Part shown: in pieces, positions 1 to 64,000 of the stretch | How positions within the stretch are numbered: the first letter of the stretch is position 1 | Layout of the letters: every line of letters begins with the position of its first letter | NCBI RefSeq assembly: GCF_003144245.1 | Contig: NW_020289991.1 | Coordinates: forward strand, 310,001 to 374,000 | Source of the DNA: Jaminaea rosea | Lineage: Eukaryota; Basidiomycota; Exobasidiomycetes; Microstromatales | Direction: 5' to 3' | Length of the DNA stretch: 64,000 nt | The notes under the pieces: generated by a model | The model's input: only the letters and a program-made list of their open reading frames with translations | The model's database searches: none | What the model was told of the DNA's origin: nothing | Program-made: the position numbers and the translations under genes

Positions 1-203
1 CCACTTTGGGCATCGATCAGGCTCAACCCAGCCGTGCCTTTTACTACCTCAAGCGCGACTTCTTCCCTTGGGTCTACTTCAATGCTATGGTCAAGGGGAC
101 TTGGGCGGGCCCCAACGGTTGGTTGAGCGCGCCCAAGTGGAAGGGAGCTGCGCCCAGCGTAGGTGGCGGCCAGGCCAGGGCCTTCTCAAGCGTAGTGGGA
201 AAG

Positions 204-791
204 ATGGGCGGCTCAAACGGTGCTGCAGGACGTCGCGGCTTCGCCACGTCAGCCCGCGCTGCGCGTGATCAACCATCACGTCGCCCTCGTGACCCCCTCG
301 AGCGCGACTCGACGGCAGTGCGCTACGCCCTTCCCGGCGGTGAGACGCTCATTGTCCGTCCTGCGCCGTCCAGCGGTGGTGGCTCAAGCACCGGGAGCAG
401 CGCGACGACGACTACGACGGCGGACCCTGCGAAGATCCTGGTCGAGGAGGCGAACAGCGAGGCGTACCTTCCCCCAGCTCTTCGCCCGCGAACCGCACGC
501 AAGCAGCAAGCCCGCTTCAACTCTACCACCCCGCGTCGAACGGACCTTTCTCCTTCTGAGATTGCTGAGATTCAAGCCCTTCGCCGCGAAGGGGGCGCCT
601 CCGTGCCTGACATTGCGCGGAAGTTCAACTGCTCCGAGGTGTTTGTAAGGATCGTTGCGCCTGCGGGAGCTGAGGCGAAGAGGGAGGCTCAGAGGGGGAT
701 GGAGCGGGTCAGAAGGGGTGAAGAGGGGAGCACGAGGTTTGGTGATCTGCTGAGGAGAGAGGCAAGGAGGGCTAGGAGGGAGATGTGGTAG
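204..791 (+). CDS. MRPL20: Mitochondrial large-subunit ribosomal protein mL58 (Mrpl20 family)
   Basis: Structural protein of the mitochondrial large ribosomal subunit. The C-terminal half carries the family signature: LSPSEIAEIQALRRE, a short spacer, then IARKFNCSEVFVRIV, and a basic end (RREARRARREMW) like the yeast Mrpl20 end RKRRKLLWYQA. The chosen ATG at 204 starts a basic, Ser/Ala/Arg-rich stretch (GRRGFATSARAARDQ) that fits a matrix-targeting presequence. The middle is low-complexity Ser/Thr/Gly. The same frame stays open to the left edge, with a further ATG at 87, so a longer N-terminus or an upstream exon outside the window cannot be excluded. The stop is TAG at 789-791. The family assignment is firm; the start is not. 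Confidence 0.72.
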   Translation: MGGSNGAAGRRGFATSARAARDQPSRRPRDPLERDSTAVRYALPGGETLIVRPAPSSGGGSSTGSSATTTTTADPAKILVEEANSEAYLPPALRPRTARKQQARFNSTTPRRTDLSPSEIAEIQALRREGGASVPDIARKFNCSEVFVRIVAPAGAEAKREAQRGMERVRRGEEGSTRFGDLLRREARRARREMW

Positions 792-913
792 ATGGCAGGG
801 AGCGAGATGCTGATGAGCACGAACGCACGGCACGCACGCACACACTCAAACACAGCTCCAAAGATAGCTTTGCTCTGGATTGTCACGATGAACAGTTGAT
901 CGATGCCAAACAA

Positions 914-3822
914 TCAATCGACATCCATATCGCCTCGCTCTCCCTGCTCACCATCATGATCGTCTGCTCCCTGCTCATATCCGTCCCCATCCTCCTCTTC
1001 CATCCCATCCCCGTACCGCTGCCCCTCAGACCGTCTGCGTCTCTGATGCTCTGCGTCTGCCTCCTCGACCGCTTTCTGCATCAAGGCCGCTTCGGCTAGA
1101 CTGTCCAAGAAGTTGGGGGTCGTAGCGGCAGCAGCAGGCGGAGCCACTGCGGCAGCGCTGCGATGCGCGAGTGGCGGGGTGTCATATTGCGTCTGGCTAC
1201 TTCCTGAGACCGGGGTAGTGCCAGGAGGGCCGAGGGAATCGTCCGTTTCCATTTCGGATGACAATGCGTGAGGACCCGTTGGGCCGGCGGAGTGCTGGTG
1301 GGAGGTGGTCGGTGGGACGGGTGAGGAGCGAGAGGAAGGAGCAGGGGAGGAGGAGTCGAGCTTGCTCTTGCCAAGAGGGAAGGGAGAGGCGCGCCTCGAT
1401 GTATTGGCCGTGCCCGGTGTACCTTGCCGCGGCGTGTTGCTTCTCCTCGCCGTGTTGGCTGCCGAGGGCCTGCCTCCCTTCTTTTTTCCACCCGCGCCTC
1501 CTTTGACGGGTGGCATTCCCTCCTCCTGCACGAACGCCCCGGCGGCGTTATGCCCGTCATCGCCAACTTCGTCTTCGTCCTCTTGATCGTCCTCCAGATC
1601 CACAGGCTTGATGTACTTGGCGCGAACACGGGCACGTTCCTCCTCCGCAAGGTCTTGGTTCCACTGCTCTGCCCAATACTCAGCGTAGCGCTCTGACAGT
1701 GGGCGGCATCTGCCCCACCACGGTTCCGCTGGGATGGAGGCCGCGTCGTTGTCGGCGTCTTCCTCGACTGGCATGGTAGCATCGGTCATTTCCGACGTAG
1801 CTTGAGCATCCTGCTCCCTCGCCTGCCTCCGACGACGGCGTCGATCCGCCGCTTCCAACTCCCTCTCCACGCCTCTGAAACCTTCCTTCCCACCTGGTCT
1901 GTACCTCAAGCCCTCCCCCTCCTCGCTCTCTCCCCTCAATCTCAGCCTAGCACCACCATAGACACTCCCCATCACCCAGTATCCACAGCTCCCATCATCG
2001 TGCGCATTCTCTCTACTCTTCATGATCGCACTCAAACTCGCGCTAGCAGTGAGGAGCGGGATGTCGTCAAGGGAGGATATGCCCACCGAGGCTAGCTCGC
2101 GCTCCATGAGGCTGACGTCGTGGACGGAATAGAAGGGAGAGTCACGCCCGGCCAGACGGGCTGCTCGGATGACTGTTTGAACAAAGGAGTTGGCGGAGCC
2201 GTCTTGACCTAGAGGCTTGGGCCCGCGCTTCTTGCCAGTCGAGGCGAGATTGGCGTCCTCCGCAGTCGGGTGTGGCCTCAACGGTCGGTAGTCAAGCAGA
2301 TCCTGGAAGGCCCATCCTTGCGGCACACCATTGATATAGAAGCCTATCCGCGATTCAGGGCCCAAAGTTGGGAGAGGTCGCAGCTGTCGTGTGACTTTCA
2401 CTTTGCCTCCGGGAGGGCCCTTGTTCTTTGAGCTTTTCCCGCCCCCACCGCCAGGCTCATCGCCCGGGCCTGCTTGGCGTTTCGACTTGCCTGTGCCTGG
2501 CGGAGCAGTGGATTGGGAGGGGGCGGAGGAAAATGATGAGGAGGCCGTGGTCCCATTACGCTTTCCTCCCGGGCGGACAGCACCCTCCCGATGCTCGCCC
2601 TCCTCGACCAGCTCCGACATTGGGTCCAACCCGCCATTCGGCCCCGCGTTAGCAGCTTGCGCCAATCTCAACCTCCCGTCCTGCCCCAGAATCCTGTCTC
2701 CTGCCCATGACCTGTCCATGAGATGCTCCATCTCCTTGCTCTGCGCGTACTCCAACTGCTCAAAGTACGTCTGACCACGATATCGGATCGGTATGCGCCT
2801 CTTGCGGACATGCCGTGGGTCTCGTGGGTCCTTTGGTGATGGCTGCGGCAAGGGTGAGGGGATGTGGATGTACATGCCTATGACGTCGCCTGGTTTGAAG
2901 GGACTGCCATATGGTTGGGGTCGGGAGAGGGTGATACCTGCGCCAGAGGGAGACGAGAGACCATCAGATCACCTGCTTGCTTGCTGAGTGTCTGCTGCCT
3001 CTGTGACTTACATTGACCTGTGGTATCTCTCAATGCGTATGAGTATCCATCAAATCCCACTGGCGCATTCAAGGGTGCCTCTCGCCTTCCCCATCCCAGC
3101 CTCACATGAGGTCCATCCTTGCCATTCACCGCCGCGCTGCCGTGCTCATCGGCTAGCACCTCAATCTCAACATACCAGCTCCCCTCTCTGACGGGCACAT
3201 TACATCGCACACTCCTCCAACCTTTGTCTGAGCTCACCACATCTGCCTCACGGCTGAGCTTTGTAAAGGCAGAACGATCGCTCCAGTCCCATCGCAGCCT
3301 ATCGGGCTGGGAGGGAATGGAACGATAGACTGAGGTGGGGAGGTAGGAGGTGGAGGGGCCGGCGAATGTGTAGCGCCAGGAGTTGCGGTTGAGAGGGGTG
3401 TTTGGGGGCTGATAGAGCCGTGAGGACGAGGAGGATGAGGAGTATCCGGGCGCGACATGGAGGAGAGGGAGAGGGGCAACATCTTCCGGGTCATCTTCCC
3501 GCGGCAGGGGGCCACGATAGTGTGGTGGCAGCTTGTGCTTTGATGTCGATGCGACCGCGCCTGAATTGCTGGCGAGCGCGGGTGTATGTCTACTTGAAGG
3601 CGAGGATGAAGAGGGCGAAGGCGATCGGGACGAGTTGGCTTGCGAGGAAGAAAGGTGCGAGGCTGTATGCGCCAGATAGGCCTTCGTCCCCGAGCCAGAC
3701 GGCGCCATGCCCTCTTCGCCGGTCGGCAAGGGCCGCTTTGCTGGTATGCCGGCATATCTCCCGCTATCTTCACTTGAGATCCCTCCTTCCCTCTTGACAG
3801 TCATGTCGGCGTCGTCCTCCAT
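914..3822 (-). CDS. BRE2: Bre2/Ash2-type SPRY subunit of the COMPASS (Set1) H3K4 methyltransferase complex
   Basis: Nuclear scaffold that stimulates Set1 to methylate histone H3 lysine 4. Exons are 3822-3012 and 2937-914, with a 74-bp intron 2938-3011 (GTAAGT...CAG). The splice joins RDTTGQ to CITLSRPQPYGSPFKPGD, restoring the SPRY core of Ash2/Bre2. Other visible family blocks are GWRSVRCNVPVREGSWYVEI, HVRLGWGRREAPLNAPVGFD, IGFYINGVPQGWAFQDL, CGYWVMGSVYGGARLRLR and the C-terminal LSERYAEYWAEQ. Low-complexity inserts interrupt the SPRY fold, and a long acidic, Ser/Pro-rich tail follows. ATG 3822 (MEDDADMT) gives 944 residues. An in-frame ATG at 3993 would give 1001. The gene is divergent from CHO2. 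Confidence 0.88.
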
Positions 3823-3993
3823 CGTCGTCTTTCGGCGTGAAGTGATGTTGCAATTGGACGTCACAAGGTGCTGCGTCCGCATCAACTGTTTTCCCTCTTT
3901 CTCAAGTCGACGACGCGATTGCCCTCTCAGTCCGCTCTCCGCGTCTGCGCTTTGGCCATCCACGACATCGACGACGGCTCGGAGCGGGGCCAA

Positions 3994-4475
3994 GCCTCAA
4001 CGACGCGGACAACGGGAAGATGAGGGATGAAAGAAGAGGGCGGCGAGCGAAGGCAGAGAGAGCGCCGCGGCAGGCGAGTTGAGTGAGCATTGGAAGGAGC
4101 GCAAGGGCAAGCCGGGGGAGGAAGGAAGGCAGCAGTGCCTTTCCTCCCACCTGTCCGCGGCCCTTTTGTTCATCATCGACAGCCTTTCTTCCTGTTCTGT
4201 ACTCGCTACATCGTCTCCTTCCTCCTCCCGGCTGACGCACTCTCCCTACTTTACGCCGCCCTTTCTCTCCGGCTGACAGAGACGGCCTCTCCTGTCCTTC
4301 TCTTCTCCACCCAACGTGCTCTCCTCTCTGCCCGTCGAACCGAGAACAGAGAGAGATCCACCTGAAAAAAAGGCGGCGCCTACACGACGACGCAGACGAC
4401 ATCCATCCTACATAGCAAAACGCACAGAGTCATACTACGCGACCAACGCCACCTAGTCTTCTTCTCATCAACGCC
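3994..4475. promoter_or_regulatory. Divergent intergenic region between BRE2 and CHO2
   Basis: About 480 bp (650 bp if BRE2 starts at 3822) separate the two diverging genes, so it must hold both promoters and 5' leaders. The part nearest CHO2 is rich in C and T, as in many fungal leaders. I see no clear TATA box, no repeat and no credible small gene. Confidence 0.45.
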
Positions 4476-7400
4476 ATGTCGGCCTCTTCCCCAGAGTCGC
4501 TGCTTCGCCAGCGTCCCTCTGCCATGAGCCACGACTCGACGGCCACGCTCAAGTCTCCACCAGTCGTCAGCGACTCGGGTCGCGCTAGCACTCCCGACTC
4601 CAATGAGACTGTTGGAGAGCATGACAAGAAGTCAGGTGCAGCTCCCTCGTCGCCGCACCCTTCAAGCATCGGCACTACGAAAGACGGCCACAGCTTCGTA
4701 GTCCCACACACGCCCGACATGCTCACCTCCATCTTTGATCCACGCGAGCCAAAGACTCCACTCGACTTCATCACAATTGGCTCCCTCGCTCTCCAGATCA
4801 TCCTCTACTTCGTCCTGCCACGTTCGCTGGCTCGCCCTTTCTTCCTTCTCTACTTTGCCTTCTGGCGAGCAGCGTACAATGCTGGTCTGGGTCACATCCT
4901 CAAGCAGCAGTCGGAGCGCAACTGGATCACTCGCACCGTCAAAGCCAAGGGTTGGTTCGATGCTAAGCGCCAGCCAAAGATGTACAAGTGGGTGCGCAGC
5001 CACCTCGAGACCAAGATGGAAAAGGACTACAACTTTGAGGCATGCCCCCTCGATTACAACGTGTGGATCTTCTTCCGCAGCATCGTGGACATTATCCTCC
5101 TCAACGACTTTGTGGCCTACAGTCTCTTTGCATTTTCTTGCACTCGCCTGCCCGAGGGCCATAGCGTTGTGCTCCATGTGTTGCGATGGGTCGTCGGATG
5201 GGCCTTGATCTTCTTCAATCTGTGGGTCAAGATGGACGCGCACCGTGTGGTCAAGGACTATGCCTGGTACTGGGGAGACTGCTTCTTCCGCATCACAAAG
5301 GACCTTGTCTTCGATGGCGTCTACGAGATCGCACCTGACCCGATGTACTCGCTTGGCTATGCCGGTTACTACGGTCTCTCACTGGTGTCAGGCTCCTACG
5401 CCGTCTTGTTCGCTTCGCTCGCTGCACACTTCTCGCAGTACCTCTTCATGGCCTACTTTGAAAATCCGCACATCGAGAGGACCTATGGCGAGAAGAAGCC
5501 TTTGGCAGCTCGTGTGCCCTTGTCAGAGGCGCCGTACAATGCTGCCTCTGCTCACGAGGCTGCGGGCCAGTTTGTTCCTCCCAGCAGCACTGCGGCCACG
5601 TCCTCGGAAGAAGCCCGCTCGCCTCGCCTCAATGGATCTGCCGCTCGCCTGAGCAGCTTCAGTTCGACGGGCGGCACGCCTTCCTTCGGTACCGACTCGT
5701 CCTCGACGAGCTTGGCCTCCGATTCCGAGGCTGATCTCCTCAGCAGCAGCCCAGCTGCGTCCGTCACTGATCCCAGTGAGATCCGCCGCCGACTCAATGC
5801 TGAGGCCTCTGCTCAACGTCAGGGTCAGCAGCCGCAGTCCTCCTCTGCTCACACCTATGCGGACGGTCGTGCCTCTCGACGCATCACTAATCTGCACGAC
5901 CTCCACCACAAGCTCTTCCGCAAGGACGTTGTGGTTTACAAGAACTTGGACCCACTGCGCGGCTCCGACTTCTTGCTGATCGTCGCTGGTCTCTATGCAA
6001 TCGTCCCCTTGCTGGTCCCCTCTAATCTCGGCCCACGCAGCACGCTCGCCCTCTACTTCCTCAACGCCCTTGCTTGGCGCCTCTTCCATTCTGGTGGGCT
6101 TGGCCTCCTGCTACGCGCGCAGAGTGAGAGCAAGTGGATGGTCCGCCATTTCCTCAAGCACTACAACTACGACGACCCAAGCGATGCGGTCTTCGAATCC
6201 TTCGCCTCGTTCAAGACAATCTATAATGCCTCGCTGGTAATGGTGTACACCTCCTTCGGCCTCCTCTGCTGGCGCTGCTACGCACCAGTCGGGACTGACT
6301 GGACCGTCGGGACTGACCTGCTTCGTCACACCTTGGGCGCCTTGCTTGTGGCGCTGCACATCTGGGCGGCCAACTCGAGCTATAAGGTGCTCGGCCCGTT
6401 CGGCTGGTTCTACGGAGACTTTTTCATCGACGAGTACCCCCATCAGCTCTACTACACGGGAATCTACCGTTTCCTCAACAACCCAGAGCGATCCATGGGG
6501 GGAGCAGCCTGGTTCGGACTGGTCCTCATCTCGGGCTCTAAACTGGCTCTTACTCTCGCAGTCGTAAGCCACTTGGCGCATTGGCTCTTCCTCTCCTGCG
6601 TTGAGAACCCGCACATGCGCAAGTTGTACGGCGAGGCTGCGGTCGGTCGTCAAGGTGGTGTCACGAAGCAGCTCAAAAATGTGGCGAAGCGTAATGCCCA
6701 CCTCTTTGAGGCTGCTCAGCGCCATCCTGCCGTTGCAGAAGTGCGCGGTACGCTGGAGAAGGTGGGCAAGGATGCGACCAAGACGCTTGATGGATTGGTC
6801 AAGGAGAGTGGGAGCAGACTGGAGAAGATGCGAGAGGAGGGACGCAAGGTCTGGTTGAGAGGGACGGACCGCCTTCTCATCGTGAGGACGGGCGACGACG
6901 AGCAGACGCGGACGATAGATCGCACGCAGTACTCCGTCAGTCCTGTCGCACCTGACGCCGCCGGACCTTCCTCTTCGTCGGCGGGCAGCAAGGCGCGCTT
7001 CCACCTCGGCGAGCCAGTCACCATTGCCTGGTCAGCCGCCGCAGGCCACGCGAAGCGCGACTGGGTAGGCATTTACAAGGTGGACCGCTTCGGCTCACCC
7101 GGGTCTGCGGACAGGGAGGACAACCGGCTGGTCACCAAGATTTCATCGCATGGCGCATGGATCAATGTCGGCGAGGAGGAGGAAGAGGACATGGAGCACG
7201 ACGAGTCGAAGCTCCCCTCGAAGCGTACCAACGAGCCTGCGAGCGGAAAGGTAGTGTTCAGGGGCAAGCGCTTGCCCTGGAGTGTGGGCACCTTCGAGGC
7301 GCGCTACCACCACGATGGGAAGCAGGATGTGCTTGCTCGAAGTCCCAAGTTCGAGATCTATGTCGAAGACCACATCGGGCGCCTCGATGAGGCAGTCGAG

Positions 7401-7859
7401 GCTTCCTCCTCATCTGCGGCCTCAAGCAGCGGTGCCCTCCCCTCCCCGACCAGCAATACCCTCACCTACAACACTGTCTACCCCACCCTTGCCCGTCTAG
7501 TCATGGCGGCTCTCGAGTCGGACACTTTGCGCGGCCCCCGATCCCAGACGGGTCGGCCCCGCGCTCCGTCCACTGTCGGTCCACCCGCAGAGACTGGCCG
7601 TACGAGCGATGCGGATGAGGATGACTTCACGATCTGGGAGCAGGACCAGGCCAAGAGGATCGCGAGGGGAATCAAGGTGGCCTTTGGGGTGGAGTTCTCC
7701 ACCGAGGTCGTTGTAGCGGAGGCGAATGTCAGGAGATTGGCAAAGGATGTTGTAGAGGCAAAGAGACTGCTTGTGGGAGGAAGCGCGAGCGGGGCAACTA
7801 GTGGAGCCGGGACGCCTCACGCAGCAGCAACGGGGGCGTTGAGCCCTGTGACTGCGTGA
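4476..7859 (+). CDS. CHO2: Phosphatidylethanolamine N-methyltransferase Cho2
   Basis: ER membrane enzyme that uses S-adenosylmethionine for the first methylation of phosphatidylethanolamine on the route to phosphatidylcholine. It is a single exon of 1127 residues, somewhat longer than the yeast enzyme (about 870), mainly through Ser-rich linkers. Two membrane-embedded methyltransferase repeats are visible. The first starts near residue 95 (FITIGSLALQIILYFVLP) and contains DYAWYWGDCFFRITKDLVFD. The second starts near residue 485 (VVVYKNLDPLRGSDFLLIVA) and contains GWFYGDFFIDEYPHQLYYTG and IYRFLNNPERSMGGAAWFG. Each repeat ends with ENPH plus a TYGE or LYGE motif. The C-terminal part has the soluble domain typical of fungal Cho2 (FHLGEPVTIAWSA, DWVGIYKVDRFG). 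The ATG at 4476 gives the expected short polar N-terminus. Confidence 0.95.
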   Translation: MSASSPESLLRQRPSAMSHDSTATLKSPPVVSDSGRASTPDSNETVGEHDKKSGAAPSSPHPSSIGTTKDGHSFVVPHTPDMLTSIFDPREPKTPLDFITIGSLALQIILYFVLPRSLARPFFLLYFAFWRAAYNAGLGHILKQQSERNWITRTVKAKGWFDAKRQPKMYKWVRSHLETKMEKDYNFEACPLDYNVWIFFRSIVDIILLNDFVAYSLFAFSCTRLPEGHSVVLHVLRWVVGWALIFFNLWVKMDAHRVVKDYAWYWGDCFFRITKDLVFDGVYEIAPDPMYSLGYAGYYGLSLVSGSYAVLFASLAAHFSQYLFMAYFENPHIERTYGEKKPLAARVPLSEAPYNAASAHEAAGQFVPPSSTAATSSEEARSPRLNGSAARLSSFSSTGGTPSFGTDSSSTSLASDSEADLLSSSPAASVTDPSEIRRRLNAEASAQRQGQQPQSSSAHTYADGRASRRITNLHDLHHKLFRKDVVVYKNLDPLRGSDFLLIVAGLYAIVPLLVPSNLGPRSTLALYFLNALAWRLFHSGGLGLLLRAQSESKWMVRHFLKHYNYDDPSDAVFESFASFKTIYNASLVMVYTSFGLLCWRCYAPVGTDWTVGTDLLRHTLGALLVALHIWAANSSYKVLGPFGWFYGDFFIDEYPHQLYYTGIYRFLNNPERSMGGAAWFGLVLISGSKLALTLAVVSHLAHWLFLSCVENPHMRKLYGEAAVGRQGGVTKQLKNVAKRNAHLFEAAQRHPAVAEVRGTLEKVGKDATKTLDGLVKESGSRLEKMREEGRKVWLRGTDRLLIVRTGDDEQTRTIDRTQYSVSPVAPDAAGPSSSSAGSKARFHLGEPVTIAWSAAAGHAKRDWVGIYKVDRFGSPGSADREDNRLVTKISSHGAWINVGEEEEEDMEHDESKLPSKRTNEPASGKVVFRGKRLPWSVGTFEARYHHDGKQDVLARSPKFEIYVEDHIGRLDEAVEASSSSAASSSGALPSPTSNTLTYNTVYPTLARLVMAALESDTLRGPRSQTGRPRAPSTVGPPAETGRTSDADEDDFTIWEQDQAKRIARGIKVAFGVEFSTEVVVAEANVRRLAKDVVEAKRLLVGGSASGATSGAGTPHAAATGALSPVTA

Positions 7860-8401
7860 GTGACGGGAGCGAAGTGGGCAGTGCAGGCTCACACAAAGGC
7901 TCAAAGGGAGGAGAATAGTTGGGGCGGCACGCAAAGACGAGATCGGGCTCGCAACACACGTAATGGAGCGCAGCGTAGCGCGACGCAAGGGAAGGAATCG
8001 CAGGCACCTCGAATGGACCTCATTCGGCGGAGAGGCAGCAGCTGTCTCCTCTCTGCAGTTTCAAAAACTAACGAAGCAATGAATGATTATACACATGAGC
8101 GAGCGGCAACAATTGAGGGTGGATCCAAGCAAGCGAGGTTGAGTGATCGGCGCATTGACGGCCCTTGACTGCTTGGACCGTGGCCTGAGCGGCTTTCGGC
8201 CCGTCATTTCCCTTTCCCCGACTTCCCCACACTCGGGACAGAGGATCGGGCGGCGTCCAGGTACACGAGCGTGTGCTGCCGCTTCTTTGCTCTGCTCGTC
8301 ACTCTCTTTCTCATCTACTCTGGCCCTCATCTACTTGATCCATTGCTCTTCTCCAAACACAGCGATCGAGATTCTTGGCGCACTGCGATTCAATCAAGGC
8401 C
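7860..8401. other. Intergenic region CHO2-DLD1
   Basis: About 540 bp with the CHO2 3' end and the DLD1 promoter. I see no gene, repeat or RNA in it. The last 150 bp before DLD1 are pyrimidine-rich. Confidence 0.4.
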
Positions 8402-10285
8402 ATGGTGCTCCAACGGATAGGCTCAACCTCCCTTGTCGGGCCCGTACAGGGCGCCGCCAAGACGATGCGATCGACGATGAGCAGGCGGACAATCGTGACC
8501 AAGGCGAGCGGCCAAAGACATCTACAGCAGGTCTCTTTTGGTCGAAGGTACAATAGCTCCTCCTCGTCATCGTCATCCTCCACAAAGAGCGGACAGGATG
8601 GCAGCACCGGGGGAGATAAACTCACAATGGCCTCGTATGGCTTCCTCTTTGGCTGCGTTTTCTCCGTTGGGGCGTTCTATCTGCGCAGTCCAACAAAGAA
8701 GTCGATCGCTCCCTCTTCTGCCTCGTCTCCGACTTCTCCATCATCAGCGTCCTCTTCCATCGACGCAGCCATCTCCAATCTTCGCACCCACTTTGGGGAT
8801 CGCGCGTCCATCTGCCTCTCCACAGACGCCACCGACCTCGAGTCGAAAGGCTTCTCTTCGTGGTGCCAGCATGCCGCCTCTCTTCCCTCTGTCGTCGCCT
8901 TTCCAGAATCAACGGACGACGTGGTCGCAATAGTGAACGCGGCTCGCAACCACGGCGTACCGCTGTTGCCCTTTGCAGGCGGGACGAGCCTCGAGGCACA
9001 TTGGTATGCTCCTCGTTTCGAGGGGGAGGGAGAGAGTGGGGAGACACGGCCTAGTATAAGCGTGTGCTTTGAGCGTATGGCCGAAATCCTCGAGGTGGAC
9101 GAGGAAAATGGCATGGCTCGTGTTCAGCCCGGCGTGGGATGGCAAGACCTCAACGAAGAATTGAAGGAACGAGGATCGCGCCTCTTTTGGCCGATCGACC
9201 CAGGGCCGGGCGCCTGCTTTGGCGGGATGCTAGCCACCGGTGGCAGTGGGACAGGAGCTGTGCGGTATGGGACGATGAAGGGAGAGCTGGTGCTCAATGT
9301 CACCGTGGTTCTTCCGTCGGGGAAGGTCATCAAGACGCGATCCGACGCTAGAAAGTCGAGCGCCGGGCCTGACCTGACACGTTTGTTCCTGGGGAGCGAG
9401 GGTACATTGGGAGTAATCACAGAGGCGACGCTTAGGCTCGTACCCCGCCTAGAGGAAAGCGTCACGACCGTGTCCTTTCCTACGGTGGAAGACGCCTCCA
9501 AGGCGGCACGTGCAGTACTCTACAAGGGCATCGCTGTCTCCAGCGTCGAGCTCCTGGACGAGGTCATGATTCGCTCCATCAATCAAGCGTCCTCCCAGAC
9601 TGGCTCGTCGTCTCGTCAGCCCCTCGCCGAACAGCCGTCTCTCTTCCTCAAGTTCGCAGGCTCCTCGCCCGCGAACGTCAAGGAGGATCAACGCATGGCC
9701 CGCGAAGTTGTGCTGGAACATAAAGCCGACCCGGCTACTTTGCGCATCTCTTCGAGTCCGCAAGAGGTCGAGGAGCTATGGGAGGCGCGTAAGGTTGCGC
9801 TATGGTCGGCAATGGCTTCGCGCGAGGGAAAAGAAGAAGGCAAGGGCCAGCCGAGGGCATGGACGACCGATGTATGCGTACCAGTTGCCCGCCTGCCTGA
9901 CCTCGTGAGAAGACTCAAGGCGGACGTGGCGGAGCATGGCCTCTTCGCACCCATAGTGGGTCACGTAGGCGACGGCAACGTGCATGCTATCTTCGTCTAC
10001 CCTGATGGAGACTCAGAGGAGCTGGCTGCAGTGACCGAGAGCGTGCATCGCATGGTCGAATGGGCTCAGCAGCTTGGTGGGACGTGTACGGGGGAGCACG
10101 GTGTGGGTAGAGGGAAGAGGGAGTTCTTGGAGGCAGAGCTGGGAAGCGGGACACTGGGGCTACTGCGAGAGATCAAAGGGTTGATCGATCCAGAGGGGGT
10201 TATGAATCCCGGGGCTTTGCTGCCGCCCAAGGGGAGTGAGAGGAGAGGGGAGCAAGGGAGTCCGTTGGCGAAGCATGCCACGTGA
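8402..10285 (+). CDS. DLD1: Mitochondrial D-lactate dehydrogenase (cytochrome), FAD-dependent
   Basis: Oxidises D-lactate to pyruvate in the mitochondrial inner membrane and passes electrons to cytochrome c. Single exon, 627 residues. The first 60 residues are basic and Ser-rich (presequence). A single hydrophobic segment follows (MASYGFLFGCVFSVGAFYL), fitting an inner-membrane anchor. The FAD-binding PCMH domain runs from about residue 165: VVAFPESTDDVVAIVNAARN, LLPFAGGTSLEAHWYAP, ACFGGMLATGGSGTGAVRYG and LFLGSEGTLGVITEATLRL. The C-terminal FAD-oxidase domain has GHVGDGNVHAIFVYPDGD and the diagnostic CTGEHGVGRGK. ATG 8402 is the first in frame. Dld2-like 2-hydroxyglutarate dehydrogenases are relatives, but the presequence-plus-anchor layout favours Dld1. 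Confidence 0.92.
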   Translation: MVLQRIGSTSLVGPVQGAAKTMRSTMSRRTIVTKASGQRHLQQVSFGRRYNSSSSSSSSSTKSGQDGSTGGDKLTMASYGFLFGCVFSVGAFYLRSPTKKSIAPSSASSPTSPSSASSSIDAAISNLRTHFGDRASICLSTDATDLESKGFSSWCQHAASLPSVVAFPESTDDVVAIVNAARNHGVPLLPFAGGTSLEAHWYAPRFEGEGESGETRPSISVCFERMAEILEVDEENGMARVQPGVGWQDLNEELKERGSRLFWPIDPGPGACFGGMLATGGSGTGAVRYGTMKGELVLNVTVVLPSGKVIKTRSDARKSSAGPDLTRLFLGSEGTLGVITEATLRLVPRLEESVTTVSFPTVEDASKAARAVLYKGIAVSSVELLDEVMIRSINQASSQTGSSSRQPLAEQPSLFLKFAGSSPANVKEDQRMAREVVLEHKADPATLRISSSPQEVEELWEARKVALWSAMASREGKEEGKGQPRAWTTDVCVPVARLPDLVRRLKADVAEHGLFAPIVGHVGDGNVHAIFVYPDGDSEELAAVTESVHRMVEWAQQLGGTCTGEHGVGRGKREFLEAELGSGTLGLLREIKGLIDPEGVMNPGALLPPKGSERRGEQGSPLAKHAT

Positions 10286-10346
10286 AGGAGGGTGAGCGTC
10301 TACAATTCTACGTGGTATCCCGCAGCCTGCTTGTCTCATTGCCATG

Positions 10347-11044
10347 CTACGCCCCCTCAGCCTGATCAGCATACACACTCCCCACTTTGACCCCTCTCCC
10401 CCTTGCCAGAATCCCCCTTGCCTGCTCAGCCTCCACGAACCAAGTCCAGCCTTTGAGCTTTCTGCCCTTCGACTGTGTTGCGCAGTACTTTATCCGTCCG
10501 GTGACAGTAAGCGGGTACTCGAGACAGTGCAAGTGCAGGTGGTCGACAGAGTTGAAGGGAGGGATGTGGAAGCCGTAGAGGCGCTGCGAGCTTGGCCGAG
10601 ATGTTGAAGACGAAGCCATCTCCAATGCTTGCCGACCAAAGGCGTGCAGGGAGTCAACTGCGGTCCGGCACAGGTCAGTGACTGACCCTACGTCTTGTCA
10701 CTTCATTCTAACTCACCAAGCTCGGCGCCAGGCTTGCCACTGAGCGACTTGACACTCCCCACATGCTCCCGTGGTATAGCCAAGAGATGAACAGCAGCGC
10801 GTGGTGTGCGATCGTGAAAAGCAACAAAGCGGTCCGAGGTCAGTACGAGGCGGGTCGGACTCGGCGTCGATGTGAGTGTCGAAGGTACCGGCTTGGAAGG
10901 TGCTGCATAGGAGTCGGGAGACGATGGAGCTTCTTCAGCTATCTTGCAGAAGGGGCAGCCAGTGACGGGGGCTGCTTCGCCAGGCTCGTCGCCGTGAGAC
11001 TGAGCAGAAGGGGCCTGCTTCCCCGGTAGGCAAGAGAGGAGCAT
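10347..11044 (-). CDS. HIT-domain protein of the HINT3 type
   Basis: Histidine-triad nucleotide-binding hydrolase; HINT-type enzymes cleave adenosine phosphoramidates. Exons are 11044-10717 and 10657-10347, with a 59-bp intron 10658-10716 (GTGAGT...GCAG), giving 212 residues. The splice joins GAELGEL to VDSLHAFGRQALEM. Features in order: CPFCKI near residue 35, HDRTPRAAVHLLAIPREHVG, and the catalytic triad HLHLHCL inside GFHIPPFNSVDHLHLH, which resembles HINT3 (GFHIPPFCSISHLHLHVL). The C-terminal WTWFVEAEQA matches the conserved Trp-Phe end of that subgroup. The open frame continues upstream without an ATG, so 11044 is the first usable start. Substrate in this organism is unknown. Confidence 0.85.
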
Positions 11045-11400
11045 GAGTGCGACTGATAGCGCTTCTTGCGATTCCGCGGGTGCGTGAATGAGTAACGGGT
11101 CACTACTCCTCTCTCTTTCCCTGTTGCTTGACTTGCTTGTCGTACGACTTGAGGAGCCCAAAGCGGTCCCCCGCCTCGCATCTCACGCGCCAGTCGGAAA
11201 CGACGTCGAGCGACGGACAGGCAGAGGCCAAGGCATTCCCGTCTTGCCTCCACTCCATTACCATCAACAAGCATTACAGTTCGCCGCTCTTCCGAGACGG
11301 GCTCCCTACCATCATTTGCCCTCGTCGACGACGAGAGGCAGCCGCTAGATATACCCGATCTGCGCTGCAACGAGCTGGCCCCTTTCCAGGCTCGCCAACA
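11045..11400. promoter_or_regulatory. Divergent intergenic region between the HIT gene and the membrane-protein gene
   Basis: About 355 bp holding both promoters. The frames of both neighbours happen to stay open through part of it, but only non-ATG codons would extend them. No specific element recognised. Confidence 0.35.
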
Positions 11401-13359
11401 ATGCGCATCCCCCTTCACCTTGCCATTGTCCTCCATTCGCTACTTCTCCTTATCCTCACCACCTCGACACGAGCTCAAGTCAAATCCTCCGCCCGAGAGT
11501 CAGCCCTGACAGGTCCCATATCGGGCCCTTCGCCCTCACTCGACCACGATGAACAGGACTCGTCTTCCCTCCTCTGGTCAGACATCCCCGCCGTCCAGCT
11601 AGGCAGAGGGTTGCAGCCCCCGCACAGATGGAAGGAGTTTCTGCCCAGTCATCATGCGGGCAGTGGTGAATGGCCCAGTGCAGGTGTGGTACCCAAGCGT
11701 AGCGACAATGCGAGGCGGAAGTTGGGCCAGCTGGATAATAGCGCGTCACGAAGCCAGCCGGTCGTCGAGGACGACGAGGGAGACGACGGCGAGGATCACG
11801 ATAACGATGACGATGACGACGTTGAGCAACACGAGCAGGAGCGAGACTTTCGTCAAAGGGCAGCGAAAGAAGCAAAGAAGCGCAAAGATGCACACGACCG
11901 CCAAGCCATGTCGCACCTCCGCAGCAAGGCAAAGAAGGAAGCTCGCAGCGCTTGGAAGTCGGCAAAGAGCGCCGCAAAGGTCGTCGCCCGCCCCAAGGAG
12001 GCAACAGAGGAGGAGGAAGAGCATAGGCAATCCTCCATCCCTCTGCTTGGCGCAGTTGCCACTGTGTATCACCTGGTGGCATCCAGCCTAGCTCACGCCT
12101 GGCGCTTCGTCTCTTTCTTTACCCGCTACGTAAAGCATGCCTTGCTCCTGGCATGGCGCTCCGCGCGATACGCGTTTACAATCATCGGCCGTGCTATCCT
12201 AAGCATCTGGGCATCAGGGCGCTACGTGACTCGCCAAGTGTTGCGACCCATCCGCATCATCTTTGCCCCAATCATCTACATCTGGCTAGGCCTGCGCTTC
12301 ATCATCTGGGATCTACCCTCCTTCTATCTCTTTGCAGTACTGCGCGAGGTCTACCCGCTCTACGTCTTCTGCGGAGCGGCTCTGGCCCTGGGGACGGCTA
12401 TTGGCATCGGGTGCGCCATTGCGCTTTGGGTGGGCAGTCTTGTCACCAGAGGGAACTCGCCCCTCGAATCGCATCTTGACTCCTGGCGAGGTAATGAGAC
12501 TGGCCGGTTGCTGAAGAAGAGGAAGGGCACATTGGGTGCTTTCGACTTTGAGAGGGAGAATGAAGCTGTTGTACGACAGTGGGGGGAGAGAGAGAGGAGG
12601 AGGGCGAAGCGGGAAGAGAGAGAAAGGAGAAAGAGGAGAGAGGGGAAGCAAAGGGCTGCGGACCCTCCTTTGAGGAGAGGCCCGGCAGATCGATGGGACG
12701 GCTTCCCTTCTTACGCGAGCGACAGCATGGATGCTCATTTGACCAGCGAGGTCACGTCCCCCTCGTCGTATGAGGACAACCCCTCCCTCAGCGGCAGCGA
12801 CCCCACTCCAGACTACCTACGTGGCCTGGGCAAATCTTGGCGGCCTCTACCCAAGAGCGTAGCTGACAATCTGGCACAACGTGTCGCTTCTGCATCCTCT
12901 GCTTCTGCTATGGATCCCGACGGCGATGACTACGACGATCATGATCGCAGCTACGAAGAGGAGCAGCCTGTGTATCCGTATAGCGCAAGGCAGCAGTACG
13001 GCGGCCCATCGCCGCGGTCATCACGCGAGGAAGACGACTATTTCTCCGTCGGTCGCGGCGGGGCTCCTGGGATCACGAGGCAGGCGCCAATGGATAGCCC
13101 TCAGAGCTACGCTGCGGCTGTTTCCGGCCCTGGATTTGGGGCGCCATACGCTCCACTCGGTGCAACTGGCCGTCAGTCGAGGTCGCGCCGCAGTGCTGAA
13201 GGTGGTGCCATGGGGACGGCTTCGGCCTCGGGTTCGGCGCTTCAATCGCCTACGCTGGGGCTGGGCGGTGTTGGGCAGCCGGCGGTGAGTAGCCCGGAGG
13301 TGAGCACTGCGACGGCGAGAAGGAGAAGGGGAGCTCAGGGCGGAATTGTTGTGCGATGA
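11401..13359 (+). CDS. Uncharacterised integral membrane protein with signal peptide
   Basis: I do not recognise the family. ATG 11401 gives 652 residues starting with a clear signal peptide (LHLAIVLHSLLLLILTT, ending near TRAQ). Residues about 120-150 are acidic with Asp runs, followed by a Lys/Ala-rich helix. Residues about 205-350 hold several amphipathic or hydrophobic helices, including YAFTIIGRAILSIWA, IIFAPIIYIWLGLRFIIW, FYLFAVLREVYPLYVFCG and ALALGTAIGIGCAIALWVG. The rest (about 350-652) is a charged Arg/Glu coiled segment followed by a Ser/Gly/Tyr-rich disordered tail, probably cytosolic. It probably resides in the ER or another secretory membrane. No catalytic motif is visible. Confidence 0.72.
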   Translation: MRIPLHLAIVLHSLLLLILTTSTRAQVKSSARESALTGPISGPSPSLDHDEQDSSSLLWSDIPAVQLGRGLQPPHRWKEFLPSHHAGSGEWPSAGVVPKRSDNARRKLGQLDNSASRSQPVVEDDEGDDGEDHDNDDDDDVEQHEQERDFRQRAAKEAKKRKDAHDRQAMSHLRSKAKKEARSAWKSAKSAAKVVARPKEATEEEEEHRQSSIPLLGAVATVYHLVASSLAHAWRFVSFFTRYVKHALLLAWRSARYAFTIIGRAILSIWASGRYVTRQVLRPIRIIFAPIIYIWLGLRFIIWDLPSFYLFAVLREVYPLYVFCGAALALGTAIGIGCAIALWVGSLVTRGNSPLESHLDSWRGNETGRLLKKRKGTLGAFDFERENEAVVRQWGERERRRAKREERERRKRREGKQRAADPPLRRGPADRWDGFPSYASDSMDAHLTSEVTSPSSYEDNPSLSGSDPTPDYLRGLGKSWRPLPKSVADNLAQRVASASSASAMDPDGDDYDDHDRSYEEEQPVYPYSARQQYGGPSPRSSREEDDYFSVGRGGAPGITRQAPMDSPQSYAAAVSGPGFGAPYAPLGATGRQSRSRRSAEGGAMGTASASGSALQSPTLGLGGVGQPAVSSPEVSTATARRRRGAQGGIVVR

Positions 13360-13867
13360 TGACCCGCTGCGGAGAGTTGTAATGATACCCAGATGATGAT
13401 GATGAGAATAGCCGTCGTATCGAAAAACAGCGTGGCGAGTCTGAGCGTGGGAGCCGTTGCATCTTGGTTGCCAGCTGCGCTGCGTCTGCGAGCTGCAGGC
13501 GCGTGCATGAAGAGTCGGGACGATTGCGGGGAAGACTGGGCCCGTGCTCGGTGAGATGAGTGGAGCCGGGGCGAAGTGCAATTGGCAATGGCAGCCTCGA
13601 GGGCAAAGAGGGCAAGACCAAGTACTCCTCGACCCGCCTTGGTCTCTTCTTGCCTTCTTACACCACATCCATTCGACTCGACAGCCACGACGACTTGATA
13701 GAGAAACGGATCCCTGCAGAGCGCAGCGCCCCCGAATCGATCCCCCTGGCGAGGCAAGGAGATAGATAGATCAGCATAGCATATACGCAGGAGATCTCGA
13801 CCTCATCCTTCGCCGCGTCAATCCTCTCACCTTTTACCTATCAACTCACTGCGCTCATTTTGTCGTC
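13360..13867. other. Intergenic region, membrane-protein gene to F-box gene
   Basis: About 510 bp, containing a short (gat)n run near 13393-13402 and the promoter of the downstream gene. Short open frames here show no domain or signal peptide and are treated as noise. Confidence 0.35.
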
Positions 13868-16360
13868 ATGTCACCCAACATCGTACCCAATGTCATCCGC
13901 CCTACGTCCCCCTCTGGCGCCTGTCCCTTCGCCCTCCTCCCCCACGAGCTAATGGCCCAAGTATTCCTGCACCTCGACCCGCACACCCTCTACACCGCTG
14001 TGCGTCAGCTCAACCACCAATGGAAGATTACGGTAGAAGAACACGTCATTCCTACTCTCTTCAGGACGAGACAGTGGCGCGTTGCGCTGCGCATTCACAA
14101 GAGGCCAAGGAGAGTACATCCGAATAGCGTCCAAGGGGCCCAGGCCGCTGCCATTGCTCAGCAGGCAAGCCGAGATGGGGGCGAAAGTGACAAGGCAAGA
14201 GTACAGAGGGTGCTCAATACCGAAGGAGCGTGGGAAGATGAGCTTGCACCACCCATACCTTCAGAAGAGGGCAACAACATCACCGCCGAAACAATCACCG
14301 AGTACCTACCCCTCACTCTAACATCCCTCTCCCCTTCGACGAACACCTTCCACTTTACCACCTCACCCAACTGGTATGCCCTCTACGAACTAGGCGTCGA
14401 GCCTCCTGGCATCGACCCAAACTCAACCGCAGGCGACGTATCGTTTCGACTCGACCTCAACTTCGGCCTCGCCTGGCGCTTCGAAGGCGATGGCAAGGAG
14501 GAACATCCGCAAAGGCCCGGCGGGTGGACCAGCCTCGATAAGGAGAATAGATGGTTGAGCGAATTCTGGTGCTCGACCTACGACTTAACGCCGCTACCAC
14601 TCAGGAGGAGGAGTCACGAGGGAGGAGAGGGGGAGACGGTCAGACTCAATGCTACCAAGTTGGCAAGGAGGAAGAGGGTGCCTGTAGAGGTACCTGCCAA
14701 GAAGGGTGAGAAGTCAAAGACCAACGGCAGCAGCAACAAGTTCACCTCGACTGAACTGGCATGGGATGACTCGCACATCGAGTACCTACACCTCGACATA
14801 GCGCTGGGGACGGAGTTTTTCGTGCGACGATCGGCCCGCGCTAACCTGCTCATGCGAGCGCTTGAGGCTGAGGCAGCACGGAGAGAGGAGGAGGACGAGC
14901 AACAGGCCGAAAGGGAGAGGGAGGCGGCAAATGGTCTGATGGCCGCACGCGGTGCAGGAAAGGTATCAGCCTCACCTCAGCCGCCAACAGGACCAACAGG
15001 AGCGTGGGGCAAGCCCTTGCTGCAGAAGCCCAAAGCTACTAGGGCGGGAGGTGCACTCAGCCCGACACCAGCGCGAGCTACGGGTACAGGCACACCACCA
15101 CGTCCAAAATCATCTGCCTCGTCCCACGGCAAAGCCAACAGCCCTCCCTCAGCTCTTAGTGCATCAAACACGAGTGGCACGACCTCGCCGACGCCATCCA
15201 AGTCGCACCCCGACCTCGCCCTGCTGAGCAATTCCGCGGCCTCCTCATACCTGTCCGGCCTTTCTCCTGCAGAGCAGCTTCAGCTAATGGCGAAGAACAA
15301 AGCTGCAGCCAAGGTCGCGGGAAGGAGAGCCGCATCTGGCTCAAGCACGGGCGGTTCCAGGGCAGGCAGTCGTGCTCCGAGCAGGGCAGGGAGCAGGGCA
15401 GCTTCTGCTGCTCCGAGCAGAGCAGGCTCAAGACCTCCTTCCAGGCCTGGGACACCGTCGGGCTCTGCACCTGCACTCTCATTGTCGTCAAGCGGAGCGG
15501 CCTCTCCTTCTCTTGTGCCAGGTGGAACCTCGGCCCATGCATCAGGCCACTCCACGCCGCGGGACCGTGATCTACCCTTCGCTCGCGCCCTAGCTTTATC
15601 ACAAAGCACCGCTTCTCCGTACACTGCTCGAGCTCTGAGCGGCTACGCGACGCCCAATCCTGCCGCAGCTTCTGCACTCAACCCTTCCTCAGCGCTTCAC
15701 CCGGCGCAGCTTACGGCTCGCCTCGGAGGGAGTGGATACGCGCGCGGCGTAAGCTCAGAAAGAGGCAGTGGTGCTTCCACGCCAACGAAGGGCGAGGGAA
15801 ACAGCTTTGCTCTCAGGGGCGGTGGAGGAGCACAACCCGGTGGAACGCCTTTTGCTCAGTTCAAAGGAAGACTGAGGTTGGGCGGCAATGGGTTTGAAAG
15901 GCTGGGCGCCGAGCTGACTCGAAAGAGAACGAGCAAGAAAGAAAGCGATGGCACGGGTAGGAGGAGAAGGGAGAGGAGCGAGACTATGACTGCCGAAAGA
16001 TGGAACGCTTCGGCGGCAGGCGACGGCGTTGCTGCTCTGAGCTTGGGCAGCGAGTCAGAGGACGCCGCCTCCTCGTCCGACGAAGAGGTCCCGGCCGCCA
16101 ACGGCCATCCTCCCGAGGAAAAGGGTCTCGATGGCATAGCAGCGTCAGGCGAGCTCGGCTGGACGCGCGCTCCTGTGCCTTACGAAGGAGAGGGAATGAT
16201 GCGCACCTGGCGTGAGGCCAAGCTCCTTGGCGCGGCGAATGCGAACGGGCCGAAGAGACGAAGCTCGCTGCGTGCTGGAGCTGAGGAGCAGGAGAGTAGT
16301 GATGATGACGAGGGCGAGGTGAAAGGGGCGGTGGAGACGCAGTGGATCTGGAGTCGATGA
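13868..16360 (+). CDS. F-box-like protein with long disordered region
   Basis: Probable substrate adaptor of an SCF ubiquitin ligase. It is a single exon of 830 residues. Residues about 18-60 read as an F-box: FALLPHELMAQVFLHLDP, then a helix with the loosely conserved VRQLNHQWK. A folded region of about 250 residues follows (NWYALYELGVEPPGID, WLSEFWCSTYDLTPLPLR, HIEYLHLDIALGTEFFVRRS). From about residue 330 the protein is low-complexity Ser/Ala/Gly/Arg with repeated SRAGSRA and PSRAGSR units, then an acidic C-terminus ending TQWIWSR. I do not recognise a named orthologue, and the substrate is unknown. The start ATG lies after a pyrimidine-rich leader. Confidence 0.72.
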   Translation: MSPNIVPNVIRPTSPSGACPFALLPHELMAQVFLHLDPHTLYTAVRQLNHQWKITVEEHVIPTLFRTRQWRVALRIHKRPRRVHPNSVQGAQAAAIAQQASRDGGESDKARVQRVLNTEGAWEDELAPPIPSEEGNNITAETITEYLPLTLTSLSPSTNTFHFTTSPNWYALYELGVEPPGIDPNSTAGDVSFRLDLNFGLAWRFEGDGKEEHPQRPGGWTSLDKENRWLSEFWCSTYDLTPLPLRRRSHEGGEGETVRLNATKLARRKRVPVEVPAKKGEKSKTNGSSNKFTSTELAWDDSHIEYLHLDIALGTEFFVRRSARANLLMRALEAEAARREEEDEQQAEREREAANGLMAARGAGKVSASPQPPTGPTGAWGKPLLQKPKATRAGGALSPTPARATGTGTPPRPKSSASSHGKANSPPSALSASNTSGTTSPTPSKSHPDLALLSNSAASSYLSGLSPAEQLQLMAKNKAAAKVAGRRAASGSSTGGSRAGSRAPSRAGSRAASAAPSRAGSRPPSRPGTPSGSAPALSLSSSGAASPSLVPGGTSAHASGHSTPRDRDLPFARALALSQSTASPYTARALSGYATPNPAAASALNPSSALHPAQLTARLGGSGYARGVSSERGSGASTPTKGEGNSFALRGGGGAQPGGTPFAQFKGRLRLGGNGFERLGAELTRKRTSKKESDGTGRRRRERSETMTAERWNASAAGDGVAALSLGSESEDAASSSDEEVPAANGHPPEEKGLDGIAASGELGWTRAPVPYEGEGMMRTWREAKLLGAANANGPKRRSSLRAGAEEQESSDDDEGEVKGAVETQWIWSR

Positions 16361-16484
16361 TGTGCAGATGTGCATTGTTGTAGAAGAAGCACGGCTTGCT
16401 GATGTTCTAGTTGACGGAGTGCTTCATCTCCTCTTCTGTGCTCTCCATCAAATGCAGCCAACCTTTTACATCTCGTTCTCCGCC

Positions 16485-18067
16485 TCAATATCTCACCCTA
16501 GCACTATAATACATGACCCCATCCTTTTCATCCTTCTTGGCTCTCGCGAACCTCAAGAGCAACGCCTCGCGTCTCTTCTTCTCGCTCGCCACGTCCTCCA
16601 CGAATGGCAAGAGGTCCTCCAGCTTCCATTGCGCCCGGGCAGCGAAGAGGGCTTGGAAGCGTGCTGCTGGGTCTAATGGCAGAGATGAGCTGGGGAAGAA
16701 TGCAATGCGCTGCTTGGGAATGCGACTTTTCAGGGTCGACGAAGAGGAGTTGCTACGGCCAGCAGCGGCGCTCGCCGTGCTGCTCAGTGGATCGGCGTGT
16801 AGGAGGTACTGCCCTCGAAGCAGGTCGAGATTGACTAGGTTTGCTTGATCATTGTCGTCGCTTGAGGTTGCGAATACGTCTCCCAACCTCGTTGTCCACT
16901 CCTTGATGAAGTCATCGAGGAGCGGTAGCCGACTGATGGCATCGCTGCTACTCTCGCTTCTCCCGAGGGCTGGCTTCTTCTGTTTGGTCTGTTTCTGCTT
17001 GAGCAGCTCGAGGCCGATGAAGCGAGATACTTTGTGACCATCGAGTGCCACTTTGGTCTCTCCTGGTTCCTCGGTGGTCACGTCGCTCCCAAACCATCTT
17101 GTGAGCATCGCCTCGAAGATTTCTTGCCTTGCTCCGTCAGCGTAGTCTGCCATCAAGGAGTCGACGGTAGGCTTGAGTGGGACTGCGTGTGGCAGGTATG
17201 CATTCGAGCTGCACACGAGGAGGAGCGAGTCGAGGAGGTTGAGGAGGTAGGGAGGCGAGAGAAGACGTAGCCTGCCTGCGAGGGGATGTGAGGTGGTCAG
17301 AGGGACAGTCCAGAGCTTTATGCTGGGATATCGTGTCTACGGCAGCTCACCATCCAATTCAACGACACAGCGTTCATCCAATCCTCTCTTGAATTCGTCG
17401 TCACTCGCCTGCACAACGCTCCTCACCTCCCTAGCGCTGTATAGTCTCCTCCCGTTCTTCTCTTCCGATTCACCAGCATAAGCGCTGCTTGACAGTAGCT
17501 CGGCAATCCTCTCTAGCCGTGGGACGACAGGCTGGAGCTCCAAGACGTCGGTGACGTTGCTACGAAGTGTCAGCTTGCTCGAGGGCGACGATGACGAGTC
17601 GAGAGAGCATAGAAGGAGTGAGTTGGATTGAGTCACTTGACGCAGGGCGTATGTGCGAGAAGAGGTGCAGAGGACGGCTTCGTCGCTGTGTCGTCCGTTG
17701 ATTACGAGGCTGGTGTGAGCGGGTGCAAAGTGTTGGGGTGAGTGAAGATTCAAAGGGAGCCAGTAGGAAGCTGAGGGACTCACTGCGAGACGTGATCCGT
17801 ACCCTCGTCGCGACCCCTCGACCTTTTCCCTTGTGATCCCGAGCCCTCTGTAGCACCACTGGCCCCCTCTGCCTCCTCACTCGGATCCTGTGCGTCCTCG
17901 ATCATCTTTGCAATCTCGTCTGGCAACTCGAGCAAGCGGTACGAAGGTGCTGAGCCTGCGTCTTCGGCCTCAAAGACGTTGTCCGCATGCGCGTCTGATC
18001 GCCTCCTCTTACTTGGACGAGGAAGGGTGCAGAGAGGAATGGACGATGGTCCTGCCTGCGAGCTCAT
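16485..18067 (-). CDS. DCC1: Sister chromatid cohesion protein Dcc1 (Ctf18-RFC subunit)
   Basis: Subunit of the alternative clamp loader Ctf18-Dcc1-Ctf8-RFC, acting on PCNA at replication forks and in cohesion. Exons are 18067-17784, 17709-17351 and 17275-16485, with introns of 74 bp (17710-17783) and 75 bp (17276-17350), giving 477 residues. Recognisable blocks: YRLLELPDEIAKMIE near the N-terminus, DEAVLCTSSRTYALRQVTQS, SNVTDVLELQPVVPRLERIA, and the C-terminal winged-helix part ALFAARAQWKLEDLLPFVED with EALLLRFAR and DGVMYYSAR. These match fungal and animal Dcc1/DSCC1 in order. The splice at 17351/17275 gives DGRLRLLSPPYLLNLLDSLL, the conserved helix after the VELDG turn. Lys/Ser-rich spacers are lineage-specific. 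Confidence 0.9.
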
Positions 18068-18357
18068 TGCTGCGACGAGAGCTAGCGGCTAGAGAGCGGG
18101 AAAAGGGGGTTGAGGATGAGGCAAAGAAAGTCCAGTGTTGGACACAAGTCCCTCTCCCTGTACGCCCTCTCCGTCTGTCCGTCCGTCCGTCTGGCACGCG
18201 TCGCCTCATTTCCGCGTTCCCCGCGCCCCCATCGAGAGACTGTCAGAGCTGAATGACCAAGACAACACCATGAGGCTTGAGGTACAATACACGAGAGATC
18301 GAAAATACAAATGTCCGTTTTACGCAACGAGTCCGTAAGCCTACTCATGGTCAATCA

Positions 18358-20389
18358 TCAGCGATATCCAGGCGTCGCATAACTGTAGTAACCTGCTCCT
18401 GGTCCACCTCCTCCATACTGGCCTCGCGCCTGCGGCTGCTGACGCTGCCCTCCCACCGGTCTCTGACCTTGCGCCTGGCCCCATCCACCCCCATATCCAC
18501 CGTATTGCTGCGGCTGCTGTGGCGTTGCCTGACCGGTCAATGGCGTCCCCTGCGCATACGCCGGGCTATATGGCTGTTGCTGATGACGATGCTGTGCCCA
18601 AGCCAGCGCTGGCGCTGGAGATGCCGCGTAGTTGCTTCGCGGCGTCGCCGTCATCGGATAGGCATTTCCTCTTCCATACCCCTCATCATACCAACCATCA
18701 CTTCCCGCCCCACCATGATAATCATAGTCGCTCGCCGCGATCGACGACACGTACGGCGTCGGCCCAGCTGCGGGGCCAACTCCTCCACCGTAGCGCTTCT
18801 CTGCCCCAATAGGGAGATCGTCGTCCGAATGCGTGGCCCACTCGTCCGTGAGCGGCGTGTATTTGGCCCCACCAGCGCTGCCGGTAGCCCCACGTCCGAC
18901 GTTGCCCGCCGTAACGTACCCAGCTCCGGCGGCCTTGGACGCACCAGCACCTCCTGCAGCTCCAGCCCCAAACGCCGCAGCCTGTCTGGCCCTCTCGGCC
19001 TTCCTCTTTCTCCTCACGCACGTCATGACCATGGCCCAGATAATAATGAGCCCCACCACTCCTGCCGCAATAGGGATCCCGTACTTGACCGCTCCCTCCT
19101 TGCTGAACACGCCGCCCCCACTCCCCGAGGAAGACGTCGCATCGTCCACACCCGTATCTCCACTGCCATCCCACATAGCCCCACTCTTCGTGTTGGGCGT
19201 TTGCGCATCCGTCCAGCCCGGCAGACCAGCCCAGCCTCCCGCTCCGGGGTCTTTGATGAAGGTGAGCTTGTTCCTGTTCAAGGTGACCGTTGGCTCGCCA
19301 GAGGTGTCATTCTGCCCTGTGTAAACCCAGGAGGTGATTGCGTTCGATCCGGAGCCAGTGGTGGCGACGTTGGACGCAGACTGATCTGCGCAGCTGATGC
19401 TGAGAGATGACAGCTCCATGGCATACCAACCGTTGGCCGTGTAGGCGGGTGAGGTGTAGTCAATTTGCCCACCGGCCCAGTCTTGTACGCCTTGGGGCTC
19501 CGTACTGTTGCCTCCAGCCCAAACGCTCAATTGCACGCGTGCGGGACTGCGTGGATAGGAGTCGCCCGCCTGCCTTTGGGTGAGCGTGCGGACAACCTGG
19601 CCGTTGATGCGCCACTGAAGGCGGTCCAGCTGCCAGTTGAGGCCGAAAGTGTTCCATTGCGATACGTCGAGTGAGGACGGGCCGACGTTCTCGCCATTGC
19701 CCAGCTTAGGAACACCGAGAGAGAAGTAGTTGGATTGAGCATCCGAAGCAGAAGAGGTGGTCGACTCCCAGTCGATCTACGTGGGAAAGAGTGGGACGCT
19801 GGTTAGCCCAACGTCGACAATTCGAAGGGCTTTGTCCCTTCGACGTGGACGCGCTACTCACCTCATCCTTGACATCGCTCATCAAAATGAATGCGGCTAC
19901 CAGTCCTTGAGTAGCATTATGTCGCAGCCTCGCCTCGACATCTCCATAGAAGAGATATCTGGTCGAGGACACTTTAACCTGTCTCTGACTGGTCATCTGC
20001 ATCAGTACGCCCTCCGGCCCCTTTCCCAGACTTCCACTGTCCAGAGTCAGGGGAGCCTTGCTCGCGTCCCCGGTGTACTGAAGGATAGGACGGAAATAGG
20101 AGACATTGTTGTAGGACGCCGGAGGAAAGGTAATGTTCTGAGAGGTGCAGATGGGGTTGGGCTGGCACGAGGTGGGAGAGTGCGAGGAGAGAGGGTTGCA
20201 ACCTCCAGCGCAGTACAAGGCGCCTGTGCCGCAGACGCCCCCGTCTGAGCAGCAGGGTGCAGAGCTATCGCACTGAGAGGAGGCTGAGCACTTGTCACCT
20301 GCCGCGGCGTGGGTGAGAGTTGCGAGTAGGGTGACGGAGACGAGGATGGAGACGAGAAGAAGAGCGGCACGGCCGCGTAGGCGAGCCAT
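18358..20389 (-). CDS. Crh-type GH16 cell-wall transglycosidase with C-terminal membrane anchor
   Basis: Extracellular enzyme of the Crh1/Utr2 group, which cross-links chitin to beta-glucan. Exons are 20389-19862 and 19776-18358, with an 85-bp intron 19777-19861, giving 648 residues. In order: signal peptide (LLLVSILVSVTLLATL); a short Cys-rich module with CSASSQCDSSAPCCSDGG that resembles a chitin-binding domain; the GH16 domain with the catalytic motif DEIDWE, created exactly across the splice site; SQWNTFGLNWQLDRLQWRIN; and PARVQLSVWAGGN. After a Ser/Gly linker there is one transmembrane segment (YGIPIAAGVVGLIIIWAMVM) followed by CVRRKRKAER and a Gly/Tyr/Gln-rich cytoplasmic tail. This replaces the GPI anchor of many relatives. 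A longer N-terminus from 20506 is possible, but the signal peptide supports 20389. Confidence 0.88.
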
Positions 20390-21390
20390 GCTGATTGTGA
20401 AGCGCGAGTCGCGGTTGCGATGAGGGGGTGAAGCTAGTCCAGACGAGTAGCGAACAAGTGATTGGCGTAGAGAAGTGAAGATGGAAGAGAGAAATGAGAA
20501 GGACAAGGATGGTACTTCGCTTCCACGACGAGCCTATGGAAAGCTGTGTCTCTCAAGCCCCGGCGCAGGTGTTGATGAGCCTCCTTTCCTTTCCCCGCTG
20601 CTGCGTGGTGGCTCAAGTGACTGCAGGCGCGTCCCCAGGAGGCAGGCAATCGGGGGGCGGCGGCACGATCGGCACTCAGGCAGACCAGCGGACGCCGCCT
20701 TCAGTTGAGCGCGACGGAGGAAAGCAAGGAACAGTGGCGAGCGCGGCTACGACGAGACGCCGGGCGTGGGGAGACCGACGACGAGAAGAGCGGAACCCAT
20801 GGAGGTAGTTCAATCGACTGGAGCGAGCCAGCCTTGAGATGCTGCTCAGCTCGGCGTCGCGCCCGAAGCAGTCGGATTGGCTGCAAATTCCACCGCTTCG
20901 TCGGCTCTGATGACGAGTCTGACTTCTGCTCGAGCCAGCTAGCAGGACGAGGTCGCTCAAACAGCCCGCTATCCAGACGCGAGTTCCGGGGACATCACGC
21001 AGCGTTCTTGATCGATGTACGGCAACTCATCGGCCGAGTCATCATAATCTACCTGCCTGCTCCAGTGTTGGCCAGCGTCACTCGAGGCGAGCCAGTGCAC
21101 GCAATGCCCCTCTCGACGCTTTGCAACGCTGCGAGACTATTGTGAATCGCGTCACGCATCAGAGCCGTTGTGGTTTCGTGGGGTGTATGATTACAAGACT
21201 GAGAAGAGAGGACAAAGGTGAGATGGGCGAGGCAGACGAAGCGTGATGTCCTTCGCCCCAGAGAGGCGAGTAAAGGTGGGGCCCGATACGACCAACAACA
21301 AGAGGCTTGCCAGCCGCTCGCCCCCACCTCTTACTCTCCTCTGCTCCTCGTACCGCGGCGAAGTAACATGCATGCTTGGAGCACGCACGC
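20390..21390. other. Intergenic region between the Crh gene and RPL13
   Basis: About 1 kb. It contains the Crh promoter on the left and the RPL13 3' end on the right. Several short open frames exist on both strands, but none has an ATG with a recognisable domain, splice pattern or signal peptide. I see nothing else in it. Confidence 0.35.
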
Positions 21391-22104
21391 TTACTTCTTG
21401 GCAGCGGCAGCCTCCTCCTCCTTCTTCTTCTCACGGGCCAGACGAGCACCCTCGTTACGGTGCTTCGCCCTCTCCTCACGCAGGGTGCGGAAAGCGTTGA
21501 CCTCCTTCTCCTCGCTGGTGATAGCGCGGGGAGCCTCGACGGGGATACCAGCAGGGATGGGGAAAGCGGCCGCGGTGTCACGGACCGAGGTGATGGAGGA
21601 GAGGTCGACCTTCTTGTCCTTGTTCTTCTTGTTGCGGCGGGGGAGGACAACGAGGCGAGAGTGGTAGGCCTTGATGCGGTCAGCGTTGAGCTTGAGGGAC
21701 TCCTCGCTCTTGTTGCGGCGGCGGTGGTCGACGGGAATGCCAACCGACTTGGCCTCCTTCTTGCGAAGACCAGCGGCCTTGATCTCCTCGGCGGTGAAGC
21801 CCTTGCCCTCGCGCCTGGCGGATTGATGGGGAGGGGGCAGGTCAGTCACCAGTCCGCCCTACTGGAGCACAGTCATCACATCGCCGCCGCGCACTCACAG
21901 CTTGGTGTTGTACTTGAGCGTGGGGCATCGGACAGCAGGGCGAAGGGGCTTCAGGGGGCGGAGGCCCAGGGCAGCAGCCTTGGCCTGGCGAGCGTTACGG
22001 CGCGACTTCTTGGCGCCAGGCTGGTCGAACCAGACCTTGACGCGGCGCTGCCAGTCCTTGCGGAAGTGGTTGTTGTGAAGGACGTTGTTGTGGCGGAAAC
22101 CCAT
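21391..22104 (-). CDS. RPL13: 60S ribosomal protein L13 (eL13)
   Basis: Cytosolic large-subunit ribosomal protein. Exons are 22104-21899 and 21814-21391, with an 84-bp intron 21815-21898, giving 209 residues, the usual fungal length. The N-terminus HNNVLHNNHFRKDWQRRVKV, then PLRPAVRCPTLKYNTKL joined by the splice to REGKGFTAEEIKAAGL, and later KSVGIPVDHRRRNKSEESL and LVVLPRRN are all family hallmarks. The C-terminus is Lys/Glu/Ala-rich. Just upstream of the ATG on the coding strand is CTAAC followed about 30 bases later by TGTGCAG, so a 5'-leader intron is likely, as often seen in ribosomal protein genes. Confidence 0.96.
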
Positions 22105-23740
22105 GGCGCTGCACAGACGAAGGGGGTGAGTTGGTTAGCTGGTGTTTAAGATGGTGTGGATGGTGAAATTGAGGCCGCAGCAACGACGACGACGACGAAC
22201 GGATGGGCGGCATTGCCAGCATTGCCAGCATTGCCAGCGAGCGAGACCCTACGGCAAGTAGCTGCTTTTGCCGGTGCCGGGGAGAAGCTGTAATTGCTTC
22301 CAGCCTTGTGGCTGTATGCGAGCCAGAGCCTTACTCCCCATCGACTAATCGTCCCCCTCCAACGACCACCAATCCAAATTGCTTTCGCCCACTTCTCGCT
22401 GATGACGACAGACAGGCCAACTGCAGCGTCAACAGGACTGGAGCTATGAAGCAACAGTATCGACAACTTGTCGCTGCATCATCGCTGCCGTTGCCCTTTT
22501 GCTGTCGACGCCTTCTTCGCCGGCAGTCCTTCATCCATCTTCTTCCTGCCACATCTCCTCCCGTATGCGAGTAGCGAGGCCTGTGCCTCTGCTTCCCGTC
22601 TTTCTGATGTTGCAATCTGTTCGTCGTCGTGGTCGTTGCTGCAGTCTCCAATTCCATATGATGTCGCATACTCACTCTGATGAGGATGAGGGGGAGGGGT
22701 AGTTTGGTGGACAACGAGGACGAGGACGAAAGCCAGTTGCTTCGCTCTCGCTCACTTGACTTGACTGGCGGGGCGGGGCGGCAGGCGGGCAGGCTGCCAC
22801 TCCGCCTCTCGTCGTTCGTTCGCGCCGCCGCTCAGAAAGAAGAGGGAGCCCGGAACGGAACGGCCAGACCGAGGGTGGCGCCCGCAGCAGCCATGTCGAC
22901 TTTCGCCGGGCGAAATTTCAGCATCGTCGAGCATACCAGAGCATTAGCTTACCATGGTACTACCCATCTCGACTTCGCGTCATCAACGCTACGAGCTACG
23001 AAAATGCAAATACGGCAGTCGAGCATTACTTTACTAATTGATGTCTGCGCGCTCGACTGGTCTCACTAGAGTCATTGAGTCGGGCCAGGCTGCGATCAAT
23101 TTGGCATCTTGTCACCACCCGTCGAGATGGAGGAGAGACAACGAATCGAAGGCGAAGCATCGCACCTCTGGGTTGGCACCCGCACGATCTCAGCTACCAA
23201 GCTCTCATCTCGGCGGTCTCGTGTATCGACCTGCCACCACCACCATCACTACTCCTGCTTAGTAAGCATGACAAGGTCGCATTGCCTATGTGACCCCAAC
23301 CTTGCTTGCTGTGTCAGTGTCAACGAGGGTCAGCGCATGTGGCGATTGAGCTACCGATACTCTGCCATTGACTGTCATAGATTCTACTGTTTTGAGTACT
23401 CTGAAAGGAATCCGAGAAATGAAGGATGCCTCACTGTGTACCATCATAGCAATCACGCCGCTCGCGACGTTGCCGCCGCCACAGCCCCGCCACCACTGGG
23501 TCGTCAATTCGATTTATTAGGCGAGCAAGAGAGCGAGCCCGCAATAGCCGCGCTGTTGTAAGTGGTATCGTGACCTCCCCTTGACATCCTGCGAAAGAGG
23601 CAGGCCGTCGTCGCCGTGGCTACTCCTCAACGTGCTGCGTGGCCATAGCGATACTTCTCCGCACAAAGTCACGCCTGTGTGGCAGCGTTTAAACTGACTG
23701 CTACGTCCACGTGTATTGATCGAGCATTGCTTCACTTCCC
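22105..23740. other. Long intergenic region upstream of RPL13
   Basis: About 1.6 kb between the RPL13 start and the ISD11 3' end. The left part is the RPL13 promoter and leader. It includes three exact copies of a 9-bp unit at 22212-22238 and a (gac)n-like run just before it. From 22700 to 23740 there are only short open frames on both strands without domains or signal peptides. One has several Cys residues near 23280-23420 but no secretion signal. I find no supported gene here. Confidence 0.4.
22212..22238. repeat. Tandem repeat, 3 x 9 bp (attgccagc)
   Basis: Three perfect head-to-tail copies of attgccagc in the presumed leader or proximal promoter of RPL13. Function unknown; it may simply be replication slippage. 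Confidence 0.85.
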
Positions 23741-24349
23741 CTAGTCTGACCTTGGGGCCCCTCCACTACTTTGCGGCCCAGCAGTGGGATGCCCACCTCC
23801 TCCTGTCGACGCTTCAGCTCCGGCACCACCTCCGCCAATGATCAACTGCGGGTGCTCCACAACCAGCCTCTCGCCCTCATACATCCTGTTCATGAGCGCC
23901 GCTCTCCTCAAAACCTCGAGATCCTTCTTTGCCGTCTCGTAGAAGGCCTTCAGCTTCTCCGCGTCCAATGACCCGCCGGCATGCTGAGAAGGGTTGCTGA
24001 GCCCATCGCCTGCGTTGAGTGGTGTTGACTCAAGGATCGAGGGAGCGGGTGATGTGAGAGTTGACGGGCTGACCGGGGATGTCTTGGCCCCCGCTGGTGA
24101 GAAGGGAGAAGACGTAGCTGCTGATGCTGGGGGGAGGAGGGTTGAACGAAATAGATCGCGCGATCGGCGCAGAAAGTAGGTGCGGAAGTTATAGGATGAC
24201 TGTAGAACAGGGTCGAGGCGATGTTGGGGTCAGAAGGGTGCTCAAGGAGTGGGCGATGCGACGCTGCGCTGCACACTCACAAAGGACTGAGCGGTGGCGA
24301 GGTATTTTCGGTACAGGCCAAGGATCTGGGCTCTTGATGGCGATGACAT
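23741..24349 (-). CDS. ISD11: LYR-motif protein Isd11 (LYRM4), Fe-S cluster assembly
   Basis: Mitochondrial matrix partner that stabilises the cysteine desulfurase Nfs1 during iron-sulfur cluster synthesis. Exons are 24349-24281 (only 23 codons) and 24199-23741, with an 81-bp intron 24200-24280, giving 175 residues. Exon 1 encodes SSPSRAQILGLYRKYLATAQ, with the LYR tripeptide. The splice then gives SFSSYNFRTYFLRRSRDLFR, matching LYRM4 ([20 protein letters not shown]). The C-terminal helix is KDLEVLRRAALMNRMYEGER followed by LVVEHPQLI. Family members are usually about 90-100 residues. Here a Ser/Pro-rich insert of about 55 residues sits between helices 2 and 3, and a Gly-rich tail follows. The gene is divergent from the leucine-rich-repeat gene. 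Confidence 0.9.
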
Positions 24350-24739
24350 CGTATTTGTGGGTCTGTGGCTCTTCTCAATGATGCGTCCTGCTGAGCTGTA
24401 GATGAGTCTGTTCTCTCTTTCGTTCGTAGATGGGGTTGTTGGTGGTGGTTATAGAAGTGGTGATTGGTGGAGGCACGCTTTCATGATTGGCGGCGTGCTC
24501 GGCGATCGTTCATCCAAATCATGTCTCGTCCGACTTCAATTGAGTGGCCGGCCACTCCGTAAACCACGTGGCGTGCTGGATAAGAGAGCCACTCTCAACA
24601 CGCTCGTCTGAGCGTTCGCGGGGGGCGAGAAATCGACGCGTGTGCATATAGGCGGGGAGGGGGACACTCGAGTTGCTCTCGATGTTCCCAAAGCACATCC
24701 ACCCACTTCGACGTCTCTGACGGGAAGGTCATCGCCAAG
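24350..24739. promoter_or_regulatory. Divergent intergenic region between ISD11 and the LRR gene
   Basis: About 390 bp shared by two diverging starts. No repeat, RNA or distinct binding site recognised. Confidence 0.35.
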
Positions 24740-27700
24740 ATGGCCTCCCCACCAGCCTATCGCAGCGCTGAGCCATGCATCGCCTCCTCTTCGCCAAGTC
24801 GCGGCGACCTATCCTCCCCTCTACCGCCTCCATCGACTCCACCTCCTCGCTCCCTGTCGCCCGAGAGTCCCTCACTCCGCCATCAGCATCAACTCAGAGC
24901 GAACCCTTGCTCACCACCGCCAAACGACCCCTTCTCTGCCCACAACAAGGCACTAGCATCTCAGCATCCGAGCTTTGGCAAAGAATATCCGCATGTCAAG
25001 CATCCAAGCAGCACGCAGCGGCGCAACGCGGGCAAGAGGAGCCTGCCTGTCAGCCCCAACCTTCCACAAGGGGCAACAGGTGCGGCTGCGTATCGGCCAT
25101 CGAATTCGTCATCCTCATCGTCGTCAAGGCGTACAGCAGGGAATCGCCGAGCAGGCCGGGGAAGCTCATCTCACGGCCACGCAGGCAGCAGCAGCAGCAG
25201 CGGTACAGACGCGAGTGAGCGTAGACGACGTGACCAGGTCCTCGGGGGCTTCTTTGGCGCCGACTCGTCGGAGGCTGATGCGCCTACTTCGGACGATCAT
25301 CTGGATCACGTACCCTGGAGTCAGCCAGGCAGCGATGCTGAAGACACTAGCGCGCACGTCGGGCTTGGCTTGGGCCAAGGGTTCCAAGAGCAGGGCTCCC
25401 CAACCTCAGCTCGGCGTCGTCTTCCCCTCAGCGCCTCGGGTACACCCGCAGCGCGGCAGCCCATTTCCCGCTCCTCCTCCGTCAACGATCCCTTTGGCGC
25501 ATATCAAGCCCAGCCATCGGGCTCCAATCTCTTTCCCATGCGGGACCACCGCCCATCACTGTACCGTAACGGCCCATCAGGTGCATCCTCTTCGCCCCGC
25601 CAACCAGTGACGCAACGTCGTCGTCTTGCTGGCACATCACCTAAGAAGCTCTCCACCGCTCGCAGCATGGGGCGGCTTGCCCTCGACCAGGGCAGCAGTG
25701 ACAGCGAAGACGAGGGAATCAATGCAGTCGTCAAGAGGGAGCAAGAGGCAGCGGCTGCATCAGCAGCCGCGCTGGGCTCATCCATGCACGGCCGATCAAT
25801 GAGCCAGTTCTGGACCTCTCTGGTGGAAAAGGTGTGGGATTCGGGTGACACAGTGATCGACGTGAGCGATAGCCAGATCATGTCCATCCACCCAGTGGTT
25901 GCGGATCTGGCAAGCTATGTCGCGATTGAGCCGCCTAGGAGTTTTGAGCCTACTACATCCACAAGCTCCCTCCCGCTGCCGGCGAAGGCGGAGGCCTTTC
26001 AGCGACATCCTTCTATGGCCTCGAGGGCTCCATTCAGTCGTACAACTACAACGCTACTGGGTAGCGGGCCCAACTCGCCCCTGGCCAAGACGGATTCCAC
26101 CTCGCGCCATTCCTTCCCTAGGGGTACTCTCCAACTCTTCCTCCACAACAATTCACTCACTCGTCTGCCCTCCGCCCTCTTCGAAGTGGGCAACTTGCGC
26201 GTCCTCTCGCTGCGTAAGAACAATCTCACCTCCCTCCCAGCAGCCATTGGTGACTTGGCGCAGCTTCGGGAATTGAACATTGCGGGCAATAGACTGAGGT
26301 GGCTCCCCGCAGAGATCTTAAAGCTGAGATTGGATCGCTTCAGCTACTGGCCGAACGCTTTTGTGAGGCCGGCGCAGGACACCGGAGAGAAAGTAGAGAC
26401 GAGAGCTGTATTCAGCATCACGGGGGCGCTGCTTGCTAATCAGGTCGATGACCAGGAGGATGGTGGGTGGCCGACCGACGAAAACCCAGGTGCAGCGGAC
26501 GAGAATGGGAGGGACGACACGATGGAAACAGACTTTCTCGCATCCCAGCCTACGGTGCGCACCCCAAGCAACCAGCAGGAGTCAACGACGCCTTTGTCGC
26601 CTAATCAAGGCTGTGGCATGATGGGACCGCCACCTCTGCCATACCGCGGAGGGCTCTATGGTCAGCACCTTCAAGCTGGGCCTTCCGTGGCGGGTCTCGC
26701 ACCACCACGTCGCACCTTTGACCGTTCACGATCCGATGCGCAAGTTGACGACCTGCTCTCGAGGGGCGGAGGGAGGATGGTCGGCCGCGCCAATCCAGCG
26801 TCGACCCCGTCGGATCTCCCGTCGTTGACTGCCTCTCCCCCGCTCGGCCAGGATGGGGACGAGCCAATGCCAAGCGGCGAAGCCCCAGCGGCACCATCGG
26901 AGTCGACGGCCCCTATCGCGGGTGCACAGATCTCACGCATCCTCGGTCCTCTGGAGCGCGTACCTGGAGCCGGTGCCCTGCCCACGCTTAGGGAGCTTTG
27001 CATTCGTCGCCTCCTCTCTCCCTACGAGGCGTCTGAAGATGAAGACGACCTCGTTGCGCATGGAGCAGACGATTCCCACGCCACGGTGATGCCCAGCCCT
27101 TCCCGTTCGTCCCCTAGCGCCTCATATCGCCGATCAATTGTCTGGTCACGCGTCCCCTCCTCTTCCTCTGCCTACCAGTATCGCTATCACAACACAAATG
27201 GTCGTCGCCCTACCTCTCTCCTGGAGTCATACGAGAACGGGGCGCTGAGGGATTTGGAGATGGGCAACCAGATGGAGACGAGAACCATTCGGGCGCTCGA
27301 GGCGGCAAGAAGGACGATGGAAGGGAAGTGGGGCAGTAGGAGTGGGATCACTGGACTGGCTGGGGCGAGTGCAGCAGGAGGGGACAGCTGGTGCAGGGGC
27401 GTAGCAGGGACAAACCGGGACCACCAAGTCGGAGCTGAAGGGGAAGAGGATGGGGACGAAGCGGACGCCTCTTCTTCCTCATCGGAAGGCGGAGCGGCCG
27501 ACGCTGACAGGAAAGGAAGCCGCATGGCACCCGCTCCTTCAGGTGTAATGGACGTTTCCTCCCATCTAGACACTCAAGGGGATGATGCTTCGCTCAATCC
27601 GTACTTCAACCGCTGTCCCAATCCGCGCCATCAGGAGACCCACAGCCTCTCTACCCAAGCTGGCGGGGTCGGCAGCGATGGTGACTTTACAGTGGACTAT

Positions 27701-27886
27701 CCACTTCCTCCCTCAAAGTGCCCCTACGCTCCCATCTTTGACGTAGCGATGGAGCAGAGGCTAGAGTGGGTGAGCCATATCGCTGGAGTCAAGGTGGCGG
27801 GCGTAGATAGCGGGGAATTGATCCCTGTGCTTTGGAGGGGTTGCAAGAGGGGATGTTTGAGCTTCTTGGACGAAGCGACGCGGTGA
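24740..27886 (+). CDS. Leucine-rich-repeat protein with long disordered flanks
   Basis: Single exon, 1048 residues. Residues about 464-540 form a short leucine-rich-repeat block of the Ras-suppressor type: LQLFLHNNSLTRLPSALFEV, LRVLSLRKNNLTSLPAAIGD and LRELNIAGNRLRWLPAEIL. Just before it, WTSLVEKVWDSGDTVIDVSD reads as a structured lead-in repeat. The remainder is mostly Ser/Pro-rich, except for islands such as LPTLRELCIRRLLSPYEASE and the C-terminal CPYAPIFDVAMEQRLEWVSH. That C-terminal island is followed by LIPVLWRGCKRGCLSFLD, a short domain often seen at the end of fungal proteins of this layout. Likely a cytoplasmic scaffold. No named orthologue recognised. Confidence 0.75.
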   Translation: MASPPAYRSAEPCIASSSPSRGDLSSPLPPPSTPPPRSLSPESPSLRHQHQLRANPCSPPPNDPFSAHNKALASQHPSFGKEYPHVKHPSSTQRRNAGKRSLPVSPNLPQGATGAAAYRPSNSSSSSSSRRTAGNRRAGRGSSSHGHAGSSSSSGTDASERRRRDQVLGGFFGADSSEADAPTSDDHLDHVPWSQPGSDAEDTSAHVGLGLGQGFQEQGSPTSARRRLPLSASGTPAARQPISRSSSVNDPFGAYQAQPSGSNLFPMRDHRPSLYRNGPSGASSSPRQPVTQRRRLAGTSPKKLSTARSMGRLALDQGSSDSEDEGINAVVKREQEAAAASAAALGSSMHGRSMSQFWTSLVEKVWDSGDTVIDVSDSQIMSIHPVVADLASYVAIEPPRSFEPTTSTSSLPLPAKAEAFQRHPSMASRAPFSRTTTTLLGSGPNSPLAKTDSTSRHSFPRGTLQLFLHNNSLTRLPSALFEVGNLRVLSLRKNNLTSLPAAIGDLAQLRELNIAGNRLRWLPAEILKLRLDRFSYWPNAFVRPAQDTGEKVETRAVFSITGALLANQVDDQEDGGWPTDENPGAADENGRDDTMETDFLASQPTVRTPSNQQESTTPLSPNQGCGMMGPPPLPYRGGLYGQHLQAGPSVAGLAPPRRTFDRSRSDAQVDDLLSRGGGRMVGRANPASTPSDLPSLTASPPLGQDGDEPMPSGEAPAAPSESTAPIAGAQISRILGPLERVPGAGALPTLRELCIRRLLSPYEASEDEDDLVAHGADDSHATVMPSPSRSSPSASYRRSIVWSRVPSSSSAYQYRYHNTNGRRPTSLLESYENGALRDLEMGNQMETRTIRALEAARRTMEGKWGSRSGITGLAGASAAGGDSWCRGVAGTNRDHQVGAEGEEDGDEADASSSSSEGGAADADRKGSRMAPAPSGVMDVSSHLDTQGDDASLNPYFNRCPNPRHQETHSLSTQAGGVGSDGDFTVDYPLPPSKCPYAPIFDVAMEQRLEWVSHIAGVKVAGVDSGELIPVLWRGCKRGCLSFLDEATR

Positions 27887-28753
27887 ATGCGGTGAATGCG
27901 GGCGGAGGGGGCCTTGATACCTTGAAACTATTCTTTCAGTTCATCCGCATGAAGCAATGACTATTGACGCCGTCCATAGCATGACTCGTTGAAGGTGCAG
28001 TGGTGCCACGACGTCGTGATATTTTCACTTTCTTGCTCCACGATGCATGACTGAACCCTTTAGCCCGTGGTTGGTTGGAGCCAGGCGGGAGCCAAAGACG
28101 GCAAGTCGGTGCACTGGCCGAGTCGGCGCCTTGGCCGGCCCAGTCCGCATTGCGTTGCAGTTGCGAGACAAGCAACACTCGGAGAGCAGCACCGAGGCGC
28201 TCAAAGCTCAGCTCATCGCTGCCCTTTCGCCTTGTCCCCTGATCCACACCACTCAACCTCATCACCTCTTCCACAGGAACACCAGAACGCCGTCTCGCGA
28301 CCGGCTGCGGCGACTACAGATCGACAGCGCTCAGAGATTGGGCGATTAGCGATCACGAGCGCCGCATCCCATTGCCACCACTTGTCCACATCTCCACTCA
28401 GGCCCGCTCCCAGACCGCTCCAATCAAAGGGGCGCAGCTCAGCCCCCACCGTCGCTGCCATCACACCTGGCAGCATTCGAGCCAAGACCGTTCGTTGCCG
28501 CCATCGTCAACAAAGGACGCTCACGCCATCCCATCCACGTCCGCTAGTGGCGTTGCCAACCCACGCCCTCGTCGCTCCCGGGTCAGTGAGGCACCAGTGC
28601 GGCAAGGCACTCGCCTGATAGCAATCGGTCTTCCCCTGAAGACCGTCTACAACGAACGTACAACTCAGTTGCAGCAGCTCGCTCCAACAACAGCCGTCGG
28701 CCAGCCCTCCCCCACCTCACCCCTCATCGCAACGCATAGATCTCTCGCCCAGC
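27887..28753. other. Intergenic region, LRR gene to UBC8
   Basis: About 870 bp containing the UBC8 promoter and leader. Open frames of 90-180 codons in this stretch are compositionally biased and lack any recognisable domain, so I do not call a gene. Confidence 0.35.
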
Positions 28754-29540
28754 ATGAGCTCTCCAAAACGTAGGATCGAGACGGACATGATGAAGCTGTG
28801 CGTACGGCGAGGTACACGATTTTTAGCAAGACGCTCACAGCTGACTATTCACTCTCGTCCCTGATGCCCTCCTGCCTCGCAGCCTGATGTCGGACCACGA
28901 GGTGACGCTCATCAACGACTCGATGCAGGAGTTCTACGTGCGATTCGTCGGGCCGTCAGAAAGTGGGTCGAGCCATTGCGTGTGCCGTACCATGCTGTTC
29001 ACGCTACTGACCCTTCGACTCTCATCCTCGCCCCTACCCCTCCCCCCTCTCTCATCGACCACTCACTTGCTCGCAGCTCCCTTCGCTGGCGGCACATGGA
29101 AGATCCACGTCGAGTTACAAGATCAATACCCGTACAAGTCGCCCTCCATTGGCTTCATGAACAAGATTTTCCACCCCAACATCGATGAAACGAGCGGTTC
29201 CGTCTGCCTCGACGTCATCAACCAGACTTGGTCGCCCATGTTCGACTTGGTCAATGTATTTGAAGTCTTCCTCCCGCAGCTGCTTCGCTACCCAAATCCT
29301 ACTGACCCGCTGAATGGTGACGCGGCGGCCTTGTTGATGAGGGATCCCAAGGGGTATGAAGGCAAGGTCAAGGATTACGTGAGGAGATTTGCCAGCGGAG
29401 GGGCAGCAGCGGAAGCCAGTAATGGAGATGGTGAGAAGAAGGAGAGGGAGAATGGGGACGACGATAGCGATGAGGAAGAGGAGGAGATGAGTGACGCAGG
29501 CAGCTTCGAGGCGGATGAGGCGGCGGACATGGAGCTGTAG
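28754..29540 (+). CDS. UBC8: Ubiquitin-conjugating enzyme E2, Ubc8/UBE2H type
   Basis: E2 enzyme. In yeast Ubc8 serves the GID/CTLH ligase that degrades gluconeogenic enzymes. Exons are 28754-28797, 28883-28962 and 29077-29540, with introns of 85 bp and 114 bp, giving 195 residues. The first exon [15 protein letters not shown] matches UBE2H (KRRMDTDVVKL). The second intron is a multiple of three and stays open in frame. Removing it restores [20 protein letters not shown]. The catalytic cysteine is in [18 protein letters not shown], and [15 protein letters not shown] follows. The acidic tail ends [12 protein letters not shown], the same DMEL terminus as the human protein, which confirms the subfamily. 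Confidence 0.96.
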
Positions 29541-29864
29541 AAGAGGGCGCCGACGAGGAGCCTAGCGATTGGAAGCGGACAGTCGATGGGGCTCACATTA
29601 CATTGTGCTTGTCATCTATCCCTCTACTTGCAGCATGTTTCTCTTCTCCCAGTCGATTCTCGTTCTCTCAATGTCCATGACCATCATCACAGCGATGAAG
29701 CTCTGAGGGCGGAACGAGCGTCTGCTCGGCGCTCGAGCCATGCACACTCGACGGGCCTGGTCGTCTCCCGCGCTGCAGCGGAAATCCGGCCATACATAGA
29801 TAACTTTGGGCGACGATTGCTTCCTTGTTGTCTTTCGACCTTTTCGCTCCATCTCACCGCAGCA
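29541..29864. other. Intergenic region, UBC8 to the Sec14-like gene
   Basis: About 320 bp. The downstream frame is open through most of it, but the first ATG giving a plausible N-terminus is at 29865. The bases before that ATG (ctcaccgcag) could be an intron end in the 5' leader. Confidence 0.35.
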
Positions 29865-31099
29865 ATGTCACGCTTCTTCAGGCGAGGCGAAGGAGGCAGT
29901 GGCGCATCGACGCCAGGCGCATCAGCCGCCTCGTCAGTCCGCAACTATGCCTCGCCTTCGTCGTCTTCGCTCGCATCGACGCCCGCTACGACGACCGACT
30001 CCCCCTCTTCCCTCCTCGGCTCTCCTACCTCACATCTCATCACCCGCCCTCACCCCTCCGTCACCATCTCGCCCCTTCCAGCCCCAACAGAGGAAGAGAA
30101 GCCCGTCCTAGCCCGTCTTCGCGAGCATGTTGAGCGCCTCATTCATTCTCACTATTACAACACCGACGGATCACCACGCCAGGCTGGATCCATGGACGAA
30201 GAGGGCAAGCCAGTCGAGCCCTATTACGAGAAATGGGAGAGACGCTGGCTCGACTACGAGCCAGAAGACTGGACTGTCCGTCGCTACTACAAGGCTTCCG
30301 CCAACAAGGAACCAGAAGCAAAGCGACGCCTAGCCCACAGCCTTGCCTGGCGCCGCAAGATGAAACCGGACCTGATCCTCCCTTCGTACGTCAAGATTGA
30401 GGGTGAGACGGGCAAACATCTTCTCTCCGGCTTTGATGATGAAGGCAGGCCTCTATTGCACTTGATGCCGGGCAAGGAGAATACCAAGCCGTCACCTCGT
30501 CAGATCGCCTATCTCATTTGGGGTTTGGAGAGAGCGTGCGACTTCCTTCCGCCAGGCCAGACCAAGATCGCCCTCGTCATCGACTTCCATCAAGCCTCAG
30601 CGGGCGAATCTCCCGGTCTGGCCACGCAGAAAGAGGTTCTAGCAATCGTGCAAGACCATTATCCCGAACGACTCGGCCGAGCATTCGTCATGCGGCCCCC
30701 ACTGTGGATGGGCGCCCTCTACAAGGCCCTCGGACCCTTCATCGACTCGGCCACGAGGGCCAAGATCAAGTGGAACCTGCCTGCCAAGGAGTTGCAAGGA
30801 TTTATACCGGGTGAACAGTTGCTGAGGGACTATGGCGGGCGCTACAACTTTACCTTTGAAAAGGAGGCATTCTGGGACGAAGTGCTCGATTTCACCGGGG
30901 TTGATGCAGAGGGAGGAAGAAAGTGGGCAAGTCTGGCAAAGTGTGAGAGCGGGAATGAGGAGCAGTGGAAGAAAGAAGGCAGAGGGAGTCTGGCTGGCAA
31001 GCCAGCAGAGGAGAGCGAGGGGAGCGAGGGGAATGAGGGGCACGACGGCCTCATGAGCGGAAAGGGCCCAGCGAATGGCACCGAGCATGACGATGTTAC

Positions 31100-31139
<40 letters not shown>

Positions 31140-31229
31140 TTTACCGATGCACAAGACGACCTTGCAACGATCGCAACGACTGCGACCAGCACCACCACGA
31201 CGACTGCGACCGCACAGCCGCAAGCATAG
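29865..31229 (+). CDS. Sec14-like CRAL-TRIO lipid-transfer protein
   Basis: Cytosolic phospholipid-binding or exchange protein of the Sec14 family. 454 residues from ATG 29865. After a Ser/Thr-rich N-terminus, the CRAL-TRIO N-domain contains WTVRRYYKASANKEPEAKRR and AHSLAWRRKMKPD. The lipid-binding domain (about 185-345) has RPLLHLMPGKENT, IALVIDFHQAS, DHYPERLGRAFVMRPPLWMG, FIDSATRAKIKWN and LLRDYGGRYNFTF. These correspond to the conserved yPerl, nPpxWm, flxpxTxxKI and LP.eYGG blocks. The C-terminus is acidic, with an uninterrupted run of 13 Asp encoded by a pure GAC repeat, then a Thr-rich end. Which yeast Sfh/Csr protein is the closest is not clear. Confidence 0.88.
31101..31139 (+). repeat. 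Trinucleotide repeat (GAC)13 inside the Sec14-like gene
   Basis: Thirteen uninterrupted GAC codons (poly-Asp) near the C-terminus. A pure codon run of this kind is prone to length change between strains. Confidence 0.95.
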
Positions 31230-31574
31230 GCTCACGACGACCCAGCACAGTAGATACATACATGCACATCAATCAGCTCAGCTGTACGCTGCATCGCAAT
31301 GGCAGAAGCTCGCATACCCTGCATAACGCGATGATGGCAGCCCCCATGTGAGCTCGGAAGTTTGAAGATTGCGTGGGTAATGTCGATTTGGGCCTAACGA
31401 CGTGGACCCGAGGCCGCCGCTGTGGGCAGCAAGAGAAGCCAGCTCCCCATCCTGGCCGAGAGCTTGATGACAAGGACAGACAGCCTTCGCCTTCCTTCTC
31501 TCGTTGCTGCTTGTCTCCCCTCGCTCATTTCCCCCTCATTGCCCGACCGCGGGCGGAGTCCTGACGCCCTCCGC
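31230..31574. other. Intergenic region at the left border of the secreted-protein island
   Basis: About 345 bp between two converging genes. I see no gene in it. Confidence 0.35.
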
Positions 31575-32140
31575 TCACTTATGATCAATGGGAGGTACCT
31601 CTACCTCTTCAGCACCAGGCTCTGCATCCTGTACGACGGGCCAGCCGGCATTCTCGCCGTGATCCGTCACCATGCCTCCGAAGACCTTCCGTTCTCCTTC
31701 GACGGGGCTGGGCTTCGCGTGGTGATGAAGGCCTGAGAGCTTGCCGCCGCCGTGGTGTTTGCGCCCACCGCTGATGACGCCCTTGCTCAGGCATTTGGCC
31801 GAGTCGCCGAAGATGTTGTCATTCGTAGTCTCTGCCGTGATTGCATCAGTAGACTCCAGGTTTCTGCCACCGCACCAGCACGTGTCGTCAGCTTTGTTGT
31901 CCAAGGGGCAGGAGGCGGTGTCCGATTGGAAGCTGCGTGTCGGACGGGAGGACGACGTGTGAAAAAGAGTGTGAGGAATGAAAGGGGGCGTAGAGACACT
32001 CACCAGGCGGCTGTCAGGGTGACCCGGCAGCATGCTGCGGAGCCAGCGGCGACTGGGCGGACGAGGAGCAACATCAGGGCGGGCACGAGTAAAATGGCGG
32101 TAGTGAGAAGGTGGAAGCTGCACATCCGAGTGGATGGCAT
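31575..32140 (-). CDS. Small secreted cysteine-rich protein, tandem family copy 1
   Basis: Not a family I can name. Exons are 32140-32004 and 31932-31575, with a 71-bp intron 31933-32003 (GTGAGT...GCAG), giving 164 residues. The signal peptide is long and hydrophobic (LLTTAILLVPALMLLLVRPV) and probably ends at VAAGS. The cysteine module follows: ACCRVTLTAAC, seven residues, CP, eight residues, then CWC. Its spacing, CC-x7-C-x7-CP-x8-C[CW], is shared exactly with the two genes upstream on the same strand. The intron splits the third Cys codon (TG|C), as in the other two. Unlike them, this copy has an extra C-terminal region of about 90 residues rich in His and Gly (GGRKHHGGGKLSGLHHHAKP) and an acidic end. 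A surface or effector role is inference only. Confidence 0.75.
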
Positions 32141-33176
32141 CTTGTTTTACGCGTGCGGCTTCGTGCGTGGCGAGCAGACAACGGGATGACGAGGCGGGCA
32201 AGTTGTAGCGCAGATTGGCGAGCAACTGTCTGGGGCTGAGAGGGTCGAGAACCGAGGAGCTTTTGTCGATGACGATGGGGTAGCTCGTTCACCGCTAGGC
32301 TGAGCACTCTCTTGGTGAGAGCAGGGTCAGGGCATATGCATGGCGTAGTCAGTACCGTAGAGGTCAGCCGGCACAGTGTCCCTGGGCATCGCTAATACAG
32401 TCATTTGAGTGTTCGTGTTACAAGCATCATCGAGCTGCTTGATTGTGATCGAATGATGATCCTCGAGGGGTCGGCTCATCACTCCTTAGGGCGTGTCGTT
32501 GCCCCTTTCTCACGCTCGTCAAAGGCTCCGCACACGCGGATACCGAGCAACAACCCGACGGAGCCTGTTGCAAGGTCGCAACATTTGAAAGGGGGCAGTG
32601 GCCGACATGCTCAAGTTCATCCATGCGCCGATCACCCGCTGCAGGTGAGCGCACGTAACTGAGGTTGGGCCGCCGAGGGCGCGGCTAGTCGGTATCGGCG
32701 AGCGCGACGCCGATAGGCTGGCGCGCGCGCTCGTTCTTGTTTATCTGGTGGCAGCGCGATGTGAGGCCAGAGTCAAGTACATCTGACGGCCGCCGAAGGT
32801 CATTCAAGGGGAAAATGTAGGATCATCGATGCGGGCGGAGGGCTGCGGCGGCCGGGCTTTCGCGAAGTGGCGGTGGTGGTGGCGGCGGCGGCGCGATGTG
32901 GGCAGCGGCCCGCTCACGGTATCGCACTGTAGCGGCGGCACGAAGCAGACGAAGGAATGCACGTGTTGAGAGCGATTGACAGGCATGCGCACGAGATTGC
33001 CATCATGCCTGATTGGCATTGGTGCCCGAATCGTATATTGTTTCGCGTAGCACAACCTCGCCATGTTTTCGTGTGTTTCGCCATGGCTACTCTATGTCTA
33101 TTTCGTCACAAGCCTCGCCGTGCCTTCCCCTTCTGTTCCTCGCTGCCGGCAGTGCTGCTTGGGCTCGCCCACCACG
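32141..33176. other. Intergenic region between secreted-protein copies 1 and 2
   Basis: About 1.04 kb. It should hold the copy 1 promoter and the copy 2 3' end. It includes a GC-alternating stretch near 32720-32740 and GGT/GGC runs near 32875-32895. No further copy with signal peptide and cysteine spacing was found on either strand. Confidence 0.4.
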
Positions 33177-33461
33177 CTACATCTTGGCAGGCTGCTTGAT
33201 AGCTAGCGAGCAGCAGGCCGTGTCTTCCAAGGCGCTTCCAGGGCAGTCTTTGCCAACGCTGTTCTGACTAGCGGCAACAATGAAGCGCGAATGGCTGATC
33301 AGCGCATGGGAGGGCCACGGTCCTCGCGTCAATGCTCACCAAAAGCCAGCGACCTTGTCCTTGCAGCAAGCCGCCACCATGGGCCTGGCGACCAAGAGGC
33401 AGGTAGTCATCAGCATGATGACGGCGAAGAGGGTGTGAGTGAACATGGTCGTGAGCATCAT
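33177..33461 (-). CDS. Small secreted cysteine-rich protein, tandem family copy 2
   Basis: Exons are 33461-33340 and 33267-33177, with a 72-bp intron 33268-33339 (GTGAGC...CTAG), giving 70 residues. This is the most compact member. The signal peptide (TLFAVIMLMTTCLLVA) ends around RPMVAA. The mature part is ACCKDKVAGFC, seven residues to DCP, eight residues to CC, then a short basic end (SLAIKQPAKM). That leaves six cysteines in about 40 residues, enough for three disulfides. The six-cysteine spacing matches the neighbouring copies but not hydrophobins, which have eight. The intron again divides the third Cys codon in phase 2. ATG-ATG at the start leaves a one-residue ambiguity. Confidence 0.78.
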
Positions 33462-34156
33462 GTTGGACGTTGCAGTGCAAGACGGTGGGCTCGGTGTGAT
33501 GAGTACAAGAACGAGAGTGCGCTGCTCGCCTCACGCGGTATTTGAAGCGCAATAGCTTGGCTGACCCAGTAGTCGAAGCAAGCAGCTTTGCTCAGCATGA
33601 CCGATACAGGCTACAGGATTGTCTCGGCATTCTTGTTGCTGCGGTCAGCCGGTGCATCGTGCCCGCTGGACTTCCGACATCGTGGCTTCTGTTGAACCGC
33701 TCAATGCGCCGATGTCGCCAGGAGTGTTGTCGCCTACAGATTATGATGCTTGAGAGCGAAGGGGAGCGATTGTCGTACACAAATGTTGTCGGCATGATGA
33801 CGGTGCGATGTGGGAAGAAGGCCAGTTGGACCGAGAGCAGAGGGTCAGGATGTTGACATTGGTCTCGGATGAGTCGCACGATGTGCGATACGTGGATGGC
33901 AAGACTCGAGCACAGCAGGGCAACCTTCTTGCCCGCACGGTCGTTCTCGTCAACCTAATGCGACCAGTGACGGCAACAGAGCTCGGTGTACGGAAAGCTC
34001 GTTTAGAGCTGTTGGCTCCTGCGGATGGCGAGGGGCCGCACTCAACACGAAGCGATGCGCAACAATGCTCGCCAGTGGGAGAGAGAGGCCGATGGCATTT
34101 TCACACGTCCTTTACAACAATGGCAGACCTGGTGAGTAGTTCGGACGTCGCCGACT
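33462..34156. other. Intergenic region between secreted-protein copies 2 and 3
   Basis: About 695 bp, presumably the copy 2 promoter plus the copy 3 3' end. Short open frames exist on both strands without a signal peptide. Nothing else seen. Confidence 0.4.
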
Positions 34157-34489
34157 TCATTTGCCCTCGACATCGATCGCCTGCCTCTCATCCTCAACCT
34201 CAGGGTCCCTGATCTTGGCCTGAAAGAGCGTCTCACTGGCCGGCGGGCAGCAGTGCGAGTCAGCGGACCAGCCGTAGGGGCAGTCCGTGCCGTTGAACTT
34301 GGTGCTAGTAGTGACGGACAAGAGGGTCAGCCTCACCGAATCGCCAGCTACTTGACGGGCATTCTACACTCACCAAGCAGCCGTCATGTCGTTCCTGCAG
34401 CAGACTTTGCCCAACGCCTCGCCAAAGAGCAGGGGCGCTGCGAGCACGAAGGCAGCGATAACACAGCAGGTCAGCGTATTCTTGCGCAT
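34157..34489 (-). CDS. Small secreted cysteine-rich protein, tandem family copy 3
   Basis: Exons are 34489-34374 and 34304-34157, with a 69-bp intron 34305-34373 (GTGAGT...CTAG), giving 87 residues. The signal peptide is LTCCVIAAFVLAAPLLFG, probably cleaved after GEALG. The mature part is VCCRNDMTAAC, seven residues to DCP, then YGWSADSHCC, and a charged tail (AKIRDPEVEDERQAIDVEGK). The spacing CC-x7-C-x7-CP-x8-CC is identical to copies 1 and 2, and the intron splits the third Cys codon in the same phase. The frame continues upstream of 34489, but the signal peptide fixes the start there. Strand and order show tandem duplication. No known domain recognised. Confidence 0.78.
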
Positions 34490-36549
34490 GGTGTTCGTGC
34501 GATGAGAGTACGTGTCGATGTCAGGAGGGCAAGAGGGCTGCGCGCCAAGGCAAAGCTCAGATGGGGAAGCCAGCGAGGCCGGTTTGTAGCCGCAGAGGCA
34601 GGGCGAAGGGCCTGCCTGATTGCTACGCGGATTTCGCCGTTCGCCAGCATTTGACCTTTGACCAATGTAGCGCCGAGTCTCAGCAAAGAAGCAAGCGTGG
34701 GGAGACGATGGACTTCCCGTGGGCAGGAGCAGCCGGGCGATTGCGGCAGTGTCCCCGGCCCAGCCAAAGAGCATCGTCGTGTGGGCGTAGACGACGAGCT
34801 GGCAAAAGAGCCAACGCACGTCGTCGGCGCAGGACTACTGGGGCTGTCGGCGGATGAGCTATGCTGAGGTAGCCTTGCCTTGGCAGTCCTTTAGCTGGGC
34901 CCTGGGCACGGGCACGGCCCTAGCAAGCACGACGAGGTCCCAGCAAGCTCCCATGGGCGGAGTCTCAGCCAAAGGCAAGCCACCGGCCGCACGTGCGCGC
35001 CAGCAACGGACTGCGACATCTTCCCTTCCCGCGCAGCAAAGCTCGTATCGCGTCAGAAAGGAGGTGCAAAGCGCGGAACAGGACATGGCCGCACCGACCA
35101 ATCTCGCATCGCTTCACGCGTCATGCTCTGCACATGAGGCGCTTGCAACACCTCAGCAAACCATCTGAAACAGCACGCCCCCTCATGCGGTCGCTACAGC
35201 ATGATGCAGGAGCGACAAGGCAAATGACGAAGATTGGTCGACCTTGTGCCGGCCGGCGCAGCGGCGAGCAATGATCTGGATGCTCACGCCTCTTGCGGTG
35301 AGCTGAGGACACAAAATCCGCTGTGCCAGGTGACGATCAAGACACTCATCAGCTAAAGAGGTTTCCTGCGTTGTCAAAGTGCCTCAACGCAGCCAGCAAG
35401 CACGCTCTGCAACCTTTCGCCGGCGCAAACAGCGAAGACGATGCAGGCACGGCGGCGCTAAAGACAGCTGGCCGTCACGCGTCGTGTCCATCGCTCCTCA
35501 CACATATACACAATGAGCGATCTCAATTCATCTACGACGCAGTCAAGTATGAAGTTCTCCCCATCTTGTCAGCACAAACAAGACGCTCAGCGTGGCGTGA
35601 AACTCGTCTTTTACAGAAATGAACGCGAGATGTTACTGCCGTTGAAAGAGATGATGAACAGGGTATTTGCGGCGAGTGAACGCGACCCAGAGATGACAGT
35701 CCGCCCGGGCGTTTCCGCTTTGCCTTCCTGACCCTCGCACAACAGCATCTTGTCCTGTCACACTGAGAATCGCGCTGTCAAACAACCTCTGTTTCATTGA
35801 CGAAGCAAGACTCTTGTTCTGACCTTATCTGCTAGCACTACAAAGGTGACGCCAGCTTAGAAACCCTTCTCTAACGCCTCGACCTCGGTGCCCGTGCGGA
35901 AATCCTGAATCACAAACGTGCCAACCCGCTTGTTGGTTGGACTGGCCGATCTGACGACCAGGGCGTACTATTACCTCGCAAACGATGGCCTGCAGGATGG
36001 CGCGGGTAAGGGCGAGTCGGTAGCGACGAGCTGCTCCCTTTGCAGCCTGTTCCGCTCTTCCATGTGGATGGCAGCACGCAGAGCTGACGCTGCGCCTTCT
36101 CTGTCGTGTCGTTGCGGTGCTGGCAAACTCCTTTGGCGTCGCTCCTGACGGCAATCCGCGGGCGTGCAGCTACGACAGACCATTGTCTCGCAGTGCCTCT
36201 AGTGTTGTCCGATTTGAGTCGCGTGCAAGACCGAGTCGAGCAGCTGATGAAGGACCTCGTCGACGGTGAGCGTCTGGGGACAGAGGGGTCGTCGGTCGTA
36301 GGAAGGCCAGCTTGCGCGCCACGTCGTGCTTGGTGCCGCTGTCGAGCTTACTCCGATTCTCATCTCTAATGTTCCTTCCTACACGAGGGGGCCGCTGACC
36401 GTGTTGATTTCGCCATCGTATCGTGCTCGTAGGAGAGGTCGTGGCCTTGGAAGCAGCGCTGCGGTCAAGTGATGGTAGCGAGTGATCGAACGAAAGCGTC
36501 AAGGTAGTCACAGGCAGCGCCCGCGTGTGCGCTGCGCCAGCGCGAACGA
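34490..36549. other. Gene-poor stretch to the right of the secreted-protein tandem
   Basis: About 2 kb with only short open frames. A 72-codon ATG frame at 35513-35731 (+) shows no domain. On the minus strand, a frame ending at the TAA at 35857-35859 finishes with GTFVIQDFRTGTEVEALEKG. This loosely resembles the acidic end of copy 1 (PVVQDAEPGAEEVEV), but I could not place a signal peptide or cysteine module in front of it. It may be a decayed relative or chance, and I call no gene here. Confidence 0.4.
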
Positions 36550-37619
36550 CTACTCGCCCGCCATACCCTCCTCGAGCTCCCTAGCAAAGTCGGCGAGGTC
36601 GTCACCGTCTTCTCCTTCTTCGTCATCGTCGTCCTCATCTTCATCGCTGTCGTCTTCTTCTTCTTCATCGTCGTCATCGTAGGCGAGACTAGTGCTGGGA
36701 GCGAGAGTGGATGGTTGCCAGGTGCTGCGTGGCGCCACGCTGTTTGAGCGCGGCGTGCCAGCGGTAGCCGTGACGACGGGCGTAGAAGGTGCGGCTGGCG
36801 CGGGTGGCGTGGCTGGCGCAGCGCGTGAGGCGATTGTAGGCGAGGTAGTCTTGCTGGTCGTGGCGGCAGCGTCGGTGGCTTGCGTCTCCTCCTCGTTCAG
36901 CGAGAGGCGGGCGGAAAGGCGTCGTGATGAGCGGGTTGCGGGTGCTTTAAGTGCATTACTCGATACGGTAGAAGAGGCGGGCGACGATGTAGCCGCAGGG
37001 GCGGGCGCTGCCTTGTCGTCGTCCTGAGCTTGGTTGATGACGGGTGGCTGAGATGCTTGGGCATCGACGTCATGCTTGATCCTCTTGCTGGGCTGATCGG
37101 TGCGCTGAGCTAGGACCCGCTTTGCCCGCTCGCTGAGCGTCGTTTTGGACCGGTCGAACTTCCAGGACACGCTGGCGGCTACTGCTTCGAGGCGGTAGAC
37201 GTGGGCGTCGGCATCCCAGACGAGGAGCAGGTGATGGTCGACGCCGCTCGCGTGGTGCTCAGAGACTTGGCTCGAGGTGAAGACATGGGCGTTTGACGAG
37301 GCCGAGCGGGGTGGATATTCCAGAAGCAGGTCGCCAGACGATGAGGACGAGGTGAGGGCGCCTAGGTGTGGGGACGAGCTAGCTTGCTGGAGCGACGAGG
37401 GTAGCAGAGAGTCTGTGACGGCGGGAGTGCAGACGTTGATTAGCTTGCCGATCGTTCCCTTACAAATCCTGCGGTCGCGCACTCGCACTCGTACTCACAC
37501 TTAAAGGCGTAGAAGGCGTCGCTCTCGCTGCTTCCCTGATCGCTGCCTGCTCTGCGCTGTGCGAGCCTGCGCACGCTGTCCGAGACGACGACTGGAGCAC
37601 GTTGCGAGGCAGCTGACAT
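36550..37619 (-). CDS. EAF1: ELL-associated factor (Eaf) family transcription elongation protein
   Basis: Nuclear partner of the elongation factor ELL, helping RNA polymerase II. Exons are 37619-37499 and 37412-36550, with an 86-bp intron 37413-37498 that contains a good branch site (GCTAATC, 26 bases before the acceptor), giving 327 residues. The splice produces SDAFYAFKYSLLPSSLQ, the conserved start of the EAF N-terminal domain. GDLLLEYPP and HHLLLVWDADAHVYRLEAVA then SVSWKFDRSKT follow, as in EAF proteins (LIINHDTGEFVLEKL). The C-terminal half is Ala/Ser/Thr/Pro-rich and ends in a strongly acidic stretch (Asp/Glu runs). It is divergent from the Uds1-like gene. The assignment rests on the N-terminal domain only. 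Confidence 0.8.
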
Positions 37620-38066
37620 GGCGAGGATGGAATGGATGGCGGGAGGGAACAGCCTTGCTGGCGTGCGATGCGGATGGCCGCGGAGATGATTGGTAAAGAG
37701 AGGCGGAAGCAGACATGTATGGATACCTCGATGCTGCTCCAATAATTCGCGCTGGCCCGAGCGTCTCACTTTGCCATGCGGGCTGCCCGCCTCGCCCGCC
37801 TAGCCGCCTCCCACTCCTCTCTTGCTGCGTCCGCGTCCCTGTGTCCGCGTCTCTATCGCTCTCCCTTGTCTGCCGCGTCTGAGAACGACGCGGCGGCAAG
37901 GCATGAGAGCGGGAGAGCGAGCGGGTAGCGGCCCAAAAAGAAAGGGGACTTTCCTTGACTACCACAACTACCACGACGGACCTTCTGTCTGCGACCATGA
38001 CCGCTTCTCACCCATCATCTCGTCACGCGTGATCGTACTAGACACCACCTTCCTGTCGTCGCCGTC
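37620..38066. promoter_or_regulatory. Divergent intergenic region between EAF1 and the Uds1-like gene
   Basis: About 450 bp holding two diverging promoters. No specific element recognised. Confidence 0.35.
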
Positions 38067-41000
38067 ATGGCAAAGAGCCGCCAGCTCAAGGCGACGCCGG
38101 CGGCAGCATCATCGCCTGCGTACGACTACCTGCCGCCTCACAACGCGAGACCAGGACCATCGCATTCCCCCAATGCAAACACCAACAAGCCGCTCCCCAA
38201 GGTCACTTACCGCAAGCCACCGCCATCGAGCGCAGCGGCTGCGGGAGGCAGTAGCAGCAGCGCCTTTTCAAAACCTCTCCCTCCTCCCGACCCATCACCT
38301 GTTCGTCCTCGTCCTCCCCGTCCGGACAGTGCCATGTCCACCTCGACGGCCTACTCGGCGCGTGGAGCCATCGTACACACCGCCAGTAGAGCGGTGCCGG
38401 TGAAAAAGGGCAAAGTGCTCAATGTCAGGAGAGGTAGCAATCGCGAACAGGAGCGCTCCTCCTCATCTTCGCCTCCGCTCGAACGGCCGCCTTCAGATCG
38501 AGATAGTCTGGCGTCCTTGACAGATGACGGCGGCCAAGGCGACGCCGCTTCAGAGTACGATCCGGATGAGGCAGTGGTACTGCAAGAGCAGCCGCGACGT
38601 CGAGGGCCACCAGCAAAGCTCGACGTAGCTAGAGCGAGAGCAACAACAAACTACGATAGCCTACCATCGCCCCAGGCGTCGCTCAACTATCCGAGCCCGA
38701 CTGAGGGAGTGGGGCGGTCCACCAAAAGCAATTCGACGCTCAGCATCAATGTCGCAGGCATGAGCACGAGCGCTAGTCATGGCAGCGCAGGAACTGGAAA
38801 AGGCCTGCCGAAACGAGCTTCCAAGAGCGCTACGACGGCGCTGCCACAGATGCCCCAGCGCAGCCCTTCGACGTACAGCGGAGACGGTAGCGCTCCCCAG
38901 ACGACCGGGCAATGGGCATCCCTCGTGGAAGAGCCAGACTCATTCGAGACAGATGCCAATCTCGCAAAACTGGCAGCTTGGTCTGCCTCGACGAGCTCGC
39001 AGCCCAAGCAGGCAGTCGAGGCGGCGCGGCCACCACAGCCTCGAGCCTCGCAGAATGGGGCGCCACGCAGCACGGCGTACCTCCTCAACTCGCTCCTCTC
39101 CTCGCAAGCGTCCATCGAGATTACCTCTTCCTTCACACAACCGCCCTTTGCATCCGTCGAAGACTATGAGTTTGCCAAGCGCGAGCTCAAACGTCTGCAG
39201 GATCGACTGTCAGACAAAAAGTCTCGCCTACGCACACTCAAGAGGGTGCGAGGAGCAGTCGGCAAGCTGGCAAAGGCATCGTCACCTAGCCGATCAACCA
39301 GCATCAACGGCATCAACACGCCGCTCGGCACCCTCTCAGAGTTGCCCGCCTCGTCTTCAGACTTGAGCGTCGCATCCACGGCCGCACGCTCGCGCAAACC
39401 TACGCTCACATCGTCTCACCAACACTCGCGCAACCTATCCAATGTCACGAGCTTCTCGACGACGACCGAATCTCTTGGCCCAGGAGGGTCATCTGCGGCA
39501 TTCGAGTCGGCAGCTGAGCAGGTCGACAGGATCGTGGATGAGGTCATGGTGTTGCAGGACAAGATTGACACGCTCAAGACGAGGATGAGGGAGCACGTAG
39601 CGAGAGTGCTACTCGAGAGGTGCGAGGCGCTGGAGAGCGGGGGTCATGAGCCGGAGCAGCAGCAGCAGGGCGACGAGGAGGCAACGAGTGGCGCATCGCG
39701 CGCAGAGCTCGAGGAGGCAACGAGTGGCGCATCGCGCGCAGAGCTCGAGGAGGTCCGTCAGCGGCACGAGGAGACGCAAAGGACCCTCGCCGAGCTGCAA
39801 ATGTCCCACGAACAGGCTCAAAGCACGCTCAGCCAGGCGCAGCTGTCCTTGTCCGAGCGCGACAGCGCTCTTGCGGCAAGCAAACGAGCCAATGCCGACC
39901 TCCAAGCCCGCCTCGATGAGCTTGAGCGCAACGGGCGTGCCTCTTCGGCTCGTCAGGCCAAGCTCGAGGCAGATTTGGCCTCCTCACAAAGTCAGCACGA
40001 ATCCCTCTCCTCTACGCTCTCCTCACTGCGCTCCGAGCACGACGCGCTACGTGGCAAGCACGACACTGTCACTCGCGACTTCGAGGCTGCGAGAGCGACG
40101 CAAGGCGACTCATCCTCTCAAGCTGCGGCGGCCCAAGCCCGCTACGAGGAGCTCGAACTCGCCGTCTCTGCAGAGCGCAAGATCATGGCTGAGCGCGACG
40201 CCCTCTTCCACGCCTTCGAGGCGCGACTGGAGCGAGCAGAAGGTACTCTTCGCGAGCAAGATCGACGCTGCGCCGCATTGTTGGGCAAGAGCGAAGGACG
40301 TGAAGAGCTCGACGATTTCCTGGCCAAAATCAGAGGTGGCGGGGCCAAGGCAAAGGAGAAAACAGCCGGTCAGGACATCGATGCGCTGCTCAGCTCTCTG
40401 GGACAACACGTGGAAGACTTGGCGGATGAGCTGGCTCGACGTCATCGCGACGACAGCTACAGCTTCAATGGCGGCGCGACAGACGACTACAGTCGAGCGG
40501 ACGAGCTCGGCGAGCTGCTGGAGCAGTCCCGCAGCGAAGCGACTCGACTCCGTGCGCAGGTCGAGGACAGCCGACTGCAGATCGAAGCTCTCAACTCTAC
40601 GCTCAACCGGCCAGACAGCACATCGCGTGTAGTATCGGCGCGTTTGTCCACCAAGCCGATGCATGGACGATCCTTCTCCTCAGCCTCGTCAACGCACCAG
40701 GTGCAAGAGTTGCAAGATCGAGTTTCAGTCATGACGCGAGAGAACGAGGAGCTGAGGGAGCGCCTCGCTTCAAGGAGCGCGGGGTCAGACTCATCTCTGG
40801 TCAAGGTTGGAGGCAGCGACGATGGACGCAGCGAGTACGATCCTCCACCGCCCTTGCCACCCCTCGTGGCTAGCTTTGAGAAGCTTCTGCCTGAAGGCTT
40901 GACGCAACGCATGGATCTGCAAGCCTTCCTGACGGCCATCAATCAGGTGCCTGCTACGAAGGCTACACCTACGAGCTCTGTCTTACTCACGCGGCTGCAC

Positions 41001-41828
41001 ACACTCATTGATCTGGCTCGCATCTCGACGGAGAAGGCCATCGCTGCGGCGGACGACGCAAAGCGCAACGAGAAAGATGTGACTGCGCCATCAGCTCTTC
41101 CTCGCTCTTTCGCCAATACCCGCGTCGGATCAGGTCAGAGCAAAGCCGCACTGCGATCCACTGGCCTCAAGCCCATCCAGATCTCCAAGTCTGGCTTCCT
41201 ACCGTATCGTTCGCTAGCAGACGGGACATCCACGCCTCCGGCAACAGCTCACAGCAACGGCTCTTCAGACGCGCCCATTGTGCCACCCAAGAGCGCCGGC
41301 AGCCTCGTCCCGCCTCGCAGCGTGGTACCTCGTCGTTCCTTCTCAGCGCAAGACGCCGAGTCTTCTCCGCTGCCCTCGCCGTCGCATCCTCGCCACGCGG
41401 GCGCAGAGGGTGGGACGACCGCCTTCCTTACCTCTCCCTCCGAGGCCAGCTCGACTACGCAACTGGTCTCGCGTCTTCGCTCCCTTGAATCGCAGCTGCA
41501 CACACTGCGATCTGGCAAACGTGCGGCGATGGAGCGCTGTGAGGCTCTCGAGGCTAAGGTTGTTGAGATGGAGACAGAGCTCGAAGAGGGAAGGAAGAGG
41601 GAGGTGCGATGGTTGGAGGGCATGAATGACGCGAGTGCAGCCAACGCTAGCACGATCGTCGGCCAAGGAGCGGCGCCCGGTTCAAATGCCATGACGCCTT
41701 CGACGTCCGGTCAGCAGCTCGCGGTGAGAGGGGATTCGCCCAATCGCAGCCCGTCGCCGCGGCTCTTCAACATCGCTTTGCCCGTTTTGAGCGGCTGGGG
41801 TGGTGCGGGCACGAGTGCGCCCAATTGA
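38067..41828 (+). CDS. Uds1-domain coiled-coil protein (up-regulated during septation family)
   Basis: Single exon, 1253 residues. After a Ser/Pro-rich N-terminus of about 330 residues comes a Uds1-type region (about 335-530): TAYLLNSLLSSQASIEITSS, VEDYEFAKRELKRLQDRLSD and a second helix, EQVDRIVDEVMVLQDKIDTL. A long heptad-like coiled coil follows (about 550-930; for example LAASKRANADLQARLDELER and VQELQDRVSVMTRENEELRE). A second, shorter coil lies near the C-terminus (VSRLRSLESQLHTLRSGKRA). A 36-bp exact duplication sits in the first coil. Family members in fission yeast are linked to septation; a cytoskeletal or septum role here is inferred from that. Confidence 0.72.
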   Translation: MAKSRQLKATPAAASSPAYDYLPPHNARPGPSHSPNANTNKPLPKVTYRKPPPSSAAAAGGSSSSAFSKPLPPPDPSPVRPRPPRPDSAMSTSTAYSARGAIVHTASRAVPVKKGKVLNVRRGSNREQERSSSSSPPLERPPSDRDSLASLTDDGGQGDAASEYDPDEAVVLQEQPRRRGPPAKLDVARARATTNYDSLPSPQASLNYPSPTEGVGRSTKSNSTLSINVAGMSTSASHGSAGTGKGLPKRASKSATTALPQMPQRSPSTYSGDGSAPQTTGQWASLVEEPDSFETDANLAKLAAWSASTSSQPKQAVEAARPPQPRASQNGAPRSTAYLLNSLLSSQASIEITSSFTQPPFASVEDYEFAKRELKRLQDRLSDKKSRLRTLKRVRGAVGKLAKASSPSRSTSINGINTPLGTLSELPASSSDLSVASTAARSRKPTLTSSHQHSRNLSNVTSFSTTTESLGPGGSSAAFESAAEQVDRIVDEVMVLQDKIDTLKTRMREHVARVLLERCEALESGGHEPEQQQQGDEEATSGASRAELEEATSGASRAELEEVRQRHEETQRTLAELQMSHEQAQSTLSQAQLSLSERDSALAASKRANADLQARLDELERNGRASSARQAKLEADLASSQSQHESLSSTLSSLRSEHDALRGKHDTVTRDFEAARATQGDSSSQAAAAQARYEELELAVSAERKIMAERDALFHAFEARLERAEGTLREQDRRCAALLGKSEGREELDDFLAKIRGGGAKAKEKTAGQDIDALLSSLGQHVEDLADELARRHRDDSYSFNGGATDDYSRADELGELLEQSRSEATRLRAQVEDSRLQIEALNSTLNRPDSTSRVVSARLSTKPMHGRSFSSASSTHQVQELQDRVSVMTRENEELRERLASRSAGSDSSLVKVGGSDDGRSEYDPPPPLPPLVASFEKLLPEGLTQRMDLQAFLTAINQVPATKATPTSSVLLTRLHTLIDLARISTEKAIAAADDAKRNEKDVTAPSALPRSFANTRVGSGQSKAALRSTGLKPIQISKSGFLPYRSLADGTSTPPATAHSNGSSDAPIVPPKSAGSLVPPRSVVPRRSFSAQDAESSPLPSPSHPRHAGAEGGTTAFLTSPSEASSTTQLVSRLRSLESQLHTLRSGKRAAMERCEALEAKVVEMETELEEGRKREVRWLEGMNDASAANASTIVGQGAAPGSNAMTPSTSGQQLAVRGDSPNRSPSPRLFNIALPVLSGWGGAGTSAPN
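39674..39745 (+). repeat. In-frame tandem duplication, 2 x 36 bp
   Basis: Two perfect adjacent copies encoding EEATSGASRAEL, followed by 8 bp of a third copy. The unit preserves the reading frame but inserts 12 residues into a predicted coiled coil. Confidence 0.95.
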
Positions 41829-41955
41829 TTGAGAGCCAGGAGGGAAAAGGAGAAGGGACAGCATTCGCGGAAATCACAGCATCATTTTGTCACCGTCCCC
41901 TGCCATCATCTAGTGTCCCTTAACTTAATATGTAATTGCAACTGTGCGCAACTGC

Positions 41956-44493
41956 CTATCTTCTGCCTCCCCAGTGTGAGCTGTAGTCTGACGGCAATGC
42001 CTCTGGCTCGAGTGTCGCAAGGGTGCCGCTCGCCCCGCTGTTGCTGAGCGAGTGGGTGCGAGAGTGCGTCTGCTCGTCTGAGTCGACGTCATCGACGTCA
42101 TCGACGTCGCCCGCTGAATCCTCCTCCTCTTCGTCATCCTCACTCAGGCTCATTTGATGGAAGAAGCGCCGATCGACCTCTTCGGGTGGTGTCGTCGGAG
42201 GCTGCGGCGTTTCTGCCTGCTTCCCCTTGCCCGCCAGCTGGAACATCCGTCTCGCCTTGGCCTTGTTCCCACCAGGCGAGGCATCGGACGCAAATCCACT
42301 CTCTGAGCCATCATGAGCAGTGCTTCTCCCCCCCTCGCTGCGTGGCGGGCGCAGCGTTGAGCCTCCCCCACCACTCAGACGGCTGCTTCTCGCCCCGCGG
42401 ATCGTAGCACTTCCTCCGCCCCACGAGCTGCTCGTCGTCTCGTCGCCGTTGTCGATGCCGTCCGATGAGGGCTGATAGAGCTGCAGGAGCGATGACGAAT
42501 GGAAGACGCGCGGGCGTGGTCGAGAAGAGGGTCCTGCTGCGGCTGCGGACGATGAAGAGGAAGATGCCGGCGTCACTCGACCGCCTGTGTTTGCTGGGCT
42601 GGTGCGGTGGCTTGCGACGCTGCTACCTGGGCCAGTGGATGCGAGGAGTGGCGACCGGCCAGAGAGGATGGAAGAGGAGGCGGAAGAGTTGGAGCGGGTG
42701 AGGCCCGGCATGAGGAGCGTCGGAGCGGGTGCAGTGGGGTGACGAGAAATGGCAGGCGCCGCTTGGGTGCCCATTGACCGTCTCGCGTTGATCCTTTGGG
42801 CCGCTGCACTCGCATTGCCTGCAGAGCGAGTGGATCTAGGTCCGCGGTTAGACTTGATCGTCTTGCTTCTCGATGGAGCGTCGCGGCCATCGTCATCGAA
42901 GATGCTGCGTGGTGCCATGCTGGCAAGCTCAAAGGCTTCGCTGTTGAATTCGGCGTCTGGTGGAGGGTAGCCGAACCTGCTGAAGTCGTCGCTCGTCGCC
43001 GGAGCGCGATTCTCCTGACCAGGGTCCTCATCATCAACATCATCGGCGTCGGATTGTGTGCCCTCTTCCTCGCTCTCAACCTCTGCAGCATCCGCTTCTT
43101 GGTCGACGAGACCGTCATCTTCAGCCTCGTCCATGATGCCCTCCTCCTCCTCCTCTCCCGCAGGCTGGACCATCTCGCCCTGGTCCTGCTCATCTGCCGC
43201 CTCTCTCGTGTCCTGCGGCGCCTCTTGCTCTTCATGCTCCTCCGCGTCATCGTCCAGCAACCCTCCCAAACCTCTGCCTCTTGATGTGCCGGCAATGGCT
43301 CCCACTCCACCAAAGCCGTCCATGGCGCTTCTCCGCAGCCCCTTGAGACCCTTGAAGCCGCGCCCATCTTTTGGCACCCTGACTTCGTCTTCTCGCAGGC
43401 CATATGTTGGATCGTAGGAGTCGGCACCCTCTTGATAGTAGTCTGACAGAGGCGGAGGAATATCGGCTGTGGGTGGAGATGGAGGCCTGGGCGTCGGCTT
43501 TGTGCGCGATGGAGGTGCCGCTGAGGAAGAGCGTGGGGCAGCAGGCGGCCTTTTGTGAGGCGACTTTGGTGATGCTGGAGACTGGGATGGAGGTGCCGCC
43601 GGGACTGATGCTGCGCTGCTCCTCTTCCTCGTACGCGTGCCATTCGATTTGGAAGGTCCTGCAACCGCGGCTTGATCCTCTGCCACCTTTCCCTCGCTCG
43701 CCTTGTTCCTGCCACTGAGCCAAGTCTGGCTGAGTCGATGAATGATGCCGGGCAAGTCTTCGCGAAATACCTCCTTGAGCTGTCCCTCGATCTCTTGCTG
43801 GAGATATTTTGCTACCACGGCAACGCTATCGAAAGTGCTCGAGACCTGGACGCTCTCTAGCGGGTCGTTCTTGAAGACGAGGGTAATGCCTTTGCTCTTG
43901 GAGACGACGAGGACGATGATGGCTCGCAGGCGGACGTGGGAGAGGGTGAGCCGCATGGGCACGATCAGGGGTGTGGCGGCAAAGAGGATTCCCTGGAGAG
44001 AGAGCGCGAGAAGTCAGCATACAGTCACGAGTCATCTCGGGGCTGCTGGCCACCCTTTCGTCTCACCCTTCCAGAGGCAAAGGGCGTAAAGGTCTCTTCG
44101 CTCGTCGTTGAAGCACGAGCATCACTGGGGGCTGCTCCTCCGCTCAATGGATTGACTTGTACCCTCGTCTGTACGACCACATGAGCATCTCCAGCGTATG
44201 TCAGCCGAAAGATGCCGCGAAATCGTCTGTGTGAGCAACGGTGCAGCATCGTCAGCTTGTGTGATGCATTGACTCCCACACATCTCGCGTGCAACTCACT
44301 CCCTGCCTAGCTCTCCGATTTCCAAGATCTCCAGGTCAGGTGGGACGCTGCCCATGTTGAGCTCCGTGACCTCGATGTCATCTGCAATGACTTTCGGCTT
44401 GGGACCGCGATTCAATGCTGAGGTGAGGAGGGACAGGGCATGTGCGTGGAACGAGGGCGAAAAGGGCGATGGCCACTCGAAGTTGAATGACAT
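41956..44493 (-). CDS. MDM34: Mdm34 (Mmm2), outer-membrane subunit of ERMES
   Basis: SMP-domain subunit of the ER-mitochondria encounter structure, which moves lipids between the two membranes. Exons are 44493-44300, 44226-44067 and 43992-41956, with introns of 73 bp (44227-44299) and 74 bp (43993-44066), giving 796 residues. The SMP domain is nearly textbook: [48 protein letters not shown] joined to [35 protein letters not shown] and [40 protein letters not shown] and LPGIIHRLS come next. The remaining 550 residues are disordered, acidic and Ser/Pro-rich, longer than in yeast (459 residues in total). A 9-bp repeat near the 3' end encodes DVDDVDDVD. Confidence 0.95.
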
Positions 44494-44779
44494 GTTGTGT
44501 GGCGTGGCGCGATCCTCTCCTGGATTATCTTGATGCTGCTCTGCCGGGTATCATCGTCGTCGCAGCTGAGCCATTTCCAGGAACTCGGCGAGCGGCTGAA
44601 ATGAATGTCGCAGCTCGTTTTGGACGGACTCGACTCGCGACTCAAGCGTCGTCGAATCCCCTTCCGCGTCTGGGCGTGCAGCAAGGCGGCATGTTCTCTA
44701 TCGACGGCCCGCCGCCTATCGTCCTTCTTGACTTCACGCTCCACCCTCACGACATCACGCCGCCAACGCCGCTGCCATC

Positions 44780-46664
44780 ATGGCCTCAACTTCTCAACAA
44801 CAACAAGAACAGCAGCCACCGGGTCTCACACCCGACCAAGTATCCCTCTTCACATGCCTCAGCGCATACACCGACGCACTCGATGCCCTGCCCCTCGACC
44901 TCACTCGCTCCTTCTCTGACCTCCGCGAGCTCGATGCCGTCTTGGGTCCACACGTCGCCTCCCTCGTCGCGAGGATCCACCAGCTCACAGATGTAGTGAC
45001 GTCGGCAAGTCGAGGACAGCTGCATCAGGGAGCTGAGATTAGTGCAGGGCAGCGACTGCTGCTGCTCAAGGAATGCGCCGAAGAGGCCAGAGCATACAAG
45101 ATGGGTCAGTGCCAACTCGTCAGAGACTTCGCTGCATTCCGCTGACTCCATCACCCTTTGCTACGCAATGCTGACAGGCGGAGAAGACAAGATTCGTGTC
45201 GCCCTCAACACATGCGAGACAATTCTCTCTCACACAGACTATATAGACGCTATCCTGGACCAGCTCTCCTCCCTCCCCGAAATTGCCGCCATCCTCGAGC
45301 CCTCAGGCGGCAAGCGATCTCACGTCGCCGGCGAGCTGAGTGACGGCACTCCCATCACCCTCGCCAGTGCCAATGCTGCCACTTTAATGGCTGGAGGATC
45401 GGGCATTTTCGCCAACACTGGGAGCCAGGCTGTAGCCGCTGCGGCTGCCGTTGCGGCCTTGAGCGCGGGCAATGCGAGCATGGCGACCTTGGCTGCGCAA
45501 GACGGCCTCAGCGGTGTCACTGTGCCTACGGGAAAGAAGAGCATCGGTACAGGGGCTGGAGCTGCAGCCAAGAGGAAGACGGACGCGGCTGCAGCGGGAG
45601 GAGCAGCATCAGCTACAGCTTCATCGTCCAAGGCAGGTGCAGGGGGGGCTGGCTCAGGTGCAGTCAAGAAGCGTAAGACGGCTGGCGATGCGGATGGAAG
45701 CAAGAAGGGAAGCGCCGCTACTGGAGCAGCCTCTTCATCGTCTGGCGCAGCATCTCGCAAGAAGGCTTCAGCTGCAGCAGGTTCACCTGGCTCACCGGCG
45801 CTGGGAGGCAAGCGTGCCGCAGACGACGATCGAGCCTCCTCCGCCGCCTCGTCTCGCGCAGCTCGAGCTGCCTCCGAACTCGAAGAGGTCCGTTCATCTG
45901 GCACTCGCTCTAGACCGGCTAGAGCACCTCGTGCTACGGGCGGAAGCGGGTTGCGACGTCGCCTTGATGATGGCGACGAGGACGGCGATGATGGCGGGGA
46001 CGAAGGAGATGGACGTGGCCACAGCGATGAAGCAGGTGAAGACGGACGCGGCGAAGGCAGCAGCAGCGCTCTCGGCCTCAGCATGGGCGATAAAGATGAA
46101 GACTCACCAGGCCCGGCAGGTCGTCGCTTTGACTCTCCTCGCTCTTCTCACCAAGGCGGCACTGGACGCAACCGCAAGGATGACGCCAAGGGACGACGTG
46201 GTCGCGCAACCAAGGGCGAAGGTGACGATGACGCTGACGATGGGGCTTCATATGCTGGCAGCATGGCGATGAGCCAATCGGCCTCACAGCTACACCACAG
46301 CCTCTCTGGCCACGACAGCACTCTGACCTCAGCAGCTTCCGACCGAGGACTTGGAGGCAGTGCTGGCGACGGAAGCGGTGCAGGCGAAGTGGACGAACGA
46401 CGCTACTGCTTCTGTGAGAACGTCTCGTACGGCGACATGATTGGTTGCGACGACGATGGATGTACGCGCGAGTGGTTCCACCTCGAGTGCGTAGGGTTGA
46501 AGGAGCCACCTAGTGGGACGTGGTATTGTGATGATTGCCTCGAGAGGCGGGGCAAGAGGCGAGGGGGTAAAGCAAAGGTGGTCAGAAGTGAAGGCAAGTG
46601 GGGCGGTGGGGGTCATGAGGTCAGCGGTGGGAATGGCAAGTCGAGCAAGGGTGGTAGGCGATGA
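44780..46664 (+). CDS. ING-family PHD-finger protein (Yng2/Pho23-like)
   Basis: Chromatin reader subunit of a histone acetyltransferase or deacetylase complex. Exons are 44780-45104 and 45178-46664, with a 73-bp intron 45105-45177 (donor GTCAGT, weaker than usual), giving 603 residues. The N-terminal ING helices include LDLTRSFSDLRELDAVL and, across the splice, YKMGGEDKIRVALNTCETIL. A very long Ala/Ser/Gly/Lys-rich linker of about 350 residues follows. The C-terminal PHD finger is complete: CFCENVSYGDMIGCDDDGC, REWFHLECVGL and WYCDDC, the C4HC3 pattern that in ING proteins binds trimethylated H3K4. Which of the three fungal ING proteins it corresponds to cannot be decided by eye; the layout is compatible with Yng2 of NuA4. 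Confidence 0.88.
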
Positions 46665-46746
46665 GGCATGGCGTGGCGTGGCGCGGCGCGCAGACACATG
46701 GTGAATTTTGAGCAATGCATGCAGCGCAGCGTTAGGTGACATGTCT

Positions 46747-47838
46747 TTACTTCCTGCGCCCTCCCTTCTTGGCTGCTGCTGCGTTGGACTTCTTAACAGC
46801 GCTGCTCTTTGCACTCGATGCGTCCTCTGGCATAGCCGGTTGAGATGCGGGATCCTGACCCTTTCTACCACCCGAAACGAGATGCTTTGCTAGTCTGGCA
46901 GGCCAAAGAGTGGCCATCGTTGGCTTGTGCAAGGCGCTCTCCTCGTTGAGCTCGGTCCACTCTCCGGTGGCATCGTCCGATGCCCACACGATGCTCTCTC
47001 CGTCTGGCTCGCGAGTGACGAGGAGGTCAAGGGCAGGTCCTCCGATTTGAGGGGCGAGTTCTGGATTGGCGACTCCCTGCTTGACTGATCGCTCGACTGC
47101 GTCCCAGTCGACGTTGCCAGCTGCGACGTCCTTGTGAGCAGGTGGTGGTGGGAGGGAAGCCCCGGCGTTGAGGCTGACTCGCACCTTCTTCTCAGCCGGC
47201 GCACGAACAGGAGCAGCTGGGTCAAGCCAGATTTGATAGAATCGTGGTCCCCAAGCAATGAATCGTGCCGCCCTCTGAAGCTGATGAATGCGCTTTGCAT
47301 CGCGCGAATAATTTACTCGCTTGACGAGAAGCTCCATGGACGTGGCGATCAAGACGAGGAAGAAGAGTGTGGTGCCAAAGCCTGGCCTCCATCGCACGTA
47401 GTACCAGCCAGTACCACGCCACTTTGGGAAGCCCGTTGACAAGAAGTGGTCATATCGGTCCTTGCGCGCGTCTCGAAGGATCTTGATGACGAGGCCAAGT
47501 TGTTCGAAGCGCTTGGATGCTTGAGGATCTTGGGGATGCTTGTCTGGGTGAAGCTCGACGGAGCGTTTGCGGTAGGCGGACTTGATCTCGCTGGCTGTAG
47601 CGGACGAAGTGAGGTTGAGGAGCGAGTAGAATGTGGTACCCTTGCCCGTTGTGGCCTCGAGGGAGGATTGTAGGTCGAAGATCTGTGGGAGGTGCGGGGC
47701 AGAAACAAGTCAGCTCAAGGCCACTGAGCTGCTGAGCCTCATGAGGGTGCTCACTTCGTAATCAGTCTGCTCCCATGCGCGAGCTGCAGTCGCCAGGACC
47801 AGCAAGCCCAAAAGAGCCACGAGCGAGAAGAGTCTCAT
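46747..47838 (-). CDS. ERJ5: ER membrane J-domain protein (Erj5/DNAJC1-like)
   Basis: Co-chaperone for the luminal Hsp70 (Kar2/BiP). Exons are 47838-47755 and 47682-46747, with a 72-bp intron 47683-47754 (phase 0), giving 339 residues. Exon 1 is a signal peptide (LFSLVALLGLLVLATAARA). Exon 2 opens with the J domain: YSLLNLTSSATASEIKSAYR, then KRSVELHPDKHPQDPQASKR with the essential HPD, and LRDARKDRYDHFLSTGFP. One transmembrane segment (TTLFFLVLIATSMELLV) and a basic cytosolic tail ending KKGGRRK follow. Signal peptide, luminal J domain and type I anchor are the Erj5 layout. The 3' end lies only about 80 bp from that of the converging ING gene. Confidence 0.87.
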
Positions 47839-47871
47839 CGTCGACGCCGTGGTGGTGTTGATGGAGGGCGA

Positions 47872-47895
47872 AGCTTCGCAGCTTCGCAGCTTCGC
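47872..47895. repeat. Tandem repeat, 3 x 8 bp (agcttcgc) in the ERJ5 leader
   Basis: Three exact copies about 35 bp upstream of the ERJ5 start codon. Likely slippage in the 5' leader; a regulatory role is not shown. Confidence 0.8.
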
Positions 47896-48132
47896 GGCTT
47901 GGCAGCGTGGCTCGCGCTCGCACCCACGTCGTCCAACCAACCAACTCCCAACTCCAACCTTGGAGATGAGCCACGGCATAGGCGAGTCCAGTCGACGACG
48001 AGTGGAGCCCGCCCGCCCTGCCTCCCTGTCCGCCCTCCGTGAAATGTGAATGCGGCCGCCGGTGAGCGAGGTCAAGGGCTCAACGTGCTGCTGCACTGAC
48101 TCCTCTCTCCATCACCCTCGACAGCATACACG

Positions 48133-50283
48133 ATGGCATCCTCGATCATGGATTTTGTTCCCCGCGGAGCAGCTTACGCGGGCGCACCAGACAATTACGG
48201 CACAGAGCATACCAAGTCGCGCATTCAAGTTGATGAGGACAAGGGCATCACCGTCTTCTCACCTGATACGTACTCGCAGGGGGGCCTAGTGCGAATCGCA
48301 CAAGATAGAATCACAAAGCCCGGAACAATCGCCGATCCTACCAGTGATGCCGCTCAAAAGGGAGCTAGAAAACCTGATCCCAAGGCAAAGGGACTGCAGA
48401 TTTGTGCGTAACCTGTTCGTGGCGTGCGATTATATGCACATCGCTGACCCGATTTCGCGCTTGCTAGGGTACGAGGTACACGGCAACGGACCCCAGAAGA
48501 TTGTACTCATCATGGGATTGAACAATTCTGGCTTCGGCTGGCTGGGCCAAGTCGAACACTTCGCTCGCGACCCGCGCTACTCGGTCCTCGTACTCGACAA
48601 TCGCGGCTACGGCAACAGTGAGACACCGACTGCAATGGAGGGCTACAAGACGAGCGAAATGGCTCTTGATGTCCTTGAGGTCTGCGATCATTTGGGGTGG
48701 AAGGAGAAGAGGCAGCTGCACATCACCGGTGTTAGCATGGGCGGCATGATCTCTCTCGAGGTAGCAAGAAAGGCGCCAGAACGTATCGCCTCGCTCTCTC
48801 TCTTGTCAACGACAAGTGGACAGGCAAGAGGCCAAAAGTCCATTGTCACCGGCCTGCCTCCTACAGCTGCCGTCAAGATGATCACGAGGCTCTTGGGAGG
48901 CAAGTGGTTGGGAATGGACTCGGACGAGTACCGCGTGCAACGTGTTGCAGAGACGTTGTTCCCCAAGGCGTGGCTTGATGCAAAGGATGACCATGATCCC
49001 AAGAACAGGTCGCGACGCGAGAACATGCAGGAGGTGAGTCGACCACGCGAAATCAGACTCATCGCAGCCTTACAGTCTAACTCCTTCTCTTTGCCAACCT
49101 GCCGCCAGCTCTTCATGTGGCGCTTCCACTTTGTACGACGTCAACATCCTACGGGCGCCCTCGGCCAGATCCGTGCAGCATCAACGCACCACGTACCCAA
49201 TGCCGTTCTCCTCACCATCGACAGCTCCGTCCCGTCCATCCTCATCGCAACGGGCGATGACGACAATCTCGTCAAGCCAGGCAACTCACGTCACCTCGCC
49301 AAGTGGCTACCTCACGCCAAGCTCGTCGAGATGAAGGGAGTGGGCCATGCAATTCAGCTGCAGGAGACGGACAAGCTTAATACGCTGCTAGAGGAGAACT
49401 ACAAGGAGGGGTGGGAAAAGACCAAGGATGAACGCGGCGTAGAGGCGGCTGGTGAGGATCTTCCCGCTTCTAGGTTGGGGACCAAGGCCCACTGGGATCA
49501 AGTCTACCAGTGAGTGAGTTGCCCCAAGAGTGAGGCGTGGCTGCCGAGAGTCAACGTCAACTCACGTCTGGCAACTTTCCGTCGTTTCACAGACGCGAAG
49601 TGGCCAATTTCTCCGAGGATGGAGACCGTGGCGAAGTTTGGTTTGGCAAGGAGAGCGCCGATGTGATGCTCGACTACCTTCGTGACCATTATCCGGCTGC
49701 CTCCAACCCCCGCATCATGGACCTTGGCACGGGCAACGGACACCTACTCTTCTCCCTCTGCGGCGTACGTGGCGAGGACGAGGATAGCGATGACGAAGAG
49801 GACGAGGATGTCCGAGAAAGGCGTGAAGCGCTGCGCTCTATCACGACTCCCGAACGGATGCTGGGCGTCGACTACTCGCCCGCAAGCATTGAGCTTTGCG
49901 AATCCATTGCCAAGTCGCAAGGGGAGGCAGCAGCTGGCATCAAGTGGCAGACTTCCGACATCCTCAATGCCGCCCAAGTCAAGTCTCTCGGTCACGCCGC
50001 GTGGGATGTCCTCCTCGACAAGGGCACGCTGGATGCCATTGCCCTCTCTTCTCCCTCCGACCTTGCTGCCTATATCACAAATCTCCCGGTCCTCCTCTCC
50101 GCCCGGGGGCTTCTCCTGCTCACCAGCTGCAACTTTACGCCAGAGGAGCTCATCACCCGCGTCGAGGCGGTAACGAAAGGCCAGCTCAAGCATAGAGAGA
50201 CATTGCCGGCGCGCAAAGTCTTCCGCTTCGGTGGCAAGGAGGGAAGCACGACGAGGTGTATCGCCTTTGAGAAGCAGGCGTAG
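48133..50283 (+). CDS. EFM4: Fusion protein: alpha/beta-hydrolase joined to Efm4-type lysine methyltransferase
   Basis: Four exons: 48133-48403, 48468-49033, 49109-49509 and 49593-50283 (introns 64, 75 and 83 bp), 642 residues. Residues about 90-385 are an alpha/beta-hydrolase: WYEVHGNGPQKIVLIMG, nucleophile GVSMGG, acid in ATGDDDNLV and base in GVGHAIQLQ. Without any stop the frame continues into LPASRLGTKAHWDQVYQ, which splices to REVANFSEDGDRGEVWFGKE. This is the N-terminus of Efm4/METTL10, which methylates a lysine of elongation factor eEF1A. The SAM-binding motifs follow: IMDLGTGNGHLLFSL, MLGVDYSPASIELC, LDKGTLDAIALS and LTSCNFTPEEL. No ATG lies between the hydrolase His motif and LGTK, so a separate Efm4 start is not available except at the Met four residues before that His. 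Confidence 0.8.
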
Positions 50284-50717
50284 CGAGGGCCAAGAGGGTA
50301 GATTACGCTTCCCTTCTCGCAGTACTTCTCATAGACGTAGAGCAGAGGACCCCATTTACTGCAATTAATTTCGGTCTCCTGTTGTCAGGCTGCATGCTAG
50401 GCTGCCAAAGAAATCAGACGAGTCGTCGAGGTGATTGGGCCCTTTCGTGCTCGCCTTGCTCGAGCGAGAATGCGTCTCACCCCACTGCCCCCACTCCCTC
50501 TCACTCCTCACGCGCGTCATGGTGATGGTGGTACGTGATTTGATTTGAACATTCTCGCTGAAAGCTTGCGCTGATGACAAGGATCATCAAGGTGGTGCGT
50601 TTGCGCAGAAGCTCGCGAAGAGGGAAAGGTGAAAAAAAAAGGGACTCAAAGGATGACTGAGACGACGGAAACACAACTTTGGCGGCTGCGGACGGGAGAT
50701 CTACGCTGCTGCTGCTC
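50284..50717. other. Intergenic region between two converging genes
   Basis: About 430 bp of 3' flanks for the fusion gene and Argonaute, including an A-run near 50632-50640. No gene seen; two tRNA-like fragments were rejected. Confidence 0.4.
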
Positions 50718-53700
50718 TCACATGTAGAACCTGGTGACGTGAAAGGGTTTCGAGTCCTGTCAGTGGCTCAGCTTTATCGCTCACGGCTCCCCTCGCTGTC
50801 CTACTCACAGGCTCTCGCAGAACTTGGCGTCGCGTCCGAACGACTTCATGAGCATCGTCGAATCCGTGTCGGAGATCTCGGTGAAGACTTCCTGCGACTC
50901 GCCGGATGAGATCTGGGTGGCAGTCTCGGACTGGTCTCCGTACATGATGAGACGTGCCTTCTCTGCCAGAATGTGCGAGTAGTAGACAGGTGGGGGAAGA
51001 GACACGGAGCGCGTGGCGCGGCAGTACTCGTAGCAGAAGGAGGCGATGCTCTTCTGGAGCTGGTCACTCGTGTGCTTCGAGTCGTCCTGGAGCACGACGA
51101 AGTGGCAGGGACGAGCGGTACCAATGAGTCCTGCGTGACCTTGAAGGAAGAAGTCAAAGCCGTAGGGGTGGCAGACGCCGGAGTCGACTACGAGGCCGGG
51201 GGCCAAGTTGCCGCTGCGGTCTTGGTCACCGGGGTTGTTGGCAAAGAAGCGAATGTGGTGGCGCTTGACGCTGATGATGTACGTGAGAGGGATCGTCTTG
51301 CCGGGCTGGACTGCTGCCACGGCTTGAGAGATTGCGTGAGCCTCCACTTGACGGGCCATGGCCTGCGGCGCGAGCGGGTAGTGGTAACGAGGTCAGCAGC
51401 CGCAAACTTTGGTAGCGAGCTCTATGATGAAAGTTACCATCTGGCCATCGCTGACCCCGTCTCGAAAGACGACGATCTTTGTAGGCAAGTTGCCCCCATT
51501 ACGTTCCTTCCAACGGTTAAGGTGCGAGATGCACATGTCCTGCGCGGGTGGGGGCACGTGGTAGTGAGCAGAGGTGGTGGTGATCAGCAAAGCATGCACG
51601 TCGCGCTTCTCACCTTCATGTGCAGAATGGCCTCCTGGCTGCGGCCGCCACGAAGGTGCGTCTGGGCACGGACTTCGGAGTGGAAGCGGGAACGATCGCC
51701 GGCGATGGTAGCAACGAGGGCGGCGATGGATGCACGGCTAGAGCCAGGAGCGGCGTGGGAAACGTCGGCGCCCAAGATCATCGTCGTGGGGGTGAAAGCA
51801 GGCACGTCGTTGGGCGTGACAGAGTGGTTGGCGCCACCGAGCTTGACATTGACCTTCATGGCTACGTTGGCGCAGTACTGGTCCTGTCCGCGCTCGTTGA
51901 GGGCCTTGCGGGCCATGAGGCACTGATTGGGGACGGGCGAGGGCAGATCGGTGAAGCAGACGCGCTTGATGGCTCCGTACAGGTCGGCGTCACCGTCTAC
52001 GAGGCAGATGATGAGCTGGGGTGGAGGGGCCGAAGCACCGCCTGCAGCCTTCTTTGCCTCGCGTCCAACGACTTGAAGCGTCTCCTTGACTCGCTCGGGA
52101 GTGGGAATACCGCGCTCGTAGTAAGGTGCGCGTTCAACGCTGAGGCCCAAGCCCTTGAGGTGGTTGGTGAAGAGACCGGCGAACTGCTGGACGACCTGGT
52201 CAGGGGAGCGAGTGAAGTTGACAATGGCCCACGTTTTGATGGGCGTCGCAGCGGGCGTGAGGAACTTGGTGTTGCGGAGGTTCCATGCGCCACCATTGGG
52301 CTTTGCGGTGCCGCGGCCGTACTGGACGGTAGGGACGGGCAGGATGCGGGCCTCGACTTGGATAGGCTGCGTGCCGACGTTGAGGCCAGCGTTGCGGGGA
52401 TCCGTCTCGTAGGCGATGCGACGGCGCCAGTCGACCACAGTGGAGAGCTTCTCGTCGGGACGCTGACGGCTGACGTCGATCATAGCGGCAGTCATGTCGG
52501 GCTTGAGCTTACGAGGAGGAAGAGCCGTGCCGGGAAGGACCTCGCAGCACTCCATGGGGACCATAGCCTTGTTGCCCAGGACGACGAGGGGCAAGTCGAG
52601 GTACTTGGTCTGGTAGTTGTACTTGTCCTTGAGATAGTCGACTACGCGGATGCGCTGGCCATCCTTCTCGAAAACCTCGTCGCGTGCTGCGCGGGGGGAG
52701 AAGCCCTTGAAGGTCTCTTCGCGGTTAGACTCGCGATGGGTCATCTTGAGCTTGGCTCCATTGAGACGACGACGAAGCTCCTGGAGCTGCATGGGGCGTA
52801 GGGAAGAGAGCTCTTGGCCAGCACCACCACCGCCGCCGCCGCCACCGCCGGGTCCACCACGGCCACCGCGGAATCCGCCACGGTCACCGCCGCGTCCTCC
52901 ACGTCCACCACGGTCTCCACCGCGACCGCCACGGCCGCCACGGCCACCGAAGCCGCCGCCGCCGCTGCCATCCATGCCGAGGATACCAGCGCAGACGTCA
53001 CGGAGGTTGCCGGAGCGAAGGAAGGCTGCGAAAGCTGGGTCGATGTTGACGATCATGCCGGCTTGAGTGGCACGAGCAGATTGGAAGAAGCCTGGGTGCG
53101 GAAGGTGAGAGGAGGAGTGGTGATCAGCTCAAGCCTGTAGCATACTCGCGCTCGCTCTTACCTTTCCAGATGTCAGCTCCAGAGGGGATGGGGACCTTGA
53201 GGTCCTTGTCGAAGAATCGACGACCTCCGCCGCCATGGACCTTGAAAGTCTCTGCTGGCTTGTTGCAGAGGAAGATCTGCAGAGCCTGGATCGCATTGGT
53301 GACGGCCTCAGGGAAGGCGGCTCCAGCAGCACGAATCGTCTGAGGGTCGGCCTCGCAGAACTTGTGGAGGACAGAAAGGTCGATGACATTGACCAGCTTG
53401 AGTGTCGTCTTGAACTTGCGACCCTCGTCACGAGGTAGGTTGGGCAGCGTCATGTCTGCGCCGCGCTCGGGGAGGCAGATGGTCCAAGAGAGTTGATTCT
53501 CAAAGGGCATCTTCTTCTGTGTGTAGCATGAACGACGACCATCGTAGCCAATGGAACCGATTAAGTCGTCGGTCAGAGGATGCGTAGGGTCGGCGGCGCC
53601 ATCTCGAAGGGCCATGCGAAAGACGGATCGAAGAAGCGTAATGGGAAGCCTGCCCCAGCGGTATGGCGGTGAGGTCAGCAAAATCTCTCAAAGCTTTCTG

Positions 53701-54388
53701 CACCGCGCACTCACTTCCTCTCGTTGCGCTGCTTGCGCTCTTCAGGGGTCAGCTCCTTCTCAGACTCCTCGGGCCTGACAGGGTCGATGACAACGTCGTA
53801 GTGGTAGACGGTCAAGTTGCCATTGTTGCCGCCAGCAGAGGGGCGAGGGCCTCCGCCGCGACCGCCACGTCCACCACCACGGCCGCCGGAGGCCTGGCCA
53901 GAGGCTCCGTCGCCGCCGATGTCGAGCGTGAACATGTTGGTCGAGACCATGAGCTTGCGTCCGGCGCTGCCTCCCTTGTCGGGGCGAGGGACGAGGTCTG
54001 CGTGTGCGGGCGAAGAGCCGGGCAAGGCTCGAGGGTGTCAGTGATCAACGATGCAGGTAAAGGCGGGCGCTACTCACCCGTGAGAGTGACGCTAGAGATC
54101 TCAGATCGGCGACGCTCCTCCTCGAGCTCGGCTTGCTTCTCAAGGGACATGTGGCCAACGGCCTGCGTGGTGGCGTGGTGGCGTCATCATAGCGAGTGGA
54201 TGCGTTGTATGCCGTGCGTGGCGAGCGAGAGCGGTTGTTAATGCCATGAGGGAATGCGATGTAGACGAGCGAGAGAGGAACAATGCGAGGAGGGGGAAAA
54301 CCGGGCTTGATCAGTATCGACTTCAAGCGGATGCATCGTGCTGAGTCGCTCTCACCGCAGCCAGCTGGTCAGCCGAAACGGCGGCCAT
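50718..54388 (-). CDS. AGO1: Argonaute (PAZ-PIWI) RNA-silencing protein
   Basis: Small-RNA-guided effector of RNA interference. Eight exons: 54388-54356, 54162-54078, 53997-53715, 53649-53162, 53091-51614, 51539-51438, 51362-50809 and 50730-50718; 1011 residues. The last exon is only 13 bases and supplies the classic C-terminus LFYM. The N domain starts with GRKLMVSTNMFTL; linker 1 has WKGFFQSARATQAGMIVNID; PAZ follows. The PIWI domain begins near residue 650 (LIICLVDGDADLYGAIKRVC). The slicer tetrad looks complete: Asp in ILGADVSH, Glu in RSQEAILHM, Asp in FRDGVSDGQM and His in GHAGLIGTARPCH. Two Gly/Arg-rich inserts (about residues 68-100 and 333-391) are unusual in position. The first intron is long (193 bp). 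The gene is divergent from CSN4. Confidence 0.95.
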
Positions 54389-55169
54389 GTTTGCAGACGT
54401 TGTCGGAAGTGGGACTGGTCTGTCGAGTCGTGATCGCCTATGCGGGCGAGGCGGGTCGGTGCGGGTGTTGGTGGGTTAGGAAAGGAAAGGGTTTGGGGAG
54501 GGAGAGAGGGCGGTTGGGGATGGGATGGTGTTGGTGGTGTAGAGGTGAAAACGCGGGCGGCGGTGGCGAGCTGGCCGCTTTGTCTGGCGCCTGATGCTGA
54601 CGCTGAACAGCCGCTTCCCCTTCATCGACGGCTCGCAAACGACGCGACTCGTTGACTCTTGGTTCAACTCGTCGTTCAGAGCAGGGCCGAATTCGATGTG
54701 GCCCCTGCCCTCTGCTGAAGTGCCCAAAATGAGCGGATGTTCCTGTGAGATGCACTTCGTGATGTCTGCTCTCACTCTTGTGATCACACATCCAATCATC
54801 GTCGAAGCTCAACGACGACGACGGCGCCTAGGCGGGGGTGACTGCATCGCGCCCGCGGGCAGCTGTTGCGCGTTGGCTGTGTGGGATGGAGGGGTCACAC
54901 TTAGCGGCCGCTCGCAATCCGTCGGCCACTTTGATTGCCCAGGAACCAGTTTGCAATCATCTCCTCGTCGTCCCTGGCCTTGCGGTTGTGGTGTTGATGA
55001 GGCTGCTCGTTCTCCTCTGACCCCGCGCTCACCTCTCGATTTCGGTGGCCCGTGCCTGCACTCGTCATCGAGTCGAGCCAATGGACGCCAGTCCGCCTGG
55101 TCCGCCTCCTTCCGTCCTCGCGTCCTCACGACATCATCGTCATCGCCTCGAGGTCCTGAGATCGTCGTC
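54389..55169. promoter_or_regulatory. Divergent intergenic region between Argonaute and CSN4
   Basis: About 780 bp with both promoters. The CSN4 frame is open upstream of its ATG through most of this stretch, but the N-terminus expected for CSN4 begins at 55170. No distinct element recognised. Confidence 0.4.
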
Positions 55170-56980
55170 ATGTCGTCGTCGAGTGATCAGCTGGCTGCTG
55201 CACTCAGCGCTGCGGCATCCAAGCCATCGCAGAGTAGAGCACAGGCATACCAGGACATCCTCGTCTCGCTCCTCGAGCAGCCACGCTCTTCCTTGTCCGC
55301 AGAAGCACTCGTCCAAGCTTGCTCCGACTACCTCGACGCCACCGTCTTCTCTGAACTCAACTCGTCGGGAGGAGGGCTCGTAGTGGGACGAAACACTCTT
55401 ACTGCATTCGATGAGGCTATCAAGAAGGCCGGGCATGGGGAGGCAGAGGCGATGCAGGGTGATGACGATGACGAAGACCCGTCTAAGCCAGCCATCCGCG
55501 ACGAAGAGGTGCAGAAGGAGATTCTCGAGGCTGCCCTCGCCAAGGTTCAGCCCAGAGTACTCAGCTTCGAAGAGCAGGTGAGTGCGCCCGAAGCAATTGT
55601 GACAGCTAGATGGCACGCAGACTGAGCTTCTCCCCGCCTCGCCCGCAGTCCACCTCTCTGCGCCTTCATCTGGCCGACATCCACGAGTCGCTCCAGGACT
55701 GGTCATCAGCGGCTAGCGTCTTGCAGGGCATTCCACTCGATTCTGGCCATCGAGCTGTTTCGGAATTGCAGAAGCTGCGCATCTACGTCCGCATCGTGCG
55801 TCTACTCCTCGAAGCAGACGATGCCATTGGCGCAGACGTCTACCTCAAGAGGGCCAGCATGGTTGTCCATCTCGTCCCAGGAGCAAGATCGGGATCGATT
55901 ACAGGTCCATCGACTTCCAGCACGACCGCCTCGGCCTCACCTGAGGATGTCAAGCAGGGCAAACTTCTCGGCCTTCAATACAAGCTGTGCCAGGCTAGGA
56001 TCTACGACTCGCAACGCCGTTTCGCCGACGCAGCTGTGCGCTTCCATGAGCTCAGCTACATTGCAGAAATCGATGAGCAGGAGAGGACGATGATGCTGTG
56101 AGTGCATCGCCGCGGCAGTAGACCGTGCGTTAGCTAATGTCACCCCATGCCCCCCGCCGCTCTCGCTGTCAGGTCGGCCGCTGTTACCGCCTCAATCCTA
56201 GCTCCAGCTGGTCCTCACCGCTCTCGCATCCTTTCTACCCTGGTGCGAGATGAGCGAGTAGCTGCTCTACCCCAGTCCACCATCTTGTCCAAGGTCTTTC
56301 TCGACCAGATCATCAGGCCAGACGAAATCGCTGCGTTCGAGGAGTGAGTGGACGCGTGCGAGAAGCGCTGCCATTACTCGTACTCCAGCTGACCATTCAC
56401 TCCTACTCGCGCTGCCGCCAGACTGCTGCAACCGCACCAAAAGGCCATGCTCTCTCGCGCCGGCAACGAGCGCGAAGTGATGAGACTCGAGGAAGAAGCG
56501 GCGGCAGCAGCATCGGCGGAGCCAGCAGCTCAAGGCTCGACTGCAGCAAAGAAGGTCAAGAATGCCCCGACCACCGTTCTAGACCGAGCAATGATGGAGC
56601 ACAACATCTTGGCCTCGTCACGTATTTACCTCAACATTACGCTGGCCGGATTAGGATCGCTGCTGAATCTCACGACGACGGGTGCAGAGACGATTGTCCG
56701 GCGCATGATTGTTCAGGGCCGCATCAAGGCAGAGATAGACCAGGTAGACGGCTTGCTCACTTTCCTCGAAAGCAGCCAGATGGAGCCTACGGCGGGAGGT
56801 CTGGGTCTGGGTACAGGAGCAGAGTCGGGTGGAGGTGACGCAGCGGCAGCGGACGACGACGATGCGACGCCTGTCGGCGAAGGGGATGGGTTGATTCGAA
56901 GGTGGGACGCTCGCATTGCGCGTACGGCTGGTGCGCTGGAAGAAGTGTGCAGCAGGATTGCTTCGCAGTCGCAGGCGTAG
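55170..56980 (+). CDS. CSN4: COP9 signalosome subunit 4 (PCI domain)
   Basis: Subunit of the deneddylase that removes Nedd8 from cullin ligases. Exons are 55170-55577, 55649-56097, 56173-56343 and 56422-56980, with introns of 71, 75 and 78 bp, giving 528 residues, longer than animal CSN4 (406) because of acidic and Ser/Ala-rich inserts. Helical repeats include SLRLHLADIHESLQDWSSAA and KLRIYVRIVRLLLEADDAIG. The C-terminal PCI/winged-helix part is clear: LLQPHQKAMLSRAGNER, VLDRAMMEHNILASSRIYLN, ITLAGLGSLLNL and GRIKAEIDQVDGLLTFLES. These match human CSN4 ([33 protein letters not shown]). The final helix is WDARIARTAGALEEVCSRI. Confidence 0.93.
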
Positions 56981-57535
56981 GCGGCGCGGCATGACTGCCA
57001 TGCGTAGACTACAATGTAAGCTCTTCTTAGCTAGCAGCGGCCCAATCTTTTTCGCGTAGCAATGACGAGCAATGGTGGTCCCCTGCTCCACACGATGTGA
57101 GCTCAGAAAAGCAACGCAGCACAGTCCTTTGTGCGTGCGCGAGCCTTTCGATGGAAGACTCGCTAGCGTGGCGAGGCCGAGGAGCGAAGTTGAGTGGCGT
57201 CTCGTCGAAGGCGTTCAGGAGGGCGCGAGCAGACCCCCTCCCTCACTCGCATGCGTCTAGGGTGCGTCCCACTGCGTCGATTCTATTTCGAGGCCCGGCC
57301 TCATTGGCATGCAGCCGGCGGCAGGCGAGCAAGCAAGTGTTGATTGGTCGCTGGAGTTGGCCGAGCAAGACTTCAAAGGGGAGCTTGACGCCGTGTAACG
57401 CATCTTTCTCTCCTCTCCATCATCCCAGTCCTCTCTCCATCCCCAATCCTCACGGTTCCATCTCCTCCTTCTCGGCCGAGCACTAACTCAAGACACTCTT
57501 TACTAGATCTCAACCCCACTCTACAATCTCTCATC
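56981..57535. other. Intergenic region upstream of the secreted-protein gene
   Basis: About 555 bp. The last 150 bp (57400-57535) are strongly C/T-rich on the coding strand, as often seen before highly expressed fungal genes (inference). No gene recognised in it. Confidence 0.4.
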
Positions 57536-58679
57536 ATGATTGCTGGCAAGCTCCTTCTTCCCCTCCTCGCCCTCGCCTCGGCGGCTGTGGCTGACAAGGT
57601 GGGTGCCGTGGTGCGCCTGGTGGCCTCGAGAGCCACGTCCTAATCTCCTCACGTCTTCCCTCGCGCAGCCCACCTTCTCTGTCAACAATCTCCCCGACAA
57701 GTGGGAGAAGGGACAGGTCGGCACCAACCAGTGCAAGAAGTACGGTGCTTCGAGCCCCAAGTCGATGTGCCAGTGAGCAGCGGCGTTGCAATGCAGAGCT
57801 ACTACTCGAAATCCTCGCTCACCTCTCGCCCTCTCACCCGCAGGAACGTCTTCATCAACTCGGTCGATGACTTCTGCCTCTGGGCCCCCTTCGAAGGCCA
57901 AGGCACCGTCGGTGCTCAAGAGGAGCGCCACATCTCCTACTGCCTCAAGTCCGGCTACGGCACCCGCCTCATCCCCAAGGGCGCCGTCAAGCGAGCTCAC
58001 TTTGTCAGGACGTCTGACTTCCTCCAGGTCACGGGCTCCGGTGACTTTACCTCCATGCATATCAAGAAGGGCGACGAGGGTGGAGAGCTCGACCCGCACG
58101 GCGCGACGGGAGCAGGTGAGTACGCGCACGCGTCGGTCCGCCGCAGTCACGACTAGGGTACTTACCTCCTCCTCCCTCTTTTACCTTAAAAACCGTAGGC
58201 AATCCGCCGGGTGGGTTGGTATACACACGCTCCGGCAACGGGTGGACGCAGCTGAAGGAGTGGTCGTCGTTCATGAGCGCTACCGAGTTCTCGATCCGCG
58301 CCTGCTTCCCGGGCAAGCCCAATGCAACCAAGTACTGCCCTCACATCTACGACGTCATGGGCGCAAAGTGAGCAGCCACACGTGCGTGGCATCTGCGTCT
58401 TCCTTGCTCACCCACTATCTTCCCTTGCTCGCACGCAGCTGGAACCACCCTGGCAACTACGGCGGCGGCTTCTCCAACTGCGACGCCGACTCTGGCCACT
58501 TCCCCGGCGTCTTCAAGGGCTCCACCTTCTACCAGGGCCAGAAGCACACCCCTTCGGGACACAAGGCCCCCAAGTCGTCCAACTGCCAGAACGTCGCTTC
58601 TCCCGCTGCGGGCGCCAAGGCTCAGCAGACTCCTTACAAGAGGGAGGAGAGGGCACAGCCCTTTGGCGAAGCCCAGTAG
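57536..58679 (+). CDS. Secreted protein of the basidiomycete macrophage-activating-glycoprotein-like family
   Basis: Extracellular protein of unknown biochemical role. Five exons: 57536-57598, 57669-57772, 57844-58115, 58199-58367 and 58439-58679 (introns 70, 71, 83 and 71 bp), 282 residues. Signal peptide LLLPLLALASAAVA. The mature part has NVFINSVDDFCLWAPFEGQG, ISYCLKSGYGTRLIP, GSGDFTSMHIKKGDEGGELD, PHGATGAGNPPGGLVYT, FSIRACFPGKPNATKYC and HIYDVMGANWNHPGNYGGGF. I recall this pattern from secreted basidiomycete proteins annotated as macrophage-activating glycoprotein; that name says little about function. The conserved Cys residues and one NAT glycosylation site fit secretion. The high intron number for a short gene contrasts with the neighbours. 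Confidence 0.8.
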
Positions 58680-58996
58680 GCGCCGCATCCGCGATGACAA
58701 TCAACAAGCAACGACGACAAATAATGCACACTCTTGACGGCTCCCATTTCGCTTTCACTTCTACATGTAGCTTTCCATGCATTTCATTACACTAGCACGC
58801 TCTCTCTACCTCATCGAATGGACAGTATCTCCCCCCTTTCCCCAGCACACACGAGGCTTCCACGCCCGCCACGCCCGCTTTCTCTCTTGAATACAATCTC
58901 ACTTCACTCCACACCAACTCGCACGATTCCATGTCATGTCGCGATTGCAGCGGAGTCTGAAGCTATACAGAAGAGAAGGGCAGTAGCCACGCCCGT
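58680..58996. other. Intergenic region between two converging genes
   Basis: About 315 bp of 3' flanks. Nothing else seen. Confidence 0.35.
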
Positions 58997-61550
58997 CTAG
59001 TCGTCACCGTCATCATCGCCCCCCCTCTTGCCCACAATGAACGCCCCGCTCACCGGCAGCTTGGAGATCTCCAGATCACCCAACCCGCTGTTCCAAATCT
59101 TGACCTTACTCGACCCTTCAATGCCCGTCTCTGCCCCCTCACCCGTGATCAATTTCCACGAGTACGAGCGGAACTCCTTGCTGCGGCCGGGAAGCACCGT
59201 AAAGGGCACATCGACTAGCTGAGAGCGCAGAATCTTGCGCGGGAGCGGCGACGGGTCGTCGGGATCGGGCGTAGTGGTAGCATTCGCCCATGAGTGCGGG
59301 CGCACACGACCGAAGGCTCGCTTGGGGAGGGGCGAGGGGAGAGGCTCTCCGCCGTCGTCTTCGTCTCCGTCCCTCACGCTGGTGTCGTCGTCGTCATCGT
59401 CGTCCCCTCCGTCGTCGTCGTCGTCTCCGTCCCCGTCGCCGGGATGCTTCATGCTAGGCGGCTTTCCGTCGTAGATGAGGATGTCTGGCCAGAGGTAGCG
59501 GATCTCGACGTCTACCGCTGCGAGCTCGCCGGGCATGCTCAGCTCGCCGAGGATAGTGCCGCTGAACAATCTGTGTGTGGGCAAAGAGAGCGGGAGATTG
59601 CGTCAGCTGCTGTCTCTGTCACCCGGGCTATCACACCGCACTCATCGCACCGCACACTCACAGCTTCTCCTTGCTCCACGGGTGCGTCTTGATTTTCAAG
59701 TCCTGGATTGTCACATTCTTGATCAGGTCGGTCACCTTGGACCCGGGGAAGGAGATGGGCACGTCCATGACCGAGAGTGCAGAGGAGAGCCAGCCCGGTA
59801 GGTCTGGCGAGCCAGCGCCGGGCAAGGTGGGGTCGGGATGCTCAAAGGGCGAGCCACCACGTACGTACACGGTATTGGCTTCGCCGCGGAGGAAGCGTGA
59901 AAGAAAGTTTCCTAGGGCGTCTTCGCTGGGTGAAGCGAGTGAGCGGGGAGGAGAGTGAGAGGCAGAAAAGACGTGTTGAGGCGCAGCGGGCTGCGATTGC
60001 TCCGTCTGAAGAGCGCCGCCAGAGGGAGGAGGGGGAACGACGCGCCCCTCGAGTTGGAGCTGCAGTTTCTCCTGCCCGTCGAGTTCGAAGGGGTCGCTGG
60101 CAATGACGGCGAGAAGGACGGTATCGATGGGCTTACTTGCAAGGGCGAGCGAGTCATTCGCTCCAGCCGCGGGCAGGAAGACGCCGAATGGCAGGCTGTA
60201 CCTGACCGACCCTTTCAGTAGGTTACCCAGCGGATTTTTTGCCTCTGCGTACGCTCGAATGCCCAGTGCCTTCTGACCCGCGGCCTCGACTGCGTCACTG
60301 CCCCCATTGATCTCAAAAAAGTCGTAGCGGGTGAGGTTGAGGAACTCGTCCGTCGAGTTGCCCACGTCTAGCTTGGGAATTTGCTGCCTGACCCTCTTTG
60401 TGATATCCTTCTGACCCAGATTGATGAAGCGAGGAATCCACGACGATCCCTTCTTCTTCTCGCCCATCTGCGCCCACGTCAGACCACGCACGCTGAGAGA
60501 CCGGACGTTGATGTCGAGGGTGGCGTCGCCCTGCTTGACGGCGCGTTGGCCCAGCTGAGCGAGGTAAGGAGCTGGGGTGACGGGCTTGAAGAGGAGGGTG
60601 AGATTGAGCGGGCGCATCGTCAGACGAGCTCGTCGTGTAGAGTTGCCGCCCAAGACGGGGTCGTCTGCGTCGTCGTCTTCGGAGGAGGTTCGGAGGAGCT
60701 CGGGCAGGGGGACGAGGAGGGGGTCGATGTTGAAGGCCAAGAGGTCGCGGGGCGGCGGTGAAGCAGGCTTGGCGGCGACTTCGATGCTGCTGTCTACATC
60801 GCTCCTGGGGTGCTTTGACTGATCAGGGATGAGATCGAGGTCCTCTGTAGGCACATCTTTTGCCCAGTCCGGCTCAGCAATGGTCAGTTGGCCCAGCTCG
60901 ACCTTGACCCCTGCCACTTTGGCCAGCGCCCATTCTACAATGTGCCTATCGCGATTCTTCCACCACGATGTGCGTGCTCGTTGACCAAGCCAGATGTCCA
61001 ATGCTCGATCCGGGTCCAGTCCAAGCCTGCCATCGATTTGCACCTGGATACCGTCATCTGAGATGTTGAGTAAGCGAACCGAGTCCGGCCCTTTGAGTAC
61101 GAGAGCCTCGTCGAGGATGCGAGCCTGTTGATCCTCTGTGGGCGCTGAGAGGGTTGAGAGGAAAAGATGGGACGATTCTATGGCCGTGAGGACGACGAGG
61201 AGGGCGATGAGGCCGCCAAGGGTCCAGAGGCAAGCCTTTGTGATGGGTCCTGGGCTGCGGCAGGAGCGGGCACGGCGGTCACGAGATGTGTTGGTGCCGT
61301 CTCGTTCTACCGCGGCGTCTCCGCCATCATCTCCTCGTCTCCTCCCCGATGTAGCTTTGGCGAATCTAGAAGCAAGCTCGGTGCGATAGACTTGAGCGGC
61401 GGCTACGGTTGTCTGCCATGCTGCAGCCAGGCGGTTCTGTGGTTGCTGCTGCTGCTGCTGACGAGATGGAGAGTCGGCTAGAAGTGGTTGTGATTCGTCA
61501 ACGACTTCCTCGTCGTCACCTCGTTGATCGTGGCGACTATGTGAAGCCAT
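58997..61550 (-). CDS. Single-pass membrane protein, Tag1-like (vacuolar) family
   Basis: Exons are 61550-59662 and 59570-58997, with a 91-bp intron 59571-59661, giving 820 residues. A cytosolic N-terminus with an acidic segment and SQPLLADSP (a possible dileucine sorting signal) precedes one transmembrane segment (ACLWTLGGLIALLVVLTAIE). The large luminal part has repeated LEA-like beta-sandwich features: GPDSVRLLNISDDGIQVQID, EWALAKVAGVKVELGQLTIA, SVRYSLPFGVFLP and FPGSKVTDLIKNVTIQDLKI. The end is acidic and Asp-rich. This resembles fungal vacuolar proteins related to yeast Tag1 (YLR173W), proposed to help end autophagy. The resemblance is from memory of layout and motifs, so the family call is moderate. 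The ATG at 61550 is the first in this frame. Confidence 0.6.
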
Positions 61551-61932
61551 TGTGATGATGGAGATTGATGATGGTGATGGCTCTTGAAGTGGAGAGGCTG
61601 AGGCGCAGCATAGCACTGCACCCTCGACGCGGTTAATCCGGGGCAGCCAATCGAGTCGAGCGAGGGCGCCACTGCCTGGCCTGCCCTGGATGGATGGATG
61701 GATTGAACCAGCCGCTCAGCCGCCCATCACGCCCACCCACGCCCACGCCCACTCGTCTGTTTCCGCTCCTGCTGCCGGCCTGCATGCAAGGACGACTCCA
61801 AGACGACTTGGACGTGAATTTGAGTCAGTGAGGCCAAGTGAGCCTCGTTCCCAACATCATCCTCCTTCTCCTCATCCTCACCACTCGACTCGACGTCTTC
61901 GTCTCTCCCTCTCTCACGCCGCGCCCGCCATC
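61551..61932. promoter_or_regulatory. Divergent intergenic region before BRF1
   Basis: About 380 bp with a (ggat)n microsatellite near 61689-61701 and repeated cccacgccca units near 61730-61750. It must contain the promoters of both flanking genes. Confidence 0.4.
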
Positions 61933-64000
61933 ATGCGGTGCCCGCAGTGTCATAGCGACAATGTCGAATTCGACAATTCGCAAGCCATCTGTCAGGCTTG
62001 TGGTAACGTCCTGGCAGAATCGCAAATCGTCTCAGACGTCACCTTTGGAGAGACGTCAGCTGGAGCAGCCACTGTCCAGGGATCCTACCTCTCTCAAGAC
62101 CAATCTCACGTACGCTCATCCAATCCACGCTTCAGATCGGGAGGTTCAGGAGAATCGAGGGAGCAGACGCACTATCGCGCAAAGGAGGCAATCGATCGTA
62201 TGGGAAGGGCCCACCGCGTCGGCTTCTCGACGAGGGAGAGGGCCAATCGCATGTTCAGGCTAGCATTGGCAGGAGAAGTTCACGAAGCGCGAACAGTGGG
62301 TCAAGACCCCACCAAGAACTTCGTCCTAGGTCGCAAGCACGAGTACACTGTAGCCGCATGCCTCTACGTCGCCTGCAGGATGGACAAGACGACCCACATG
62401 CTCATCGACTTTGCTGACTCGATGAACATAAACGTCTTTACACTTGGTCGACACTACCTCAAACTCATTCGCGCACTTAACCTCCAGCTGCCCGTCATCG
62501 ACCCGGCCATCTACATCTTGCGCTTCGCTGCTCTCCTCCATTTTGGTGAAGAGGTCCACAGGGTAGCCGCCGATGCAACACGCCTCGTCAAGCGATTCGA
62601 CAAGGACTGGATCATCCAAGGACGCAGGCCAGCAGGTGTTTGCGGCGCAGCTCTCCTCCTAGCAGCTAGGATGAACAACTTCCGTCGCTCCATGAACGAG
62701 ATTGTACAAGTAGTCAAGATGGCAGACGTCACCATTCGCGAACGACTGAAGGAGTTCAAGCGTACGCCTACCGCACAACTCTCCGTCGCTGACTTCAAAA
62801 AGGTGTGGTTAGAGTCAGAGTATGAGCCCCCTGCCTTTTATCGACCTGCGATGGAGGAAGAGCGCAAGGCGCAAAAGGAGGCCAGGGCGCTGGCAAAGGA
62901 GGAGCAAAATAGGCTCAAGGAGGAGCGCAAGGCTGAGCGTCTCGCAAAGAAGTTCAAGCAGGGAAGTGCTGCCGTCGAGGACGAGGGCCTAGCTGATCAG
63001 ACAGGTGAACAGGCTGCTGGCGAAGACGAGGCACTGGACCCCGAGGCGGACGCAATGGTCCAGCGCATGCTGCAAGATGAGATGGGACAGTACATCGATG
63101 ACCCACGATATCGTGACTTGGACCAGCAATTGGAGCAGCACAACGCCGCTGCCATGGAGAGGGCGCGATTGGGGGGTGCTACCGTGGGCACTGCGCCCGA
63201 GTTGGAGATGAATGAGTTTAGGCAGCGTCGTGCCGTCGATGAGGAGGACGAGGATGAGGACGGGCAAAACCAGAGTGGCGGCAAGCAGCAAGAGGAGCAG
63301 GGCCAAGTCGAGGGCGAGCCCTCATTCAACGACCTCGTGCCGAAGGAGAGCGCGACGCAGGGCGAGAATCACGAGCGAGCGGTGCTCAACGGAAGAGGCG
63401 AGGAGGGTGAAGCAGATGCGCCGGCGCCCGCTCCAGCACCCGCTACAGCACAGCAGCCACAAGCTGAGCCTGAGCCCGAGGCTGGCCCCTCAACTTCGAC
63501 ATCTTCGACTCGCCGCCTCAAGTACTCCCAGCTCTCCCACGGCGCGCCCATAGACGACCCGCTCACCGACCTAGACGAAGACGAGCTCGACCAATTCATC
63601 CTCGGCCCAGAGGAAGTCGCAATCAAGGAGCGCGTCTGGATGGAATTCAACCACGACTACCTCGTCGCAGCCATGAAACGTCAGCTCAAGGAGGAGGCAG
63701 ACGAAAAGGCCGGTATACGCAAGAAGCGCACGAGAAAGCCGCCGCCTAAGCCTCGCGACGCAAGCACAGCTACGGGCGCCACGGCCGAGGAAGCTGCGAG
63801 GGCCATGATGGAGAAGAAGACGCGCCATCAGCCCAAGAGTAGGAAGATCAACTACAATGCCATGGCTGGGATCGGCAGCATGTTCGACAATGAAAAGTCT
63901 CACAAGAAGAAGAAGAAGGGCAGCAAGAAGAAAGGAGATAAGAGACAGCGTGTGAGCAGCGGTGGCGAGGGGTCTGGTACAGAAGGCGAAGCGACCGGTG
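61933..64000 (+). CDS. BRF1: TFIIIB subunit Brf1 (5' part; runs off the window)
   Basis: RNA polymerase III initiation factor that recruits TBP and polymerase to tRNA and 5S genes. The frame is open from ATG 61933 to the right edge (689 codons, no stop yet). The N-terminal zinc ribbon is CPQCHSDNVEFDNSQAICQ followed by ACG. Two cyclin folds follow: KEAIDRMGRAHRVGFSTRER, KHEYTVAACLYVACRMDKTT and IDPAIYILRFAALLHFGEEV, then RRPAGVCGAALLLAARMNNF. After an acidic, Lys/Glu-rich stretch, homology block II is visible: LTDLDEDELDQFILGPEEVA, KERVWMEFNHDYLVAAMKRQ. KTRHQPKSRKINYNAMAG then follows, as in Brf1 C-terminal regions. Only the last, low-complexity part is missing. Confidence 0.94.
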   Translation, partial: MRCPQCHSDNVEFDNSQAICQACGNVLAESQIVSDVTFGETSAGAATVQGSYLSQDQSHVRSSNPRFRSGGSGESREQTHYRAKEAIDRMGRAHRVGFSTRERANRMFRLALAGEVHEARTVGQDPTKNFVLGRKHEYTVAACLYVACRMDKTTHMLIDFADSMNINVFTLGRHYLKLIRALNLQLPVIDPAIYILRFAALLHFGEEVHRVAADATRLVKRFDKDWIIQGRRPAGVCGAALLLAARMNNFRRSMNEIVQVVKMADVTIRERLKEFKRTPTAQLSVADFKKVWLESEYEPPAFYRPAMEEERKAQKEARALAKEEQNRLKEERKAERLAKKFKQGSAAVEDEGLADQTGEQAAGEDEALDPEADAMVQRMLQDEMGQYIDDPRYRDLDQQLEQHNAAAMERARLGGATVGTAPELEMNEFRQRRAVDEEDEDEDGQNQSGGKQQEEQGQVEGEPSFNDLVPKESATQGENHERAVLNGRGEEGEADAPAPAPAPATAQQPQAEPEPEAGPSTSTSSTRRLKYSQLSHGAPIDDPLTDLDEDELDQFILGPEEVAIKERVWMEFNHDYLVAAMKRQLKEEADEKAGIRKKRTRKPPPKPRDASTATGATAEEAARAMMEKKTRHQPKSRKINYNAMAGIGSMFDNEKSHKKKKKGSKKKGDKRQRVSSGGEGSGTEGEATG

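Follow-up and report, generated by a model that had tools for sequence, protein, structure and literature searches.

Small secreted cysteine-rich proteins of fungi have been delimited as chains of 300 aa or less with 3% or more Cys, and 133 of the 136 fungi covered by a survey together yielded 8,275 species-specific small secreted proteins (SSSPs), as stated in the accessible portion of that report (PMC4759460). Among the closest described systems, the CFEM motif is given, in the available part of its source, as PxC[A/G]x2Cx8-12Cx1-3[x/T]Dx2-5CxCx9-14Cx3-4Cx15-16C, with eight Cys (PMC4530338), and its Asp is described as the iron ligand in the accessible text of PMC8867779. Hyphosphere proteins (HFS) follow the pattern C-CXXXC-C-C-C-C-C, that is, eight single Cys, according to the available sections of PMC8596622.

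A 64,000-base window from Jaminaea rosea (Ustilaginomycotina) holds three two-exon genes arranged head to tail on the minus strand, at 31575-32140, 33177-33461 and 34157-34489, just where an earlier note on this DNA had placed them. Gene 1 is made of exons 32140-32004 and 31932-31575 (stop included), which encode 164 aa and flank an intron of 71 bases (31933-32003, GTGAGT...GCAG). Gene 2 joins exons 33461-33340 and 33267-33177 across 72 bases (33268-33339, GTGAGC...CTAG) and encodes 70 aa from the first Met, and gene 3 joins exons 34489-34374 and 34304-34157 across 69 bases (34305-34373, GTGAGT...CTAG) and encodes 87 aa. In each gene, this single intron of 69-72 bases follows the TG of the third Cys codon, which it splits after the second base; without splicing, exon 1 reads W and then an immediate stop. 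The models were obtained by splice enumeration, and alternative GT-AG introns also keep a frame open in these genes. We chose the introns given here because the pattern is common to the three genes and because, for genes 1 and 2, it is that of the public models.

Gene 1 corresponds to the J. rosea hypothetical protein BDZ90DRAFT_262845, with 164/164 residues identical to the spliced model. Gene 2 corresponds to BDZ90DRAFT_234599, likewise a J. rosea hypothetical protein, of 65 aa, which starts at a later Met and has the same junction. The splice junctions of these two genes are identical in the public predicted proteins. For gene 3, no public J. rosea protein was found in searches of protein collections, although these would not retrieve a model that differed greatly in length. 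The public protein set of J. rosea includes both neighbours, genes 1 and 2, and may lack gene 3. A 70-aa metagenome protein aligns to gene 3 at 98% identity, covering 55% of the query; its reading runs from the intron straight into exon 2, and from this match to exon 2 it follows that a close strain carries gene 3. In all three genes, synonymous codon choice favoured the proposed frame over the two other forward and three reverse frames, with a small margin in gene 1 (0.076 versus 0.057). This is a modest signal in support of the frames.

The six-Cys module reported for these tandem genes was found in every one of them. The spacing CC-x7-C-x7-CP-x8-C is exact in 3/3 genes, and the module ends in C-C in genes 2 and 3 and in C-W-C in gene 1, where the last Cys is displaced by one. 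The leaders claimed for them are likewise visible in the sequence: a hydrophobic stretch directly precedes the CC in all three proteins, with putative cleavage. An invariant Asp lies three residues before the fifth Cys and six residues past the fourth in 3/3 genes, and gene 1 has a second Asp nearer the fourth Cys. Cleavage of the leader close to CC would give mature proteins of 129, 40 and 59 aa with 7, 6 and 6 Cys for genes 1, 2 and 3, and by full length and mature Cys all three fall within the size and Cys limits for small secreted cysteine-rich proteins. Gene 1 carries a tail of about 100 residues that is Gly/His-rich and then acidic, with a seventh Cys; the tail of gene 2 is very short, which would leave a mature peptide of about 40 residues, and that of gene 3 is acidic. 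The tail of gene 1 (31575-31871, minus strand) contains an HHGGG...HHH run and the lone seventh Cys, neither of which is present in genes 2 and 3.

We compared the non-Cys positions of the modules by BLOSUM62 score against shuffles. The similarity of genes 1 and 3 gave P = 0.0007 (7/23 identical) and that of genes 2 and 3 P = 0.008 (4/23 identical; identities alone, P = 0.07); for genes 1 and 2 it was not significant (P = 0.19, 3/23 identical). The three pairs summed gave P = 0.00015, and P = 0.009 with the shared Pro excluded. With 3/23 to 7/23 non-Cys identities between pairs, the copies have diverged strongly and kept the Cys frame, in keeping with what had been proposed for them. The tails of genes 1 and 3 showed no significant alignment (P = 0.57), and no 8-base word is common to all three 500-base upstream stretches. 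The intron place and phase common to the three genes is a strong mark of homology. Because the copies have the same intron place and phase, strand and Cys frame and lie adjacent to one another, duplication would be by far the simplest account of the trio. So read, the trio illustrates duplication cleanly and on a small scale: three copies at one place, with one intron signature, in which the Cys frame is locked and the loops drift. The position of that intron, within the codon of the third Cys, can serve as a key when other Microstromatales are searched for relatives.

A loose scan, in which gap lengths were varied and the same intron phase and Cys order were required, returned only the three genes from 264,000 bases, gene 2 appearing twice via a second possible acceptor. 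When these 264,000 bases were dinucleotide-shuffled twenty times and searched for the same pattern, in a shorter reading window than the real sequence, 5 loose matches appeared in total (0.25 per shuffle), and 0 matches to the exact spacing plus Pro. The pattern was picked after the genes had been seen, and the shuffles measure its rarity, not a prior prediction. No loose match occurred in 40 kb more of the contig. Overall, the 304 kb scanned, all on this one of the assembly's 21 contigs (454,517 bases long), yielded no fourth copy, nor any instance of the same Cys order without the intron. A search of 264 kb for single-exon relics returned, beyond the trio, 5 second-exon-like and 8 first-exon-like matches. 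We rejected the former, none of which is preceded by AG[CT], and also the latter, only one of which has a correctly placed GT, but without a hydrophobic leader. When each gene was used as a protein query against its own genome, it retrieved itself alone, and a mixed query built from the three modules (E up to 10) retrieved genes 2 and 3, missed gene 1 and found no further locus. The genome search scored only 1 to 4 first-look candidates and, having missed gene 1, could miss diverged copies. The rest of the 16.6 Mb genome may hold further, more diverged copies.

The description of the surroundings as a gene-poor island was overstated; the trio sits in a gap of only 5.3 kb, between the end of a CRAL/TRIO gene at 31229 and the next frame of >300 aa at 36550. 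Near the end of the adjoining CRAL/TRIO protein, a run of 13 Asp codons (GAC) occupies 31101-31139 on the plus strand. Elsewhere in the window, an Argonaute-like gene (50808-53128, minus strand) has linkers, PAZ and Mid, plus a Piwi domain in two halves, in two successive frames. RNA interference parts are missing in some smut fungi, and this gene may be noteworthy given such losses.

Pfam searches returned no family for any of the three, either with full-length proteins (E up to 1) or with leader-plus-module pieces (E up to 10), and the HMMER filters may lose very weak matches in these searches. A profile search of the PDB matched transferrin receptor only, in 11 sequences with E values from 0.41 to 2.3, which we took as chance. 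Searches of about 5.8 billion proteins gave no relatives beyond BDZ90DRAFT_262845, BDZ90DRAFT_234599 and the metagenome near-copy of gene 3 exon 2. This protein search requires 5-residue words in common and similar length, such that diverged smut-related relatives would escape it, and gene 2 was queried in the protein collections only within an alignment. In the literature, open papers gave no description of a CC-C-C-CC family for fungi, the species, the genus or the subphylum, most subscription papers being outside the search. The earlier note had called the family unrecognised. No Pfam family was found for any of the three, and the claim stands insofar as nothing in the libraries searched matches; it falls short in that genes 1 and 2 are already deposited as hypothetical proteins.

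We consider it probable, judging from the sequence, that the trio comprises tandem duplicates encoding secreted, disulfide-locked mini-proteins, most likely extracellular leaf-surface interaction proteins. Here the sequence, frame, introns and strand are observed, and we infer duplication, secretion and disulfides. One ancestral two-exon gene would have given rise to the three tandem duplicates. Removal of the leader near the first CC would leave a six-Cys core some 29 residues long, probably with three disulfides, followed by a tail that is different in each copy, and the Cys would hold the core as most other positions drift. The place of action would be extracellular, at the leaf surface, where the three would serve a phylloplane fungus as interaction proteins, and through their tails the copies may differ in partner or location. 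A site outside the cell is what the leaders, the small size and the Cys content argue for, and the extracellular site is better supported than the target, be it the plant, a rival microbe or the fungus's own wall. The trio, predicted to be secreted, may have an effector or surface role. J. rosea is among the phylloplane fungi that grow as filaments on Tween40, according to the accessible part of PMC7766764, and this habitat fits an effector or surface role, without testing it. Pointing against this overall reading are the displaced Cys of gene 1, its odd seventh Cys, the lack of alignment between its tail and that of gene 3, the non-significant similarity between genes 1 and 2, the weak identities between genes 2 and 3 and the lack of a common upstream 8-base word.

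Several other readings bear on the fold and the role. The CC-C-C-CC arrangement within about 29 residues could be a new disulfide mini-fold, used as the lineage's fixed scaffold, with loops and tail tuned per target on the leaf. We regard this as unlikely. AlphaFold models of genes 1 and 2 (mean pLDDT 44.6 and 56.5, each from a two-row alignment) are too low in confidence to inform on the fold. If the fold is new, the trio adds a very small disulfide scaffold; if not, it is one more lineage-restricted secreted family, of a kind common in fungal genomes. The trio could instead encode antimicrobial or antagonistic peptides directed against leaf competitors, which would suit the assumed mature peptide of gene 2 (very small, with six Cys), the epiphytic habitat (in the accessible part of PMC7766764) and the idea, established in the sources available in part, that fungal effectors target microbiota. 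The charges are not clearly cationic, however: the net values are -2, -1 and -1 over the first 31 mature residues of genes 1, 2 and 3 (slightly acidic) and -7, +1 and -5 over the whole of each assumed mature protein. The antimicrobial reading strikes us as doubtful. A role as surface-active, hydrophobin-like wall proteins seems very unlikely. Neither the hydrophobin (PF01185) nor the CFEM (PF05730) profile had a Pfam match in any of the three; the outer Cys of hydrophobins are absent, and the eight-Cys pattern does not appear in mature proteins with six (genes 2 and 3) or seven (gene 1). Hydrophobin loops are much longer than 7 residues, and the 7-residue loops of the trio are far shorter than these. 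In favour of a hydrophobin-like protein, the order CC-C-C-CC equals the core C-CC-C-C-CC-C minus its outer Cys (available sections of PMC8596622). A genome-wide hydrophobin search was empty; no control matched, so the result is uninformative.

The trio might also be a remnant or compact relative of the CFEM proteins, in which haem or iron would be bound via the conserved Asp before the fifth Cys. In UniRef, the names of both gene products start with 'Extracellular membrane protein C' for gene 1 as for gene 2, which presumably continues as 'CFEM'. Because of this public name, and of the Asp three residues before the fifth Cys in 3/3, the CFEM reading deserves a test. The placement of that Asp resembles the D-x2-5-C-x-C stretch of the motif as given in the available part of PMC4530338, and gene 1 has the C-W-C. 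However, the motif needs eight Cys, two more than the mature products of genes 2 and 3 contain and one more than that of gene 1. The six-Cys module opens with adjacent CC in 3/3, and in genes 2 and 3 the required CxC is replaced by CC. Moreover, the invariant Asp, at six residues past the fourth Cys, is beyond the motif's limit, and the nearer Asp of gene 1 in turn lies at too great a distance from the Cys that follows it. No Pfam match emerged even for leader-plus-module pieces at E up to 10. Searching the genome in six frames for CFEM returned nothing, a result of little weight since the control matched once only, below the cut-off. In light of these departures from the motif, we hold a CFEM origin to be highly improbable.

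We return to the probable secreted, disulfide-locked mini-proteins and their likeness to described systems. The HFS pattern was rejected for the trio, which has a paired CC at its start and a module of six. Like CFEM proteins, the trio is Cys-rich and predicted to be secreted, with an Asp shortly before C-x-C or CC. The likeness to hydrophobins lies in the middle order CC-C-C-CC, and the difference in the missing first and last Cys and the short loops. Cysteine framework III of the conotoxins is the order CC-C-C-CC, and these toxins thus present the same order in a secreted mini-protein from an unrelated organism, an analogy only. Compared with the SSSPs, as described in the accessible portion of PMC4759460, the trio is similarly short, Cys-rich, leader-bearing, domain-less and restricted in the searches made, but differs in being a three-member tandem family with an exact Cys frame and a common intron. 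Orphan small secreted proteins abound in fungi, and the trio is thus ordinary in kind: it is a narrowly distributed, unnamed family of a familiar sort, though a neat one.
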